The notes below the pieces were generated by a model, which worked only from the letters and a program-made list of their open reading frames with translations, did no database searches and was not told where the DNA came from. Made by a program: the position numbers and the translations under genes. A DNA stretch of 64,000 bases from Streptomyces sp. VRA16 Mangrove soil (GTDB lineage: Bacteria; Actinomycetota; Actinomycetes; Streptomycetales; Streptomycetaceae), in the NCBI RefSeq assembly GCF_017377775.1, contig NZ_JAFVLN010000002.1:434001-498000 (forward strand), read 5' to 3'. Below, piece after piece: positions 1 to 64,000 of the stretch (within the stretch, counting starts at the first letter, position 1; each line of letters begins with the position of its first letter).

Positions 1-211
1 CCGCCTGATCGCCAAGGGCAAGATCCACCCGACGCTCTCGAAGGTCTACTCCCTGGAGGAGACCGGCCAGGCCGCCCACGACGTGCACCGCAACGCCCAC
101 CAGGGCAAGGTCGGCGTGCTCTGCCTCGCCCCCGAGGAGGGCCTCGGCGTGCGCGACCCGGAGAAGCGGGCGCAGCACATCGACGCCATCAACCGGTTCC
201 GCAACATCTGA
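1..211 (+). CDS. ccr: Crotonyl-CoA carboxylase/reductase, C-terminal end (partial)
   Basis: Only the last 69 residues are inside the window; the reading frame is open from base 2 and stops with TGA at 209-211. They include VYSLEETGQAAHDVHRN and end in DAINRFRNI, which resembles the C-terminus of medium-chain dehydrogenase/reductase-type crotonyl-CoA carboxylase/reductases. The enzyme reductively carboxylates crotonyl-CoA to (2S)-ethylmalonyl-CoA with NADPH, the key step of the ethylmalonyl-CoA pathway and a source of extender units. The identification leans on the next four genes, which encode the following pathway steps; the gap to the next gene is only 22 bp, so one transcript is likely. 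Confidence 0.85.
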   Translation, partial: RLIAKGKIHPTLSKVYSLEETGQAAHDVHRNAHQGKVGVLCLAPEEGLGVRDPEKRAQHIDAINRFRNI

Positions 212-233
212 ACTCCCGGGGGAGACAGATCTC

Positions 234-2282
234 ATGACTGAGCGTCAGAAGGACCGGCCGTGGCTCATGCGCACGTACGCCGGCCATTCCACGGCGGAGG
301 CGTCCAACGAGCTGTACCGCCGCAACCTCGCCAAGGGCCAGACGGGTCTGTCGGTCGCCTTCGACCTGCCGACCCAGACGGGGTACGACCCGGACCACAT
401 CCTCGCGCGGGGTGAGGTCGGCCGCGTGGGCGTCCCGGTGTCCCATCTCGGCGACATGCGGCGGCTGTTCCAGGACATCCCCCTGGAGCAGATGAACACC
501 TCGATGACGATCAACGCCACCGCCATGTGGCTTCTGGCGCTCTATCAGGTCGTCGCGGAGGAGCAGGGCGTGGACATCGCCACGCTCCAGGGCACGACGC
601 AGAACGACATCGTCAAGGAGTACCTGTCCCGGGGGACGCACGTCTTCCCGCCGGGCCCCTCGCTCCGGCTGACGACGGACATGATCGCCTACACGGTGTC
701 CCACATCCCCAAGTGGAACCCGATCAACATCTGCTCGTACCACCTTCAGGAGGCGGGGGCCACTCCGGTCCAGGAGATCGCGTACGCGATGTCCACCGCC
801 ATCGCCGTTCTCGATGCCGTACGCGACTCAGGGCAGGTCCCCGCCGAGAAGTTCGGGGACGTCGTGGCCCGTATCTCCTTCTTTGTGAACGCGGGAGTCC
901 GCTTCATCGAGGAGATGTGCAAGATGCGGGCGTTCGGGCGGATCTGGGACCAGATCACGCGCGAGCGGTACGGCATCGAGAACGCGAAGCAGCGCCGCTT
1001 CCGGTACGGCGTTCAGGTCAACTCGCTGGGCCTGACCGAGGCCCAGCCGGAGAACAACGTCCAGCGCATCGTCCTAGAAATGCTGGCCGTGACCCTCTCG
1101 AAGGACGCGCGCGCCCGCGCCGTCCAACTCCCGGCCTGGAACGAGGCGTTGGGCCTCCCCCGCCCCTGGGACCAGCAGTGGTCGCTGCGGATCCAGCAGG
1201 TTCTCGCCCACGAGAGCGACCTGCTGGAGTACGAGGACATCTTCGCGGGCTCGCACGTCATCGAGAAGAAGGTCGACGAGCTGGTCGCCGACTCGCTGGC
1301 CGAGATCGAGCGGATCCAGGAGATGGGCGGCGCGATGGCCGCCGTGGAGTCGGGCTACCTCAAGTCGCAGCTCGTCTCCTCGCACGCCGAGCGCCGGGCC
1401 CGGATCGAGGGCGGCGAGGAGAAGATCGTCGGCGTCAACATCTACGAGACGACCGAGCCGAACCCGCTCACCGCCGACCTGGACACCGCGATCATGACGG
1501 TGGACCACGGCGTCGAGGCGCGGGTGGTCTCCGCCATCGAGGAGTGGCGCACGACGCGTCAGGAGTCGACCGACCGCCAGGGCATGGGTGACCCGTTCCA
1601 CTACCCGACCACCGGCCAGGCGCTGGAGCGCCTCAAGGAGGCCGCGGCGGGCACGGAGAACCTCATGGAGGCCACCCTGGAGTGCGCCCGGGCCGGCGTC
1701 ACGACCGGCGAGTGGTCCGAGGCGCTGCGCGAGGTGTTCGGCGAGTTCCGGGCGCCCACGGGCGTCTCGTCGGCGCCGGTCGCGGTGACCGCGGAGGAGG
1801 GCACGCCGCTCGCCCTCGTCCGCGAGAAGGTCCGCCGCACCGGTGACGAGCTGGGCGGCAAGCTCCGCCTGCTGGTCGGCAAGCCGGGCCTGGACGGTCA
1901 CTCGAACGGTGCCGAGCAGATCGCGGTCCGTGCCCGCGACGCCGGCTTCGAGGTGGTCTACCAGGGCATCCGGCTGACCCCTGACCAGATCGTGTCCGCC
2001 GCGCTCGCCGAGGACGTGCACTGCGTCGGCCTGTCGATCCTGTCCGGGTCGCACGCCGAGCTGGTGCCGGACGTGCTCACCCGGCTGCGCGAGGCGGGCG
2101 CCACCGACATCCCCGTGATCGTCGGGGGCATCATTCCGAATGCCGATGCCGAGGACCTGAAGCGGGCGGGTGTGGCCGCCGTCTTCACCCCCAAGGACTT
2201 CGGCATCACGGAGATCATCGGCCGTATCGTCGACGAGATCCGGAAAGCGAACAACCTCGACCTGTTGGAGGTCCCCGCATGA
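234..2282 (+). CDS. meaA: Ethylmalonyl-CoA mutase (MeaA/Ecm), coenzyme-B12 dependent
   Basis: A 682-residue acyl-CoA mutase of the methylmalonyl-CoA mutase superfamily, inferred to turn ethylmalonyl-CoA into methylsuccinyl-CoA. The N-terminal TIM-barrel half carries the conserved GLSVAFDLPTQTGYDPDH stretch near residue 40. The C-terminal cobalamin domain has the DxHxxG motif at Asp554-Gly-His556-Ser-Asn-Gly559, where His556 would be the lower cobalt ligand, followed by the SIL and VGG segments of the B12-binding fold. Both halves are in one chain, as in Ecm. ATG at 234 is preceded by a strong GGGGGAGA site. The stop overlaps the start of the next gene (ATGA), so translation is probably coupled. 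The position directly after ccr supports ethylmalonyl- rather than methylmalonyl-CoA as substrate. Confidence 0.92.
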   Translation: MTERQKDRPWLMRTYAGHSTAEASNELYRRNLAKGQTGLSVAFDLPTQTGYDPDHILARGEVGRVGVPVSHLGDMRRLFQDIPLEQMNTSMTINATAMWLLALYQVVAEEQGVDIATLQGTTQNDIVKEYLSRGTHVFPPGPSLRLTTDMIAYTVSHIPKWNPINICSYHLQEAGATPVQEIAYAMSTAIAVLDAVRDSGQVPAEKFGDVVARISFFVNAGVRFIEEMCKMRAFGRIWDQITRERYGIENAKQRRFRYGVQVNSLGLTEAQPENNVQRIVLEMLAVTLSKDARARAVQLPAWNEALGLPRPWDQQWSLRIQQVLAHESDLLEYEDIFAGSHVIEKKVDELVADSLAEIERIQEMGGAMAAVESGYLKSQLVSSHAERRARIEGGEEKIVGVNIYETTEPNPLTADLDTAIMTVDHGVEARVVSAIEEWRTTRQESTDRQGMGDPFHYPTTGQALERLKEAAAGTENLMEATLECARAGVTTGEWSEALREVFGEFRAPTGVSSAPVAVTAEEGTPLALVREKVRRTGDELGGKLRLLVGKPGLDGHSNGAEQIAVRARDAGFEVVYQGIRLTPDQIVSAALAEDVHCVGLSILSGSHAELVPDVLTRLREAGATDIPVIVGGIIPNADAEDLKRAGVAAVFTPKDFGITEIIGRIVDEIRKANNLDLLEVPA

Positions 2283-3244
2283 CCAGCCCTGTCAACCGCC
2301 TTCGGCCGCGCCGCTCCTGCCTCGCGGTCCCCGGGTCGAACCCCCGCTTCCTGGAGAAGGCCCAGGGCCTCGCCGCCGACCAGGTCTTCCTCGACCTGGA
2401 GGACGCCTGCGCGCCGCTCGCCAAGCCGGAGGCCCGGCACACCATCGTCAAGTTCCTCAACGAGGGCGACTGGACGGGCAAGACGCGCGTCGTGCGGGTC
2501 AACGACTGGACGACCGAGTGGACCTACCGTGACGTCGTGACCGTCGTCGAGGGCGCCGGACAGAACCTCGACTGCATCATGCTGCCGAAGGTCCAGACGG
2601 CCGACCAGGTCGTCGCCCTGGACCTGCTGCTCACGCAGATCGAGAAGACGATGGGCTTCGAGGTCGGCAAGATCGGCATCGAGGCGCAGATCGAGAACGC
2701 CAAGGGCCTCAACAACGTCAACGCGATCGCGGAGGCCTCGCCCCGCACGGAGACGATCATCTTCGGCCCGGCCGACTTCATGGCCTCCATCAACATGAAG
2801 TCCCTGGTCGTCGGCGAGCAGCCGCCCGGCTACGGCGCCGACGCCTATCACTACATCCTGATGAAGATCCTGATGGCGGCCCGCGCCAACGACCTCCAGG
2901 CGATCGACGGCCCCTACCTGCAGATCAAGAACGTGGACGGCTTCCGCGAGGTCGCCGGCCGCGCCGCGGCGCTCGGCTTCGACGGCAAGTGGGTGCTGCA
3001 CCCGGGCCAGGTCGACGCGGCCAACGAGGTCTTCTCGCCCTCGCAGGAGGACTTCGACCACGCCGAGCTGATCCTGGACGCGTACGAGTACTGCACGTCC
3101 GAGGCGGGCGGCAAGAAGGGCTCGGCGATGCTCGGCGACGAGATGATCGACGAGGCCTCGCGGAAGATGGCGCTCGTCATCTCCGGCAAGGGCCGGGCCG
3201 CCGGCATGCAGCGCACGTCGAAGTTCGAAGCCCCGGAGGCGTAA
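2279..3244 (+). CDS. mcl: Malyl-CoA/beta-methylmalyl-CoA lyase (HpcH/HpaI-CitE family)
   Basis: A 321-residue CoA-ester lyase. The N-terminal RSCLAVPGSNPRFLEKA and FLDLEDACAP segments, and the basic/acidic residues of the TIM barrel (KIGIEAQIENAKGL), are typical of the CitE/Mcl family, which uses Mg2+ bound by acidic residues. In the ethylmalonyl-CoA pathway the enzyme cleaves beta-methylmalyl-CoA to glyoxylate and propionyl-CoA; related enzymes also act on malyl-CoA. The ATG overlaps the mutase stop by 4 bp. Function is taken from family plus operon; whether it is a lyase or a paired thioesterase cannot be told from sequence alone. Confidence 0.88.
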   Translation: MTSPVNRLRPRRSCLAVPGSNPRFLEKAQGLAADQVFLDLEDACAPLAKPEARHTIVKFLNEGDWTGKTRVVRVNDWTTEWTYRDVVTVVEGAGQNLDCIMLPKVQTADQVVALDLLLTQIEKTMGFEVGKIGIEAQIENAKGLNNVNAIAEASPRTETIIFGPADFMASINMKSLVVGEQPPGYGADAYHYILMKILMAARANDLQAIDGPYLQIKNVDGFREVAGRAAALGFDGKWVLHPGQVDAANEVFSPSQEDFDHAELILDAYEYCTSEAGGKKGSAMLGDEMIDEASRKMALVISGKGRAAGMQRTSKFEAPEA

Positions 3245-3247
3245 GAC

Positions 3248-3757
3248 ATGCAGTTCGGCCGCACCTACGAAGAGTTCACCGTCGGGGACGTCTACAAGCA
3301 CTGGCCCGGCAAGACGGTCACCGAGTACGACGACCACCTCTTCTGTCTGCTCACCATGAACCACCACCCGCTCCACATGGACACGAACTATGCGGAGAAG
3401 ACGACCGATTTCGGGAAGAACGTCGTCGTCGGGAACTACATCTACTCGCTCCTGCTCGGCATGTCCGTGCCGGACGTCTCCGGCAAGGCGATCGCCAACC
3501 TGGAGATCGAGTCCCTGCGTCACGTGGCGCCGACCTTCCACGGCGACACCCTCTACGGCGAGACGACGGTCCTCGACAAGACCCCGTCGAAGTCGAAGAG
3601 CGACCGCGGCATCGTCTACGTCGAGACCAAGGGCTACAAGCAGGACGGCACGCTCGTCTGCGTCTTCCGCCGCAAGGTGATGGTGCCCACCGAGACGTAC
3701 ATCAAGGAGCGCGGCGGCGAGCAGCCCGGCCGCCCGGAACTTCGGGAGAGCAAGTAA
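3248..3757 (+). CDS. MaoC-family hydratase, probable mesaconyl-CoA hydratase
   Basis: A 169-residue single hot-dog-fold protein of the MaoC/(R)-hydratase group. The FCLLTMNHHPLHMDTNYA segment carries the N/H-containing hydratase motif, with MNHHPLHMD as the likely active-site stretch. By position between the C-C lyase and the acyl-CoA dehydrogenase it should interconvert mesaconyl-CoA and beta-methylmalyl-CoA. As I recall, the characterised proteobacterial mesaconyl-CoA hydratases are about twice as long, with a double hot-dog; this one would have to work as a dimer of single domains. It begins 3 bp after the lyase stop and ends 2 bp before the dehydrogenase start. Confidence 0.85.
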   Translation: MQFGRTYEEFTVGDVYKHWPGKTVTEYDDHLFCLLTMNHHPLHMDTNYAEKTTDFGKNVVVGNYIYSLLLGMSVPDVSGKAIANLEIESLRHVAPTFHGDTLYGETTVLDKTPSKSKSDRGIVYVETKGYKQDGTLVCVFRRKVMVPTETYIKERGGEQPGRPELRESK

Positions 3758-3759
3758 CC

Positions 3760-4965
3760 ATGAGCCGACTCGCCCAGACCCACGGCCTCAACGACGTGCA
3801 GCAGGAGATCCTGTCCACCGTCCGGGACTTCGTGGACAAGGAGATCATTCCCGTCGCGACCGAGCTGGAGCACCGCGACGAGTACCCGCAAGCGATCGTC
3901 GACGGGCTCAAGGAGCTGGGCCTGTTCGGCCTGATGATCCCCGAGGAGTACGGGGGTCTGGGCGAGTCGCTGCTCACGTACGCGCTGTGCGTGGAGGAGA
4001 TAGCCCGCGGCTGGATGTCGGTCTCCGGCATCATCAACACCCACTTCATCGTGGCGTACATGCTCAAGCAGCACGGGACGCAGGAGCAGAAGGAGTACTT
4101 CCTTCCGCGGATGGCGCTCGGTGAGGTGCGCGGCGCCTTCTCGATGTCGGAGCCGGGCCTCGGCTCCGATGTGTCGGCGATCACGTCGAAGGCGGTCAGG
4201 GACGGCGACGAGTACGTCCTGAACGGCCAGAAGATGTGGCTGACCAACGGCGGCACGTCAACGCTTGTGGCGGTTCTCACGCGAAGTGACGAAGGTCATC
4301 CCGAAGGCACTGCCCCGCACAAGTCCATGACGACCTTCCTCGTGGAGAAGGAGCCGGGATTCGGCGAGGTCCGTCCCGGTCTGACCATCCCCGGGAAGAT
4401 CGACAAGATGGGATACAAGGGCGTCGACACGACCGAACTCGTCATGGACAACCTGCGTATTCCGGCCAATCGTGTGCTGGGCGGCAGCACCGGCCGAGGG
4501 TTTTACCAAATGATGGACGGTGTCGAAGTCGGGCGCGTGAATGTGGCCGCACGTGGTTGCGGCGTCGCGCAGCGTGCATTTGAGCTGGGTGTCGCTTACG
4601 CCCAGCAACGACACACTTTCGGAAAGCCCATCGCCCAGCACCAGGCGATCCAGTTCAAGCTGGCCGAGATGGCTACCAAGGTCGAGGCCGCCCATGCGAT
4701 GATGGTGAACGCAGCACGCAAAAAGGACTCCGGGGAACGAAACGACCTCGAAGCAGGAATGGCCAAGTACCTGGCCTCCGAATACTGCAAAGAAGTCGTG
4801 GAGGACGCGTTCCGGATTCATGGCGGCTACGGGTTCTCGAAGGAGTACGAGATCGAGCGCCTCTACCGCGAGGCACCCATGCTGCTGATCGGCGAAGGTA
4901 CCGCCGAGATCCAGAAAATGATCATTGGACGCCGACTGCTCGAGGAGTATCGCTTCCAGGGCTGA
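3760..4965 (+). CDS. mcd: Acyl-CoA dehydrogenase, probable (2S)-methylsuccinyl-CoA dehydrogenase
   Basis: A 401-residue FAD flavoenzyme of the acyl-CoA dehydrogenase family. The FAD/substrate loop FSMSEPGLGSDVSAITSKA and the C-terminal GEGTAEIQ motif are clear, with Glu379 as the expected catalytic base. The role in this operon is oxidation of methylsuccinyl-CoA to mesaconyl-CoA. The frame stays open upstream into the MaoC gene, but ATG 3760 has a GGGAGAG site and gives a normal family length; the long N-terminal extension I recall for proteobacterial Mcd is absent. From about 4258 to 4810 codon use changes, with many GAA, GCA, CGA, AAA, GGT and TTT codons unlike the first 500 bp and the neighbours; see the finding. 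Confidence 0.9.
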   Translation: MSRLAQTHGLNDVQQEILSTVRDFVDKEIIPVATELEHRDEYPQAIVDGLKELGLFGLMIPEEYGGLGESLLTYALCVEEIARGWMSVSGIINTHFIVAYMLKQHGTQEQKEYFLPRMALGEVRGAFSMSEPGLGSDVSAITSKAVRDGDEYVLNGQKMWLTNGGTSTLVAVLTRSDEGHPEGTAPHKSMTTFLVEKEPGFGEVRPGLTIPGKIDKMGYKGVDTTELVMDNLRIPANRVLGGSTGRGFYQMMDGVEVGRVNVAARGCGVAQRAFELGVAYAQQRHTFGKPIAQHQAIQFKLAEMATKVEAAHAMMVNAARKKDSGERNDLEAGMAKYLASEYCKEVVEDAFRIHGGYGFSKEYEIERLYREAPMLLIGEGTAEIQKMIIGRRLLEEYRFQG

Positions 4966-4988
4966 GCCTGTCCGAACTGTTCGCTTTC

Positions 4989-5021
4989 GGGGTGTTTTCT
5001 TCGCGAAGAAGATCACACCCC
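4989..5021 (+). terminator. Hairpin after the ethylmalonyl-CoA operon
   Basis: The arms GGGGTGT and ACACCCC, plus an inner TTCTTC/GAAGAA pair around GCGC, form a stem with a small bulge 24 bp after the dehydrogenase stop. There is no clear T-run. It separates the carbon-assimilation operon from psd. Confidence 0.5.
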
Positions 5022-5160
5022 GTAGGCACTCTTCGGCCGAAGCTCACAGCTCGATGTCGCTTCCTGGCTTGCCCAGTTGTGGCTCGCAACCGATAGCATC
5101 CCGGGAAAAGCCGCCGTCCCCCCGTAACCAGCGCGGCCTCATCCGCTACGAAGGTCATCC

Positions 5161-5817
5161 ATGCCCCACAGCCAAACCTCTGCACCACGCGACGGCTTCC
5201 TCGGTGGTCGCCTTGCGCGCGGAGCATCGCCGTGGCTTCTTCCGACCGTCGCCACGGCCGCACTGAGCCTGGCGCGCTCGCGTCGTTCCAAGAAGGCAGC
5301 AGCACTCGCCGTCCCGACCACCGCTCTGGCGGCCGGCATGTTGTGGTTCTTCCGGGACCCCGAGCGCGAGATCGCCCCCGGCCGGGTCATCTCCCCGGCC
5401 GACGGTGTGGTGCAGAGCATCATGCCGTGGAAGGACGGTCGTACCCGTGTCGCGATCTTCATGAGCCCGCTGAACGTGCACGTGAACCGCGCTCCCCTCG
5501 CGGGCACCGTGACGTCCGTCGAGCACATCCCCGGTGGTTTCGTTCCCGCCTTCAACAAGGAGAGCGAGAACAACGAGCGGGTGGTCTGGCACTTCGACAC
5601 CGAGCTCGGTGACATCGAGATGATCCAGATCGCCGGCGCAGTCGCCCGCCGCATCGTGCCGTACATCCCCCAGGGCACGAAGGTCGAGCAGGGCGAGCGC
5701 ATCGGGCTCATCCGCTTCGGGTCGCGCGTCGACATCTACCTCCCCGAAGGGGTCGAGGTCGACGTCGAGGTCGGCCAGAAGACGACGGCGGGGGTGACTC
5801 GCATTGACCGTGACTGA
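5161..5817 (+). CDS. psd: Phosphatidylserine decarboxylase proenzyme
   Basis: A 218-residue member of the short phosphatidylserine decarboxylase family, with a hydrophobic N-terminal part and the self-cleavage motif RFGSRVDIYLP. Cleavage between Gly187 and Ser188 would make a large beta chain and a small alpha chain with a pyruvoyl group derived from Ser188. The enzyme forms phosphatidylethanolamine at the membrane. Conserved LSPLNVHVNR-type residues appear as MSPLNVHVNRAPLAG. The gene starts 195 bp after the dehydrogenase and overlaps pssA at its 3' end, so substrate-making and substrate-using enzymes are co-expressed. Confidence 0.93.
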   Translation: MPHSQTSAPRDGFLGGRLARGASPWLLPTVATAALSLARSRRSKKAAALAVPTTALAAGMLWFFRDPEREIAPGRVISPADGVVQSIMPWKDGRTRVAIFMSPLNVHVNRAPLAGTVTSVEHIPGGFVPAFNKESENNERVVWHFDTELGDIEMIQIAGAVARRIVPYIPQGTKVEQGERIGLIRFGSRVDIYLPEGVEVDVEVGQKTTAGVTRIDRD

Positions 5818-6658
5818 CCCCGAGACCCAGGCGGGCTGGGTGCCCGAGACGGACGCGGCGGACGACGCGGAGGAGATGCCGCTCTCACTGCGCCTGTCGA
5901 TAGCGGACACCCTGACGCTCGGTAACGCGACGTGCGGCTTCATGGCCGTCTACTTCACGACCACCGGCATCCTGATCCCGCACATCCAGGGCAGCAACGA
6001 CTCCGGCATGGCGCGGCACTCCGCCGCGACCGCCGTGATCCTGATGCTGGCCGCCGCGATCTTCGACCTGTTCGACGGTCTGGTGGCCCGCAAGCTGCGG
6101 TCGTCGCCGATGGGCGCGGAGCTGGACAACCTCTCCGACCTGATCAGCTTCGGCCTGGCGCCCGCGTACTTCGTGCTCGTGTACGGCATGGTCGCCGACG
6201 ACGCCCACCAGAGAGTGGCGGCGGTCGGCGCGATCGTCGTGCTGCTGGCGGTGGTGCTGCGGCTCGCGCGGTTCTCGTGCGTGACGGTGAAGGACGGCAC
6301 CTTCCAGGGCATGCCGTCGCCGTTCGGCGCGCTGACGGTCGTCTCGATCGTGCTCCTGGAGCTGCCCTTCGTGGCCACCCTCCTGGCGATCCTGGGCACC
6401 GCGTGGCTGATGGTCAGCCGCGTCGAGTACCCGAAGCCGCGCGGCCGCCTCGCCGTCGCGATGCTGTCGTGGATCGTGCTGAGCATGGGTCTGCTGGCGG
6501 CCTGGGCGTTCGACGCCCCCGGCGGCCAGCTGCTGCTCCAGACGGGCTGTGCGCTGCAGCTGGTCCTCGGCGCGGTCATCCCGCTGTTCGCCACGGCTCG
6601 CCGGGTGAACAACTTCCGGGACAACCGGCGCGAGGCGCGAGCGGCGCAGCTGCCGTAG
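5804..6658 (+). CDS. pssA: CDP-diacylglycerol-serine O-phosphatidyltransferase
   Basis: A membrane CDP-alcohol phosphatidyltransferase of about 284 residues. The signature DG-x2-AR-x8-G-x3-D-x3-D is complete in FDGLVARKLRSSPMG followed by AELDNLSD. Several hydrophobic segments follow. It makes phosphatidylserine, which the preceding Psd decarboxylates. The start is TTG 5804 or GTG 5810; both lie inside the last codons of psd (overlap 14 or 8 bp), so translation is coupled either way. A strong terminator follows at 6677. Confidence 0.93.
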   Translation: MTVTDPETQAGWVPETDAADDAEEMPLSLRLSIADTLTLGNATCGFMAVYFTTTGILIPHIQGSNDSGMARHSAATAVILMLAAAIFDLFDGLVARKLRSSPMGAELDNLSDLISFGLAPAYFVLVYGMVADDAHQRVAAVGAIVVLLAVVLRLARFSCVTVKDGTFQGMPSPFGALTVVSIVLLELPFVATLLAILGTAWLMVSRVEYPKPRGRLAVAMLSWIVLSMGLLAAWAFDAPGGQLLLQTGCALQLVLGAVIPLFATARRVNNFRDNRREARAAQLP

Positions 6659-6676
6659 CCCGGCAGGGAACGCGTG

Positions 6677-6719
6677 GGCGGTGGGCCCGAACCGATCCGG
6701 TTCGGGCCCACCGCCTTTT
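6677..6719. terminator. Strong bidirectional terminator
   Basis: Perfect 17-bp arms (6677-6693 and 6699-6715) enclose a 5-nt loop GATCC, followed by TTTT. It lies between the convergent ends of pssA (6658) and the ABC exporter (6747) and can serve both. Confidence 0.9.
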
Positions 6720-6746
6720 CGTGCGCCGGCTGGTCCCGGCCGTCCG

Positions 6747-8540
6747 TCAGGCCGCTTCCTGCAAGAAGCCTCCCGACTGGTGCTGCCAGAGCTTGGCGTA
6801 CGTTCCCGAGGCCTCCAGGAGCTCGGTGTGGCTGCCCTGCTCGACGATCCGGCCGTGGTCCAGGACGATCAGCTGGTCCATGCCCGCCACGGTGCTCAGC
6901 CGGTGGGCGACGACGAGGGCCGTGCGGCCCTCCATGAGCCGCCACAGCGCCTCCTGCACCAGCAGCTCGCTCTCCGAGTCGAGCGCGCTCGTCGCCTCGT
7001 CCAGGAGCAGGATCGGGGCGTCCCGCAGGATCGCGCGGGCCAGCGCGACCCGCTGCCGCTGGCCGCCGGAGAGCTTGATGCCGCGCTCCCCGACCATGGT
7101 GTCGAAGCCGTCCGGCAGCGCGTCCGCGAAGTCCGCGACATGTGCCGCCTCCGCCGCCCGCCGGATCTCGGCGTCGGTGGCGCCGGGCCGGGCGAAGGCG
7201 ATGTTCTCGCGCAGGCTGCGGTGGAACATGGCCGGGTCCTGGGGCACGTACGCGATCAGGGACCGCAGGTCGCGCTGGCTCAGCCGGGAGATGTCCTGGC
7301 CGCCGATCAGGATCCGGCCGCCGTCGATGTCCATCATCCGCAGCAGCAGCCGGGTGAGGGTGGTCTTGCCGCCTCCCGAGCGGCCCACGAGACCGATCCG
7401 GGTGCCGCCGGGCACGGCCAGGTCGAGGCCCGTGAACAGCGGCTCGGGGGCGCCCGCGTGCGCGTACGAGACATGCTCGAAGCGGACGTCGGCGGGCGAG
7501 GGCCTGAGCGGCTCGGGCTCGGGCGGGTCGACCACCTTCGGCTTGTCGTGCAGCAGCTCCGTGAACTGCGCCGCCTCCGTCATGGAGCTTTCGAGACGGC
7601 GGTAGATCTGGTTGAACTCGAACATGATCCGGGTCGCGTTGGTGAAGTACGTGAACGCGACGACGATCGCCTCGACGCTGTGCCCGCCGCCGGAGAGGGC
7701 GACGGCGAGGAGCAGTCCGAGGGCGTTGGTGGCCACGGACAGCGGGGCGACGAGGGTGTCGACGCGCAGGTTGCCGTAGTCCCACGACTTCAGCAGCTGA
7801 CGGCGGGCGGTCGCGACCCGCGCCCGGTGCTCGGCGGCCTCGCGGTCCTCCGCGGCGAAGGCGCGGACCGTCTCCATGTTCATCAGGCTGTCGGCGACAT
7901 GGCCCGACATCCGGGCGAACGCCGCCTCGCGCTGGTTGACCAGCTTCTGGCGGCGGCGGATCAGCGGCCGCACGCAGATCCCGGTGATCACGATCATCGC
8001 CAGGAGGACCACGACGAGCAGCGGCTCGTAGCGCCAGAGGATCACCGATCCGAAGATGATCGGCACCATGCTGGCCATGATGTTGAAGATCAGGACGTCC
8101 GCGAACTCCTCGAAGCGCTGGGCGAAGCTCAGGACGCGCTTGGTGAGGGAGCCGGCGAAGTTGTCGTGGAAGAACGTGGCGTCCTTCGCGTACAGCTCGT
8201 CCATGCCGATGACGTACAGGTTCTCGATGGCCCGTGATTCGAGCCGGTTGATGCAGTGGAAGCCGATGCGCCACAGCACTTCCGCGGCGAGCAGTACGCC
8301 GGCGAAGCCGAGGACGTAGGGGAGCATGGCGTCGAAGGTGCGCTCGCCGCCGTCGGCGAGGTCGCCGATCAGCTTGGCGACGACGAGGGGTGCGAGGTAG
8401 TTGAGGCAGATGTTGCCGAGCGCGGGCAGCAGCAGCGCGGGCGCCGCGAGCAAGCGCGCCCGGCGCAGTTCGCGTCCGTAGTAGCGCAGTGCGAGAAGCA
8501 CCGAACCCCGGCTCGGCGGCGCCTCGTGCAAGTCGGTCAA
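6747..8540 (-). CDS. ABC exporter half-transporter (membrane domain fused to ATPase)
   Basis: About 597 residues: an N-terminal six-helix ABC_membrane-type domain followed by one ATPase. Walker A is GLVGRSGGGKTTL (Lys392), the signature [16 protein letters not shown], Walker B ILLLDEATSALDSESE, and the H-loop VAHRLSTV; all are intact, so it should be an active exporter working as a dimer. The substrate is unknown. TTG 8540 is chosen because AAGGGA lies 8-9 nt upstream and the protein then starts LTDLHEAPPSRGS; an in-frame ATG at 8636 would add 32 unconserved-looking residues. It stands alone, bounded by terminators on both sides. Confidence 0.9.
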   Translation of the reverse strand: MTDLHEAPPSRGSVLLALRYYGRELRRARLLAAPALLLPALGNICLNYLAPLVVAKLIGDLADGGERTFDAMLPYVLGFAGVLLAAEVLWRIGFHCINRLESRAIENLYVIGMDELYAKDATFFHDNFAGSLTKRVLSFAQRFEEFADVLIFNIMASMVPIIFGSVILWRYEPLLVVVLLAMIVITGICVRPLIRRRQKLVNQREAAFARMSGHVADSLMNMETVRAFAAEDREAAEHRARVATARRQLLKSWDYGNLRVDTLVAPLSVATNALGLLLAVALSGGGHSVEAIVVAFTYFTNATRIMFEFNQIYRRLESSMTEAAQFTELLHDKPKVVDPPEPEPLRPSPADVRFEHVSYAHAGAPEPLFTGLDLAVPGGTRIGLVGRSGGGKTTLTRLLLRMMDIDGGRILIGGQDISRLSQRDLRSLIAYVPQDPAMFHRSLRENIAFARPGATDAEIRRAAEAAHVADFADALPDGFDTMVGERGIKLSGGQRQRVALARAILRDAPILLLDEATSALDSESELLVQEALWRLMEGRTALVVAHRLSTVAGMDQLIVLDHGRIVEQGSHTELLEASGTYAKLWQHQSGGFLQEAA

Positions 8541-8574
8541 TCCGATCCCGTCCCTTGGGTGTTGGGGCGTGTCG

Positions 8575-8601
8575 AGCCCCCGGCACGGTGGGCCGGGGGC
8601 T
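8575..8601 (-). terminator. GC-rich hairpin upstream of the ABC exporter
   Basis: Ten-bp arms AGCCCCCGGC/GCCGGGGGCT with a 7-nt loop, 35-60 bp upstream of the exporter start and about 115 bp beyond the livK stop. It may be a second terminator for the liv operon or part of the exporter leader. Confidence 0.5.
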
Positions 8602-8654
8602 AGGCAGTGTCCCGTGACGGGAACGGGCGGGTCCACGTGTTTTCGGGGTGAACG

Positions 8655-8703
8655 GAACCTTTCGGCCGAAGGGTTCTACGGGTGCCTCCGGCGTCCGCCG
8701 GAG
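8655..8703 (-). terminator. Tandem hairpins behind the first liv operon
   Basis: Just after the livK stop (8717) lies CTCCGG..CCGGAG (8686-8703), then a near-perfect 22-bp palindrome at 8655-8676 with a single mismatch. Together they are a plausible intrinsic terminator. Confidence 0.55.
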
Positions 8704-8716
8704 TGCGCCGAGGGCA

Positions 8717-9988
8717 TCAACCGGCGGACTCCGCATAGGACTTGGCCTCGGGTGCCTCGCCGGGTTCGCGGACCACCTTCATGCCGCCGACCGCGCTCTT
8801 GTCGGGCTGCAGGATCACCGATTCGTGGGAGGACGGGGCCTTGGGGTCGCTGAAGTTCTGCGCGACGCCGAAGCCGTTGTCGAAGGAGGTCAGGGTGAGC
8901 AGCGCCTTGTCGACGCCGTCGCGGGTCAGGTCCTTGTTCTCGCACGCCTTCTTCAGGGCCTCGCCGAAGACGGACGCGGCGGTCCAGCCGGCCACGACCC
9001 CGTTGTCGAGGGAGTCCTTCGGGTACGCCTTCCGGTAGTCGGCGACCAGCTTCTTGGCCTGCGCGGTGTCGGCGCCGATGGGCAGCGAGGGTGAGGCGAC
9101 CCAGTAGTTCTTCATCAGGGCCGGGCCCGCCTGCGTGGCGAGGAGCTGGGGCGCGAACGCGGAGTTGTTGCCGATGACGGGCACGTCGAGCCCGGCCGCG
9201 GCGGCGACACCGACGAGAGAGGCGGCCTGGCGGGGGCCCGCGCTGATCACGATGCCCTTGACGCCGGCCTTCTTCAGGGCGGCGACCTGCGCGGTCATGT
9301 CGTTGTCGGTCGGCTTGATCTTCTGCTCGACGACGGTGAGCCCGGCCTTGTCCGCGATGAACTTCGAGCCCTTGAGGGCGTTCTCGCCGTAGTCGCCCTC
9401 GAAGTAGACGTGGCCGAGCTTGTCGCCCTTCTTCAGGCCCTTCTCCTTCATCAGGAAGTCGACGGCGTTGATGGTCTCGTAGTCGTACGTCGATCCGATG
9501 ACGCGGACGTACTGGTTGCCGAGGAGGTTCGCCGACCACGCCTGCGGCAGCACGAGCGCCTTGTCCTGGCCGATGCGCTGCTCGACGGCGGCGACGAACG
9601 GCGAGCCGATGAACTGGGTGAAGCCGAGCACCTTCGGCGACAGTTCGGTGTAGCCGGCGACGGCCTTCTGCGGGTCGTAGCCGTGGTCGCGGACGGTCAG
9701 CCGGAGCTTGTAGCCGCAGATGCCGCCCTTGGCGTTGATCTGCTTCACGTACAGCTGCTGGGCCTGGGTGACGCTCTTGCCGAGGGTGGCGTAGACGCCG
9801 GTCATGTCGGTGAGGACGCCGAGGTCGATCGTCTTGCCGGAGATGCCCTGGCCGGTCTTCACCCCGCCCGCGCTCTGCCGGTCGCCTTCGTCGTCGCTCT
9901 TCGCCTTGGAGCTGCAGGCTGCGGTCAGCGCGAGCAGCACGGCCACGCCGCCTGCCGTGAGCGCTCGGGTACGGATGCGGGCGGTCAT
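8717..9988 (-). CDS. livK: Branched-chain amino-acid type ABC transporter, substrate-binding lipoprotein
   Basis: A 423-residue type I periplasmic-binding-fold protein (LivK/Peripla_BP_6 type). It has a signal peptide ending in the lipobox LTAAC with Cys25 as the lipidated residue, a charged/Gly-rich linker, then IDLGVLTDMTGVYATLG at the start of the binding fold. It captures the ligand outside the cell for LivHM. The real ligand is unknown: this family also binds urea, amides and aromatic compounds. It is the last gene of a five-gene operon and overlaps livM by 4 bp, with GGAGG before the ATG. Confidence 0.9.
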   Translation of the reverse strand: MTARIRTRALTAGGVAVLLALTAACSSKAKSDDEGDRQSAGGVKTGQGISGKTIDLGVLTDMTGVYATLGKSVTQAQQLYVKQINAKGGICGYKLRLTVRDHGYDPQKAVAGYTELSPKVLGFTQFIGSPFVAAVEQRIGQDKALVLPQAWSANLLGNQYVRVIGSTYDYETINAVDFLMKEKGLKKGDKLGHVYFEGDYGENALKGSKFIADKAGLTVVEQKIKPTDNDMTAQVAALKKAGVKGIVISAGPRQAASLVGVAAAAGLDVPVIGNNSAFAPQLLATQAGPALMKNYWVASPSLPIGADTAQAKKLVADYRKAYPKDSLDNGVVAGWTAASVFGEALKKACENKDLTRDGVDKALLTLTSFDNGFGVAQNFSDPKAPSSHESVILQPDKSAVGGMKVVREPGEAPEAKSYAESAG

Positions 9989-11091
9989 GCTTCCTCCTGA
10001 GGGTGGTTGCGGGTGCGCCGGGCGGCGATCCGCACGAGGCCGCCGGGCAGGAAGAGGACCACTGCCACGACGGCGGCGCCGTAGAGGTAGCGGGCCGCCT
10101 CGCCGGGGGCGATGCCGCCGGTGCCGGGGGCCGAGACGAGGGGCAGGGCGTCGCTGTAGCGGGTGAGGATCTGGGGCAGCAGCGAGACGAACGCGGCGCC
10201 GACGACCGCGCCCGCGACGGAGCCGAGACCGCCGATGACGATCATGGCGAGGTATTCGAGGGAGAGGGTCATGCCGAAGTAGTCGGGGACCGTGCGCTGG
10301 AAGACGAGGGCGAGCAGTACTCCGGCCAGCCCCGCGTACATGGACGAGAGCACGAAGACGGCTCCCCGGTAGCGGGCGACGGGCACGCCGAGGACGCCGG
10401 CGGCGATCCGGTGGTCGCGGATGGCGTTCATGGCGCGGCCCGGGCGGCCGCGCAGCACCCCGCGGGCGAACAGGCCGCAGACGAGGGTGAGGACGAGTCC
10501 GAGGTACCAGAGCTTTTCGGCGGAGCCGAACGGCACCCCGGCGACGGTCAGTTCGCTCTCGTCGAAGGGCAGTCCGAAGAGGTTCAGGACGGGGACGTCA
10601 CGGCCGTTGGCGCCGCCGGTGAGGTCCTCGGCGTTGAACAGCACGTGCTGCCCGATGAAGATCAGCGCGAGGGTGGCGATGCCGAGGTACGCGCCTTGGA
10701 GGCGTCCCGCGATGGGGCTGAACAGACCGCCCGCGATCCCCGCGAGGAGCACGGCGAGCACGGCGGCGAGCCAGGCGGGGAGGCCGAGTCCGTCGACGGC
10801 CTGGCCCTTCTGCCCCGCGAGGACGCAGTAGCCGTAGGCGCCGACGGCGAGGAAGAAGGCGTGGCCCATGGAGAGCTGGCCGGTGGCGCCGGTGAGGAGG
10901 TTGAGGCCGATGGCGCCGATCGCGGCGGCCATCGCGAACAGGCCCGCCTGGAGCCAGAACCGGTCGAGGTAGAACGGCAGGGCGAGCAGGAGGACGGCGA
11001 ACACCCCGGTGACGTAGGTGCGGCGGCGGGTGAGGAACGTACGGGTGGTGGGGGCGGGCGTGGTGCGGGCCGGGGCGAGCGTGTCAGACAC
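9985..11091 (-). CDS. livM: Branched-chain amino-acid type ABC permease LivM
   Basis: A 368-residue polytopic membrane protein with the LivM hallmark GLNLLTGATGQLSMGHAFF and the later AMIVIGGLGSVAGAVVGA loop that contacts the ATPases. It forms the channel with LivH. The GTG start overlaps livH by 8 bp and the stop overlaps livK by 4 bp. Confidence 0.92.
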   Translation of the reverse strand: MSDTLAPARTTPAPTTRTFLTRRRTYVTGVFAVLLLALPFYLDRFWLQAGLFAMAAAIGAIGLNLLTGATGQLSMGHAFFLAVGAYGYCVLAGQKGQAVDGLGLPAWLAAVLAVLLAGIAGGLFSPIAGRLQGAYLGIATLALIFIGQHVLFNAEDLTGGANGRDVPVLNLFGLPFDESELTVAGVPFGSAEKLWYLGLVLTLVCGLFARGVLRGRPGRAMNAIRDHRIAAGVLGVPVARYRGAVFVLSSMYAGLAGVLLALVFQRTVPDYFGMTLSLEYLAMIVIGGLGSVAGAVVGAAFVSLLPQILTRYSDALPLVSAPGTGGIAPGEAARYLYGAAVVAVVLFLPGGLVRIAARRTRNHPQEEA

Positions 11092-11974
11092 GGGCGAGCT
11101 CCTTCGTGCCGAAGAGTCCGGAGGGCCGCAGGAGCAGGATCACGGTCATCACGAGGTAGGGGGCGAGGTCGCCCAACCCGCGTCCCATGAAGGCGAGTTC
11201 GCTCTGGTAGCCGGTGGCGAGGGACTCGGTGACGCCGACGATCAGTCCGCCGACGAGCGCGCCGGTCGTGGAGTCGAGTCCGCCGAGGATGGCGGCGGGG
11301 AAGGCCTTCAGAGCGGCGAGGGAGGTGGCGCGTTCGAGGCCGGGCGTCGGGAAGACGGTGAGGAACAGCGCGGCGACCGCGGCGAGCCCGCCGGCCACGG
11401 CCCAGGCGCCGAGCGAGACCCGTCCCAGGCGTACGCCCATCAGCGCGGCCGTCTCGCGTTTCTCGGCGGCGGCCCGCATCGCGACGCCCCAGGACGTGTA
11501 GCGGAAGGTGAGCAGGAAGGCCGTGATGAGCAGGGCCGCGGTCACGAACGCGGCGATGCGGGTGTGCGCGATGGAGACGCCGCCGATCGTGAGCACGGCG
11601 TCGCCCCACGGGTCGCCCATGGTGAGCACGTCGGTGCCCAGGCGGCGGGTGAGTTCGGTGGTGAGCAGGATGTCGACGCCGATGGTGACGATGGCGAGGA
11701 CGCTGGGGTCGTGGCCGCGGTAGCGCCGCATGACGAAGAACTCGACGGCCGCGCCGACGACCGCGGCGGCGGCGATGCCGACGCCGAGCGCGGGCCAGAA
11801 GCCGATGTCGTCGTGGAGCGAGGCGGTGACGTAGCCGCCCGCGAGGAGCAGCGAGGCGTGCGCGAAGTTCACGACCTCGGTGGCGCGGAAGATGACGACG
11901 AAGCCGAGGGCGATGAGGGCGTAGACGGAGCCCATCGAGACGCCGTTGAGGAGGAGTTCGAGGAAGGTGCTCAT
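11084..11974 (-). CDS. livH: Branched-chain amino-acid type ABC permease LivH
   Basis: A 296-residue membrane permease with the LivH features NGVSMGSVYALIALGFVVIF near the N-terminus, then VVNFAHASLLLAGGYV, and AAILGGLDSTTGALVGGLI near the C-terminus. It pairs with LivM to form the pore. ATG overlaps the livG stop by 4 bp (ATGA). Confidence 0.92.
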   Translation of the reverse strand: MSTFLELLLNGVSMGSVYALIALGFVVIFRATEVVNFAHASLLLAGGYVTASLHDDIGFWPALGVGIAAAAVVGAAVEFFVMRRYRGHDPSVLAIVTIGVDILLTTELTRRLGTDVLTMGDPWGDAVLTIGGVSIAHTRIAAFVTAALLITAFLLTFRYTSWGVAMRAAAEKRETAALMGVRLGRVSLGAWAVAGGLAAVAALFLTVFPTPGLERATSLAALKAFPAAILGGLDSTTGALVGGLIVGVTESLATGYQSELAFMGRGLGDLAPYLVMTVILLLRPSGLFGTKELARV

Positions 11975-12783
11975 GCGGTGGCCTCTTCGTTCGTGTCATC
12001 CGGGTCGGGGGTGCCGAGATACGCCTGGATGACGGCCGGGTCGTTCTGCACGGCGGCCGGCGGTCCCCCGGCGATGCGCCGCCCGAAGTCGAGGACGGTG
12101 ACCTCGTCGGCGAGCCGCATGACGACGCCCATGTCGTGCTCGACCATGACGATGGAGATGCCGAGGCTGTCGCGGACACCGGCGATCACCGCGGCAGTGC
12201 GGCGGCGTTCGTCGGCGGTCATCCCGGCGACGGGCTCGTCGAGCAGCAGCACGCTCGGCTCCATGCACAGGGCGCGGGCGAGCTCGGCGAGTTTCTGGGC
12301 GCCGTACGACAACGCCCCGGTGGGCGTGGCCAGTTGGTCGCCGATGCCGACGAATTCGGCGATCTCCTCGACCCGTCGGCGGTGCGCGCGCTCCTCGCGG
12401 GCGGCGGACGGCAGCCGCAGTCCGGCGGCGACGAACCCGGCACGGGTCAGCCGGTGGCGGCCGAGGAGCAGGCTGTCGGCGACCGTCGTACGGGGCGGCA
12501 GCGCGAGGTTCTGGAAGGTGCGGGCGACGCCGAGCGCGGCGATCCGGTGCGGGGCCAGGCCGGTGAGTTCGGTGTCACCGAGGTGGACGGTGCCGGAGGT
12601 GGCCCGGTAGACGCCGGACAGCACGTTGAAGGTGGTGGACTTACCGGCGCCGTTGGGTCCGATGACGGCGTGCACGGTGCCGGGTTCGACGGTGAGGCTG
12701 ACGCCGTCGAGGGCGGTGAGCCCGGCGAAGCGGACGGTCAAGTCCCGGACGCGCAACGGGAGTACGGATACGGCGGCGCTCAC
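11971..12783 (-). CDS. livG: Branched-chain amino-acid type ABC ATPase LivG
   Basis: A 270-residue ATPase. Walker A GPNGAGKSTTFNVL, signature-region LSYGAQKLAELARAL (the liv-type LSYG variant), Walker B VLLLDEPVAGM, and the H-loop in IVMVEHDMGVVM are all present. LivG-type proteins carry the extra C-terminal segment seen here. GTG start, with GTGA overlap to the livF stop. Confidence 0.92.
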   Translation of the reverse strand: MSAAVSVLPLRVRDLTVRFAGLTALDGVSLTVEPGTVHAVIGPNGAGKSTTFNVLSGVYRATSGTVHLGDTELTGLAPHRIAALGVARTFQNLALPPRTTVADSLLLGRHRLTRAGFVAAGLRLPSAAREERAHRRRVEEIAEFVGIGDQLATPTGALSYGAQKLAELARALCMEPSVLLLDEPVAGMTADERRRTAAVIAGVRDSLGISIVMVEHDMGVVMRLADEVTVLDFGRRIAGGPPAAVQNDPAVIQAYLGTPDPDDTNEEATA

Positions 12784-13610
12784 TTCGCACCTCCCCAGCG
12801 GGTCAGTGCCGGTGCCTGCCGGGCGCCGCCGGACGCGTCGGCGGCGGCCGTCTCGTCGACGACGCCGAGGTAGCGGCGGCGGACCTCGTCGGAGCCGGCC
12901 AGTTCATCGGCGGGGCCGTGCAGGGCGATCTCGCCGACCTCCATGACGTAGGCGTACGAGGCGAGGCGCAGGGCGAGGGCCGCGTTCTGCTCGACGAGCA
13001 GGACGGAGACGCCCTGGGCGTTGATCTCGGTGACGGTGTCGGCGATGCGGGCCGCCATGAGCGGGGCGAGGCCCAGCGACGGCTCGTCGAGGAGCAGCAG
13101 TTTCGGCTCCGCCATGAGCGCGCGGCCGACCGCGAGCATCTGTTGTTCGCCGCCGGAGAGCAGGCCGGCGCGCTGGTGCGCGCGGTCGGCGAGGACGGGG
13201 AAGAGGTCGTGGACGCGGCGCAGCGCCGCCGCCTTCCGTGCGCGGGAGCCGGTCGAGCCGAGGGCGCCCGCGCGCAGGTTGTCGGCGACGGTCATCCGCG
13301 CGAACACCTGCCGCCCCTCGGGGACCTGGCAGAGGCCGGCGGCCACGATCCGGTCGGGGGTGAGCCCGCTGATCCGCCGCCCGCCGAACCTCACCTCCCC
13401 GGACGTCACGGCTCCGCCGTGGAAGCCGAGGGTGCGGGAGACGGCGCGCAGGAGGGTGGACTTGCCCGCTCCGTTGCCGCCGAGCACGGCGACGACGGCG
13501 CCCTGCTCCACGTGCACGCTGACGCCCCGCAGGGCGCGTACGGGTCCGTAGCCGACGGATATGTCGTCGACGGCGAGCCCGGTTTCTTCTGCGTCGGTCG
13601 CATCGGTCAC
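12780..13610 (-). CDS. livF: Branched-chain amino-acid type ABC ATPase LivF
   Basis: A 276-residue ATPase and first gene of the operon. Walker A GGNGAGKSTLLRAV, signature LLSGGEQQMLAVGRALM, Walker B LLLLDEPSLGLAP, H-loop LLVEQNAALAL. The frame is open further upstream, but GTG 13610 (VTDATDAEETG) has AGGGAAGGG about 8 nt before it and gives the usual LivF start. The 238-bp gap to the divergent PucR-type gene holds a perfect palindrome that could be its operator. Confidence 0.9.
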   Translation of the reverse strand: MTDATDAEETGLAVDDISVGYGPVRALRGVSVHVEQGAVVAVLGGNGAGKSTLLRAVSRTLGFHGGAVTSGEVRFGGRRISGLTPDRIVAAGLCQVPEGRQVFARMTVADNLRAGALGSTGSRARKAAALRRVHDLFPVLADRAHQRAGLLSGGEQQMLAVGRALMAEPKLLLLDEPSLGLAPLMAARIADTVTEINAQGVSVLLVEQNAALALRLASYAYVMEVGEIALHGPADELAGSDEVRRRYLGVVDETAAADASGGARQAPALTRWGGAK

Positions 13611-13730
13611 TGTGTGTGCCCTTCCCTGGACCGGTACGGGACCGGTGGCGCTCACGACAGCACCGTGCGGACGGCCCGTCCACGGACTGCCGGGGAATCG
13701 CTGCGCGGGCCCAGCGCCCGCCCGCCCCCG

Positions 13731-13746
13731 TTGTGCGCGCGCACAA
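13731..13746. promoter_or_regulatory. Perfect 16-bp palindrome, candidate operator
   Basis: TTGTGCGCGCGCACAA is identical on both strands. It sits about 120 bp before livF and about 100 bp before the PucR-type regulator, in the only divergent control region of this locus. A dimeric regulator, most simply the PucR-type protein, could bind here; this is inference from position and symmetry. Confidence 0.45.
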
Positions 13747-13848
13747 GACCCCGTGTCAGGGGCCTGCCGGGGACGCCTCCCGGATGGCATCCTCCGCAGC
13801 AGCGAACGAGTCCTTTGCCGTCGCTTTACGGGCCGTTGGGGAGGGACG

Positions 13849-15051
13849 ATGGGCGGGCGCAAACATCGCACAGGACAGGACTGGAAGCTGCTCAGGGAGG
13901 CGTGCACCACGCTGCTCGACCGGGTGCCCGAACTCGTCGACGAGCATCTGCGGCAGCTGTTCGCGTACTCGGACGTGTACGCGCGGGTCCTGCCGTACGA
14001 CGCCCAGTGGCGGGAGGCCGAGGAGGCCATGCGGATCGGTGTCGAGACGATCACGGCTCCCCGGGACGCGCCGCGCCGGGATCTGGCGTACGCGGAGGAG
14101 GCCGGCCGGCGCCGGGCGGGCCAGGGCCTGCCGCTGGATCTGCTCGTGCACGCGTACCGCAACGCGGGCTATCTGGTGTGGGACGCGCTGATGGAGAGCG
14201 CCGGGGGCGAGCCCGAGCGGCTGAAGGCCCTGATGCGGTCGGCGACGATGGTGTGGGCGGCGGTGGACGCGCAGGCGGAGGCGGCGTCGGAGGCGTACCG
14301 GGCGACGGAGCTGGAGCTGCGCCGCCGTACCGACGAGCAGATGCAGGCGCTGCTCGACGCGCTCCTCGAGGGCCGGCCGGCGCCCGGGCTCGCGGCCCGC
14401 GCCGCGGCGGGGCTCGATCTGCCCGAGCACGGCCCGTACGCGGTCGTGGTGCTGCGGGTGGAGCGGCGGGACGCCCGGGAGGCGTTCCACCGGCGGGTCC
14501 AGGACCCGGACTTCCGGTTCGTGTGGCGGATGCGGGCCGACTGCGAGGTGGGGGTGGTGGCGCTGGGCGCGGGCCGGGCGCTGGACGACGTGGCGGCCCT
14601 GCTCGACGGGCGGTGCCCGGGTCCTGGCGGGCTCAGCCCGGTGGTGCGCGGACTCGCCGAGCTGGGTCACGCCCGCCGGCTCGCCGAACTCGCCCTGCGC
14701 ACCTGCCCGCCGGACGCGACGGGTGTCGTCCGCCTCGACGAGCGGATGCCGACGGCCCTGGTCGTCAGCCAGCCGGACCTCGCCCAGCGCCTGGTCTCCG
14801 GGGTCTTCGGCGAGCTCCTCACCCTCGAACCGGCCGACCGCGCCGTGCTGTTGGAGACGCTGGAGGCGTGGCTGGCCTGCGAGGGTTCGGCGGGCCGGGC
14901 GGCGGGGCGCCTCTACTGTCACCGCAACACGGTCTTCAACCGGCTGCGCAGGCTGGAGCAGTTGACGGCGCGGTCGCTGTCGCGGCCCCGGGACCTGATG
15001 GAGATGACGCTGGCGCTGGACGCGTACCGGCTGTCGTCGTCAGTGGGCTGA
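13849..15051 (+). CDS. PucR/CdaR-type transcriptional regulator
   Basis: A 400-residue regulator. Residues 1-150 are a helical sensor-like region (DWKLLREACTTLLDRVPELV). The middle GGDEF-like, degenerate domain includes LPEHGPYAVVVLRVER. The C-terminal PucR helix-turn-helix includes LLETLEAWLACEGSAGRAA then LYCHRNTVFNRLRRLEQL, the best-conserved part of the family. ATG 13849 follows GGGGAGGGACG closely; longer in-frame starts lack this. Divergent from the liv operon, so it probably controls that operon and itself. Its stop region overlaps the convergent methyltransferase by 12 bp. Confidence 0.87.
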   Translation: MGGRKHRTGQDWKLLREACTTLLDRVPELVDEHLRQLFAYSDVYARVLPYDAQWREAEEAMRIGVETITAPRDAPRRDLAYAEEAGRRRAGQGLPLDLLVHAYRNAGYLVWDALMESAGGEPERLKALMRSATMVWAAVDAQAEAASEAYRATELELRRRTDEQMQALLDALLEGRPAPGLAARAAAGLDLPEHGPYAVVVLRVERRDAREAFHRRVQDPDFRFVWRMRADCEVGVVALGAGRALDDVAALLDGRCPGPGGLSPVVRGLAELGHARRLAELALRTCPPDATGVVRLDERMPTALVVSQPDLAQRLVSGVFGELLTLEPADRAVLLETLEAWLACEGSAGRAAGRLYCHRNTVFNRLRRLEQLTARSLSRPRDLMEMTLALDAYRLSSSVG

Positions 15052-15759
15052 CCGCCGGAACAGAGCGGTGAGCAGGAACGCCTTCCCGAACGTCGGGGAG
15101 TCCGCGTCCTGTTCGGCCATCGGCCGGATCTCGACCGGGTCGAGATCCTGGAAGAGGTGGCGCAGTTCGGCGTCGGTGAACGCGAGCCCGCCCTCAAGTC
15201 CGGTCCCCGCGTCGTAGACGTCGGCGTCCGGACGCTCGGACCCCATCTCGCCCGCCGCGAAGCAGGTGAGGCCGAAGTGGCCGCCCGGGGCGAGGAGCCG
15301 GTCGAGCAGGGCCAGATAGCTGACGCGGCGGTGCGGCGGGAGGTGGTGCAGACACCCCGAGTCGTAGATCAAGTCGTAGCTGCCGTGCGGGAGCCGCACG
15401 TCGAAGATGCTGTTCCGGTGGAAGCGCACGGCGATCCCCGCGGCGGCCGCGCGCTCCTCGCCCCAGGCGAGGGCGGTGGCCGACAGGTCGACGGCGTCGA
15501 CATCGTGCCCGAGCGCGGCGAGGTGCACGGCGTTGCGGCCGGGACCGCAGCCCAGGTCGAGCACGCGGGCCCCTGCCGGGATCAGGCCCTTGTCGAGGTG
15601 GGCGGTGAGGTTCTCGTCGGGCTTGTCGACGAAGAACGGGACGCCGCGGTCCCGGTCCGCGTAGAAGCGGTCCCACCAGTCGCCGGGCCGCGCGTCGGCG
15701 GCGATGATCCGGTCGAGGAGGTTCAGGACGTCTTCGGTGGTTCTGACAGTGCGGTTCAA
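15040..15759 (-). CDS. Class I SAM-dependent methyltransferase
   Basis: A 239-residue Rossmann-fold methyltransferase. Motif I is RVLDLGCGPGRNAVHLA near residues 64-80, an acidic post-I residue follows in VDAVDLS, and motif IV is YDLIYDSGCLHHLPPH. The HLPP segment and overall pattern recall thiopurine/TehB-like enzymes but the substrate is not known. The TTG start at 15759 has AGGGGAG 5 nt upstream. Its 3' end overlaps the convergent PucR-type gene. Confidence 0.8.
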   Translation of the reverse strand: MNRTVRTTEDVLNLLDRIIAADARPGDWWDRFYADRDRGVPFFVDKPDENLTAHLDKGLIPAGARVLDLGCGPGRNAVHLAALGHDVDAVDLSATALAWGEERAAAAGIAVRFHRNSIFDVRLPHGSYDLIYDSGCLHHLPPHRRVSYLALLDRLLAPGGHFGLTCFAAGEMGSERPDADVYDAGTGLEGGLAFTDAELRHLFQDLDPVEIRPMAEQDADSPTFGKAFLLTALFRRSAH

Positions 15760-15983
15760 CTGGGCTCCCCTGCCTGGTTGTTAGCAGGTTCCAGTTTACG
15801 TGCGACGTGCTGTTCGCGCAGGTCAGAGGGGTTCCGGCGCGGGCCGTGAAGGGGGCGCCCGGCGCGTGCGGGCGGTTCGGGCGGAGCGGGGGTCGAGCGG
15901 GGCGGGAAGTGGCGTGCGAGGGGCTTCGACGGGGCGTGGTGGGGCGTTCTGGGCGGGGGCGCGGGGGGTTGATCGCGCGGGTG

Positions 15984-16303
<320 letters not shown>

Positions 16304-16345
16304 GGGGGCTGGTCGTGCCCCGCGGCGGAGCCGCTGATGGACACC

Positions 16346-16441
16346 GCCCCGCGCCCCTGGGATGCGCGCCTTCGGTGCGGCGTCTCAGGGGCGGCCCGGC
16401 GGGAAGGCTGCGCGCAGCGCATGCCTTCAGGGGCGCGGGGC
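16346..16441. repeat. Inverted repeat with exact 14-bp arms
   Basis: GCCCCGCGCCCCTG (16346-16359) and its exact complement (16428-16441) flank 68 bp that are themselves rich in GCGC pairs. I recall sequences like CCCCGCGCCCCT as very common in Streptomyces intergenic DNA. It may fold as a long hairpin beyond the 3' end of the glycerate kinase gene (stop 16543). Confidence 0.6.
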
Positions 16442-16542
16442 CGCATCGCTGTGCGGCTCCGCCGCGTGGGCGCGACCGGCCACGACGAGAGCCGCACCCG
16501 CCCACTCGAACCATCGGGGCTACGGCGAGACCGCGCGCCGGG

Positions 16543-17697
16543 TCACACCAGGAAGTCCCCGGCGATCCGCTCTGCCACGTCCTCCAGGATCGGGCCCGCC
16601 TCGGCGATGCAGCGCGCCACATCGGGCTCGATCTCCGTAAGGGGGTACGCGCGACGGATCCCGGCCCGCCCGAGCGCCTCCGGCGCCAGGGCCAGCCGGC
16701 CGCAGACCGCGACGACCTCGATCCCCGCGGCGCGCGCCGCGGCGGCGACCCCGGCCGGGGCCTTGCCGTGCAGGGTCTGCTCGTCGAGCGATCCCTCACC
16801 GGTGATCACCAGCGTGGCCCTGGCGAGCGCGGGCGCGAACCCGAGGACGTCGAGCATGACCTCGATCCCGGGCCGGAAGCTCGCGCCGAGACCGACGAGC
16901 GCCCCGTACCCGATACCGCCGGCGGCACCCGCTCCGGGCGACTCGGCGTACTCCAGCGCCTTCGCCCCGATGGACTGCGACAGCACCTTCGCGTAGTGCC
17001 CGAGCGCGGCGTCCAGTTCGGCGACGTCCTCGGGCGAGGCCCCCTTCTGCGGGCCGTACACGGCGGGCGCGCCCTTCGGCCCGGTCAGCGGGTTGTCGAC
17101 GTCGCTGGCGAGGACGATCTCCACGTCTGCGAGGCGCGGGTCGAGCCCGGAGAGGTCGGCGCAGGCGAGCGCGGCGAGCGCCCCGCCGCCGGGGCCGACC
17201 GGCGCCCCGTCCGCGTCCAGGAACCGGGCGCCGAGCGCGGCCAGCATGCCCGCGCCGCCGTCCGTCGTGGCGCTGCCGCCGACACCGAAGACGATGGAGC
17301 GCGCGCCCGCGTCGAGCGCTGCCGCGATGACCTCGCCCGAGCCGTACGTCGTCGAGGTCAGCGGCGCGAACGCGCCCTCGGGCAGCAACTGGAGCCCGGA
17401 CGCCTCCGCCATCTCGACCACGGCCGTGCCGTCGCGCAGCGCCCACGCCGCGGTGACCGGCTCGCCGACGGGCCCGGTGACCCGGGCCTCGCGCCGCTCG
17501 AACCCGGCCGCGACCGCCGCCGCGACGGTGCCGTCGCCGCCGTCCGCGACCGGTACGGCCTCGATGGTCACGTCGTCCGGCGCCACCCGGCGAAGACCTG
17601 CCGTCACACGCTGTGCGACCTGCACCGCGGTGAGCGAGCCCTTGAACTTGTCCGCCGCGATCAACACGTGCCGCGCGGCCTGTGCAGCGTCCGCCAC
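16543..17697 (-). CDS. Glycerate kinase (GlxK/GarK type)
   Basis: A 384-residue glycerate 2-kinase. The N-terminal HVLIAADKFKGSLTA, the VADGGDGTV segment, and GVGGSATTDGGAGML are the conserved blocks of the family; PLTGPKGAPAVYGPQKGA lies in the middle. It phosphorylates D-glycerate with ATP, feeding glyoxylate/serine-derived carbon into glycolysis; this fits loosely with glyoxylate release by the pathway at 1-4965. GTG 17697 is preferred (AGGGGA 7 nt upstream, protein VADAAQAARHV); an in-frame ATG at 17736 would add 13 residues. Divergent from the BCCT gene. Confidence 0.9.
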   Translation of the reverse strand: MADAAQAARHVLIAADKFKGSLTAVQVAQRVTAGLRRVAPDDVTIEAVPVADGGDGTVAAAVAAGFERREARVTGPVGEPVTAAWALRDGTAVVEMAEASGLQLLPEGAFAPLTSTTYGSGEVIAAALDAGARSIVFGVGGSATTDGGAGMLAALGARFLDADGAPVGPGGGALAALACADLSGLDPRLADVEIVLASDVDNPLTGPKGAPAVYGPQKGASPEDVAELDAALGHYAKVLSQSIGAKALEYAESPGAGAAGGIGYGALVGLGASFRPGIEVMLDVLGFAPALARATLVITGEGSLDEQTLHGKAPAGVAAAARAAGIEVVAVCGRLALAPEALGRAGIRRAYPLTEIEPDVARCIAEAGPILEDVAERIAGDFLV

Positions 17698-17854
17698 CTT
17701 GCTCTCCCCTTGCTGTTCGGGCCTTGCTCGCGTCAAGGCAGTCGCGCCGCTGCGACCATAACCGCAGGAGGGGGCCCCTGCCCATGGTCGTCCGGTCGGC
17801 GGGACGGCGCGCCCGTCGCTTATATCCGGCTATTACCGGCCATAGTGGGGCGTC

Positions 17855-19558
17855 ATGAGCACGGAAACGATCGATCAGCCGACCCCCGAGCCCCCGCCTC
17901 AGGACTCCGGCGGTGACGCGGACGCCCCCGACCTCACCGTCGTCGGCATCGGCGTCGTCGTGGTCCTCGCGGTGGTCGCCTGGGCCTCACTCGGCAAGGA
18001 CTCCTTCGATCGCGCCTCGGACACCGCCCTGAACTGGGTCCTGGACAACTTCGCCTGGCTGTTCGTGGTCGCCGCCGATGTCTTCCTCGTCCTGTGCCTG
18101 GTGCTGGCGGTCAGCCGGTTCGGCCGGATCAGGCTCGGCCGCGACGACGACGAGCCGGAGTTCACCAACCTCGCCTGGATCGCGATGATGTTCAGCGCGG
18201 GCATGGGCATCGGCCTGATGTTCTACGGGGTCGGGGAACCGCTCACCCACTACCTCGACCCGCCCCCGGCGAGCGGCGCCCAGCCGCGCACGGGCGGCGC
18301 GGCGCTGGTGGCGATGGAGTACTCCTTCTTCCACTGGACGCTCACCCCGTGGGCGATCTACGGCATCGCCGGCCTCGCCCTCGCGTACGCCGGCTTCCGC
18401 AAGGGCCGCGGCAACCGGCTGAGTTCGGTGTTCGTGCCGCTCATCGGCGAGCGCAGGGCGCAGGGCTGGCCGGGCCGGATCATCGACCTCCTCGCGGTGT
18501 TCGCGACCGTGTTCGGCACGGCGACGAGCCTGGGCGTGGGCGCGCTCCAGGTGGCCACGGGCCTGAACCTGACGACGGGCGCCGCCAACACGACCACGCT
18601 CCAGCTGGTCATCATCGTCGCGCTGGGCGCCGCCTTCGTCTGCTCCGCCTTCTCCGGGCTGCACAAGGGCGTGAAGTGGCTGAGCACCCTGAACATCGTG
18701 CTCGCGGCCTGCCTGATGGTGTTCGTCTTCGTGCTGGGTCCGACGGTGTACATCCTCGACGCGATCCCGGCGAGCGTCGGCGGCTATCTGCACGAGCTGC
18801 TGCCGATGGCGTCGCGCACGGGCGCGTTCACCGACCCGGAGTGGCTGGGCGCGTGGACGATCTTCTACTGGGCGTGGTGGCTGTCCTGGGCGCCGTTCGT
18901 GGGCACGTTCATCGCGCGGATCTCGCGCGGCCGCCGGATCCGGGAGTTCCTGGTCGGGGTGCTGCTGGTGCCGAGCGGGGCGACGGTGGTCTGGTTCTGC
19001 GTGATGGGCGGCACCGGCATCCGCCTCGACTTCACCGGCAAGGTCGACATGGCGGCGAAGGTGCACGAGGGCGCGGAGGCGTCGCTGTTCGCGATGCTGG
19101 ACGCGCTGCCGCTCGGCACGATCACGTCGTGGGTGGCGATGATCCTGGTGATGACGTACTTCGTCACGAGCGCCGACTCGGCGTCCCTGGTGATGGGTTC
19201 GCTCACCAGCCGGGGCGCGCTGCACCCGCGGACCTGGCTGGTCGTGACGTGGGGTGTGCTGATGGCGGCGGTCGCGGCGGTGCTGCTCGTGGCGGGCGGC
19301 CTGGACTCGCTGCAGAGCGCGACGATCCTGGTCGCCCTGCCCTTCGTCGTGGTGATGCTGGCCCTGTGCTGGGCGCTGTTGAAGGAGCTGCGCGAGGACC
19401 CGGGGGCGGGCCCGGCTCGCGGGCACGCGCTGCACGGGCTGCGGGACGCGGTACGGACGATGGTCGGGGACGCGATCACCGAGCAGGCCCCGGGCGCCGC
19501 ACGCCATCACCGGCTGCACCGCCGCGCGGCCAAGTCCCGCAATCAGGACGACAGTTGA
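17855..19558 (+). CDS. BCCT-family betaine/choline/carnitine-type transporter
   Basis: A 567-residue membrane transporter with about 12 hydrophobic helices. Family marks are SAGMGIGLMFYGVGEPLTHY and the tryptophan-rich WTIFYWAWWLSWAPFVGTF, which line the substrate site. These carriers take up quaternary ammonium compounds such as glycine betaine with Na+ or H+, usually for osmoprotection. The substrate cannot be told precisely from sequence. The N-terminus is acidic/Pro-rich and the C-terminus basic (HHRLHRRAAK), as in osmosensing members. ATG 17855 follows GTGGGGCG. Confidence 0.9.
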   Translation: MSTETIDQPTPEPPPQDSGGDADAPDLTVVGIGVVVVLAVVAWASLGKDSFDRASDTALNWVLDNFAWLFVVAADVFLVLCLVLAVSRFGRIRLGRDDDEPEFTNLAWIAMMFSAGMGIGLMFYGVGEPLTHYLDPPPASGAQPRTGGAALVAMEYSFFHWTLTPWAIYGIAGLALAYAGFRKGRGNRLSSVFVPLIGERRAQGWPGRIIDLLAVFATVFGTATSLGVGALQVATGLNLTTGAANTTTLQLVIIVALGAAFVCSAFSGLHKGVKWLSTLNIVLAACLMVFVFVLGPTVYILDAIPASVGGYLHELLPMASRTGAFTDPEWLGAWTIFYWAWWLSWAPFVGTFIARISRGRRIREFLVGVLLVPSGATVVWFCVMGGTGIRLDFTGKVDMAAKVHEGAEASLFAMLDALPLGTITSWVAMILVMTYFVTSADSASLVMGSLTSRGALHPRTWLVVTWGVLMAAVAAVLLVAGGLDSLQSATILVALPFVVVMLALCWALLKELREDPGAGPARGHALHGLRDAVRTMVGDAITEQAPGAARHHRLHRRAAKSRNQDDS

Positions 19559-19584
19559 TGTCGGGAAACGGGTAGACCGGATTC

Positions 19585-20661
19585 ATGACGCCAACGAGCC
19601 CCCAGCTCACCGAACGCGTCCTCGCCGACCGTGTGCTCGGCGGCTGGCTCGGCCGGATCGCCGGCAACATGCTCGGCAAGCCGGTCGAGCAGGGCGAGGT
19701 GTGGACGCGCGACCGCATCGACCGCTATCTGCGGCAGGCCGAGGCCCTGCCGCTGACCGACTATCTGCCCGAACCCCCGTCGGACGACGTGGAGCTGGCG
19801 CTGCGCCCCGAGTGGCGGGCGTGCGTCAGGGGCCGCATTCACGGCAGTTGCCGCGACGACGACGTGGACTACGCGGTGCTCGGCCTGCACCTGCTGGAGA
19901 CCCACGGTTTCGCGTTCACGACGGAACAGGTGGGAGAGCTGTGGCTGCTGCGGCTGCCCTACCTCCAGACGTTCACGGCGGAGCGCGCCGCGTACCGGAA
20001 CCTGGCCAACGGGCTGAAGCCGCCGCTCACGGCGACGTACGACAACCCGTACCAGGAGTGGATCGGCGCGCTGATCCGCGCGGACGTCTTCGGCTGGTCG
20101 TGCCCGGGGGTGCCGCGCCGCGCCGCCTCCCTGGCCCGCCGCGACGCGGTCCTGTCGCACACCGGCAACGGGGTGTACGGGGCGATGTGGGCGGCGGCGC
20201 TGGTCTCGGCGGCGTTCACCGCGCCGACCCCGCGGGCTGCCCTCGACGCGGCGCTCACGGTGATCCCGGCGAGCAGCCGTCTCGCCCGGGTCGTACGCCG
20301 CACCATCTCGCTCCACGACTCGCGCCTGAGCTGGGAGGACACGCTCGCCACGGTCGAGGAGGAGACGGGCGGCCTGGGCTGGATCCACACCGTCCCGAAC
20401 GCCGCGGTGATCACGGCCGGACTCCTGTACGGGGACGGCGACTTCACTCGCACCGTGACCCTCACGGTGCGCGGCGGCCTCGACACGGACTCCAACGGCG
20501 CGACGGCCGGTTCGGTGGCCGGTGTGTTGTGCGGCGCGTCGGCGATCCCCGCCCAGTGGACGGACCCGCTGGAGGACCGGGTACGCAGCGCGGTGTTCGG
20601 CTTCGACGGGGTACGGATCAGTGAACTGGCCGAGCGCACGGTGCGGTTGACGGAGCTCTGA
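19585..20661 (+). CDS. ADP-ribosylglycohydrolase family protein
   Basis: A 358-residue all-helical ADP-ribosyl-glycohydrolase-fold protein. RVLGGWLGRIAGNMLGKPVE opens the fold, DDDVDYAVLGLH holds the first acidic Mg2+ cluster, and GGLDTDSNGATAGSVAG near the C-terminus holds the second (DTDSN). Both metal sites look intact, so hydrolase activity is plausible. Members remove ADP-ribose from proteins or act on small ADP-ribosyl compounds; this subtype, with an extended middle part, has no known substrate that I can name. It starts 26 bp after the BCCT gene. Confidence 0.85.
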   Translation: MTPTSPQLTERVLADRVLGGWLGRIAGNMLGKPVEQGEVWTRDRIDRYLRQAEALPLTDYLPEPPSDDVELALRPEWRACVRGRIHGSCRDDDVDYAVLGLHLLETHGFAFTTEQVGELWLLRLPYLQTFTAERAAYRNLANGLKPPLTATYDNPYQEWIGALIRADVFGWSCPGVPRRAASLARRDAVLSHTGNGVYGAMWAAALVSAAFTAPTPRAALDAALTVIPASSRLARVVRRTISLHDSRLSWEDTLATVEEETGGLGWIHTVPNAAVITAGLLYGDGDFTRTVTLTVRGGLDTDSNGATAGSVAGVLCGASAIPAQWTDPLEDRVRSAVFGFDGVRISELAERTVRLTEL

Positions 20662-20684
20662 GGGCGCCCGGGACGACGGCGCCC
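20662..20684. terminator. Hairpin between convergent genes
   Basis: GGGCGCC and GGCGCCC arms with a 9-nt loop fill the 38-bp gap between the ADP-ribosylglycohydrolase stop and the SDR stop. Confidence 0.55.
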
Positions 20685-20699
20685 GGCCCGCCCTCCCGG

Positions 20700-21569
20700 C
20701 TACTTCGGCGCGAAGGCCTTCGGCCCCAGCCCCACCGCTCGGCTCAGCAGACCGTCCCGCAGCCCCGTCGGCAGGAAGCGCAGGGCGGCGACGGCGCGGC
20801 CGTCGCGGCCGGTGATGTAGCGCGCCGCGGGCCGGCGAGCGGTGAGGGCCTTGTGGATCGCGTCGACCGCCGGAGCGACGGGGCCCGGCTTCATACGGGC
20901 GGACGCCTTGCGGAACTCCTCCAGGGCGCGGGCGTAGTGGTGCTGGGTACCGGGCGAGCCGACCCAGCCGACGTCGGCCATCGCCTTGTCCGCCTTGGCG
21001 AAGACCTCGGTGTCCATGGCGCCGGGCAGCACGAGCGAGACGGTGACGCCCTGCGGGCGCAGCTCCATGCGCAGGGCGTCGTTGAGCGAGGCGAACGCGG
21101 CCTTGGACGCGGCGACGGGCCCCGCGAACGGAACGGACACGAGGGACGTGACGGCTCCGACGTTGACGATGCGGCCGCCGCCGGAGGCCCGAAGGGCGGG
21201 CAGCACGGCGCGCGTGACGGAGAGCTGGCCGAGGACGTTCACGTCGAGCTGGCGGCGCAGTTCGGGTCCGGGGACGAGTTCGAGGGGGCCCTGGACGACG
21301 ATGCCGGCGCAGTTGACGAGCGCGTCGAGGCGCGGCCCGACGGTGTCGGCGGCGGCCGTGACGGACTCCTCGTCGGTGAGGTCGAGGGCGACGGGGAGGA
21401 ACCCCTCGGCGGCGAGTTCCTCGGCGTCGGCGGGCCTGCGGTACGCGGTGTGCACACGCCAGCCGTCCTGAAGCAGCCGCCGGGCGAGGGGGCGGCCCAC
21501 GCCGCCGGTGGCGCCGGTGATCAGGACGGTGCGGGACGCGGTGCGGGTGTCGGGGCTGGTGTCGGGCAT
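20700..21569 (-). CDS. Short-chain dehydrogenase/reductase with substituted catalytic residues
   Basis: A 289-residue classical SDR fold. The nucleotide motif TGATGGVGRPLARR and the NCAG motif (ALVNCAGIVVQGPLE) are intact. The active-site YxxxK is not: the sequence reads GPVAASKAAF, so Val (GTC) stands where Tyr is expected while Lys is kept, and the Ser normally 13 residues earlier is Ala (NVGAVTS). Without Ser and Tyr normal hydride-transfer chemistry is doubtful. It may be a binding/regulatory protein or use another residue. ATG 21569 has GGAAGG upstream. Divergent from the HTH regulator at 21700, which probably controls it. Confidence 0.85.
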   Translation of the reverse strand: MPDTSPDTRTASRTVLITGATGGVGRPLARRLLQDGWRVHTAYRRPADAEELAAEGFLPVALDLTDEESVTAAADTVGPRLDALVNCAGIVVQGPLELVPGPELRRQLDVNVLGQLSVTRAVLPALRASGGGRIVNVGAVTSLVSVPFAGPVAASKAAFASLNDALRMELRPQGVTVSLVLPGAMDTEVFAKADKAMADVGWVGSPGTQHHYARALEEFRKASARMKPGPVAPAVDAIHKALTARRPAARYITGRDGRAVAALRFLPTGLRDGLLSRAVGLGPKAFAPK

Positions 21570-21699
21570 GACGGGCCTTCCGGGGTGGGCGGGTCGGGGT
21601 GCTTCTCACCCTGCGCCCGGCCGCCGCCGCGAGGCAGAGTGGCATTCTTCCTAGTGCTGTCGGCACCCGTACCGGACACCGCACGCCCCGGGGGATCTC

Positions 21700-22530
21700 C
21701 TGAACGAGCACAGCCGCAAGGAACTCGGCGCCTTCCTGCGCTCCCGGCGCGAGCGCGCCGACCCCGCGTCGACCGGCCTGCCGAGCAGCGGCCGGCGGCG
21801 CACCCCCGGCCTGCGCCGCGAGGAGGTCTCCCTGCTGTCCGGGGTGAGTCTGACCTGGTACACCTGGCTGGAGCAGGGCCGCGACATCAACGTGTCGGAG
21901 CAGATCCTGTCGGCGCTCGCGACGGTGCTGCGGCTCGACGAGGTGGAGCGCGCGCATCTGTACCGGCTCGCGGAGCTGCCCGAACCGTCGCGCGGGCAGG
22001 CGGCCGGACTACCGGACGGGCTGCGGGAGTTCCTGGACCGGCTCGATCCGAGTCCCGCGTTCGTCATCGACCGCTGCTTCGACATCCTGGCCTGGAACCG
22101 GGCGCACGCCGTGCTGCTCGGTCCGCTCCTGGAGCGCCCCGCACGCGAACGCAACACGGTGTGGCAGCTGTTCCGGGCGCCCGAGGTCCGGGCGGCGCTG
22201 GCCGATTGGGACGCGGAGGCCCGCTGGCTGGTCGGACTGCTGCGCCAGCAGGCGGCGTACGAGACGGGCCGTGCGCGCTTCACCGAGCTGGTCACCGAAC
22301 TCCTCGACAGCAGCGCCGAGTTCGCCCGGCTGTGGGCCGCCCACGACGTGACGGAGTTCCGGTCGTCGGTCCGCCGGTTCCGTCATCAGGCGCTGGGCGA
22401 CGTGGAGTTGACGTACGTACGGCTCGCCGTGGCAGAGGCGCCGCATCTCAGCGTGGTGTGCCACTTCGCGGCGCCGGGCAGCCCGACGGACCGGCGGCTG
22501 CGGGAGCTGACCGGAACCGGGCCGGGCTGA
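21700..22530 (+). CDS. MmyB-like helix-turn-helix transcriptional regulator (probable CTG start)
   Basis: About 276 residues. The N-terminal XRE-type HTH includes ELGAFLRSRRERADPA, RRTPGLRREEVSLLSGVSL and WLEQGRDINVSEQILSALA; the C-terminal MmyB-like ligand-binding region contains SPAFVIDRCFDILAWNRAHA. In this frame there is no ATG, GTG or TTG between the stop at 21652-21654 and GTG 21844, and starting at 21844 would cut the HTH in half. CTG 21700 (LNEHSRKELGAF), preceded by GGGGGA, gives a complete domain, so a non-canonical start is inferred. Typically these regulators control an adjacent divergent oxidoreductase, here the SDR. Confidence 0.8.
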   Translation: MNEHSRKELGAFLRSRRERADPASTGLPSSGRRRTPGLRREEVSLLSGVSLTWYTWLEQGRDINVSEQILSALATVLRLDEVERAHLYRLAELPEPSRGQAAGLPDGLREFLDRLDPSPAFVIDRCFDILAWNRAHAVLLGPLLERPARERNTVWQLFRAPEVRAALADWDAEARWLVGLLRQQAAYETGRARFTELVTELLDSSAEFARLWAAHDVTEFRSSVRRFRHQALGDVELTYVRLAVAEAPHLSVVCHFAAPGSPTDRRLRELTGTGPG

Positions 22531-22556
22531 GCCGCCGCGCGTCCTACAGTGGGCCG

Positions 22557-23048
22557 ATGACCACCCTTGACTACGCCACCTACATCGCAAGCCTCCCCCG
22601 CGTCCTGGCCGGTGCCGCCGTGCTGTTCCGCGACGGCGAGGGACGCGTCCTGCTGGTCGAGCCGAACTACCGGGACGGCTGGGCGCTGCCCGGCGGGACC
22701 GTGGAGTCGGACGCCGGCGAGAGCCCGCGGCAGGGCGCACGCCGCGAGACCCTGGAGGAGATCGGCCTCGACATCGAACCGGGCCGGCTGCTGGCCGTGG
22801 ACTGGGTGATCGGGACGGGCCGCCCGCCGCTCGTGGCGTACCTGTACGACGGCGGGGTGCTCCCGGCCGAGCGGATCGCGGCGATCCGGTTGCAGGAGGA
22901 GGAGCTGCTGTCCTGGCGGTTCGTGGCCGACGACGAGCTGGCCGCCCATCTGCCGGGGGCACTGGGCCGCCGGGTGAGCGCCGCGCTCGACGTGGTCCGC
23001 AGCGGTGCGGGGGCGGCCGAGCTGGAGAACGGCGTGCCGGTCGCCTGA
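22557..23048 (+). CDS. Nudix hydrolase
   Basis: A 163-residue Nudix protein. The Nudix box GGTVESDAGESPRQGA then RRETLEEIGL is present with the metal-binding REx2EE core. Between the first Gly and the first Glu there are two more residues than in the standard GX5E spacing. Such enzymes hydrolyse nucleoside diphosphate-X compounds such as ADP-ribose, NADH or oxidised nucleotides; the substrate is unknown. ATG 22557 starts 26 bp after the regulator. Confidence 0.88.
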   Translation: MTTLDYATYIASLPRVLAGAAVLFRDGEGRVLLVEPNYRDGWALPGGTVESDAGESPRQGARRETLEEIGLDIEPGRLLAVDWVIGTGRPPLVAYLYDGGVLPAERIAAIRLQEEELLSWRFVADDELAAHLPGALGRRVSAALDVVRSGAGAAELENGVPVA

Positions 23049-23108
23049 GCGACGCTCTTCGGAGATCCCTACAAGAACAACTCACTCGATCTTGGATATC
23101 TACGCGCG

Positions 23109-23137
23109 TTGACAACTCGTGTGGCGCGGGGTGAGCT
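23109..23137 (+). promoter_or_regulatory. Possible promoter of the nucleoside hydrolase operon
   Basis: A perfect -35 box TTGACA (23109-23114) is followed after 17 nt by TGAGCT (23132-23137), a weak -10 match. It is 45 bp upstream of the TTG start. Confidence 0.3.
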
Positions 23138-23181
23138 TTCCGTGGACAGTTTTTCCCAACGGAGCAAAGGGGCTCGAAGCG

Positions 23182-24147
23182 TTGGCCAGGAAGATCATCC
23201 TCGACTGCGACCCGGGACACGACGACGCCGTCGCGATGCTGCTCGCGCACGGCAACCCGGACATCGACCTGGTCGCGGTGACCACCGTCGTCGGCAACCA
23301 GACCCTGGAGAAGGTGACGCGCAACGCCCTGTCGGTCGCCGCCATCGCCGGGATCACCGGGGTGCCGTTCGCGGCCGGCTGCCCGCGGCCCCTGGTCCGG
23401 GAGATCGAGACCGCGCCGGAGATCCACGGCGAGACCGGCCTGGACGGTCCGGACCTGCCCGCCCCGGCCTTCGAGCTGGACCGGCGGCACGCCGTCGACC
23501 TCATCATCGACACGGTGATGTCCCACGCGCCGGGCGAGATCACCATCGTCCCGACGGCGGGCCTGACGAACATCGCGCTGGCCGCCCGCAAGGAGCCCCG
23601 GATCGTCGAGCGGGTCCGCGAGGTCGTGCTGATGGGCGGCGGCTACCACGAGGGCAACTGGAGCCCTGTCGCCGAGTTCAACATCGTGATCGACCCCGAG
23701 GCCGCCCACATCGTCTTCCACGAGAAGTGGCCGCTGACCATGGTCGGCCTCGACCTCACCCACCAGGCCCTCGCGACCCCCGCCGTCGAGGAGAAGATCA
23801 GGGCCGTCGGCACCGCGCCGGCCGCCTTCGTTCTCGAACTGCTCGACTTCTTCCGCGCGGCCTACCGCGAGAACCAGGGCTTCGAGCACCCTCCGGTGCA
23901 CGACCCGTGCGCGGTCGCGTACGTCATCGACCCGGGCGTCATGACCGTACGCAAGGCGCCCGTCGACATCGAACTGCGCGGCGCGCTCACGCTCGGGATG
24001 ACCGTGACGGACCTGCGCTCGCCGGCGCCCGCCGACTGCCACACCCAGGTCGCGGTGGACCTGGACCACGAACGATTCTGGGATCTCGTGGTCGACGCTC
24101 TCGTCCGTATCGGAGAGCCTGGAGAAACCGGAGCTCCCACCGTATGA
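23182..24147 (+). CDS. Nucleoside hydrolase (inosine-uridine preferring type)
   Basis: A 321-residue nucleoside N-ribohydrolase. The Ca2+-binding DCDPGHDDA motif is at residues 7-15, and PVHDPCAVAYVIDP near residue 240 carries the catalytic His region. It splits nucleosides into base and ribose for salvage or catabolism. The TTG start 23182 gives the family-typical (M)ARKIILDCDPGHDD and has AAAGGGG about 9 nt upstream; an earlier in-frame start at 23119 lacks support. The last four bases overlap the MFS transporter start (ATGA), so uptake/efflux and hydrolysis are coupled. Confidence 0.92.
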   Translation: MARKIILDCDPGHDDAVAMLLAHGNPDIDLVAVTTVVGNQTLEKVTRNALSVAAIAGITGVPFAAGCPRPLVREIETAPEIHGETGLDGPDLPAPAFELDRRHAVDLIIDTVMSHAPGEITIVPTAGLTNIALAARKEPRIVERVREVVLMGGGYHEGNWSPVAEFNIVIDPEAAHIVFHEKWPLTMVGLDLTHQALATPAVEEKIRAVGTAPAAFVLELLDFFRAAYRENQGFEHPPVHDPCAVAYVIDPGVMTVRKAPVDIELRGALTLGMTVTDLRSPAPADCHTQVAVDLDHERFWDLVVDALVRIGEPGETGAPTV

Positions 24148-25586
24148 ACGTCTCCGCCTCCCCCCACACCCCGGCCGGTGACGCCCGCACGAGCGGCACC
24201 GCCAAGGTCGGCGCCCTGATGGTCGCGCTGCTCGCCGCCAGCTTCGCCTTCCAGCTCAACGCCTCGATGCTCAGCCCCGCGCTCGCCACGATGGCGACCG
24301 AGCTGGACACCACGGCCACGAAGATCAGCTTCACGCAGACGGCGTTCTTCACGGCCGCCGCGCTCTTCTCGCTGTTCCTGCCGCGCCTGGGCGACCTCAT
24401 CGGCCGCCGCAAGGTGCTGACCGGGATGATGGCCCTGATGGCCGTCGGCTGTGTCATCGCCGCGCTCGCCACGAACGTCGGAACGCTCGCCGTCGGCCGC
24501 GTCATCCAGGGCGCCTCGGGCCCGACGATCCCGCTCGCGCTGATCATGCTGCGCGTGCAGGTCCCGGACCCGAAGAAGTACGGCGTGCTCCTCGGCATCG
24601 TCACGGCCGTGAACGGCGGTATCGCGGGCGTCGACTCGTTCGCGGGCGGCTGGCTCGCCGAGCACCACGGCTTCGCCTCGATCTTCTGGGTGATGACGGG
24701 CTTCGCCGCCCTCGCGGCCCTGTGCGTGCACTTCCTCGCCCCCGAGTCGCGGGCCGACGAGCGGCCGCGGATGGACTGGCCGGGCGTCGTCCTGCTCGTC
24801 GTCTCGGTCGGCGCGCTGCTGATCGCGTTCAACGAGGCGGGCAAGCTGGCCGACGCGAACTGGGCGCTGACCGCGATCCTGCTCGTGGTGGCCGCGGTCG
24901 CCTTCTGGGCGTTCTGGCGCGCGGAGACCCGCTCGGCCCATCCGCTGGTCACCACGCATCTGCTCAAGCGCCGGGCGACCTGGTCGATCCTGCTCTCGAC
25001 GATGCTCACCATGACCGGCGTCTTCGCGATCATGAACGGGCTGCTGCCGGGCTTCGCCCAGGACACCTCCGTCGGGCTCTCGCTCGGCGCCGAGGGTGCG
25101 ACCTGGTGGACGCTGACGCCGTACGCGCTGGCGGGGCTCGCCATGGGTCCGCTCTCCGGGCGGCTCGCGGCGAGCGTCGGCTACGGCCGGATCCTGCGCA
25201 TCGGCCTCGTCCTCACCGCGGCCACCACGGTCCTCGCCCTCATCACGCTCCAGACGGACTCGCGCGGCCTGCTCCTCGCGGTGTCGATCCTGCTCGGTGT
25301 GACGTACGCGGGCACGGTCAACATCATGCTCAACGGCCTCGGCATCCTGCTCTCCCCGCACGAGAACCCGGGCTTCCTGCCGGGTCTGAACGCGGGCTGC
25401 TTCAATCTGGGCGCGGGCCTCAGCTTCGTGGTCCTGTACGCGGCCATGGACGCCGTCGCCCCGTCCGGTGCCACGTCGGTCGGCGGGTACAGCGCGGGTG
25501 TCGTCGCCGGTCTGGTGCTGATCGTCGCGGCCCTGTTCGCGTCGATGCTCATCCCGAAACCGGTGGACGCCGAGGCCACCGGCTGA
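24144..25586 (+). CDS. MFS transporter, DHA2-like
   Basis: A 480-residue major facilitator protein with many hydrophobic helices. The loop 2-3 motif GDLIGRRKVLTGMM (the MFS GxxxDRxGRR-type signature) is clear, as is VGRVIQGASGPTIPLALIM in helix 4-5, which recalls the motif-C/multidrug members. Overlap with the nucleoside hydrolase gene suggests transport of nucleosides or bases, but the family resemblance is to drug-type carriers, so direction and substrate are open. Confidence 0.87.
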   Translation: MNVSASPHTPAGDARTSGTAKVGALMVALLAASFAFQLNASMLSPALATMATELDTTATKISFTQTAFFTAAALFSLFLPRLGDLIGRRKVLTGMMALMAVGCVIAALATNVGTLAVGRVIQGASGPTIPLALIMLRVQVPDPKKYGVLLGIVTAVNGGIAGVDSFAGGWLAEHHGFASIFWVMTGFAALAALCVHFLAPESRADERPRMDWPGVVLLVVSVGALLIAFNEAGKLADANWALTAILLVVAAVAFWAFWRAETRSAHPLVTTHLLKRRATWSILLSTMLTMTGVFAIMNGLLPGFAQDTSVGLSLGAEGATWWTLTPYALAGLAMGPLSGRLAASVGYGRILRIGLVLTAATTVLALITLQTDSRGLLLAVSILLGVTYAGTVNIMLNGLGILLSPHENPGFLPGLNAGCFNLGAGLSFVVLYAAMDAVAPSGATSVGGYSAGVVAGLVLIVAALFASMLIPKPVDAEATG

Positions 25587-25600
25587 CCTACGCTCGGGTC

Positions 25601-26347
25601 ATGACGACGTCCTCCTCGAAGCCGCTGGTCGCGATCCTCACCGGTGCGGGCATCAGCACCGACTCGGGCATCCCCGACTACCGCGGGCCGAACGGGGTGT
25701 GGCGCAAGGATCCCGACGCCGAGAAGCTCGTCACGTACGAGTACTACATGAACGACCCGGAGATCCGCCGCCGTGCCTGGCAGGTACGGCGGCGCAACCG
25801 CACACTGACGGCGGAGCCGAACGCGGCGCACCGCGCGATCGCGGACCTCGACCGCTCGGGCGTCCCGGTCCGGGTCATCACGCAGAACGTCGACGGGCTG
25901 CACCAGCTCGCCGGGGTGCCCGCCCGCAAGGTGCTCGAACTGCACGGTTCCGCCCGGCAGTTCCTGTGCACGCAGTGCGGGGAGCGCGGTCCGATGGAGG
26001 CGGCCATCGCGCGCGTGGACGCGGGCGAGGACGATCCTGCGTGCGAGATCTGCGGCGGCATCCTCAAGTCGACGACGGTGATGTTCGGCGAGCGCCTCGA
26101 CCCGATGGTGCTCGGTGAGGCCGTCTCGATCACCAAGGCGTGCGAGGTGTTCTTCGCGGTCGGCTCCTCGCTCCAGGTGCAGCCCGCGGCGGGCCTGGCC
26201 GGTCTCGCGGCCGAGCACGGCGCCCGGCTCGTCGTGGTGAACGCGGAGCCGACGCCGTACGACGACATGGCCGACGAGATCGTGCGCGAGCCGATCGGGA
26301 CGGCCCTGCCCCGGCTGCTCGGGGAGCTGGCCGCGCCTCAGAAGTGA
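25601..26347 (+). CDS. Sir2-family NAD-dependent protein deacylase
   Basis: A 248-residue class III sirtuin. Visible motifs are GAGISTDSGIPDYRG (NAD binding), TQNVDGLH, catalytic His115 in LELHGSARQF, and a four-cysteine zinc site CTQCGERG..CEICGG. GSSLQVQPAAGL closes the NAD pocket. It removes acyl groups from lysines, producing nicotinamide and O-acetyl-ADP-ribose. ATG 25601 is 14 bp after the MFS stop, with no strong ribosome site. The 3' end overlaps the convergent nucleotidyltransferase gene by 10 bp. Confidence 0.93.
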   Translation: MTTSSSKPLVAILTGAGISTDSGIPDYRGPNGVWRKDPDAEKLVTYEYYMNDPEIRRRAWQVRRRNRTLTAEPNAAHRAIADLDRSGVPVRVITQNVDGLHQLAGVPARKVLELHGSARQFLCTQCGERGPMEAAIARVDAGEDDPACEICGGILKSTTVMFGERLDPMVLGEAVSITKACEVFFAVGSSLQVQPAAGLAGLAAEHGARLVVVNAEPTPYDDMADEIVREPIGTALPRLLGELAAPQK

Positions 26348-26832
26348 GTGGCGATGCCGAACGCGCGGCGCAGTTGCGCCATGTCGTGCAGGTCGCGGTC
26401 CCGCGGCGCGTACCCCTGGTGGAAGGACACCTGCTGCTCGACCGAGAGGCACGGGACCGGGGCCCCAGCGATGGTGCCGGTCACGAAGCACGCGGCCGGG
26501 TAGGCGAAGGGCCGCTCGGGGTCGGGAGACGCCTGACGGGCCGAGCCGTCGGCGGCGAAGACGAGTGGATGCAGATCGATCTCGCGTCCGCCGGGGCCGG
26601 TGACGGCGAACCGGACGGGCCGCCAGTCCAGGCTCTCCGTGAACCCGGCCGCCGCGAGGGCGGCCACGACGGCGGGTTCCTGCTCCTGCCGGTGCATCAG
26701 ATCCACGTCGTGGTGCTCCCGGGTCTGCTCGCCGACGAGCGCGTCGATCCCCCACCCGCCACCGATCCAGACCTCGGCGCCGGCCCGGCGCAGCAGGGCC
26801 AGCACGTCGAGTACGTCGTCCGCCGTCATCAC
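26338..26832 (-). CDS. Nucleotidyltransferase-domain protein, aminoglycoside adenylyltransferase-like
   Basis: A 164-residue protein whose start, WIGGGWGIDALVGEQTREHH followed by DVDLMH, matches the nucleotidyltransferase core of ANT(2'')/lincosamide adenylyltransferase-like families, with the D-x-D metal pair in DVD. The C-terminal SFHQGYAPRDRDLHDMAQL also fits. Many chromosomal members of this group are not proven resistance enzymes, so a drug substrate should not be assumed. GTG 26832 or ATG 26829. It lies last in a minus-strand run of repair genes, 10 bp behind ogt. Confidence 0.72.
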   Translation of the reverse strand: MMTADDVLDVLALLRRAGAEVWIGGGWGIDALVGEQTREHHDVDLMHRQEQEPAVVAALAAAGFTESLDWRPVRFAVTGPGGREIDLHPLVFAADGSARQASPDPERPFAYPAACFVTGTIAGAPVPCLSVEQQVSFHQGYAPRDRDLHDMAQLRRAFGIATHF

Positions 26833-26842
26833 GGAGCCCAGC

Positions 26843-27337
26843 CTAGGAGAACAGGGCCGCGCCCCGCTCGAAGTCGAGCAGCCTGCGCTTGCGGTCGAGG
26901 CCGCCGCCGTAGCCGGTCAGGTCGCCGCCCGCGCCGATGACGCGGTGGCAGGGGACGATGACGCCGACGGGGTTCTTGCCGTTGGCGAGGCCGACGGCAC
27001 GGGAGGCGTTCGGTTTGCCGAGGGCCTCGGCGAGTTCACCGTAGGTGCGGGTCTCGCCGTACGGGATCCGCCGCAGCTGCGCCCACACGGAGCGCTGGAA
27101 CGGCGTGCCGTGCAGGTCGAGCGGCAGGTCGAACTCCGTCAACTCGCCCTGGAAATAGGTGTTCAGCTGGTCGATGACGGCTCCGAAGGGGCGCTCGTCA
27201 CGGGCGCCGAAGGTCTCCTCGGCGGGCCGGTGGCGCTGTCCTGTCATGTAGAGGCCGCTGAGGACGCCGTCGGTGGCGACGAGGGTGAGCGGGCCGTACG
27301 GGCTGTCGATGACGGTGTGCACGATGACGGGTGACAT
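26843..27337 (-). CDS. ogt: Methylated-DNA-[protein]-cysteine S-methyltransferase
   Basis: A 164-residue O6-alkylguanine-DNA alkyltransferase. The active-site block PVGVIVPCHRVIGAGGDLTG holds the acceptor Cys in PCHRV, and YGETRTYGELAEALGKPNA is the DNA-binding helix-turn-helix region. The protein takes the alkyl group irreversibly. ATG 27337 has AAGGGAT upstream and lies 12 bp after the Ada/AlkA gene, so the two alkylation-repair functions share a transcript. Confidence 0.94.
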   Translation of the reverse strand: MSPVIVHTVIDSPYGPLTLVATDGVLSGLYMTGQRHRPAEETFGARDERPFGAVIDQLNTYFQGELTEFDLPLDLHGTPFQRSVWAQLRRIPYGETRTYGELAEALGKPNASRAVGLANGKNPVGVIVPCHRVIGAGGDLTGYGGGLDRKRRLLDFERGAALFS

Positions 27338-27349
27338 GGCGTAGATCCC

Positions 27350-28816
27350 TTACGCGGGGAGGAAATTGATCGGATGGGCGTCGGTGGCCCACAGGTACTG
27401 GGTCGCGTACGCCCGCCAGGGGCGCCAGGCCGCGGCCCGCGCGGTGAGCGCGGCCGGAGTGTGGGGCAGGCCCAACTCCTGTGCGGCGCGCCGCATTCCG
27501 AGGTCGGTGGGCAGGAAGGCGTCCGGGTCGCCGAGACCGCGCATGGCGATGGCCTCGATGGTCCAGGGCCCGAATCCGGGCAGTTCCGCGAGCCGGGCAC
27601 GGGCCTCCTCCCAGTCGGACTCTGGGCCCAGCGTCAGCTCCCCGTCGGCCAGTCGCCGTACGAGGGTGAGGAGCGTGGTGCGGCGGCTGCCGGGCAGCGC
27701 GAGGGACTCCGGGTCGAGCGAGGCGAGGGACTGCGGGGTCGGGAAGAGGTGGGTGAGTCCGCCCTCCGGGTCCTCGACCGGGTCGCCGTGGGCGAGGACG
27801 AGGCGGGCGGCGTGGGTGCGGGCCGCGGCCGTGGAGACCTGCTGCCCGAGCACGGCGCGGACGGCGAACTCGGCCTCGTCGACGGTGCGCGGCACCCGGC
27901 GGCCGGGCGCCTTGTCGACGAGCGGCGCGAGCAGCGGGTCGGTGCGCAACCGGTCGTCGATCGCGACCGGGTCGGCGTCGAGGTCCAGCATCCGGCGGCA
28001 GCGGCTGATGGCGACGGTGAGGTCGCGCTGGTCGGTGAGGACGAGCCGGCAGCCGATGAAGTCGGCGCCGGGCGTCAGGCTCACGATGCCGTGCCCGTAC
28101 GGCAGCCGCAGGGTGCGCCGGTACGCCCCGTCGCGCCACTCCTCGACACCCGGCACGCCGGTGGCGGCGAGATGGCCGAAGAGGTTGTCGGGGTTGAGGG
28201 GCTTGCGGAACGGCAGGCGCAGGGTGAGCGTCCCCGGGGTGCTGGTCCGCCCCTGGGGTGCGCGGGTGCGCAGGTCGCTGGGGGTGAGGGCGTAGACCTC
28301 GCGGACGGTGTCGTTGAAGGTGCGGATGGACGAGAAGCCGGCGGCGAACGCGATGTCGGCCATGGGCAGCCCGGTCGTCTCGACGAGCAGCCGGGCGGTC
28401 TGGGCGCGCTGGGCGCGGGCGAGCGCGAGGGGGCCCGCGCCGAGTTCGGCGAGGAGCTGCCGTTCGATCTGGCGCTCGCTGTAGCCGAGCCGCCGGGCGA
28501 GTCCGGGGACGCCCTCGCGGTCCACGACCCCGTCGCCGATGAGCCGCATGGCGCGGGCGGTGAGGTCGGCGCGCTGGTTCCACTCCGGGGAGCCGGGGCT
28601 GGTGTCGGGCCTGCACCGCTTGCAGGCGCGGAATCCGGCCTGCTGGCAGGCGGCGGCGCTCGGGTAGAAGGTCATGTTCCGCGGCTTGGGCGGCACGACC
28701 GGGCAGCCGGGGCGGCAGTAGATGCGGGTGGTGGTGACGGCGGTGAAGAACACCCCGTCGAACCGCGAGTCCTTGGCCTGCACCGCGCGCACGCACCGCT
28801 CGAAGTCGGTGTACAT
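27350..28816 (-). CDS. alkA: Ada-like regulator fused to AlkA 3-methyladenine DNA glycosylase
   Basis: About 488 residues in three parts. The N-terminal Ada zinc/phosphotriester domain has the Cys pairs YCRPGCP and FRACKRCRP. An AraC-type HTH follows (LARRLGYSERQIERQLLAEL; DIAFAAGFSSIRTFN). The C-terminal half is an AlkA HhH-GPD glycosylase, with LPGFGPWTIEAIAMRGLGDP as the helix-hairpin-helix and DLGMRRA holding the catalytic Asp. It senses methyl phosphotriesters, activates the adaptive response and excises alkylated bases. ATG 28816 starts at MYTDFERCVRA; ATGs at 28861 and 28879 would add up to 21 residues. Confidence 0.93.
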   Translation of the reverse strand: MYTDFERCVRAVQAKDSRFDGVFFTAVTTTRIYCRPGCPVVPPKPRNMTFYPSAAACQQAGFRACKRCRPDTSPGSPEWNQRADLTARAMRLIGDGVVDREGVPGLARRLGYSERQIERQLLAELGAGPLALARAQRAQTARLLVETTGLPMADIAFAAGFSSIRTFNDTVREVYALTPSDLRTRAPQGRTSTPGTLTLRLPFRKPLNPDNLFGHLAATGVPGVEEWRDGAYRRTLRLPYGHGIVSLTPGADFIGCRLVLTDQRDLTVAISRCRRMLDLDADPVAIDDRLRTDPLLAPLVDKAPGRRVPRTVDEAEFAVRAVLGQQVSTAAARTHAARLVLAHGDPVEDPEGGLTHLFPTPQSLASLDPESLALPGSRRTTLLTLVRRLADGELTLGPESDWEEARARLAELPGFGPWTIEAIAMRGLGDPDAFLPTDLGMRRAAQELGLPHTPAALTARAAAWRPWRAYATQYLWATDAHPINFLPA

Positions 28817-28942
28817 GGCGGTGGTCCCGGTGCGGTGGCCTGGTGCCTGTTCGGTGGGCATGCCTCCAGCATCGGGCATGGTGAGCGGGGTGGCTGGCGG
28901 GAATCCGACATCAACGTCGGGCCTGCCCCCAGGGCGGTCCGC

Positions 28943-29470
28943 TCAGTCCACGAACCGGGCGAACGCCTGCCGGGCCCGCTCGTCGAACACCACGAAGCGC
29001 ACTTCCTCGACGACGCCGGGCGGGACCGCGCGCACGGTCTCGACGGCGATCCGCGCCCCGTCCTCCAGCGGCCAGCCGTAGATCCCGGTGGAGATCGCCG
29101 GGAACGCCACGGTGCGCGCGTGCAGCTCCTCGGCCACCTTGAGCGACTCCCGGTAGCAGGACGCGAGCAGCCCGGAGCGGTCCTCGGTCTCGGACCAGCG
29201 GGGGCCCACCGTGTGGATGACGTACGTGGCCGGGAGCAGCCCGGCCGTGGTGGCGACCGCGCGCCCGGTGGCGAGCCCCTTCCCGTAGTGGGAGGCCCGC
29301 AACTTCCGGCACTCGGCGAGGATTTCGGGGCCGCCGCGCCGGTGGATGGCGCCGTCCACTCCCCCGCCGCCGAGCAGCGACGAGTTCGCCGCGTTCACGA
29401 CGGCGTCGACGTGCTGCTCGGTGATGTCGCCCTGGACGAGGACGAGCCGGGGCCCCTTGTCCGTGCTCAT
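28943..29470 (-). CDS. Macro-domain protein, probable O-acetyl-ADP-ribose deacetylase
   Basis: A 175-residue single macro domain of the MacroD/YmdB type. [20 protein letters not shown] and [16 protein letters not shown] form the ADP-ribose pocket and the Asn/Asp catalytic loop, and [18 protein letters not shown] is the second loop. It should hydrolyse O-acetyl-ADP-ribose or protein-linked ADP-ribose. ATG 29470 overlaps the upstream oxidoreductase stop by 4 bp; an earlier ATG at 29494 is less likely. The sirtuin that makes O-acetyl-ADP-ribose is 2.6 kb away. Confidence 0.92.
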
Positions 29471-30888
29471 GACGCCGCCCTCAGTCGCTTCCACACGGCC
29501 TTCGCCGCGTTGTGCCCCGACATGCCGTGGACGCCGGGGCCGGGCGGGGACGCCGACGAGCAGATGAAGACGGCGGGGTGCGGGGTGGTGTACGGGGACA
29601 GCGACAGCTTGGGGCGCAGCAGCAACTGGAGCCCGCTCGCCGCGCCCGCGGCGATGTCACCGCCCACGTAGTTGGCGTTGCGCGCGGCCAGCTCGCGCGG
29701 CCCTGCGGTCGCGCGCGCGAGCACGAGGTCCCTGAACCCCGGGGCGAACCGCTCCAGTTGACGCTCGATCGCGTCCGTCAGATCGCCGTCCCAGCCGCTG
29801 GGCACGTGTCCGTACGCCCAGAACGTGTGCTTGCCCGCGGGCGCGCGCGTGGGGTCGAAGAGGCTGGGCTGCACGGTGATCAGGAACGGCTCGTCGGGCG
29901 CCCGGCCCTCGCGCGAGGCGGCGCGCAGGGCCTTGTCGATGTCGCCGCGGTAGGGGCCGACCTGGACGGTCCCGGCCGCGCGGGCCTCCTTCGCGGTCCA
30001 CGGCACGGGACCGTCGAGCGCGTAGTCGACCTTGAAGACGCTCGATCCGTACCGGAACCGGTCGTAGTAGCGGCCCAGGCCCGCGATCCTGGCGAGGGCG
30101 GCGGGCGAGGTGTCGAAGACGTACGCGCGGGCGGGCGGCAGGTCGTCGAGCCGCTTCACCTCGTAGTCGGTGTGGATCGCGCCGCCCAGGTCCTTCAGGT
30201 ACGCGGCGAGCGCGTCGGAGACGGACTGGGAGCCGCCGCGGGCGATCGGCCACCCGCGCGCGTGGGCGGCGAGCGCGAAGACGAGGCCGATGGCGGACGT
30301 CGCGAACCCGCCGAGCGGCGCGATGACGTGGGCGACGAGGCCCGCGATGAGGGCGGGCGCCTTCTCGTCGCGGAAGCGGCGGGTCAGCAGCGTCGAGGGT
30401 GGCAGGCCGACGAGGCCGAACCGGGCGAGGGTGACCGGGTCGCGGGGCAGCGCGCTGAGCGGCAGCGACATGAAGTCGCGCACGAGGGTGTCCCAGTGCG
30501 GCAGCAGCGGCTCGACCAGCCGGCGGTACGTGCCCGCGTCGCGCGGCCCGAAGGAGGCGGCGGTCTCGGCGACGGAGCGGGACAGCACGGCGGCGCTGCC
30601 GTCGGGGAACGGGTGCGCCATCGGCAGCTCGGCGTGCACCCACTCCAGGCCGTACCGCTCCAGGGGCAGGGCGCGGAACGCCGGGGAGTTGATGCCCAAC
30701 GGGTGGGCGGCCGAGCACGGGTCGTGGCGGAAGCCGGGCAGTGTCAGCTCCTCGGTGCGGGCGCCGCCGCCGATGGTGTCCTTGGCCTCGAACACGGCCA
30801 CGGAGAAGCCCCGTCTGGCCAGTTCGACGGCAGCGGTCAGCCCGTTGGGCCCCGCACCCACCACGACGGCGTCGAGCATCGACGGCAC
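29467..30888 (-). CDS. NAD(P)/FAD-dependent oxidoreductase (phytoene desaturase/PYROXD2-like)
   Basis: A 473-residue amine-oxidase/desaturase-like flavoprotein. The N-terminal dinucleotide motif [20 protein letters not shown] is followed by [15 protein letters not shown]. The C-terminal [17 protein letters not shown] completes the FAD site. Substrate unknown; there are no carotenoid genes nearby, so phytoene is unlikely. The GTG start has AGGAG 7 nt upstream. It is the first gene of the minus-strand run that continues into the macro-domain gene with a 4-bp overlap. Confidence 0.85.
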
Positions 30889-30977
30889 CTTCGGACTCCT
30901 TCGTCAGCCGATGGCCACTGCCCGCACAGGATATGCCGGGGCACCGACAACGCCGGGGTCCGGGTAGCGTGCGGCGG

Positions 30978-31631
30978 ATGACGTACTGGTTCCGGACCGC
31001 CGAAGGGTCTCTGACGTCGTGGCGCGAAGTGGGCGATGCCGGGGTGGTGCTGCGCGAGGCGGTGTTCGACGCGGAGCGGCCGGCCGCGATGCCGCCCGAA
31101 CCGCTGGCCCCGGCGCCGTGGGGCGCGGCCGTGGTGGCGTCGTCACGGGCCGAACTGTCCTGGTTGGCGGGCCGGTTCGGGCTCCTGGGCATGGCGCTGT
31201 ACGAGGACATGTACGGGGCGCCCACCGCGCGTACCGCCGAGGGGGGCGCCGAGGTCACCGAGGGCGACTTCGAGCGGGCCTGGGGGAAGGCCCGCAGCGA
31301 CCGGCACTTCACGCCCCGTCCCACAGGGCCGCTGCCGAACGGCACCCGGCTGACCGGCACGGTCTCCGTACTGCCGTGGGGGCCGGGCATCACCGGCCTC
31401 TTCGTCGATCTGGGCCCGGAACTGCCGCTGCCCGCCTTCGTGGACATGGGGCACCTGCCCCGGGAGCCCGACCGATGGCCGCAGGTGGGCGCGGTCGGCA
31501 GCTACGAGGTCACCGATGTGCGCTTCCACTCCGTGGCCCAGGGGCCCTGCGGCCTGCAGATCAGACTGCGCCCGGCCCCGCCAGCAGCCCCCGCACCCGC
31601 TCCGCGGCCCTCGGGTCCCGGGCCGCGGTGA
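30978..31631 (+). CDS. Hypothetical protein with S1-like C-terminal domain
   Basis: A 217-residue protein. The N-terminal 100 residues are unrecognised. Residues about 115-205 read like an S1/OB RNA-binding fold: GTRLTGTVSVLPWGPGITG then LFVDLG, ending GLQIRLRP. The last 15 residues are Pro/Ala-rich. Its 3' 71 bp overlap the convergent phosphatase gene. Divergent from the FAD oxidoreductase across an 89-bp gap. No function is assigned. Confidence 0.65.
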   Translation: MTYWFRTAEGSLTSWREVGDAGVVLREAVFDAERPAAMPPEPLAPAPWGAAVVASSRAELSWLAGRFGLLGMALYEDMYGAPTARTAEGGAEVTEGDFERAWGKARSDRHFTPRPTGPLPNGTRLTGTVSVLPWGPGITGLFVDLGPELPLPAFVDMGHLPREPDRWPQVGAVGSYEVTDVRFHSVAQGPCGLQIRLRPAPPAAPAPAPRPSGPGPR

Positions 31632-32430
31632 ACGGCAGCGCGTTGCCCCCGGTGATCCGGAACGGCTCGCCCGTGCGCGTGAGGTGGGCGCCGCCCGCCT
31701 CCTCGACCAGGAGCAGTCCTGCCGCGTGGTCCCAGGCCAGCTCCCAGCTGAACGCGACGGCGTCGACCGCGCCGCGCGCGACGGCCAGGTACTCCAGGCC
31801 CGCCGAGCCACAGGGGCGCGGGGCGACACCGTCCGTCCACAGGCCCGTCAGGGCGCGCTTTTGATCGTCGGTCGTGTAGTCGGGGTGCGAGGTGGCGATC
31901 CGCAGGTCGGTGCCCGGCTCGGGCGAACCGGCGTGCAGCGCCCGGCCGTTGAGGGTCGCTCCCCTGCCGCGTACGGCGACGGCGAACTCGTCGAGGGCGG
32001 GCGCCCAGGTCCAGGAGGCCAGCACGACGCCGTCGAGGGTGAGGGCGACGAGGGTGCAGAAGCCGGGGTCGCCGTGGACGAACTGGCGGGTGCCGTCGAC
32101 CGGGTCGACGATCCAGACCGGGCCCGCGCCGCGTATCGCCTCGTACGTCGTCGGGTCGGCGGCGACGGCCTCCTCGCCGACGACGACCGCGCCGGGCAGC
32201 ACGGCGGCCAGCTCGCGCGTGAGGTACTCCTCCGCGCGCCGGTCGGCGACGGTCACCAGGTCGTGCGGGGCGCTCTTCTGCTGGATCTCGTGCGCGGCGA
32301 GCTGCCGGAAGCGGGGGGTGATCTCGGCGGCGGCCGCGGCGCGCACGATGCGCTCCACGTCGCGGACGAGCTCGTCGGTCACCTTGCTGGTCAGAAAGTC
32401 GTCGATGCTCTCTGTCGTGGTTTCGATCAT
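31561..32430 (-). CDS. Inositol monophosphatase-family phosphatase (histidinol-phosphatase-like)
   Basis: A 289-residue Mg2+-dependent phosphatase. The metal motifs are present: GEEAVAADP for the first Glu-Glu, WIVDPVDGTRQFVHGDP for the DPxDGT core, and SWELAWDHAAGLLLVEEAGG for the C-terminal WDxAAG motif. Members act on inositol phosphates, histidinol phosphate or adenosine bisphosphate; the narrower role is unknown. ATG 32430 has GGAGG very close (1 nt spacing). The gene overlaps the convergent S1-like gene by 71 bp. Confidence 0.87.
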   Translation of the reverse strand: MIETTTESIDDFLTSKVTDELVRDVERIVRAAAAAEITPRFRQLAAHEIQQKSAPHDLVTVADRRAEEYLTRELAAVLPGAVVVGEEAVAADPTTYEAIRGAGPVWIVDPVDGTRQFVHGDPGFCTLVALTLDGVVLASWTWAPALDEFAVAVRGRGATLNGRALHAGSPEPGTDLRIATSHPDYTTDDQKRALTGLWTDGVAPRPCGSAGLEYLAVARGAVDAVAFSWELAWDHAAGLLLVEEAGGAHLTRTGEPFRITGGNALPFTAARDPRAAERVRGLLAGPGAV

Positions 32431-32477
32431 GCCTCCATGAGACCACGCCCCACTGACAATGCGCACCGAGCAGGTGA

Positions 32478-32521
32478 ACAAGGGGTGGAATCGCAGGGAA
32501 ATCGGCGGTTCCACCCCTTGT
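32478..32521 (-). terminator. Terminator behind the gamma-glutamyltransferase gene
   Basis: Exact 13-bp arms ACAAGGGGTGGAA/TTCCACCCCTTGT around an 18-nt loop, directly after the stop at 32534. It ends the peptide-transport operon before the phosphatase gene. Confidence 0.8.
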
Positions 32522-32533
32522 GCGGCCGGTCGG

Positions 32534-34348
32534 TCAGCGGCCGACGGCGTATCCCTGCATGCCGCGCGGGTTCGCCGCCGCCGACAGGACGCCGGTGCGC
32601 GGGTCGCGGGCGACGGCGCACAACCGGCCCTCGGACCAGGCGTCACCCACGGTCACCTCGTGACCACGGCGGCGCAGCTCGGCGACGACGTCCTCGTCCA
32701 TGCGCGACTCCACGGTCACCGATCCCGGCCGCATGCCGCGCGGGAAGAAGGAGCCGGGGAACGAGTCGTTGTGCCAGTTCGGGGCGTCGATGGCGCCCTG
32801 GAGGTCGAGCCCGCCCCGGACCGAGGCGCGCAGCGCGACGGCGAGGAAGAAGTGCACCTGCCACTGGTCCTGCTGGTCGCCGCCGGGCGTACCGAAGGCC
32901 ATGACCGGGACGCCGTCCTTCAGGGCGAGGGACGGGGTGAGCGTGGTACGGGGGCGGCGGCCGGGGGTGAGCGAGTTGGGCAGGTCCTCGTCGAGCCAGG
33001 CCATCTGCAGGCGCGTACCGAGCGGGAAGCCGAGCTCGGGCACGACGGGGTTGGACTGGAGCCAGCCGCCCGAGGGGGTGGCCGCGACCATGTTGCCCCA
33101 GCGGTCGACGATGTCGAGGTGGCAGGTGTCGCCGCGGGTCCCGCCGTTCTTCTGCACGGTCGGCTCACCGGCGCCCGCGACCCCCATGGCGTCGAAGCCG
33201 GCCTCGCCGGACGCGACCGCGTGGGCGTGCGCGCTGAGCCGCGGCTCGGCGCCGAGCGGGCTGCCGGGGCGCAGCTCGTGCGAGGCCTTCTCCGGGTCGA
33301 CGAGGGCGCGGCGTGCGGCGTTGTACGGGTCGGAGAGCAGCGCGTCGACGGGGACGTCCTGGGCGTCGCCGTACCAGGCCTCCCGGTCGGCCATGGCGAG
33401 CTTGCAGCCCTCTACGAGGAGGTGCACGTAGTCGGCCGACCCGTAGGCGGGCAGTTCCGGCGGGAGCAGGGCGAGCTGCTGGAGGAAGGCGGGGCCCTGG
33501 CTCCAGCCGCCGGCCTTGCACAGGGTCCAGCCGTTCCAGTCGTACGTGGCCGGGGCCTCGTAGGTCGCTTCCCAGGCGGCGAGATCGGCGAGCGTCAGGG
33601 TTCCGGTGTGGCGCTCGCCGCTGGTGTCCATGGTGGGCCGCTGGGCCTGGCGGACCAGTGCCTCGGCGATGAAGCCCTCGCGCCAGACGCGGCGGGCCTC
33701 CTCGATCTGGGCCACACGGTTGGCGCTGCCGGCGCCGCCCGCCTCCTCGGCCTCCGCTATGAGCCGCTTCCAGGTGGCGGCGAGCTGCCGGTTGCGCAGG
33801 AGTTCGCCGGGCTGCGGGGCCTTGCCGTCGACGAGGTAGACCTCGGCTGACGACGGCCACTCGGTCTCGAAGAGTGCGCGGACCGTCTCGACGGTCTCGC
33901 CGACGCGCTCCACGGGCGCGTGCCCGTCCTCCGCGTACCCGACGGCGTACTTGAGAACGTCGGCGAGGGTCTTGGTGCCGTGGTCCTTCAGGAGCAGCAT
34001 CCAGGCGTCGAACGCGCCGGGCACGGCGGCGGCGAGCGGTCCGGTGCCGGGTACGAGGTCGAGGCCGAGTTCGTCCCTGTAGTGCGCGACGGTGGCACCG
34101 GCCGGGGCGACGCCCTGGCCGCACAGCACGCGCACCTCGCCGCCGGCCGGGGCGAGGATCATCGGCACCTCGCCGGCCGGGCCGTTCAGGTGCGGCTCGA
34201 CGACGTGCAGGACGAAGCCCGCGGCGACGGCGGCGTCGTAGGCGTTGCCTCCGTCCTCCAGGACCGCCATGGCGGACTGGGAGGCGAGGTAGTGCGTGGA
34301 GGACACCATGCCGAAGGTGCCCTGGAGGGTCGGCCGGGTGGTGAACAA
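32534..34348 (-). CDS. ggt: Gamma-glutamyltransferase family protein
   Basis: A 604-residue N-terminal-nucleophile hydrolase of the gamma-glutamyltranspeptidase family. The start (FGMVSSTHYLASQSAMAVLE) is the usual substrate-domain opening. The autoprocessing site is in GDTCHLDIVD, with Thr408 as the predicted nucleophile; it reads T-C-H where the classical enzymes have T-T-H. TPSGGWLQSN and the GTPGGDQQDQW loop are present. There is no signal peptide, so it should work in the cytoplasm, unlike secreted GGTs. It lies 19 bp behind a complete oligopeptide importer and probably processes imported gamma-glutamyl compounds. Confidence 0.9.
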   Translation of the reverse strand: MFTTRPTLQGTFGMVSSTHYLASQSAMAVLEDGGNAYDAAVAAGFVLHVVEPHLNGPAGEVPMILAPAGGEVRVLCGQGVAPAGATVAHYRDELGLDLVPGTGPLAAAVPGAFDAWMLLLKDHGTKTLADVLKYAVGYAEDGHAPVERVGETVETVRALFETEWPSSAEVYLVDGKAPQPGELLRNRQLAATWKRLIAEAEEAGGAGSANRVAQIEEARRVWREGFIAEALVRQAQRPTMDTSGERHTGTLTLADLAAWEATYEAPATYDWNGWTLCKAGGWSQGPAFLQQLALLPPELPAYGSADYVHLLVEGCKLAMADREAWYGDAQDVPVDALLSDPYNAARRALVDPEKASHELRPGSPLGAEPRLSAHAHAVASGEAGFDAMGVAGAGEPTVQKNGGTRGDTCHLDIVDRWGNMVAATPSGGWLQSNPVVPELGFPLGTRLQMAWLDEDLPNSLTPGRRPRTTLTPSLALKDGVPVMAFGTPGGDQQDQWQVHFFLAVALRASVRGGLDLQGAIDAPNWHNDSFPGSFFPRGMRPGSVTVESRMDEDVVAELRRRGHEVTVGDAWSEGRLCAVARDPRTGVLSAAANPRGMQGYAVGR

Positions 34349-34367
34349 GAAGGGCTCCTAGTAGCGA

Positions 34368-35416
34368 CTAGCGGGTGGCGGTACGCGTGTTCGGGATCGT
34401 ACGAGAGGGCTCTGCTGCCGGGGCCGCCGCGTCGGGGGCGGTGCCGTCGTCGGCGACCAGGTGGCAGGAGACCTCGCGGCCGCCGGCCGTGCTGTCGAGG
34501 GTGCGCAGGGCCGGGATCTCCGTGCGGCAGCGGTCGACGGCGAGCGGGCAGCGGGTGTGGAAGCGGCAGCCGGGCGGCGGCGCGAGCGGGCTGGGCAGTT
34601 CGCCGGACAGGACGATGCGTTCGCGGGTGCGCTGGGTGACCGGGTCGGGGACCGGCGCGGCCGACAGCAGGGCCTGCGTGTAGGGGTGCTTGGGGTCGGC
34701 GAACAGCTCGCGCGTGGGCGCCTGTTCGACGATCTGGCCCAGGTACATGACGGCGATCCGGTCGGCCAGGTACTCGACGGCGGCCAGGTCGTGCGTGATG
34801 AACAGGCAGCCGAAGCCGCGGTCGCGCTGCAGGTCGGCCAACAGGTTCAGTACCGAGGCCTGCACGGACACGTCGAGCGCGGAGGTCGGCTCGTCGGCGA
34901 CCAGGAGGTCGGGGTCGACGGAGAGGGCGCGGGCGATGGAGATGCGCTGGCGCTGGCCGCCGGAGAGTTCGTGCGGGTGCCGGTCGGCGTGCTCGGGGCG
35001 CAGCCCCACTTGCGCGAGAAGTTCCTGTACGCGCGCGTGGGCGGCCTCTTTGCCCTTGGTGATCCCGTGCAGCCGCAGCGGTTCGGCGATGATCTCGCCG
35101 ACCGTCATGCGCGGGTCGAGCGAGGACGACGGATCCTGGAAGACCAGGTGGAAGTCCTTGCGCAGGGGCCGCAGGGCGCGCCGCGACATCGTCGTGACGT
35201 CCGTGCCGTTGATGCGGACGGTGCCGCCGGTGGGGTCGTCGAGGCGGACGGCGCAGCGGCCGACGGTCGACTTGCCGCTGCCGGACTCGCCGACGAGGCC
35301 GACGACCTCGCCGCGGCCGACGGTCAGGGTGACGCCGTCGGCGGCGCGCACGGTGCCGCCCGCGCCCGCGAAGTGCCGCTCCAGGCCGACGAGTTCGAGA
35401 ACCGGGGTGTCGCTGG

Positions 35417-35420
<4 letters not shown>
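34368..35420 (-). CDS. Oligopeptide/dipeptide ABC transporter ATPase (OppF/DppF type)
   Basis: A 350-residue ATPase. Walker [16 protein letters not shown], signature LSGGQRQRISIARALS, Walker B LLVADEPTSALD; the C-terminal CRFHTRCPLAVDRC cysteine cluster is typical of the Opp/Dpp family, where it can bind an iron-sulfur cluster. It pairs with the next-upstream ATPase. ATG overlaps that gene's stop by 4 bp. Confidence 0.93.
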
Positions 35421-36429
<1,009 letters not shown>

Positions 36430-36433
<4 letters not shown>

Positions 36434-37305
36434 CGGGTCGCTCCACGGGGGTCGAGGACGTCGCGCAGGCCGTCGCCGAGCAGGTTGAACGCGAGGGTCG
36501 CGGCGACCACGGCGAGGCCGGGGAAGACCGCCATCCAGGGCGCGGGCGCGAGGAAGGACTGGGCGGAGGAGAGCATCACGCCGAGCGAGGGCTCGGGCGG
36601 CTGCACGCCGAGGCCGAGGAAGCTGAGCAGGGCCTCGCCGATGATGGCGGCGGGGATGCCGACGGTGGCCTGCACGGTGAGGGCGGACGTCGCGTTCGGC
36701 AGGATGTGCCGGAACAGGACGGTGCCGTCCCCGCCGCCGTTGGCGACGGCCGCGGCCACGTAGTCGACGTGCTTGAGGCGCAGCGTCTCGGCGCGGGTGA
36801 TCCGGATGACGGCCGGGATCTGCGAGATGCCGATGGCGATCGTGGCGTTGGTGAGCGAGGGGCCGAGGACTGCGGCGAGGCCGACGGCGAGCACCAGGAA
36901 CGGGAAGGCGAGCATGGTGTCGGTGATCCGGGAGACGACACTGTCCGCGATCTTGCCGTAGTACCCGGCGAGCAGTCCGAGCGGGACGCCGACGAGGAAG
37001 GCGAGGACGACCGCGAGGACGCCGACCTGCATCGAGGCCCTGGCCCCGAACACGACGCGGGAGAGCTGGTCGCGGCCGAGGTCGTCGGTGCCCAGCCAGT
37101 GCGCCCAGCTCGGCGCGGCGAGCACGTTCTCGAAGTCGGGCCGCGCCGGGTCGTACGGCGCGACGAGCGGGGCGAACAGCGCGGCGAGCACGAAGACCAC
37201 CGCGATGACGGCGCCGGTCATGGCCAGCTTGTTCTTGCGCAGGGCGCGCAGTTTGGCGTTGCCCGCGATCCGGGTGCGGACCGTCGGGAGGGCGAGGGTG
37301 GTCAC
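36430..37305 (-). CDS. Oligopeptide/dipeptide ABC permease (OppC/DppC type)
   Basis: A 291-residue membrane permease. It has the OppC-type N-terminal single-helix segment (KLRALRKNKLAMTGAVIAVV) and GTDDLGRDQLSRVVFGAR. The EAA loop region is near NATSALTVQATVGIPAAIIG then EALLSFLGLGVQPPEPS. It forms the channel with the DppB-type subunit. GTG start with GTGA overlap. Confidence 0.93.
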
Positions 37306-38309
37306 CGGGCACCTCCGAGCCGGATGCGCGGGTCGATGACCGAGTACGCCACGTCGACCAGCAGGTTGATGAAGATGTACGCGAACGAGGTGACGAGGAC
37401 GACGCCCTGGAGGGTCGCGTAGTCACGGGTGAAGACGGCGTCGATGGTGAGCTTGCCGAAGCCGGGGAGGACGAAGATCTGCTCGGTGACGACGGCGCCG
37501 GAGATCAGGTGGCCGAGCTGCAGGCCGAGGACGGTCACCACGGTGACGAGGGAGTTGCGCAGCGCGTGCCCGCCGACGATCTCACGGCGCGAGAGCCCCT
37601 TGGCGCGGGCCGTGCGCACGTAGTCGGCGGAGAGCGAGTCGAGCATCGCGGCGCGGGTCTGCCGCATGACGACGGCGGCGAGCCCGGAGCCGAGCACGAT
37701 CGCGGGCAGCACCATGCGCCGCAGGTTGTCGACGGGGTCGGTGCCGAAGGGCACGTACCCGGAGGCGGCGAAGACCGGGATGGCGATGGCGAAGGCCAGG
37801 ACGAGGACGATGCCGAGCCAGAACGTCGGGATCGACAGGCCGAGCAGGGCGAGCGCGTTGGCGATCCACTCGGCGGGCCTGCCGCGCCGCACCGCGGCGA
37901 CGACTCCGGCGCCGATGCCGAGGACGATCGCCAACAGCAGGGAGAGCGCGGCGAGTTCGAGGGTGACGGGCAGCGCCTGGCCGATGGCGTCGGAGACCGG
38001 GAGGCCGGTGCGCGACGACGTGCCGAGGTCGCCCTGGAGGGCGTGGCCGATGAACCGCGCGTACTGGACGACGATGTTGTCGTCGAGCCCGTACTCGGCG
38101 CGGATCGCGGCGAGCGCCTCGGGGCTGCGCTCCTCGCCCGCGAGGGCGAGCGCCGGGTCGCCGGGCAGCGCGCGGATCCCGGCGAAGACCACGACGGAGA
38201 CGAGGAAGAGGGTGATGACGGACTGGCGCACGCGCGTCAGGACGTACTTGGCCATTGGGTGTCCGGCGAGCAACCCGGGCTTTTTCAGCGATATCTGAGC
38301 GGTCGTCAC
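37302..38309 (-). CDS. Oligopeptide/dipeptide ABC permease (OppB/DppB type)
   Basis: A 335-residue membrane permease with the OppB pattern: an N-terminal helix (VRQSVITLFLVSVVVFAGIR), a periplasmic loop containing LPGDPALALAGEERSPEAL, then five helices and the cytoplasmic loop ADYVRTARAKGLSRREIVG. GTG 38309 overlaps the binding-protein stop by 4 bp (GTGA); an internal ATG at 38255 is an alternative start. Confidence 0.92.
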   Translation of the reverse strand: MTTAQISLKKPGLLAGHPMAKYVLTRVRQSVITLFLVSVVVFAGIRALPGDPALALAGEERSPEALAAIRAEYGLDDNIVVQYARFIGHALQGDLGTSSRTGLPVSDAIGQALPVTLELAALSLLLAIVLGIGAGVVAAVRRGRPAEWIANALALLGLSIPTFWLGIVLVLAFAIAIPVFAASGYVPFGTDPVDNLRRMVLPAIVLGSGLAAVVMRQTRAAMLDSLSADYVRTARAKGLSRREIVGGHALRNSLVTVVTVLGLQLGHLISGAVVTEQIFVLPGFGKLTIDAVFTRDYATLQGVVLVTSFAYIFINLLVDVAYSVIDPRIRLGGAR

Positions 38310-39916
38310 TTGGCGTACCCCGCATTCTTCACGCGGATCAGGCCGTCGCCGTAGACACGGATGCCCGCGACGTCCTTCCCTGCGACGACGTAGTTCTTCT
38401 GGCGGTAGAGGTAGATGAGCGCGTGCGCGTCGTTGACCCGGCGGGTCAACTCACCGTAGATCTTTGCGCGTTCGGCCGGGTCGGACTCGGTGCGGCCGCG
38501 GGCGATGAGCGCGTCGACCTTCTTGTCGCTGTATCCGTAGGCGTTCATCGCGCCCCGCGTCTGCAGGAAGCTGGCGATGTTGCCGTCCGGGTCGAGCCGT
38601 CCCGACCAGCCGCTGTTGAAGGCCGCGTAGTGGCCGTCGTCGGTCTCCTCCAGCATCGTGGCGTACTCGGTGGGCCGCAGGGTGACGGCGAAGCCGGCGT
38701 CCTTGGCCATGGCCTGGATGACCTGGCCGATGCGGCTCCACTCGGGCGTGGTGGACGTCTTCAGCTCGACGGGGACCGGTGTCTTCACCCCGGCCTGCTT
38801 CAGCAGTCGCCTGGCCTTGGCCACATCGCGCTTGGGGCAGGCGGACGCCTTCACGCCGGGCGCGATCGCGGCCGCCGGGGAGACGGGCCCGCACGCGGGC
38901 TCGTACATGCCCTGGAAGACGACCTTGTTGATGAGGTCGCGGTCGATGGCCAGCTCGAACGCCTCGCGCACGCGGACGTCGCCCGCGAGCGGGGTGTCGA
39001 TCCTGCCGGGCTTCTGACCGAGGCCCTTGACGTTGCCGACGTTGAGGCCGATGCCCTGGTAGCCGAGCGAGGGTGAGTTGAAGAGCTGGAGCTTGTTGTC
39101 GGTGAGGGCGCTCTTCACGTCGACGGGGACCATCTGGTCGCCGACCTGGACGTCGCCGGAGCGCAGGTTGGCGAGGCGGACGCCGCCGTCGGGGATCGGC
39201 TTGTAGATCACCTTGTCGAGGTGCACGGCGTCGGCGTCGTAGTAGTTCGGGTCCTTGGTGACGACGATGCGGTCACCGCCGACGCGTTCGGCGAACTTGA
39301 ACGGGCCCACGCAGGAGGGGTGGTTGGTGAAGTTCTTGCCGTACTTCTTCAGCGCGGTCGGTGACATCACCATGCCCGAGCGGTCGGCGAGGACGGCGGT
39401 CAGCGGGACGTACGCCTGCTTGAGGGTGAGCTTCACGCTGTACGGGCCGGTCGCCTCGGCGCTCTTGAGCGGCGCGAGTTCGGTGGCGCGCGCCGAGCCG
39501 GCGAGGTCGCGGTGGCGCAGCAGCGACGTCACCACGGCGGCCGCGTCCAGTTTGGTGCCGTCGCTGAACTTCGCGTCCTCGCGGACGGAGAAGGTGACGG
39601 TGCGGCCGCCGTCGGTGGTCTTCGGCAGTGCGGTCGCGAGTTGGGGCACGACCTTGCCGTCGGCGTCGGTGTCGTAGAGCTTCTCGCACATGCCGGCGAA
39701 GACGGTGCGGCCCACCAGGGTCTGGGCGAGAGTCGGGTCGAGCTTGTCGGGGTCGGCGTTGAGGGCGACGGTGAGGGTGCCGCCGTCGCGGACGGGACGG
39801 TCGTCGGTCATCCGCACCCCGCCGACCTCGGTGGCCGAGGACTGCAAGGAGCCGCAGCCCGCCGTCAGGGACAACACCAAGGCAACTGCCGTGCAGGCAA
39901 ACGCTGTTCGGCGCAC
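38306..39916 (-). CDS. Oligopeptide/dipeptide ABC transporter substrate-binding lipoprotein
   Basis: A 536-residue family 5 solute-binding protein. The signal peptide VRRTAFACTAVALVLSLTAG ends in a lipobox with Cys21. VRDGGTLTVALNADPDKLDP opens the fold, and SCVGPFKFAE matches the SBP_bac_5 core. GTG 39916 is chosen because GGAGGT lies 8 nt upstream; an in-frame start at 40057 would bury the signal peptide. First gene of the operon that ends with the gamma-glutamyltransferase; a candidate promoter is at 40001-40030. Confidence 0.92.
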   Translation of the reverse strand: MRRTAFACTAVALVLSLTAGCGSLQSSATEVGGVRMTDDRPVRDGGTLTVALNADPDKLDPTLAQTLVGRTVFAGMCEKLYDTDADGKVVPQLATALPKTTDGGRTVTFSVREDAKFSDGTKLDAAAVVTSLLRHRDLAGSARATELAPLKSAEATGPYSVKLTLKQAYVPLTAVLADRSGMVMSPTALKKYGKNFTNHPSCVGPFKFAERVGGDRIVVTKDPNYYDADAVHLDKVIYKPIPDGGVRLANLRSGDVQVGDQMVPVDVKSALTDNKLQLFNSPSLGYQGIGLNVGNVKGLGQKPGRIDTPLAGDVRVREAFELAIDRDLINKVVFQGMYEPACGPVSPAAAIAPGVKASACPKRDVAKARRLLKQAGVKTPVPVELKTSTTPEWSRIGQVIQAMAKDAGFAVTLRPTEYATMLEETDDGHYAAFNSGWSGRLDPDGNIASFLQTRGAMNAYGYSDKKVDALIARGRTESDPAERAKIYGELTRRVNDAHALIYLYRQKNYVVAGKDVAGIRVYGDGLIRVKNAGYAK

Positions 39917-39964
39917 GAGGGCATACCTCCGCCAGTGAAAAATCCGCAGGAACCAATGAGGGGT

Positions 39965-39979
39965 CACAGGAAACCTGTG
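39965..39979. promoter_or_regulatory. Small inverted repeat in the peptide-operon leader
   Basis: CACAGG-AAA-CCTGTG is symmetric with 6-bp arms. It lies between the predicted promoter (40001-40030) and the GTG at 39916, where it could be an operator or a leader hairpin. Confidence 0.3.
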
Positions 39980-40000
39980 GGCGATCAAGGAATACCGCAG

Positions 40001-40030
40001 AACGTATTTCGCATACAGTCCGCAGGACAA
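40001..40030 (-). promoter_or_regulatory. Candidate promoter of the peptide ABC/ggt operon
   Basis: On the minus strand TTGTCC (40030-40025) and TACGTT (40006-40001) are 18 bp apart, a fair match to a vegetative promoter. It gives a leader of about 80 nt before the binding-protein GTG. Confidence 0.35.
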
Positions 40031-40107
40031 GGGGGTTGTCCGCATGCCGGACGACATTCGATGAAGATTGAATAACTGGCCGCGACATCAGGGGAGAAGA
40101 GCGGCGA

Positions 40108-40161
40108 GAACGGACAGGGCCCGGACCGAGTCGCTCGACTCGGTCCGGGCCCTGTCCGTTC
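40108..40161 (-). terminator. Very strong hairpin behind the cold-shock gene
   Basis: Exact 25-bp arms (40108-40132 and 40137-40161) with a 4-nt loop GCTC. It begins 16 bp beyond the stop of the cold-shock-domain gene and stands between that gene and the peptide-transport operon on the same strand. Confidence 0.9.
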
Positions 40162-40176
40162 AGGAGCGGTCGCGGC

Positions 40177-40584
40177 TCAGCCGTCCACCCAGCCGTGCTT
40201 GCGTCCGCTCTGTACCAGCTCGCGGCGGATCGCCAGGATCTGCTCGCCGGTGAGGGAGGGAGCGGCGCGCAGCAGCAGCTCCGTCACCTCGTTCGTGTAC
40301 TCGTCGACGCGCAGCACGTCGCAGAGCACGTCCTCGCCGTCCGCGGCGACGTGCCGGCCGCCCGCCACCGGCGCGGACGCACCCTCGGCCAGCTGCACCG
40401 AGGACGCCTTCGGGCCGCGGTCGCCCTCCTCGATGTCGAACTCGACCTTCAGCCCCGTGCGCAGATACGACTCGGGGATGAGGAGGTCGTTCACGTGCAG
40501 GAAGACGTCCTCACCGCCGTCGTCCGGCGCGATGAACCCATAACCGCGCGCTCCGTCGAAGCGCACCACACGACCAGCTACCAC
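40177..40584 (-). CDS. Cold-shock-domain nucleic-acid-binding protein
   Basis: A 135-residue protein. Residues 1-65 are a cold-shock domain with RNP1 RGYGFI and RNP2 DVFLHV. The remaining 70 residues, containing VDEYTNEVTELLLRAAPSLT, form an extension not found in the small CspA proteins. It likely binds single-stranded RNA or DNA. GTG 40584 (VVAGRVVRFDGARG) follows GGGGG; the open frame to an ATG at 40632 looks non-coding. The gene is monocistronic, with a strong terminator. Confidence 0.88.
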   Translation of the reverse strand: MVAGRVVRFDGARGYGFIAPDDGGEDVFLHVNDLLIPESYLRTGLKVEFDIEEGDRGPKASSVQLAEGASAPVAGGRHVAADGEDVLCDVLRVDEYTNEVTELLLRAAPSLTGEQILAIRRELVQSGRKHGWVDG

Positions 40585-40682
40585 GCCGACCCCCAACCAC
40601 CACGGCGGACCCAGCGTCCGCGTCCTCAGCATCTCTTGCAGCGGATCCTAGCGGCCGGCCCGCACGGCGCGTGCCCGCCCCG

Positions 40683-40702
40683 CCCGGCGCGGACGCGCCG
40701 GG
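40683..40702 (-). terminator. Hairpin behind the response-regulator gene
   Basis: CCCGGCGC/GCGCCGGG arms with a 4-nt loop, starting 3 bp after the stop at 40706 and upstream of the cold-shock gene. It would end the two-component operon. Confidence 0.6.
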
Positions 40703-40705
40703 CCG

Positions 40706-41557
40706 CTACGCGCCCGCGCCGCCGGCCTCCTGGCTCCGGGCCGTCACGAGTCCCGACTCGTAGGCGAACACGACGAGTTGGGCCCGGTCGCGGGCGCCGA
40801 GCTTCGTCATCGCGCGGCTCACGTGCGTCTTGGCGGTGAACGGGCTGATCACCATGTGCGCGGCGATCTCCTCGTTGGTGAGGCCGCGCGCCGCCAGCGC
40901 GGTGACCTCGCGCTCGCGCGGGGTGAGGCACTCCAGTCCTGGCGCGGTCGCCCGGTCCGGCGGCCGGGCGACGAACTCGCCGATGAGGCGGCGGGTGACG
41001 GACGGCGACAGGAGGGCGTCACCGCGCGCGACGACGACGATGCCGGCGAGCAGGTCCACCGGCTCGCTGTCCTTGAGCAGAAAGCCGGACGCTCCCGCGC
41101 GCAGCGCCTCGAAGACGTACGCGTCGAAGGCGTAGTTGGTGAGCATGACGACGCGTACGTCGTTGAGGACGGGGTCGGCGGCGATCCGCCGGGTCGCCTC
41201 GATGCCGCTCTCGCCGGGCATCTGCACGTCCATGAGCACGACGTCCGGCGCCAGGTCGCGGACGAGCGCGACCCCGGCGGCGGCGTCGCCCGCCTCCCCG
41301 ACGACCTCGATGCCTTCCTCGGCGTCGAGCAGCGCCCGGAACCCGGCCCGCATGAGCGCCTGGTCGTCGACGAGCACGACACGGATCGCGGGGCGGGCCA
41401 GGGGGCCGGTCACGGGACCGGTCGCCGGGCCGGTCGCCGGGCCGGTCACGGGACCGGTCGCAGGGCCGCTCGCAGGGCCGGTCGCGGAACCGGTCACGGG
41501 ACCGGTCGCAGGACCGTTCGCAGGACCGGTCACGGGGCGGGCCACCGGGCCGGTCAC
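40706..41557 (-). CDS. NarL/LuxR-family response regulator with repeat-encoded N-terminus
   Basis: Receiver domain: [20 protein letters not shown], phospho-acceptor Asp in [14 protein letters not shown], and [11 protein letters not shown]-binding domain: [20 protein letters not shown] then [20 protein letters not shown]. If translation starts at GTG 41557, overlapping the kinase stop by 4 bp, the protein has 283 residues and begins with about 52 residues of TGPV/TGPA-type tetrapeptides encoded by a 12-bp repeat. Several repeat units contain in-frame GTG codons; the last of them (41413) would give a normal-length regulator. The true start cannot be decided from sequence. Partner of the kinase at 41554. 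Confidence 0.88.
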
Positions 41558-41558
41558 G
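41403..41558 (-). repeat. Thirteen imperfect 12-bp tandem repeats inside the response-regulator start
   Basis: On the plus strand the units read like GGGCCGGTCACG, with variants GGACCGGTCGCA and GGGCCGGTCGCC; on the coding strand they give tetrapeptides of the T-G-P-V/A type. All units are 12 bp, so copy-number change keeps the frame. The array begins at the very GTG that overlaps the kinase stop. Confidence 0.9.
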
Positions 41559-42759
41559 GGGCCGCGCCCATCGCCGCGTCCGCCACCGGCGTCCGGGGCG
41601 CGGACGGCGACTCCTCCCGCACCGCCACCGGGCCTCCCGTCAGCGGCAGCACCGCCCGTATCTCGAAGCCTCCCCCGGCGCGCGGCCCGGCGGTCAGGGT
41701 GCCGCCCACGGCGTCGACCCGCTCGCGCATGCCGGTCAGGCCGGTGCCCTCCGTGGGCGGCCGGTCGGGATCCGCGGCCCCCTCGTCGGTGACGCGGACC
41801 GTCAACTCGGCTTCCCCGTATGTCAGTTGCACCTCGGTCGGCGTCGCGGCGCCCGCATGCCGTGCCACGTTCGTCAGCGCCTCCTGGACGATCCGGTAGA
41901 CCGTGCGGTCGAGCGCCGGCGCCAGGGGCCGCTCCCGCCCGCCGACGGTGAGCGTGACAGGGATGCCCGCCGACCGGGCGCGCTCGGCGAGCAGCGCCGG
42001 GGTGCCGGTGGGCTCGTCGGTGCGCAGCACGTCGAGCGTGGCCCGCAGCTCGCGCATCGCCTCGCCGCTCGCCTCCTGGATGGCGAGCAGCGCGGCCGGT
42101 ATCTCCTCACCGCGCTTGCGGGCGAGGTGCACCGCCACTCCGGCCTGCAGCTTGACGATCGAGATGCTGTGGGTGAGGGAGTCGTGCAACTCCCGCGCGA
42201 TGCGCAGGCGTTCCTCCCCCGCCCGGCGCAGCGCCGCCTCCTCGCGGGTGCGCTCGGCCTCCAGGGCGCGCTGTTCCGTCTGGTGCAGATACGCCCGCCA
42301 GTTCTTGTCGGCGACACCGGTGACGACCGCGCACAGGAACCAACCGGCGAGCAGCATTCCCCGCCCGGCCGCCCCGTCGGCGGCGAGCGCGTCCCGCACG
42401 ACGAACACGGCGAGGAAGGCTCCGGCGACGGCCCCGCCCAGGCCGCGGTGTTCCGCGCGGGACGCGGTGTGCACGGCCGCGATCACCGGCAGCGCGGCCA
42501 GCGGACCGGGGTGCGCGTGCAGCACGTACGCCGTGGTCAGGGCGGTCGAGACGAACAGAACGGCACGCGGCGCCCGCCGGTACCCGGCCAGGGCCGCCGC
42601 CGCCCCCGCCATCAGGGCGTAGTCCACCGGCGCGGCGCCGTCGCCGAGCGCCGCGCCCAGGATCACCACGGCCGCGATCACGACGGCCAGTGCCGCGTCG
42701 GCCGCGTAGGTGCGCAAGGAGCGGGCGACGGCCCCGCCCGCGCTCTCCTCGTCCGCCAC
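41554..42759 (-). CDS. NarL-type sensor histidine kinase
   Basis: A 401-residue membrane kinase. The N-terminal half has several hydrophobic helices and little extracytoplasmic domain. The HisKA_3 block [20 protein letters not shown] carries the phospho-acceptor His, and the ATPase N-box is [13 protein letters not shown], with [17 protein letters not shown] as the G-box. GTG 42759 has GGGGG 8 nt upstream; an in-frame TTG at 42834 would add 25 residues. It overlaps the response regulator by 4 bp. The shared control region with the AhpD-like gene holds two palindromes. Confidence 0.9.
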
Positions 42760-42869
42760 GTCCGTGCCCCCTGTCCCGCCGCCACGTTCCCGATCCCCCG
42801 CCCTCTCACGAAGGCTAGCCCCCGCCACCGACAACGGCCTCCGTCGCGAGGACGGCGGCGGCGCCCGTT

Positions 42870-42887
42870 CTACTCCCCCGGGAGTAG
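42870..42887. promoter_or_regulatory. Palindrome in the two-component/AhpD divergent region
   Basis: CTACTCCC-CC-GGGAGTAG has exact 8-bp arms. It lies about 110 bp from the kinase start and about 100 bp from the AhpD-like start, a good position for a binding site of the response regulator. The latter is inference. Confidence 0.45.
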
Positions 42888-42912
42888 GCGCAGTTGGGCC
42901 CGGCCGTACGAC

Positions 42913-42927
42913 GCCCCGGACCGGGGC
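42913..42927. promoter_or_regulatory. Second palindrome in the same divergent region
   Basis: GCCCCGG-A-CCGGGGC, 7-bp arms, 25 bp from the first palindrome and 57 bp before the AhpD-like ATG. It could be an operator half, a hairpin in the leader, or chance in GC-rich DNA. Confidence 0.3.
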
Positions 42928-42983
42928 AGGGGCCGACTCTGGGCGGTGTCCGCACCACCACGTGTCCGACCCAGGGAGCCCCC

Positions 42984-44003
42984 ATGCCAGGCCCGTACCG
43001 GTACACCAGCCCGCCCGCGCCGAAGTCCGCCACCGGCACCGCCGCCGCGGTCTACGCGCAGGCCGCCACCGACTTCGGCATCCCGAAGCCCTCGACGCTG
43101 ATCGTCCTGTCGTCGGCGCCCGAACTCCTCGCGCCCGCCTGGGCGTTGCTGCGCGAGTCGCTGATCGCGGGCAGCGGGTCGCGCGGCGACCGCGAGCTGG
43201 TCGCCGCCGGGGTCTCGCAGGCCAACCGGTGTCCGTTCTGCGTGGACGCGCACGCCGTCCTGCTGCACGCGCACGGCGACCACGACCTCGGCGAGGCGGT
43301 GGCCCGTGACACGACGCCGGGCGACGAGCGGGCGGCGCGGCTGCTGGAGTGGGGGCGGGTCACCCGCGTCCCCGGCGCGCCCGCGCTCACCCCGCCACCG
43401 TTCGCCCGCGCCGACCTGCCCTCGCACCTCGGCACCGCGTTCGCCTTCCACTTCATCAACCGGATCGTGTCCGCCCTGCTGACCGAGAACCTGCTGCCCG
43501 CCGGCGCCCAGCGCTGGCCGTCGGTCCGGGCCCTCGCGGGCCGCAGCGTCGCCCGTGTCGTCCGGGCCGCGCACACCCCCGGCACCTCCCTGACCCTGCT
43601 CGACTCCCCGGGCCGCGGCCCCGACTGGGCGGCAGGCACCCCGGTCGGGGCCGCCTACGACGCGCTGCGCACCGCCGCCACGACGGGCGGCAGGCTCCTC
43701 GACGACGCCGACCTCGACCTCGTCCTGGAAACCGTCGCGGCCTGGGACGGCACGCATCCGCCCACGGTGTGGCCCGCGCTGCCGGACCGCGCCGACCGGC
43801 CGGGCGCGCGCCTGGCCCTGCTCGCCGCGCTCGCGCCGTACCGGATCACGGACGAGGACGTCGCCGCCTGGCGGGTGCCGCCGTACACCGACCACTGCCT
43901 GGTCCATCTGATCGCGTACGGGGCGTTCGCCGCCGTGGACCGGATCGAGTCGGCCCTGCCCGCTTCGCTCAGCGACCTGACCTCCGACCGGGAGACCCGA
44001 TGA
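42984..44003 (+). CDS. AhpD-like/carboxymuconolactone decarboxylase-family protein
   Basis: A 339-residue protein. The AhpD redox motif appears as NRCPFCVDAHAVLLHAHG, with Cys-x-x-Cys and the downstream His, in the first half; the second half shows a related helical pattern (EDVAAWRVPPYTDHCLVHLI) without a CxxC. Such proteins are thiol-based peroxidases or reductases. ATG 42984 follows AGGGAG. It overlaps the following methyltransferase by 4 bp and faces the two-component system, which may regulate it. Confidence 0.8.
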   Translation: MPGPYRYTSPPAPKSATGTAAAVYAQAATDFGIPKPSTLIVLSSAPELLAPAWALLRESLIAGSGSRGDRELVAAGVSQANRCPFCVDAHAVLLHAHGDHDLGEAVARDTTPGDERAARLLEWGRVTRVPGAPALTPPPFARADLPSHLGTAFAFHFINRIVSALLTENLLPAGAQRWPSVRALAGRSVARVVRAAHTPGTSLTLLDSPGRGPDWAAGTPVGAAYDALRTAATTGGRLLDDADLDLVLETVAAWDGTHPPTVWPALPDRADRPGARLALLAALAPYRITDEDVAAWRVPPYTDHCLVHLIAYGAFAAVDRIESALPASLSDLTSDRETR

Positions 44004-44878
44004 CCGGCACCTCCACCGTCAATCACCGGCAGGCCCACGCCTGGAACGGTCCGCTCGGCCGGCACTGGGCCGACCACCACCGGCGCTTCGACACGATGCT
44101 GGGCGAGGCCGACGAGGCGCTGTTCGCGGCCGCCGCGATCGGGCCCGGCGACCGGGTGCTCGACATCGGCTGCGGCGCGGGCGCGACGACCCGGGCCGCG
44201 GCCCTGCTCGCGGCGCCGGGGCACGCGGTCGGCGTGGACATCTCCGCGCCGCTCGTGGACCGGGCACGCGCGCGTACCGCGCAGGAGGGGGTGCCGAACG
44301 CGGCGTACCAGCTGGGCGACGTGCAGGCGCACCCGTTCCCGCCCGGCGTCTTCGACGTCGCGATCAGCCGCGGCGGGGTGATGTTCTTCGAGGACCATGT
44401 CACGGCGTTCGCGAACGTGGCGCGGGCGCTGCGCCCGCGCGGCCGGCTCGCCTTCGTCTGCCCGCGCCGCCCGGACCCCGACTCGGAGGAGGTCACGGCG
44501 CTGTCCCTGTTCGCCCGGCGCCTCGCGGAGGGCAGTGCGTACCGCGCCGGGCAGGGCCCTGCCGCCCCGGACCCCGACGCACAGGCCGCGCACACCGCGA
44601 TGGCGTCGCTGTCCGAGCCGTACCGGGTCCACGCGGTGCTGCACCGCTCGTTCACCGACATCGCCGTCAACCCCGTCGACATCCACACCCACTGGGGTGA
44701 TTCGCCCGCCGACGCCGTCGACTTCCTGCTGTCGCGGGCGCCCGCGCGGAGCGTGCCGTCCGCGACGCGCGCCCTCCTGGAGGACACGCTCCGGCCGTAC
44801 GCGACCCCGCGCGGGGTGCGAACCCGTGCGGGCGTGTGGCTCGTGACGGCTCTGCGCCGGGACGATGCCGGTGCGTGA
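44000..44878 (+). CDS. Class I SAM-dependent methyltransferase
   Basis: A 292-residue methyltransferase. Motif I is RVLDIGCGAGATTRAAALL, the acidic ribose-binding residue is in AVGVDISAPL, and motif IV-VI are FDVAISRGGVMFFEDH and ALRPRGRLAFVCPRR. It resembles UbiE/Methyltransf_25-type small-molecule enzymes; the substrate is unknown. The ATGA overlap with the AhpD-like gene shows co-translation. Confidence 0.82.
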   Translation: MTGTSTVNHRQAHAWNGPLGRHWADHHRRFDTMLGEADEALFAAAAIGPGDRVLDIGCGAGATTRAAALLAAPGHAVGVDISAPLVDRARARTAQEGVPNAAYQLGDVQAHPFPPGVFDVAISRGGVMFFEDHVTAFANVARALRPRGRLAFVCPRRPDPDSEEVTALSLFARRLAEGSAYRAGQGPAAPDPDAQAAHTAMASLSEPYRVHAVLHRSFTDIAVNPVDIHTHWGDSPADAVDFLLSRAPARSVPSATRALLEDTLRPYATPRGVRTRAGVWLVTALRRDDAGA

Positions 44879-44973
44879 TGCGGAGGTGACAGAAGTGGCG
44901 GTATCGGTGGCGCAGGAAGTCGTGTGACACTGACCTCCCCCACCCACCCCACCTGACGTAAGGGACGTACGCC

Positions 44974-45633
44974 GTGCGTTCTCTCCCGCTTCCGGTCACC
45001 CTCACCGTCCGGCTCCTTCCCGTCGCCGTCCTCGCCTGCGTCGGCTGGGCCTGGTCCACCGGGCCGATGTCCGAGCCCGCCGCGAAGGACAAGGGCGATG
45101 CGGCGCCTCAGTCGTCGGCGCCGCAGAGCCCCAGCGCGAGCGTCGCGTCGAAGACGTACCCGAAGCCGCCCGAGCCGTGCGGCACGGTCACGGCCAAGAC
45201 GGTGAAGGCGCTCGTCCCGGACGCGAAGACGGCGGGCAAGGAGCTGTCGGCCACGGACGAATCGGTTCGCCGCGGCTGCTCGTGGAGCGCGCTGAAGGGG
45301 TACGACTACCGCTGGCTCGACGTCTCCTTCGAGGTGAAGAACTCCGACGCCCTGGCGAAGCAGTCGTACAAGGACGGCGGCGCCGACGACTCCAAGGCCA
45401 GCCCGCTCGCCGGGCTCGGCGACGAGGCCCGGGTCACGAGCTCGCTCACCACCAAGGACAAACAGGACACCCGCGAGTCCGTGGTGACGGTCCGCAAGGC
45501 CAACGTCCTGGTGACCGTCACCTACAACGGCAGCGACTTCGAGTCCAAGGGCGCGCCGTCCAACGACACGGTGATCAAGGGCGCCCGGCAGGCGGCCGGG
45601 GACGCGGTGGCCGCACTGGGCTCCGCCGACTGA
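44974..45633 (+). CDS. Secreted or lipid-anchored protein, DUF3558-like
   Basis: A 219-residue exported protein. A hydrophobic N-terminus with VLAC at residues 19-22 could be a weak lipobox. A Ser/Pro/Ala-rich linker follows, then a globular domain with Cys at PEPCGTVTAK and RRGCSWSAL, a pattern I associate with actinobacterial DUF3558 lipoproteins. Function unknown. GTG 44974 has AAGGGAC upstream. It stands alone before the nitrate reductase. Confidence 0.7.
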   Translation: MRSLPLPVTLTVRLLPVAVLACVGWAWSTGPMSEPAAKDKGDAAPQSSAPQSPSASVASKTYPKPPEPCGTVTAKTVKALVPDAKTAGKELSATDESVRRGCSWSALKGYDYRWLDVSFEVKNSDALAKQSYKDGGADDSKASPLAGLGDEARVTSSLTTKDKQDTRESVVTVRKANVLVTVTYNGSDFESKGAPSNDTVIKGARQAAGDAVAALGSAD

Positions 45634-45683
45634 CCCCGCCGGGACATCTCTCTCACCGCGCACCGGCCCCGGGTGTGCGCCCG

Positions 45684-45724
45684 GTGTAACCCTCGCCGGT
45701 CCGGCCGCGAGACTCCTGTGTAAC
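45684..45724 (+). promoter_or_regulatory. Direct repeat GTGTAAC upstream of the nitrate reductase
   Basis: GTGTAAC occurs at 45684-45690 and 45718-45724, 34 bp apart and 75-115 bp before the gene. GTAAC fits the a-site half of actinobacterial GlnR boxes (gTnAc), but the GAAAC half at +6 is missing, so this is only a weak nitrogen-control candidate. Confidence 0.2.
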
Positions 45725-45797
45725 GGGCATTTCCTACGGTCGTTCGCAGTACAGCCGAGCACATCGGCACGGAACGATCGTGAAGGGGCGAGTGCCT

Positions 45798-48700
45798 GTG
45801 GCCGCGCCTGAATCGCCGGACCCCAGCCTGGAGAAGGTGCGGACGGTCTGCTCGTACTGCGGCGTGGGCTGCGGTCTCGTCCTCGACGTCGGGCAGGGCC
45901 CCGACGGACGGCGTACGGTCCTCAAGGCGTCCGGCGACAAGGAGCACCCGGCGAACTTCGGCCGGCTGTGCACGAAGGGCGCGACGACCGCCGCCATGCT
46001 GTCCGCCCCGGGCCGGCTCACCACCGCGCTCGTGCGTTCCGAGCGCGGTGGTGAGCCCGAGCCCGCCACCGTGGACAGCGCGGTCCGGCACACGGCGCGC
46101 CGGCTGCGCGAGATCGTCGACGAGCACGGTCCCGACGCGGTCGCCTTCTACGTCTCAGGGCAGATGGGCCTGGAGGCCCAGTACCTGGCGAACAAGCTCG
46201 CCAAGGGGTTCGTGCGCACGAACCAGATCGAGTCCAACTCCCGGCTGTGCATGGCCAGTGCGGGCACCGGCTACAAGCTGTCGCTCGGCGCGGACGGCCC
46301 GCCCGGCTCGTACCAGGACCTCGACCGGGCGGACGTCTTCCTGGTCATCGGCTCCAACATGGCCGACTGCCACCCGATCCTGTTCCTGCGGATGATGGAG
46401 CGGGTGAGGTCGGGCGGCGCGAAGCTGATCGTCGTCGACCCGCGGCGCACCGCGACGGCCGCGAAAGCCGACCTGTTCCTGCAGATCGCGCCGGGCACCG
46501 ACCTGGCGCTGCTCAACGGCATCCTGCACCTCCTGCACGAGAACGGGCACACGGACCCGCAGTTCATCGCCCAGCACACGGAGGGCTGGGCGGAGTTGGT
46601 GCCGCTCCTCGCCGACTACCCGCCGGCGGCGGTGGCCGCGCTCACCGGGCTCGCCGAGGACGACATCCGGGAGGCAGCGCGGCTGATCGGCGAGGCGGGC
46701 GAGTGGACGAGCTGCTGGACGATGGGGCTCAACCAGTCCACGCACGGCACCTGGAACACGAACGCGCTGGTGAATCTGCACCTGGCGACGGGCGCGATCT
46801 GCCGTCCCGGCAGCGGCCCGTTCTCCCTGACCGGGCAGCCCAACGCGATGGGCGGCCGCGAAATGGGCTACATGGGGCCGGGGCTGCCCGGTCAGCGGTC
46901 CGTGCTCGTCGACGCGGAGCGGGAGTTCGTCGAGGACCTCTGGGAGGTCGAACGCGGCACCCTGCGCGCGGACGGCGTCGGCAGAGGCACCGTCGAGATG
47001 TTCCGCAAGATGGCCGCCGGCGAGATCAAGGCGTGCTGGATCATCTGCACCAACCCGGTGGCGTCCGTCGCGAACCGCAGGACGGTCATCGAGGGTCTGG
47101 AGGCCGCCGAACTCGTCGTCACCCAGGACGCGTTCGCCGACACGGAGACGAACGCGTACGCCGATGTGGTGCTGCCCGGCGCGCTGTGGACCGAGGCCGA
47201 GGGCGTGCTCGTCAACAGCGAACGCAATCTGACGCTGGCCTCACCGGCCGTCGCGCCGCCGGGCGAGGCGCGGGCGGACTGGCGGCTGATCGCTGCGGTG
47301 GCGCGGGAGATGGGGTACGAGGAGGGGTTCTCGTACACGAGCGCCGAGGAGATCTTCGAGGAGATCAAGCGGGCCTGGAACCCGAAGACGGGCTGGGACC
47401 TGCGCGGGGTGAGCTACGAGCGGCTGCGGGCGACGCCCGTGCAGTGGCCGGCCGCGCGGCCCGACGGACCCGACCGCAACCCGATCCGGTACGTCGACGA
47501 GGCGGGAGTTCCCACCTTCCCGACGGCGAGCGGGCGCGCGGTCTTCCATGCCCGTCCGCACGTCCCCGCGGCCGAGATGCCGGACGACGACTACCCGTTC
47601 ACGCTGAACACGGGCCGGCTCCCGCACCAGTGGCACACGCTCACCAAGACCGCCAAGGTGCCGAAGCTCAACCGGCTGAACCCGGAGCCGTTCGTCGAAC
47701 TGCACCCGCTCGACGCACAGCGGCTCGGCATCGGGGACGGGGACTCGGTGGAGGTCGCCTCGCGGCGCGGCCGTGCCGTGCTGCCCGCAGTCGTCACCGA
47801 CCGCGTACGACAGGGGTGCTGCTTCGCGCCGTTCCACTGGAACGACCTGTTCGGCGAGTATCTGAGCCTCAACGCGGTCACGAACGACGCCGTCGATCCG
47901 CTCTCCTTCCAGCCCGAGTTCAAGGTGTGCGCGGTGTCGCTGACGAAGGTGTCGACGACGGTGACGGTCCGGACACCGGCGCCCGCGTCCGAGCTCGAGC
48001 CCGCGCAGGCTCCCCAACTGGCCGTTCCCGCAGACCCGTTCGGACTCGCGGCCACCCGGCCGCCGGTGCTCTCCGCGCTGGAGCGGCAGTACCTCGTGGG
48101 TTTCCTTGCAGGCATTCCGGCGGGGGCGCCGGGCATGCCGGTGCTGCCGCCGTCGGCGCCGTTCAGCCCCGAGCACGCGCTGTGGGTGAACGGGGTGCTC
48201 GCCGGGATGTACTCGCGCGCCCCGCAGGAGGCGCCGCTGTCGGATTCCCGGCCGCCGGTCGTGGTCCTGTGGGCCTCGCAGACCGGCAACGCCGAGGAGG
48301 TCGCGGCGGACGCCGTGCGCCGGCTCACCGCGGCCGGGCACGCCGCCTCGCTCGTCGGCATGGACGAGGCCGATCTCGGCGCGCTGCCGGCCGGCGCCGA
48401 TCTGCTCCTGATCACCAGCACGTTCGGCGACGGGGACGCCCCGGACAACGGTGCGGGCCTGTGGGAGACGCTGGCGGCGCCCGACGTCCCGCGTCTCGAC
48501 GGGCGGCGCTACGCCGTGCTCGCCCTCGGCGACTCCTCGTACGACGACTTCTGCGGGCACGGCCGCCGCCTCGACCGGCGCCTGGACGAACTGGGCGCCT
48601 CGCGTCTCGCGCCGCGCACGGACTGCGAACCGGACTACGAGGACGCCGCGCGAGCCTGGCTCGACCAGGTGCTCACGGCGCTCTGCGACCCGCAGACACC

Positions 48701-49871
48701 ATCGGTTCCGGCTCCGCCCTCGACGGTGACCCCCGCGCCCCGGTCGGCCAAGCCCGCCCCCGCGGTCGCCCGGCTCACCGGCAACCGCGCGCTGAGCGGG
48801 GCCGGTTCGGGCAAGGACGTGCGCCGGTTCACGTTCGACACCCGGGAGAGCGAGACGCCGTTCACGTACGAGGCGGGCGACGCGCTGGCCGTCCGACCGC
48901 TCAACTCCCGTGACCTGGTGGCGGAATGGCTCACGGTGACGGCCCTCGACGCCCACGCCGGGGTCACCCTGGACGGCATCGGGGAGCTCCCCCTCGAAGA
49001 GGCCCTGCTCCGCCACCTGGACATCACCCGGACGACCCCGGACCTGCTCCGCTTCGTGACCGAACGAGCACGCGACCCAAGGGAGTTGAGAAAACTCCTG
49101 CGTCCCGACAACAAGGGCGAACTCGCCAAGTGGTCCTGGGGCCGGCAGGCCGTCGACGTCGTCGCCGAGCACGGCGTGAAGGCCGACGCGCAGGAGTGGG
49201 CCGAGGTGCTGGGGCGGCTCCAGCCGCGCCTGTACTCCATATCGTCGAGCCCGCTCAGCGACCCGCACCAGGTGTCGCTCACCGTCTCCGTCGTCCGCTA
49301 CGAGAACGTCAACGGGCTGCCGCGGCAAGGGGTTTGCTCGCCGTTCCTCGCCGACGCCGAACCGGGCACGGCGGTACCGGTGCACGTCAGGGCGGCCCCG
49401 AACTTCCGGCCCCCCGCCGACTCCGCGACCCCGATGGTGATGGTCGGTCCCGGCACCGGCGTGGCCCCTTTCATCGGCTTCCTGGAACAGCGCCGCCTGC
49501 TCGGGCACACCGGCCCCAACTGGCTCTTCTTCGGCGAGCAGCACCGCGCGACCGACTTCTACTACGAGGACGAACTCGCGGGGCTCGTCGCGGACGGGAC
49601 CCTGACCCGCCTGGACACGGCGTTCTCCCGCGACCAGCGCGCGAAGATCTACGTACAGGACCGGATGCGCGAGCACGGTCCGCAGGTGTGGTCGTGGCTC
49701 CAGGACGGGGCCCGCTTCTACGTCTGCGGTGACGCGTCCCGGATGGCGAAGGACGTCGACCGGGCACTGCGCGACATCGCGGTGGCGCACGGCGGCCTGG
49801 ACGAGGCGGGGGCTGCGACGTACGTGAAGCAGCTCGCGGCGGACAAGCGGTACGTGCGCGACGTGTACTGA
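45798..49871 (+). CDS. Fused assimilatory nitrate reductase and NADPH flavoreductase
   Basis: A 1357-residue multidomain enzyme. Residues 1-720 are a NapA/NarB-type molybdopterin oxidoreductase, with a 4Fe-4S site at Cys18, Cys21, Cys25 and Cys58, and Cys151 in [12 protein letters not shown] as the expected Mo ligand. At about residue 823 a flavodoxin domain starts ([13 protein letters not shown]). It is followed by a sulfite-reductase-flavoprotein-type FAD/NADPH module: [10 protein letters not shown] near 1143, [18 protein letters not shown] near 1214, the final YVCGDASRM and aromatic C-terminus YVRDVY. One chain could thus pass electrons from NADPH through FAD and FMN to Mo, reducing nitrate to nitrite. 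GTG 45798 has AAGGGG 9 nt upstream; GTGs at 45780 and 45792 are alternatives. Confidence 0.9.
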
Positions 49872-49880
49872 CCGGTCGCG

Positions 49881-49909
49881 TCAACTGGGCTGCCCGCACA
49901 GCCCGTTGA
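49881..49909 (+). terminator. Hairpin behind the nitrate reductase gene
   Basis: TCAAC-T-GGGCTG pairs with CAGCCCGTTGA around the loop CCCGCA, with one bulged T; it starts 10 bp after the stop. Confidence 0.65.
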
Positions 49910-49980
49910 GATCATCCGCCGTTAGGGTGAGGCGGGACGACCACCGACGGACGCTCCAGAAGCAGGAGAGGGACGGCCCA

Positions 49981-50805
49981 GTGACCAGCAGCAGCGGCGA
50001 CGCACACGCGGACAGCCTCACCGACCGAATCGACACCAGCCGGCCGCACACGGCCCGGATCTGGAACTACTGGCTCGGCGGCAAGGACAACTACCCCGTC
50101 GACGAGGCCGCGGGCCGGCAGATCCGTGAACTGCACCCGGGCATCGTCGACTACGCGCAGGCCGACCGCGCGTTCCTGGGCCGCGCGGTCCACCATCTGA
50201 CGGCCGACGTCGGCATACGCCAGTTCCTCGACATCGGTACCGGCCTGCCCACGGCGGACAACACGCACGAGGTCGCCCAGCGGATCGCCCCCGAGACACG
50301 GATCGTGTACGTCGACAACGACCCCATGGTGCTGCGGCACGCCCAGGCGCTGCTCACCAGCAGCCCGGAGGGCAGCACCGACTACATCGACGCCGATCTG
50401 CGCGACGTCGACCACATCCTCGAACTCGCCGCGAAATCACTGGACTTCACACAGCCGGTGGCGTTGATGCTGCTCGGCGTGGTGATCTTCGTCGGCGACG
50501 ACGAGGACCCCTACGGCCTGGTGCGCCGTCTCCTCGACGCGCTCCCCTCCGGCAGTCACCTGGTGCTCTCGCACACCATCACCCGCGCCGACATGCCGGA
50601 CGTCGACGAGGCGGTGGCGTTCTGGAACGCGAACGGCACGCCGAAGCTGAACCAGCGCACCCCCGACCAGGTCACCCGCTTCTTCGACGGCCTGGACCTG
50701 CTCTCCCCCGGCGTCGTCTCCTGCTCCCGCTGGCGCCCCGGGGCCCCGGCCGGCGACGAGCCGGCCGAGGTCGCGATGTTCGGCGGGGTCGGCCGCAAGC
50801 CCTGA
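49981..50805 (+). CDS. SAM-dependent methyltransferase, DUF574/Methyltransf_19 type
   Basis: A 274-residue protein. RPHTARIWNYWLGGKDNYPV near the N-terminus and QFLDIGTGLPTADNTHEVAQ are the signature blocks of the large actinobacterial DUF574 methyltransferase family; VYVDNDPMVLRHAQALL holds the SAM ribose-binding acid. Substrate unknown. GTG 49981 follows AGGAGAGGG. It stands alone, with a terminator on each side. Confidence 0.87.
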   Translation: MTSSSGDAHADSLTDRIDTSRPHTARIWNYWLGGKDNYPVDEAAGRQIRELHPGIVDYAQADRAFLGRAVHHLTADVGIRQFLDIGTGLPTADNTHEVAQRIAPETRIVYVDNDPMVLRHAQALLTSSPEGSTDYIDADLRDVDHILELAAKSLDFTQPVALMLLGVVIFVGDDEDPYGLVRRLLDALPSGSHLVLSHTITRADMPDVDEAVAFWNANGTPKLNQRTPDQVTRFFDGLDLLSPGVVSCSRWRPGAPAGDEPAEVAMFGGVGRKP

Positions 50806-50810
50806 GGCCC

Positions 50811-50842
50811 GGCGCCCGGGTGCCGTGAGGCACCCCGGCGCC
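50811..50842. terminator. Bidirectional terminator
   Basis: Fourteen-bp arms with one mismatch around GTGA fill the 43-bp gap between the convergent methyltransferase and the second livF. Confidence 0.8.
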
Positions 50843-50848
50843 GCGCAC

Positions 50849-51565
50849 TCAGTCCTCGCCGAGATACGCCTTGCGCACGCTGTCGTCGTCGAGCAGGGTG
50901 CGTCCGCTGCCGGAGAGGATGATGCGGCCCGTCTCCATGACGTAGGCGTGGTCGGCGAGGGCGAGGGCCGCGCGGGCGTTCTGCTCGACGAGGAGGATCG
51001 TGGTGCCGCCCGCCTTGAGCTCGGCGACGGTCGCCATGATCTTCTTCATCATGATCGGTGACAGACCCATGGAGGGCTCGTCCAGCATCAGCAGCTTGGG
51101 CCGGCACATCAGCGCCCGGCCCATCGCGAGCATCTGCTGCTCGCCGCCGGAGAGGGTGCCCGCCGCCTGGGTGCGGCGCTCCCGCAGCCGGGGGAAGAGC
51201 GTGTACGCGCGTTCCGTGTCATCGGCGACACCGTCGGCGTCCCTGCGCAGAAACGCCCCCAGCAGCAGGTTCTCCTCGACGGTCAGCCGCGGGAAGATGT
51301 GCCGCCCCTCGGGCGAGTGGGCGAGCCCGAGCGCGACGATCCGGTGCGCCGGGACGCCGTCGAGGTCCTGCCCGGCGAACCGGACCCGGCCCGCCGCCGC
51401 GGGGAGCAGACCGCTGAGGGTGTGCAGGGTGGTGGTCTTGCCCGCGCCGTTGGTGCCGATGAGGGTGACCACCTGCCCCTCCTCGACGCGGAAGGAGATG
51501 CCCTTGACGGCCTCCACCTTCCCGTAGGCGACGCGGAGTTCGTCGACATCCAGCAGGGCGCTCAT
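50849..51565 (-). CDS. livF: Branched-chain amino-acid type ABC ATPase LivF (second system)
   Basis: A 238-residue ATPase. Walker A GTNGAGKTTTLHTL, signature LSGGEQQMLAMGRALM, Walker B LLMLDEPSMGLSP, H-loop LLVEQNARAAL. ATG 51565 (MSALLDVDELRVAYG) overlaps livG by 4 bp. Last gene of the operon. Confidence 0.93.
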   Translation of the reverse strand: MSALLDVDELRVAYGKVEAVKGISFRVEEGQVVTLIGTNGAGKTTTLHTLSGLLPAAAGRVRFAGQDLDGVPAHRIVALGLAHSPEGRHIFPRLTVEENLLLGAFLRRDADGVADDTERAYTLFPRLRERRTQAAGTLSGGEQQMLAMGRALMCRPKLLMLDEPSMGLSPIMMKKIMATVAELKAGGTTILLVEQNARAALALADHAYVMETGRIILSGSGRTLLDDDSVRKAYLGED

Positions 51566-52347
51566 ACCGGCGTCTCCTCGTCGTCGGGTGCGCCGAGGTA
51601 CGCCTCGACGACGCGTTCGTCGGCCTGTACGTCGCCGGGGGCGCCCTCGACGAGCTTGGCGCCCTGCACCAGGACCGCGACGCGGTCGCAGAGGTTCATG
51701 ATGAAGCGCATGTCGTGCTCGATGACGAGGACGGCGACGCCGCGCGCCCGCACGGCGTGCACCAACTCCTCGGCCTCGCGCGTCTCCTGCGGGTTCATCC
51801 CGGCGGTCGGCTCGTCGAGGAGCAGCAGCCGGGGGTCGCTGGCGAGGGCGCGGGCGATCTCCAGGCGGCGCTGGGCGCCGTAGGAGAGGTTGCGGGCGAG
51901 GTGCCGCTCCCGGTCGGCGAGGCCGACGAAGTCGAGCAACTCCCGTGCCCGCGCCCGCGATTCGCGTTCCTCCCGGCGGTAGCGGGGCCCCCGTCCGAGC
52001 GCGGCGAGCAGCCCGGCGCGGGTGCGGGTGTGGCGGCCCACGATCACGTTCTCCAGGGCCGACATGTTGGCGAACAGGCGGATGTTCTGGAAGGTGCGGG
52101 CCACCCCGGCCCGGGTCACCTTCGCGGGCCGGGGCGGCAGCGGGGCGCCCTCGAACAGGACGGCACCCTCCGTGGGGACGTACAGGCCGGTGAGGCAGTT
52201 GAAGAAGGTGGTCTTGCCGGCGCCGTTGGGGCCGATCAGACCGACGATCTCGCCCTCGGCGACGGTGAGGTCCACCTGGTCGACGGCGGTGAGGCCGCCG
52301 AACCGCATGGTGACACCGCGCGCCTCCAGCAAGGGAGTTGGGCTCAT
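51562..52347 (-). CDS. livG: Branched-chain amino-acid type ABC ATPase LivG (second system)
   Basis: A 261-residue ATPase. Walker A GPNGAGKTTFFNCL, liv-type signature LSYGAQRRLEIARALA, Walker B LLLLDEPTAGMNP, and H-loop LVIEHDMRFIMNL. The ARTFQNIRLF Q-loop is typical. ATG 52347 overlaps the livM stop (ATGA); the frame upstream is open but not coding. Confidence 0.93.
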   Translation of the reverse strand: MSPTPLLEARGVTMRFGGLTAVDQVDLTVAEGEIVGLIGPNGAGKTTFFNCLTGLYVPTEGAVLFEGAPLPPRPAKVTRAGVARTFQNIRLFANMSALENVIVGRHTRTRAGLLAALGRGPRYRREERESRARARELLDFVGLADRERHLARNLSYGAQRRLEIARALASDPRLLLLDEPTAGMNPQETREAEELVHAVRARGVAVLVIEHDMRFIMNLCDRVAVLVQGAKLVEGAPGDVQADERVVEAYLGAPDDEETPV

Positions 52348-54032
52348 GCCGGAATCTTCGCAATCTGGGTGGTGGAGGTGTCGACGGGCTCGTGGAACTC
52401 CAGCTGGTGCTTGCGGTCGGGCACGATCCCCTCGGGCCTGAAGCGCATCATCAGGATCAGGGCGAGACCGAACAGCATCATCTGGTATTGGCTGAAGAAC
52501 GCGAACTTGGCGGGGAGGAGATAGAGCAGGGCCGCGCCGACGAGCGGCCCCGACACGGTGCCCATGCCGCCGAGGACGACCGCGGCCAGCAGGAACGCCG
52601 AGTTGGGCGGCGCGGTGTCCGCGAACTTGTAGTTCTCGGGGACGGCGTTGGTCTGCAGATGCGCCATGACCGTGCCCGCGAGCCCGGCGAGCGAGGCGCC
52701 GAGCCCGAAGGCGAGCAGTTTGAAGCGGAAACCCTCGATGCCCATCGCGGTGGCCGCCGTCTCGTCCTCGCGCAGCGCGATCCAGGCCCGCCCGATCCGG
52801 GAGTCGCCCGCACGCGCGTACACGAACACGATGACCGCGATGACGGCGAGGAGGAGCAGGTAGTAGTTGGCGAACCGGCCGAAGGTGACCCCGAGCAGCT
52901 CGTGCGGCGCACCGAAGTCGAAGCCGAGGATCTTCAGGTTCGGCACCGAGTTGATGCCGTTGGGCCCGTTCGTCAGGGAGGGACCCGAGGTGCCGTCGAG
53001 GTTGTTGACGGTGATCCGGAAGATCTCGCCGAAGCCGAGGGTGACGATGGCGAGGTAGTCGCCGTGCAGCCGCAGCGTCGGCGCGCCGATCACGAGACCG
53101 GCGACGAGGGAGATCGCCATGCCCAGCAGGGCGGTCGCCCAGAACGGCCAGGGGTCCATGTGCAGCGTGGAGAACGTCGAGCCGGAGACGAGCGCCGCGG
53201 TGTACGCCCCGGTGCCGAGGAACGCGACGTACCCGAGGTCGAGGAGCCCGACCAGGCCGACGACGATGTTCAGGCCGAGCGCGACGGCCGCGAACACGAG
53301 GATGTTGTCGGCGATGGCCGTGTACTGGTCGCCGGTCTGGGTGAACGGGAAGACCAGCGCGGCGACGAGGGCGGCCACGGAGACGGCGACCCGGTTGCGG
53401 GCGTTGATCCGGCTGAGCCGGGCGGCCAGTCCGCTCGCCGCCAGGGCGCGGGCGCCGAGCCCCGCCGCGGGCAGGAACGCGAGGAACTCCTCGGGCGAGC
53501 CGGTCGTGATGCCGTACGCGAGGACGTACATGGCGACGAGGAACACCACGGTGATCAGGGCGACTTCGAGGACGCGCGGCATCCGGGCGTCGGGCGCCGG
53601 GTCGTCCGCGGTGTCGTCCGGCAGGCCGTGTGCCCCGGCGGCGAGCAGCGCGGTGCCGACGAGCGCCGGCCAGCCGCCGGGTTCGACGTTGACCACTCCG
53701 CCGAGGGTGACGGCGATCGCGCCGACGGTGATCCAGGTCGAGGTGAGCGCGGCGAGCGAGGCCGCGCGCAGGGCGCGGGCGGCGCCGCGGGGCGCGAGCC
53801 GCGGCACGCCGAGAGCGGCGGCCGTGAAGTACGCGGCGAGCAACCCCGTGGCGAGGGTGACGAGTTGGCTGCCTCCCGGGTAGCCGGTGACGGTCAGGTT
53901 GCCGGGGAAACGCCTGGTCCACGTCCAGGCCAGGAACGGTGAGACGAGGGTGAGGACGACACCGGTGACGACGAGCGGCCTGGCCGCCCGTGCGGGGACG
54001 GCCGGGATCCTGAGCGGTTTCACGGCGATCAC
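52344..54032 (-). CDS. livM: Branched-chain amino-acid type ABC permease LivM, long form (second system)
   Basis: A 562-residue membrane permease, about 190 residues longer than the LivM of the first system. The extra N-terminal part has several hydrophobic segments (RPLVVTGVVLTLVSPFLAWT) separated by Arg-rich loops, and resembles the extension seen in some long LivM proteins. The LivM core follows, with GLNIVVGLVGLLDLGYVAFL and VVLGGMGTVSGPLVGAALL. GTG start overlapping livH by 4 bp. Confidence 0.9.
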   Translation of the reverse strand: MIAVKPLRIPAVPARAARPLVVTGVVLTLVSPFLAWTWTRRFPGNLTVTGYPGGSQLVTLATGLLAAYFTAAALGVPRLAPRGAARALRAASLAALTSTWITVGAIAVTLGGVVNVEPGGWPALVGTALLAAGAHGLPDDTADDPAPDARMPRVLEVALITVVFLVAMYVLAYGITTGSPEEFLAFLPAAGLGARALAASGLAARLSRINARNRVAVSVAALVAALVFPFTQTGDQYTAIADNILVFAAVALGLNIVVGLVGLLDLGYVAFLGTGAYTAALVSGSTFSTLHMDPWPFWATALLGMAISLVAGLVIGAPTLRLHGDYLAIVTLGFGEIFRITVNNLDGTSGPSLTNGPNGINSVPNLKILGFDFGAPHELLGVTFGRFANYYLLLLAVIAVIVFVYARAGDSRIGRAWIALREDETAATAMGIEGFRFKLLAFGLGASLAGLAGTVMAHLQTNAVPENYKFADTAPPNSAFLLAAVVLGGMGTVSGPLVGAALLYLLPAKFAFFSQYQMMLFGLALILMMRFRPEGIVPDRKHQLEFHEPVDTSTTQIAKIPA

Positions 54033-54991
54033 GCCCTGTCCGTGGCGAGGCGCTCACCGAGCAGACCTTGTGGTCTGATCAGCAGCACCAGAATGAGGAT
54101 GACGAAGGCCCAGACGTCCTTCCAGGCGGAGCCGCCGAAGGTGTGCAGGGCCGGCAGGTGCGGGAGCAGCCCGGAGGCGAGGGACTCGGCGACGCCGAGC
54201 ACGACGCCGCCGAGCATGGCGCCCTGGATGTGCCCGATGCCGCCGAGCACGGCCGCGGTGAAGCCCTTCAGGCCCGCGATGAAGCCCATGTTGTACGAGA
54301 TGGTGCCGAGCCTGAGCCCCTGGGTGAGGCAGGCGACGGCGGCGAGCACGGCGCCGAGGGCGAAGGCGATGACGATGACGCGGTCGGTGTCGATGCCCAT
54401 GAGCCGGGCGGTCCTGGGGTCCTGCGCGGTGGCCTGCATGGCGCGCCCGGTGCGGGTGCGGCCGACGAACCAGCTCAGCCCGACCATCGCCGCCGCGGCG
54501 AGGACGAGCGTGAGGATCGCCGCGTACGAGACGGTCACCCCGCCCAAGTGGAGTGGTGTGCCCGGGAGTTGGGGGAAGGGGACGGGTGCGGTGACGCCGA
54601 CGGACTTGCCCGGCAGGGTGAAGAAGTTGAACACGACCTGCTGGAGGAAGAGGGAGAGACCGATGGCGGTGATGAGCGGGGCCAGGCGGGGCGCGCCGCG
54701 CAGCGGCCGGTAGGCGAACCGCTCGGCGGCGACCGCCGCGGTCACGGAGACCAGGACCGCGGCGATCAGCAGGACGGGCAGGGCGATCCAGAGGTTCACC
54801 TGGTGCAGGCCCGGCACCCACGCGTACACGAAGAGGGCGCCGAACCCGCCGAGCATGAAGATCTCACCGTGGGCGAAGTTGATGATCTGGAGGATGCCGT
54901 AGACCATCGTGTAGCCGACCGCGATGAGGCCGTACATCGCGCCGAGGACGAGTCCGTCGGTGAGGAGCTGGAAGAGGTCGGTGGTGCTCAC
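54029..54991 (-). CDS. livH: Branched-chain amino-acid type ABC permease LivH (second system)
   Basis: A 320-residue permease. LTDGLVLGAMYGLIAVGYTM and QIINFAHGEIFMLGGF at the N-terminus and AAVLGGIGHIQGAMLGGVVL near the C-terminus are the LivH marks. GTG 54991 (VSTTDLFQLL) overlaps the livK stop by 4 bp. Confidence 0.93.
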   Translation of the reverse strand: MSTTDLFQLLTDGLVLGAMYGLIAVGYTMVYGILQIINFAHGEIFMLGGFGALFVYAWVPGLHQVNLWIALPVLLIAAVLVSVTAAVAAERFAYRPLRGAPRLAPLITAIGLSLFLQQVVFNFFTLPGKSVGVTAPVPFPQLPGTPLHLGGVTVSYAAILTLVLAAAAMVGLSWFVGRTRTGRAMQATAQDPRTARLMGIDTDRVIVIAFALGAVLAAVACLTQGLRLGTISYNMGFIAGLKGFTAAVLGGIGHIQGAMLGGVVLGVAESLASGLLPHLPALHTFGGSAWKDVWAFVILILVLLIRPQGLLGERLATDRA

Positions 54992-56262
54992 TTGACGGTG
55001 ACCACCTTGACGCCGTCCGCCCACTTGCCGTTCTTGACGCAGTTGATGCTGATGACCGGGTTGGTGCTGTCGCCGTACTCGTTGAAGCCGATGGTGCCGG
55101 TGGCGCCCTCGAAGGAGACCTTGCCCATGGCCGCGACGACCTTCGGGCGCAGCCGGGCGACGTCGCCGACCTTGCCGCCGTCGGCCTTCACGGCCGCGGC
55201 GACGGCCTTGATCAGCGCGGTGGTCGCGTCGTAGGTGTAGATGCCGAAGACGCCGTAGGTCTGCTGGTAGCCGGCCGCCTCGTAGGCCGAGACGAACGAC
55301 TTCGACGTGGTCATCTTCTCGATGGGGGCGCCGTCGGAGTGGGTGCAGGTGCCGTCGGCCGCCTTGGCACCGGCCAGGGCGATCAGCTGGTCGTCCTTGA
55401 CGGCGTCGCCACCGCCCATCGGACCGTCGAACCCGGCGGCGACGAGCTGCTTCTTCAGCGCGGCCGCCTGCGGGTACTCGCCGCCGTAGAACACCCCTTG
55501 TGCGCCTGAGGACTTGACGCTGTTGACGACGGCGGAGTAGTCGGACTCGTCCGGGTTGACGGACTGGTGGATGACGACCTTGCCGCCGAGCTTCTTGTAC
55601 GCCGTCGTGAAGTCGTCGACGATCTGGCTGCCGTAGGTCTTCTTGTCGTCGACCGTGGCGATCTTCTTGATCTTCAGGTCGTTGTAGAGGTACGAGGCGG
55701 TGACGGGCACGGCGACGTCGTCGGTCGAGATCGTCCGGAAGTAGTTGTCGTACTGCCGCTCGGGGTGGGCCGTGTAGTCGGCGCCCTTGGTGAGCGTGGC
55801 GGCGGTGTTCGCGCCGGAGATCTGGACCATCCGCGCGTCGTGCAGGGTGGACTGCATGGCGGCGGTGACCGAGGAGTTGTAGGCGCCGACGACGCCGATG
55901 ACGGAGGTGTCGGAGACGAACGCGGCCGCGTTCTGCTGGCCGATGTTCGGGGTGCCCTGGTCGTCCCTGGGCTGCAGCTTGAAGGTGACGCCGGGCACCG
56001 CCTTCTCCTTGTTGGCCTGCTTCACGGCCAGTTCGGCGGAGTTGCGCATGCCGAGGCCGACGGCGGCCAGGTCCTTGGACAGGGGCGAGTCGTAGCCGAT
56101 GGTGATGGTGGTCGAGCCGCCGCCCGACGCACTGTCGTCGCCGTCGCCCTCGTCGCGCGATCCGCACGCGGTGAGGGTGAGGGCGAGCGAACAGGCGATC
56201 AAGGGCGCCGTCCGCACAAAGAGCCTGGTACGGGTGGTGCGGGACGTGGTGGAGCCGAGCAT
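54988..56262 (-). CDS. livK: Branched-chain amino-acid type ABC substrate-binding lipoprotein (second system)
   Basis: A 424-residue type I binding protein. The long signal peptide ends in the lipobox LTAC (Cys33), then a Gly/Ser/Asp linker and TITIGYDSPLSKDLAAVGLG. KLQPRDDQGTPNIGQQNAAA follows the LivK pattern. First gene here, whereas it is last in the other system. ATG 56262 has GGGGAGGAC upstream. The ligand is not deducible from sequence. Confidence 0.92.
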   Translation of the reverse strand: MLGSTTSRTTRTRLFVRTAPLIACSLALTLTACGSRDEGDGDDSASGGGSTTITIGYDSPLSKDLAAVGLGMRNSAELAVKQANKEKAVPGVTFKLQPRDDQGTPNIGQQNAAAFVSDTSVIGVVGAYNSSVTAAMQSTLHDARMVQISGANTAATLTKGADYTAHPERQYDNYFRTISTDDVAVPVTASYLYNDLKIKKIATVDDKKTYGSQIVDDFTTAYKKLGGKVVIHQSVNPDESDYSAVVNSVKSSGAQGVFYGGEYPQAAALKKQLVAAGFDGPMGGGDAVKDDQLIALAGAKAADGTCTHSDGAPIEKMTTSKSFVSAYEAAGYQQTYGVFGIYTYDATTALIKAVAAAVKADGGKVGDVARLRPKVVAAMGKVSFEGATGTIGFNEYGDSTNPVISINCVKNGKWADGVKVVTVK

Positions 56263-56394
56263 GAGGTCCTCCCCGGGATCAGTGGCTGAAACCTAGATCG
56301 GACCGTCATGCACGCCTCTTGTCCGCTCGGCACATGTCGGCCGACCAGCGCTGTCCCGGCGGACAACTCCGTTTACCTGTACGTCATGTGACGC

Positions 56395-56409
56395 GCCGTC
56401 GGCGACGGC
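56395..56409 (-). terminator. Short hairpin behind the second peptide operon
   Basis: GCCGTC-GGC-GACGGC, 10 bp beyond the stop of the fused ATPase gene. The stem is short (6 bp). Confidence 0.4.
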
Positions 56410-56418
56410 CGAATCACC

Positions 56419-58014
56419 TCAGACCGCCGCAAGCTCCGCACGTGCCGCACGCCGCTGCGCGGCCCGTGCGGGGTCGAGCACGGGCACCGCCGCGAGCAGC
56501 GCCCTCGTGTACGGGTCGCGCGGATCGCCGTAGACCTGCTCCACCGGCCCCTCCTCGACGATTCGTCCCCGGCGCATCACGGCGACCCGGTCACTGACCT
56601 GCCGGACGACGGCGAGGTCGTGCGCGATGAAGACGAGGGAGAGCCCCAGCTCCTCCTGCAACTCGGCCAGCAGGGAGGTGACCTGGGCCTGGGTCGTCAC
56701 GTCGAGCGCCGAGACGGCCTCGTCGCAGACGATGAGGTCCGGCTCGGCCGCCAGGGCCCTGGCGATGCCGACCCGCTGGCGCTGGCCGCCGCTGAACTCG
56801 TGCGGGTAGCGGTCGTAGTGGGCCGGGTCGAGGCCGACGCGGCGGAGCAGCTCGGCCACCCTGGCCCGGATCGCCGCTTCGTCGCGCTGCCCGGCCGCCC
56901 GCAGCGGATCGGCCACCGACTCGCCCACGGAGCGGCGCGGGTTGAGCGAGGAGACGGGGTCCTGGAAGACCATCTGCACCCGGGCCCGGCGCGTGACCGT
57001 GCCCTCGGTCGGGTCGAGCAGGCCGACGAGCATGCGGCCGAGGGTGGTCTTGCCGCTGCCGCTCTCCCCGACGACGCCGACGGTCTCACCGCGGTGCACG
57101 CTGAGCGAGACGCCGTCGACGGCCGCCTGGGCGTGGCCGCCGCGGCCGAAGACCCGGCGTACACCGACGGCCTCGACGAGCGGTTCGCGTGGGTCGTCGG
57201 GTGTCTGCCGGTGCGGCTCCCCCGCGTGGTCGCCCGGGTCGTCGGGGATCCGCGGGACCGCCGCCAGCAGCGTCTTCGTGTACGGCTGTCGGGGCGCCCC
57301 GAGCACGTCCCGCGCGGGCCCCCGCTCGACCGCCCGGCCCGCCTGCATGACGAGCACGTCGTCGACCGACTCGGCGGCCACGCCCACGTCGTGGGTGACG
57401 AGGAGCAGGCCCATGCCCGTCTCGTGCCGCAGCTGGTGCAGCAGATCCAGGATCTGGGCCTGCACGGTGACGTCGAGGGCGGTCGTCGGTTCGTCGGCGA
57501 TGAGGAGCCGGGGTTCGCAGGCGAGCGCCATCGCGATCAGGGCCCGCTGCCGCATGCCGCCGGAGAACTCGTGCGGCCGGGAGCGGGCCCGCCGGGCCGC
57601 GTCGGGGATCCGCACCCGGTCCAGGACCTCGACGGCGCGGGCGCGGGCGGCCCGTCGGGAGACCTTGTGGTGGACCCGGTACACCTGGGCGATCTGGTCG
57701 CCGATCGCGTAGTACGGGTCGAGGGACGACAGCGGGTCCTGGAAGACCATCGCGGCCGTGCCGCCCCGCAGGGAGCGCAGTTCGGCGTCGCCGGCGGCGT
57801 TGACGTCGACGCCCGCCACCCGGACGGATCCGCTGACGACGGCGCCGGTCCCCCGGTGCAGGCCGAGCAGCGCGTACGCGGACGCGCTCTTGCCGGAGCC
57901 GGACTCGCCGACGACGCCGAGCGCGGCGCCGGGTTCCAGCGAGAACGACAGCTTGTCCACCGCCCGTACGTCGCCGAAGGAGATGGACAGATCGGTGACG
58001 TCCACGAGGCTCAT
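56419..58014 (-). CDS. Peptide/nickel-type ABC ATPase with two fused nucleotide-binding domains
   Basis: A 531-residue protein joining the DppD and DppF roles. Domain 1 (about 1-260): [48 protein letters not shown]. Domain 2 (about 285-525): [48 protein letters not shown]. Both ATP sites look intact. Domain 2 is shortened between Walker A and the Q-loop. A linker of Pro, Asp and Arg residues separates them. ATG 58014 overlaps the permease stop (ATGA). Confidence 0.93.
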
Positions 58015-59000
58015 GCGAGCACCACCCGTCGGTCGGCCAGCGCCTGGAGGACATCGGCGACGGCGTTGGCGAGGACGACGAAGAATCCGGTGACGAGCAC
58101 CAGACCGACGACGACCGGAAGGTCCACGGTCTTGACGGCGTCGACGAGTTCGCGGCAGATCCCCGGGATCCCGAAGAGGGACTCGGTGAGGACGGCGCCG
58201 CCGAACATGGAGCCGATGTCGAGGGCGCCGAGCGCGATCACGGGCGCGAGGGCGCCGCGCAGCGCGTGCCGCCGTACCAGCGTCCGCTCGCCGACCCCGT
58301 ACGCGCGGAAGGTGCGCACATGGTCCTCGGCGAGGGTCTCCAGCATGGCGGCGCGGGTCATCCGGGCGTACGGCGCCGCCGAGACCAGGGCGAGCGAGAC
58401 CCAGGGCAGCAGCAGGTTCCAGGCCCACTGTTCGGGGTTCTCGGTGAACGGCACGTAGTCGGGGAACGGCAGGATCTGGAGCGCGGTGACGAGCACGATG
58501 ATCAGCAGCAGACCGATGACGAAGACCGGCGTCGCCATGCCGGCGAGGGTGATCCAGGTGAGGATCCGCTCGGTCGGCCGGCCGCGCCGCCACACCGACA
58601 GGATCCCGGTGCCGACCCCGAGCAGCACCCAGAGCACGGCCCCGCCGACGACGAGGGAGGCGGTGGCCGGGAGCTTGCCGAGGATCAGCTGAGTGACCTG
58701 CTGGTCGCTCTGGTACGACAGTCCGAGGCAGGGCGCCGGGCAGTGCAGCACGCCGGTACCGGTGGAGTAGTCGCGACCGGCGAACAGTGCCTGCACGAAG
58801 TGGGCGTACTGCAGGTAGAGCGGGTCACCGAGGTGCAACTGGTCGCTGACCTGGGCGACTTGGGCGGGCGAGCAGCGCGGGCCGCAGGCGATCTGGGCGA
58901 CGTCGCCCGGAGCGACGTAGAAGGCGGCGTACACGACGACGCTCAGCGCGAAGAGCACGAAGACGGCTCCCGCGACGCGTCGCAGCAGGAACCCGGTCAT
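58011..59000 (-). CDS. Peptide/nickel-type ABC permease (DppB type, second system)
   Basis: A 329-residue permease. [20 protein letters not shown] is the first helix; the external loop before helix 2 is long and carries four cysteines ([11 protein letters not shown] and [12 protein letters not shown]), which could form disulfides, unlike the first system. The EAA-type loop is [23 protein letters not shown] 59000 overlaps the DppC-type stop by 4 bp. Confidence 0.92.
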
Positions 59001-59989
59001 GCGTCGGCCTCCTTCTTGCGGCCGGTGCCGATCCGTAGCCGGGACGCGGCGCGCGGGTCGAGCGCGGTGCGCACGCCCTCGCCGAGGACGGTCAGCGCGA
59101 GCACGGTGACGAAGAGCAGCACGGTGGGGATCAGCAGATAGGTGGGGGCCGCCTGGTACCAGGTGTCGGCGTCGCTGAGCATCTGTCCCCAGGACGGTGT
59201 GGGCGGCTTGATGCCGACGCCGAGGAACGACAGGGCGGCCTCGACGACGATGTTCGCCGGGAAGAGCAGGACGGCGTACGTGATGACGGGCGCGCCGAGC
59301 GCGGGCAGCAGCTCGCGCCGGGCGACCTGCCAGGAGCTCCAGCCGCTGAGCCGGGCCGCGGCGACGTGGTCGCGCGACTTCAGGGACAGCGTCTGGGCCC
59401 GCACGATCTTCGAGATGCCGGACCAGCCGATGAGCCCGATGACCACGGCGATCAGCACCGGGCGCGGGAAGGCGGCCGGGGCGACGGCGAGGGCACCGAG
59501 CGCGATAACCATGATGGGCAGCGCGACGACGACGTCGGTGATGCGGCTGAGGGCTTGGTCGACGTACCGGTTGCCGAGTCCGGCGGCGAGTCCGACGCAG
59601 GTGCCGATGACGACCTGGAGCAGGGTGGCGCCGAGCGCGACGCCGAGGGAGACCCGGGCCCCGTACACGACGCGGGCGAACAGGTCGCGTCCGGTGAGGG
59701 GTTCGACGCCGAGCCAGTGCGCGCCGCTGATCCCGCCGAACGAGCCGAGCGGCACACCGCCGGTGGCGGAGTCCACGAGTCCCGGGTGGTACGTGGTCGG
59801 GTCCTGCCCTTCGAGGGCGCTGAGCAGCGGCGCGGCGAGCGCGACGACGACGAGCAGGCCGACGATGACGGCGGCGACGAGGGCGGAGCGTTGGGCGCGC
59901 AGCCGTTCCCGGAACGGGTGGCGGCCCCCGGAGGCGGGGGCGATGTCCGCCCCCGCCTCCGCGTTCTCGATCAACAGGGCTTCGGCCAT
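58997..59989 (-). CDS. Peptide/nickel-type ABC permease (DppC type, second system)
   Basis: A 330-residue permease with the DppC N-terminal segment RLRAQRSALVAAVIVGLLVV, then GVEPLTGRDLFARVVYGARV and the cytoplasmic coupling-loop block AARLSGWSSWQVARRELLPA. In this operon C precedes B, the reverse of the first peptide system. It starts 2 bp after the binding-protein stop. Confidence 0.92.
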   Translation of the reverse strand: MAEALLIENAEAGADIAPASGGRHPFRERLRAQRSALVAAVIVGLLVVVALAAPLLSALEGQDPTTYHPGLVDSATGGVPLGSFGGISGAHWLGVEPLTGRDLFARVVYGARVSLGVALGATLLQVVIGTCVGLAAGLGNRYVDQALSRITDVVVALPIMVIALGALAVAPAAFPRPVLIAVVIGLIGWSGISKIVRAQTLSLKSRDHVAAARLSGWSSWQVARRELLPALGAPVITYAVLLFPANIVVEAALSFLGVGIKPPTPSWGQMLSDADTWYQAAPTYLLIPTVLLFVTVLALTVLGEGVRTALDPRAASRLRIGTGRKKEADA

Positions 59990-59991
59990 GG

Positions 59992-61710
59992 CTACTTGAC
60001 CGACACCTGCGAGACGTCGAGCACACCGGTCCAGTCGCTGATGACGATGTTCTTGACGGCCGAGCCGTACAGACGCTTGTAGACCGGGTGGAACAGCGGC
60101 ACGGTCAGCGCCTGCTCCCCGACCTTCTTGTCGAGGGCGCCCCAGCGCGCGGCGGCGGCCTTCAGGTCGGTCAGCTTGTTGATCTCGTCGATCTCCTTGT
60201 TGACCGAGGAGTCGTTCAGCTGGGCGGAGTTGAAGTTGTAGCCGTTCTTGACGATCTGGCGGCCGTCGAAGATCGGGGCGAAGAACGGGCCGCCGGACGG
60301 CCAGTCCGCTCCCCAGCCGCCGAGGAAGAAGCCGGGCTCCTTCTTCACGTTGTGGACCGTCTCGGAGTAGTCGTTGTCCTCCAGGCCCTTGAGCTCGACG
60401 GTGATGCCGGCCTTCTTGAGCGCCTCCTGGATGGCGGTGGCGATCTCGGGGCTGGTGGCGAAGTCCTTGGCGTTGGAGTGGGTGAGGGTGACGGTCAGCC
60501 CCTTCGGGTAACCGGCCTCCTTCAGCAGCTCCTTGGCCTTGGCGGCGTTGCCGTTCTTACCCGCAGGGAAGTGGTCGTAGGGCGTGTACCCGAAGGACTT
60601 CTGGTCGGGCAGGAAGGTGGTGGCGGGCTCGGCGAGCGACGAACCGCCGGCCGCGTTGACGACGGAGGTCCGGTCGACGGCGTAGGAGATGGCCTGGCGC
60701 ACCTTGGGGTTGTCGAACGGCTTCACCTTCGGGTTGAAGGCGATGTAGTTGGTGTAGCCGAAGTGGCCGGTGCCGACCCGGGCGGCGAGGTCCTTGTCGC
60801 CGCTGACCTTGGCGAGTTCGGCGGGGCCGAGGTTGGTGTCGGTGGTGACGGCGGCGGCGTCGGCGCCGCGCGAGGCGGACAGCCGCTGGTTGATGACGGC
60901 GGAGTCGAGCCCGGACCGGACGTCGATCTTGTCGGGGTAGGCCTTGCGCTCCGCGTCGGTGGCCGCCGACCAGTGCGTGTTCCTGGCCAGGACGAGGTGC
61001 TCGCCGTCGCCCTCGTTCTTGACGACCTTGTACGGGCCGGAGGAGACGGGGTGCTGCTCGTACTTGGTGCCGGTGTCCTTGGCCTTCGGCACCGGGGTCG
61101 TCTGGGTCTGCGTGGCCAGGTAGGGGAACTCGCCCTCGGGCTTGTTCAGGTGGAAGACGATCGTCTTCTCGTCGGGCGTCTCGATCGAGTCGAGCCCCTT
61201 CTTGTCCTTGTACGGGCCTTCGTAGTCGGCCCCGCCGATCAGCCAGTCCCTCAAGTACGGTGCGCCGCCGGAGAGTTCGGCCGCGAACGATCTCTCGATG
61301 CCGTACTTGATGTCGGCGCTGGTGATCGCCGAGCCGTCCTCGTACTTCAGCCCGTCCTTGAGGTGGTATGTCCACACAGTGGCGTTCTTGCTGGGCGTGC
61401 CCAGATCGGTGGCCAGGTCGGGAACGACCTTGGCGCCCGCGGCGCCGTCCTCGCGGTTGCGGGTGGTGAGCGTACGGAAGACGAGCGAGGGGATGTTGCC
61501 GCCGCCGGAGGTGTACAGCCGCGCGGGGTCGAAGTCCTCCTGCGGGGAGCTGTTGAGGACGGTGAGGGTGCCGCCCTTCTTGGGGGCACTGGCGGCGCCA
61601 CCGCTCCCCGCCTTGCTGTCCTCGGGCCCGCACGCGGCGGCGCCCACGGCTATGGCGGTGACGGCGAGAGCCGCTGCGAGGCGACGCGATATGACGGACG
61701 GTTGACGCAT
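59992..61710 (-). CDS. Peptide/nickel-type ABC substrate-binding lipoprotein (second system)
   Basis: A 572-residue family 5 solute-binding protein. The signal peptide ends in GAAAC (Cys27), followed by a Gly/Ser/Ala linker and KKGGTLTVLNSSPQEDFDPA. SSGPYKVVKNEGDGEHLVLA and FNPKVKPFDNPKVRQAISYA are typical core blocks. ATG 61710 is preceded by a modest AAAGG site. First gene of the operon; two inverted repeats lie upstream at 61777-61800 and 61893-61917. Confidence 0.92.
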   Translation of the reverse strand: MRQPSVISRRLAAALAVTAIAVGAAACGPEDSKAGSGGAASAPKKGGTLTVLNSSPQEDFDPARLYTSGGGNIPSLVFRTLTTRNREDGAAGAKVVPDLATDLGTPSKNATVWTYHLKDGLKYEDGSAITSADIKYGIERSFAAELSGGAPYLRDWLIGGADYEGPYKDKKGLDSIETPDEKTIVFHLNKPEGEFPYLATQTQTTPVPKAKDTGTKYEQHPVSSGPYKVVKNEGDGEHLVLARNTHWSAATDAERKAYPDKIDVRSGLDSAVINQRLSASRGADAAAVTTDTNLGPAELAKVSGDKDLAARVGTGHFGYTNYIAFNPKVKPFDNPKVRQAISYAVDRTSVVNAAGGSSLAEPATTFLPDQKSFGYTPYDHFPAGKNGNAAKAKELLKEAGYPKGLTVTLTHSNAKDFATSPEIATAIQEALKKAGITVELKGLEDNDYSETVHNVKKEPGFFLGGWGADWPSGGPFFAPIFDGRQIVKNGYNFNSAQLNDSSVNKEIDEINKLTDLKAAAARWGALDKKVGEQALTVPLFHPVYKRLYGSAVKNIVISDWTGVLDVSQVSVK

Positions 61711-61776
61711 CGGAGGATGACCTTTCGGGGTGCTGCGTGCGGGGAGGGGTGAGCGCAGGCAGCGGTACGAACGGTC

Positions 61777-61800
61777 ACGACTGCATGATGAGACAGTCGT
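61777..61800. promoter_or_regulatory. Inverted repeat upstream of the second peptide operon
   Basis: ACGACTG and CAGTCGT, exact 7-bp arms with a 10-nt centre, 67 bp before the binding-protein start. The spacing suits a dimeric repressor. Confidence 0.35.
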
Positions 61801-61892
61801 CCGGCATGGGAGAAAACATGCTGCGCCTGCGCACGGGGGCTGGCGTCAGCAACAGTGATCGTCGGAGACACTGAGCCTGGTCACACCAATGA

Positions 61893-61917
61893 GAGCAAGC
61901 TCAATGGCTGCTTGCTC
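61893..61917. promoter_or_regulatory. Second inverted repeat upstream of the second peptide operon
   Basis: GAGCAAGC and GCTTGCTC, exact 8-bp arms, 9-nt centre. In the 460-bp non-coding stretch 61711-62170 this, the repeat at 61777 and the terminator at 62112 are the only structures I can point to. Confidence 0.35.
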
Positions 61918-62111
61918 CAAGGTGGAGGGGCTCTGTGACCGTGACATGCCGAGGAATATGACTCGGCACACCCAGGAAAGTCAACACGGATCGAGACGGC
62001 ATTCTCAGGTCGCGGACAAGGCGCGAAACCCCTTGCTCCCGTCCCGCCACCCATCCGCCCACGCATCAACTAGGCAGCCGGCAAGGGGCTTTGAGGCCGG
62101 TCGCGACGGCT

Positions 62112-62147
62112 CGGTGCGCCACGCCCCGGGGAGGGCGCGGCGCACCG
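62112..62147 (-). terminator. Terminator behind the NCS1 transporter gene
   Basis: Fifteen-bp arms with a single mismatch and a 6-nt loop CGGGGA, 24 bp after the stop at 62171. Confidence 0.75.
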
Positions 62148-62170
62148 CGCGATGGGGCCAGTGGCCCAGA

Positions 62171-63676
62171 TCACACCCGGGACCGTCCGGCCATCAGCGC
62201 GAGGTAGACGATCAGGGACGCCCCGAGTCCCACGGCCCACCCGTAGTCGGCGAGCGGCTTCAGGAAGGGGATGATGCCGTCGACCGGGAAGGGGCCGGCC
62301 TTGTTCCCCTTCGCGTCGAGCGTCGAGTACGAGCCCCCGACGGCCAGCACCCCGCCCACCGCGAACGCGGCGACGGCCCGCCAGTTCCAGCCGCCCGAGT
62401 ACCAATAGCGGCCGCCCTCCACGTACAGGTCGGCGAGGTGCAGCACGGTGCGCCGCACGATCCAGTAGTCCGCGATCAGGATGCCGGCGACCGTGCCGAG
62501 CAGTCCGCCGACGACACCGAGCCACGTGAAGATGTACAGCTCGGGCGTCGAGGTCAGCTTCCAGGGCATGACCAGGACACCGATGACGCCGGTGATGATC
62601 GCGCCGGTGCGGAAATTGATGATCTTCGGGGCGAGGTTGGCGAGGTCGTAGGCGGGCGACACCACGTTGGCGGCGATGTTGACGCTGATCGTCGCGACGA
62701 ACACCGTGATGAGCGCGAACAGCAGCCCGAAGACGTTGTCCGTCTTGCCGGCCAGCGCGACCGGGTCCCAGATCGCGACGCCATACACCTTCTCCGAACC
62801 GGCCGTCACCAGCACCGACATCAGCGCGAACAGGGTCATCGTGGTGGGCAGCCCGAGGGCCTGGCCCCAGATCTGCGCCTTCTGACCCTTGCCGAAGCGG
62901 GTGAAGTCGGGGATGTTCAGAGACAGCGTCGACCAGAACCCGATCATGCCCATGAGGCCGGGGAAGAAGACCTTCCAGAAGTCCGCGCCCCAGCCGACCT
63001 TCGACGGCTCGTGCAGCAGCGGCCCGAACCCGCCCGCCTTGTTCGCGATCCACACGAGCAGCACCACCGCGCCGACGAGCACGAACGGGGCCGCCCAGTT
63101 CTCGAAGCGGCGCAGGGTGTCCATGCCCCGGTAGATGATGGCGAGTTCGAGGACCCAGAAGACGACGAAGCAGAGCCACAGGGTCCACGGGTAGCCGCCG
63201 ATCGTCCCGGCGTCGGCCCAGCCTCCGAAGATCTTGCCCAGCAGGACGAAGATGCCCTGGCCGCCGATCCAGGTCTGGATCCCGAACCAGCAGCACGCCA
63301 CCGCCGCCCGCACCATGGCCGGCAGATTCGCCCCGCGCACCCCGAACGAGGCGCGGGCCAGGACAGGGAACGGGATGCCGTACTTCGGCCCCGCGTGACC
63401 GGTCAGCAGCATCGGCAGCAGCACGATCACGTTCGCGAGGGCGATGGTGAGCACCGCCTGCTTCCAGTCCATGCCGAGCGCCACCAGGCCGGAGGCGAGG
63501 GTCCAGGACGGGATGCAGTGGGCCATGCCGATCCACAGGGCCACGAAGTTGTACGTCGTCCAGCGCCGCTCGGCGAGCGGTACCGGCCGCAGGTCTTCAT
63601 TGGCGTACCGGCTGCCGGCCGGATAGGCGTCGGCGGCCAGATCCACCGCGGGCGGTGGCGGGGCTATGTCGGTCAT
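62171..63676 (-). CDS. NCS1-family nucleobase/allantoin/hydantoin:cation symporter
   Basis: A 501-residue membrane transporter with about 12 helices. LRPVPLAERRWTTYNFVALW then IGMAHCIPSWTLASGLVALG is the NCS1 opening. TGHAGPKYGIPFPVLARASF and CCWFGIQTWIGGQGIFVLLG follow, with the conserved GPKYGIPFPVLxRAxFG motif. It brings in nucleobases or related ureides with a cation. With the LLM-class enzyme upstream, import of a pyrimidine, hydantoin or allantoin for degradation is likely. ATG 63676, weak ribosome site. Confidence 0.9.
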   Translation of the reverse strand: MTDIAPPPPAVDLAADAYPAGSRYANEDLRPVPLAERRWTTYNFVALWIGMAHCIPSWTLASGLVALGMDWKQAVLTIALANVIVLLPMLLTGHAGPKYGIPFPVLARASFGVRGANLPAMVRAAVACCWFGIQTWIGGQGIFVLLGKIFGGWADAGTIGGYPWTLWLCFVVFWVLELAIIYRGMDTLRRFENWAAPFVLVGAVVLLVWIANKAGGFGPLLHEPSKVGWGADFWKVFFPGLMGMIGFWSTLSLNIPDFTRFGKGQKAQIWGQALGLPTTMTLFALMSVLVTAGSEKVYGVAIWDPVALAGKTDNVFGLLFALITVFVATISVNIAANVVSPAYDLANLAPKIINFRTGAIITGVIGVLVMPWKLTSTPELYIFTWLGVVGGLLGTVAGILIADYWIVRRTVLHLADLYVEGGRYWYSGGWNWRAVAAFAVGGVLAVGGSYSTLDAKGNKAGPFPVDGIIPFLKPLADYGWAVGLGASLIVYLALMAGRSRV

Positions 63677-63778
63677 GAGGCAGTCCGTTCTAGGGAGGGG
63701 AACGTGGGATTGCGGCCGTGCGGAAGCCGTGAACTGCCGTGCTGGGTCGTGCTGTTGTGGGGGTCCTTAAATCTCCTG

Positions 63779-64000
63779 TCATGCGTTCAGGGCCGGGATG
63801 ACGTCCTGCCCGTACACGTCGATGACCTTCTCCTTCGCGTCGTGCATCGCGTAGATCGCGAACTGGTCCACGCCCAACTCCCGCAGCGCGCGCAGCTTTT
63901 CGACGTGCGCGGAGACCGGGCCGATGAGACAGAAGCGGTCGACGATCTCGTCGGGGACGAAAGCCGTGTCCGGGTTGCCGGAGCGGCCGTGGTGCGCGTA
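63779..64000 (-). CDS. LLM-class flavin/F420-dependent oxidoreductase, C-terminal end (partial)
   Basis: The last 73 residues of a gene that begins beyond the right edge; stop at 63779-63781. HHGRSGNPDTAFVPDEIVDR then FCLIGPVSAHVEKLRALREL and GVDQFAIYAMHD look like the end of a luciferase-like (LLM) monooxygenase/oxidoreductase, where the GxxxxxxxKLRxLxxxGVDQF segment closes the barrel. Same strand as the NCS1 gene with a 102-bp gap. The identification is by pattern only. Confidence 0.7.
   Translation of the reverse strand, partial: YAHHGRSGNPDTAFVPDEIVDRFCLIGPVSAHVEKLRALRELGVDQFAIYAMHDAKEKVIDVYGQDVIPALNA

Follow-up and report, generated by a model that had tools for sequence, protein, structure and literature searches.

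What kind of enzyme is made when the catalytic half of a molybdenum nitrate reductase and a diflavin NADPH reductase share one reading frame, and how does a gene that stands apart from other nitrate genes belong to their pathway? A locus in the 64,000-nucleotide stretch of the Streptomyces sp. VRA16 Mangrove soil genome analysed here (the window, G000:C22:434001-498000; genome 9.75 Mb in 41 contigs, 72% G+C) raises both points. The gene is almost certainly nasN, encoding a one-chain, presumably cytoplasmic assimilatory nitrate reductase. It belongs to a family that is already known, with characterised members in mycobacteria, of which this is an unremarkable Streptomyces-type version.

A single frame encodes both halves

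The plus strand of the window holds one uninterrupted open frame from 45780 to 49871, 1363 codons when counted from the first GTG. The start is most likely GTG 45798, a better choice than 45780 because relatives often have a start codon at this site (GTG in 34, ATG in 9 and a gap in 7 of the 80), while the eight commonest entries of the 45780 column include none. Numbered from GTG 45798, the cysteines 18/21/25/58 and 151 named in the initial annotation are borne out; they are residues 24, 27, 31, 64 and 157 of the 1363-residue frame, whose numbering is used below unless stated otherwise, and all five are invariant in 81/81 aligned sequences. The placing of both halves in one frame is likewise upheld, by the open frame itself and by six Pfam matches, each exceeding its curated cut-off, that follow one another in order (Table 1). 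The chain ends, downstream of the NADPH-binding domain, in Tyr1363, again invariant (81/81). S1283, R1284, K1289 and Y1291 together with this C-terminal Tyr we take to be the NADPH residues of the CPR type, and the roles of SQTG and of R1150, Y1152 and S1153 as FMN and FAD motifs are similarly assumed from the CPR family. Five strict motif patterns are all matched in 69 of the 80 relatives, the remaining 11 each missing one, despite which the cysteine, flavin and NADPH columns named here stay conserved in the alignment.

Table 1. Features of the nasN locus (window positions; residues of the 1363-residue frame)
Feature	Position	Strand	Basis and remarks
Putative NnaR-type box, CTCACM-N16-KGTGMG, 118 bp before GTG 45798	45652..45679	+	0 mismatches to degenerate pattern
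GlnR-like site, GAGAC-N6-GTAAC, weak	45709..45724	+	1 mismatch to GTNAC-N6-GTNAC
nasN coding sequence	45798..49871	+	Open frame begins 45780; 1357 aa from GTG 45798
4Fe-4S domain, Molybdop_Fe4S4 (PF04879), residues 18-70	45831..45989	+	Pfam; Cys 24/27/31/64 invariant 81/81
Molybdopterin oxidoreductase domain (PF00384), residues 79-509, Mo-ligand Cys157-Met158	46014..47306	+	Pfam
Molybdopterin dinucleotide-binding domain, Molydop_binding (PF01568), residues 607-718	47598..47933	+	Pfam
Linker, two short predicted helices, CysJ-like stretch around the second	47943..48263	+	Model; CysJ comparison
FMN-binding flavodoxin domain, Flavodoxin_1 (PF00258), residues 829-960	48264..48659	+	Pfam; SQTG 833-836 invariant 81/81
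FAD-binding domain, FAD_binding_1 (PF00667), residues 993-1189	48756..49346	+	Pfam; R1150, Y1152, S1153 invariant 81/81
NADPH-binding domain, NAD_binding_1 (PF00175), residues 1221-1327	49440..49760	+	Pfam; S1283, R1284, K1289, Y1291 invariant 81/81

An AlphaFold2 model of residues 18-968 (951 residues), with 45 of the 81 sequences as input, has a mean pLDDT of 77.3 and a pTM of 0.62, with pLDDT below 50 in parts of the linker and in some loops of the Mo half. Within the linker, which is partly unreliable in the model, helices are predicted at positions 749-760 and 780-794 of the model, and the stretch around the second aligns over 24 residues with K. aerogenes CysJ (E 7e-5 in a single comparison), such that it appears to resemble the CysJ N-terminal segment.

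Assignment of the two halves

The highest single NCBIfam score of the nasN product is that of formate dehydrogenase alpha (Fdh-alpha, TIGR01591), as might be expected were the protein an NADP(H)-using formate dehydrogenase or another molybdenum oxidoreductase with a substrate other than nitrate. Yet this score, 530.4, lies below the curated cut-off of 666.25, and the Mo site is Cys-Met: it reads RLCM in 24/24 fused rows, and the 10 other nitrate-reductase-type rows of the comparison share the Cys-Met pair. Of the three formate-dehydrogenase-type rows, by contrast, one has Cys-His, and in two the His is preceded by an in-frame stop that presumably encodes selenocysteine. In a 37-row tree of the Mo half a single clade (100/100 bootstrap/SH-aLRT) unites the 24 fused rows and groups with nitrate reductases, the three formate dehydrogenase rows being separate (100/100); given a long-branch warning (the host's own NasC, Hymenobacter and others), the branching beyond the fused clade is uncertain. 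The best PDB matches, both by sequence and by fold, are the 2nap/2jio/2v3v group, i.e. the D. desulfuricans nitrate reductase (for fold, among the best 50 of 315 matches at E 0.001 or less, those listed covering the Mo half), and nirB, nirD and nitrate transporters are found beside the gene in some relatives. Formate dehydrogenase identity is rejected on the basis of the Mo-site residues, the tree and the curated cut-offs, and a reaction with some substrate other than nitrate is, taken as a whole, very unlikely. The scores for NasC (NF047855, 486.8 against a cut-off of 1100) and for the periplasmic nitrate reductase NapA (TIGR01706, 380.2 against 930.55) also fall short, and no twin-arginine signal is seen by eye in the short stretch ahead of the first Cys.

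The reductase half, with its CysJ-type domain order, could in principle serve sulfite reduction and make the enzyme a sulfite reductase component, as is implied by the NCBI name 'bifunctional nitrate reductase/sulfite reductase flavoprotein subunit alpha', which records from Acetobacter, Mycobacterium, Tsukamurella and Paraburkholderia give to full-length relatives. No sign of such a role was found here. The FMN-FAD-NADPH module is about 39% identical to that of CysJ, and the nasN product has the CysJ-like N-terminal segment, but CysJ differs in feeding a separate siroheme protein, CysI. The chain of the nasN product has no siroheme domain, and a scan of 10 neighbouring frames in the window turned up no siroheme protein. 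Its score of 516.3 is below the CysJ cut-off (TIGR01931, 668.15), and a 32-row tree of the reductase half again unites the 24 fused rows in a single clade (96/95), the two CysJ rows, from genes that adjoin cysI, branching elsewhere. A sulfite reductase component is likewise very unlikely. That two genes were joined through sequencing or assembly error can be neglected. Methylocystis does have a two-gene arrangement, and a sequencing error did once cause MSMEG_4206, the M. smegmatis NasN, to be misannotated as a pseudogene (PMC7816997, PMC11162112), but the possibility is already refuted, and an assembly artefact excluded, because in 80/80 best relatives the fusion lies in one open frame that exceeds 1250 codons; the frameshift into two genes envisaged by the initial annotation is thereby answered. 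The prediction of a self-contained NADPH nitrate reductase is instead supported by the Cys-Met Mo site, the invariant CPR-type NADPH residues and the published mycobacterial NasN.

Distribution of the fusion

The scan of named genomes gave at least 594 pattern stretches, 587 of which encode some relative, and the best 80 were kept, a selection in which distant or unfused relatives are under-represented. The best segments of these 80 are 61-79% identical to the nasN product. The nearest named relatives in the scan are Streptomyces, and the genera also include Kitasatospora, Yinghuangia, Actinocorallia, Actinomadura, Actinoplanes, Catellatospora, Frankia, Pseudofrankia, Kutzneria, Actinokineospora, Pseudonocardia, Rhodococcus, Cellulomonas and Mycobacterium. 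A single fusion event would explain why the 24 fused rows stay together as one clade in each half-tree. Within this clade, in both halves, are three Mycobacterium rows (MSMEG_4206 is outside the row set); the Mycobacterium copies compared are 62-63% identical to the nasN product. Paraburkholderia, Novosphingobium and Acetobacter plasmids are also among the fused rows, and in the plasmid collection 36 records contain a single site that spans 80% or more of the query.

In a survey of 198 genomes of the phylum, with up to three candidates per genome scored and counts made among the matches listed, six of the eight genomes of the genus, the host included, are consistent with the full fusion in one frame (G000, G023, G128, G161, G182, G193). 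One (G107) has a 62% match over residues 701-1363 only, with an internal stop, which looks like a remnant, and one (G171) has no match among those listed. The fusion occurs in four of the nine genomes from the rest of the class (G038, G050, G074, G096), and in the other 181 genomes no match among those listed, at up to three scored candidates each, extends into the reductase half. The initial annotation had suggested a search for the fusion in further genomes, and scan, survey and plasmid collection all contain it.

Relation to mycobacterial NasN and other nitrate reductases

The initial annotation believed such fusions to be annotated in actinomycetes but regarded the electron path as outside the textbook; the novelty this suggests does not hold, as fusion and path are both already published. 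The path NADPH-FAD-FMN-[4Fe-4S]-Mo is in print for MSMEG_4206/NasN in papers citing Tan 2020, and the protein is described as NADPH-dependent, diflavin and monomeric (PMC7816997, citing Tan 2020; also PMC11162112). According to PMC7816997, M. smegmatis has no assimilatory nitrate reductase other than MSMEG_4206, which belongs to the GlnR regulon, and of the genes tested only its deletion significantly cut aerobic nitrate assimilation. PMC11162112 describes M. abscessus NasN (MAB_2438) and its NnaR box. The mycobacterial proteins (MSMEG_4206, MAB_2438) have the same domain order in one chain, at a reported 1351 aa compared to 1357 aa here, and linker length is reported to vary even between the M. 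smegmatis and M. abscessus enzymes (PMC11162112). The differences are that the genus here is another one and that the host genome also has a separate NasC gene. In the NasC/NasA plus NasB systems the catalytic half is of the same kind (the host's own separate copy is about 38% identical), but electrons arrive via a separate protein or a fused FAD-NADH/[2Fe-2S] module (loci L109, L110 and L140).

A putative NnaR box in the nasN promoter

The motif published for mycobacterial NnaR, CTCAC[A/C]-N16-[T/G]GTGAG, is close to a GlnR site (PMC11162112, PMC6277429), and a loosened, degenerate form of it matches CTCACC-N16-TGTGCG ahead of nasN (Table 1). At most two mismatches to the fixed version are found in 61/81 upstream regions, which come from related species, against 13/405 single-base shuffles, which preserve base content alone. 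CTCAC and TGTG are unchanged in an alignment of ten upstream regions, that of the window and those of nine Streptomyces. Putative boxes also precede narK-nnaR (0 mismatches to the loosened pattern), nasC (68 bp before the gene, 1 mismatch) and nasB-nirB (67 bp before, 1 mismatch). Among 3000 random 150-bp stretches, drawn from the window and three other genome stretches with the true boxes included, 16 have at most one mismatch and 4 have none. Genome-wide the degenerate pattern has 19 matches (8 forward, 11 reverse) compared to 10 for the reversed control; it is unspecific at this scale, so only sites at relevant promoters carry meaning.

Between this box and the start is the weak GlnR-like site. 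Taking GTNAC-N6-GTNAC as the GlnR consensus, at most one mismatch is present in 59/81 upstream regions against 29/405 shuffles. The mycobacterial enzyme is under nitrogen-responsive control, to which the conserved putative NnaR box and this site would correspond (GlnR is reviewed in PMC10704036). The box distinguishes the present gene from M. smegmatis nasN, upstream of which NnaR sites are reported to be missing (PMC11162112), indicating that NnaR control is not general in the NasN family. The transcripts affected when NnaR is lost include msmeg_4206 (PMC6277429). In the open-licence literature we found no paper on a Streptomyces NasN with an NnaR box.

Candidate partner genes elsewhere in the genome

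As first noted, nitrite reductase and nitrate transporter genes are absent beside nasN: none is encoded in the 10 neighbouring frames, from 40706 to 56262. Nor is there a conserved neighbourhood, as the eight window neighbours searched for in the flanks of the 80 relatives, some of them short, recur in 0, 1, 0, 1, 2, 9, 0 and 0 cases, the nine being matches to an ABC ATPase (30-34% identical in the six shown). Only one of the 80 loci, that of Streptacidiphilus (L076), has the set nnaR, nirB, nirD and narK inside the fetched flank, within about 6 kb of nasN; in the other 79, as far as the flanks show, nasN stands apart as it does in the window. Elsewhere, Paraburkholderia has an MFS transporter, nirB, nirD and nasN in series, and in Acetobacter nirB adjoins nasN.

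The host has nirB, NarK-type transporter and NnaR candidates on other contigs. Two nirB-type genes are at C12:79136 and C9:321, and contig C12 encodes a separate 705-aa NasC, a 419-aa FAD reductase (which we name nasB by position and domains) and an 880-aa NirB; in a search for NirD, the 119-aa frame that follows nirB matched no Pfam family. The transporter (C18:14230-15564), located with a NarK protein query after a search with the MFS_1 family (143 matches) gave no help, shares 48% identity with the transporter that a Mycobacterium ulcerans plasmid carries close to nasN. Adjoining it is a HEM4-domain protein (C18:13244), as expected of NnaR, which consists of a uroporphyrinogen-III synthase domain and a DNA-binding domain (PMC6277429). 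The apparent isolation of nasN would reflect the location of its partners at other sites of the genome, under similar promoter boxes; this shared element would connect nasN, which has no nitrate genes beside it, with its pathway.

Proposed mechanism and a possible second nitrate reductase

The mechanism we propose combines what can be read from the DNA (the frame, domains, ligand and NADPH residues, family clade, NnaR-type boxes and the narK, nnaR and nirB candidates) with features carried over from the mycobacterial enzyme that has been characterised and from what is known of the family: how the cofactors are loaded, the electron path, the dependence on NADPH, the cytoplasmic location and the regulation. 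NADPH would deliver a hydride to FAD, from which electrons would pass singly to FMN, then to the N-terminal [4Fe-4S] cluster and on to a Mo-bis-MGD with Cys151 (numbered from GTG 45798) as its ligand; there nitrate would be reduced to nitrite. Nitrate would be moved by the NarK-type carrier and nitrite converted to ammonium by the NirB-type nitrite reductase encoded elsewhere in the genome, with NnaR and GlnR at nasN's own promoter switching the gene on with the rest of the pathway.

The host apparently has two assimilatory nitrate reductases that differ in design. Tentatively, nasN may work beside the classic NasC/NasB-NirB set under the same type of NnaR box, giving one cell two nitrate reductases with different electron donors; if so, each is perhaps fitted to a different nitrate or oxygen level. 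A second Mo-half match, 39-40% identical, is among those listed for five of the six genomes of the genus with the fusion (G000, G023, G128, G182, G193), and that of the host, the one of the five checked, is of the Cys-Met type.

Related and alternative designs

Another self-contained nitrate reductase design exists, in which a half of the type of NasC, the separate catalytic subunit, shares one chain with Pyr_redox_2, Rubredoxin_C and BFD [2Fe-2S] domains. These domains make up a half of the type of NasB, the FAD reductase of NasC; the design differs from that of NasN with its diflavin module. Such NasC-NasB-type fusions, assigned by domain content, occur in Hymenobacter and in members of two further families of actinobacteria. 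On a Methylocystis plasmid the chemistry of NasN is split over two genes, a diflavin reductase and a BFD-bearing nitrate reductase, which neighbour each other and a NirA family gene. In the tree the Mo half of this pair clusters with the Sinorhizobium and Methylobacterium sequences, apart from the fusions, and its diflavin reductase is placed beside the fusions weakly (bootstrap/SH-aLRT 88/77) and on a long branch.

The NasN module has its nearest stand-alone counterparts in diflavin reductases that share 42-46% identity with it, versus about 39% for CysJ. Among these are three encoded on plasmids of Shinella, Neorhizobium and Ketogulonicigenium, whose gene lies in each case immediately 3' of that for the large chain of a glutamate synthase, some 1,810-1,830 aa long (domains examined in two of the three loci), and this direct succession suggests that here glutamate synthase is supplied by a CysJ-like reductase.

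Broken and partial copies

G107, a genome of the host's genus, holds a match to the reductase half alone (62-64% identity), interrupted by an internal stop, which appears to be a remnant of nasN. The fusion copy on a Klebsiella pneumoniae plasmid is broken, being split over two frames, and the record lists no gene across this interval. In Acetobacter pasteurianus, too, several copies are divided in two, and the matched stretch carries an IS5 transposase.

Genes around nasN and elsewhere in the host

Immediately 3' of nasN is a SAM-dependent methyltransferase gene (PF04672); a similar frame is found near nasN in two of the best 80 loci in named genomes. The window also holds, on the minus strand, ATPase, permease and binding-protein genes of the branched-chain amino-acid ABC transporter type. 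The small protein encoded just 5' of nasN matches DUF3558 below the cut-off (27.4 against 34.1 bits); on the M. ulcerans plasmid a lipoprotein gene (LppP/LprE) is also upstream, on the opposite strand. Host contig C9 starts with a second nirB-type frame of 999 aa, followed by an MFS transporter gene.

Positions of the features, counted within each fetched locus (L) or within the window
Feature	Position	Strand
Glutamate synthase-diflavin reductase pairs	L143:450-7695, L144:435-7689, L145:504-7641	
NasC-NasB-type fusions	L109:1381-5040, L110:1489-5115, L140:3007-6522	
Methylocystis genes	L095:1755-7788	
G107 partial match	L108:1501-3585	
K. pneumoniae broken copy	L138:3929-8139	
Second nirB-type frame, MFS transporter	L093:63-4673	
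Small protein with DUF3558 match below cut-off	window 44974-45633	
Methyltransferase	window 49906-50805	
ABC transporter genes	window 50849-56262	minus
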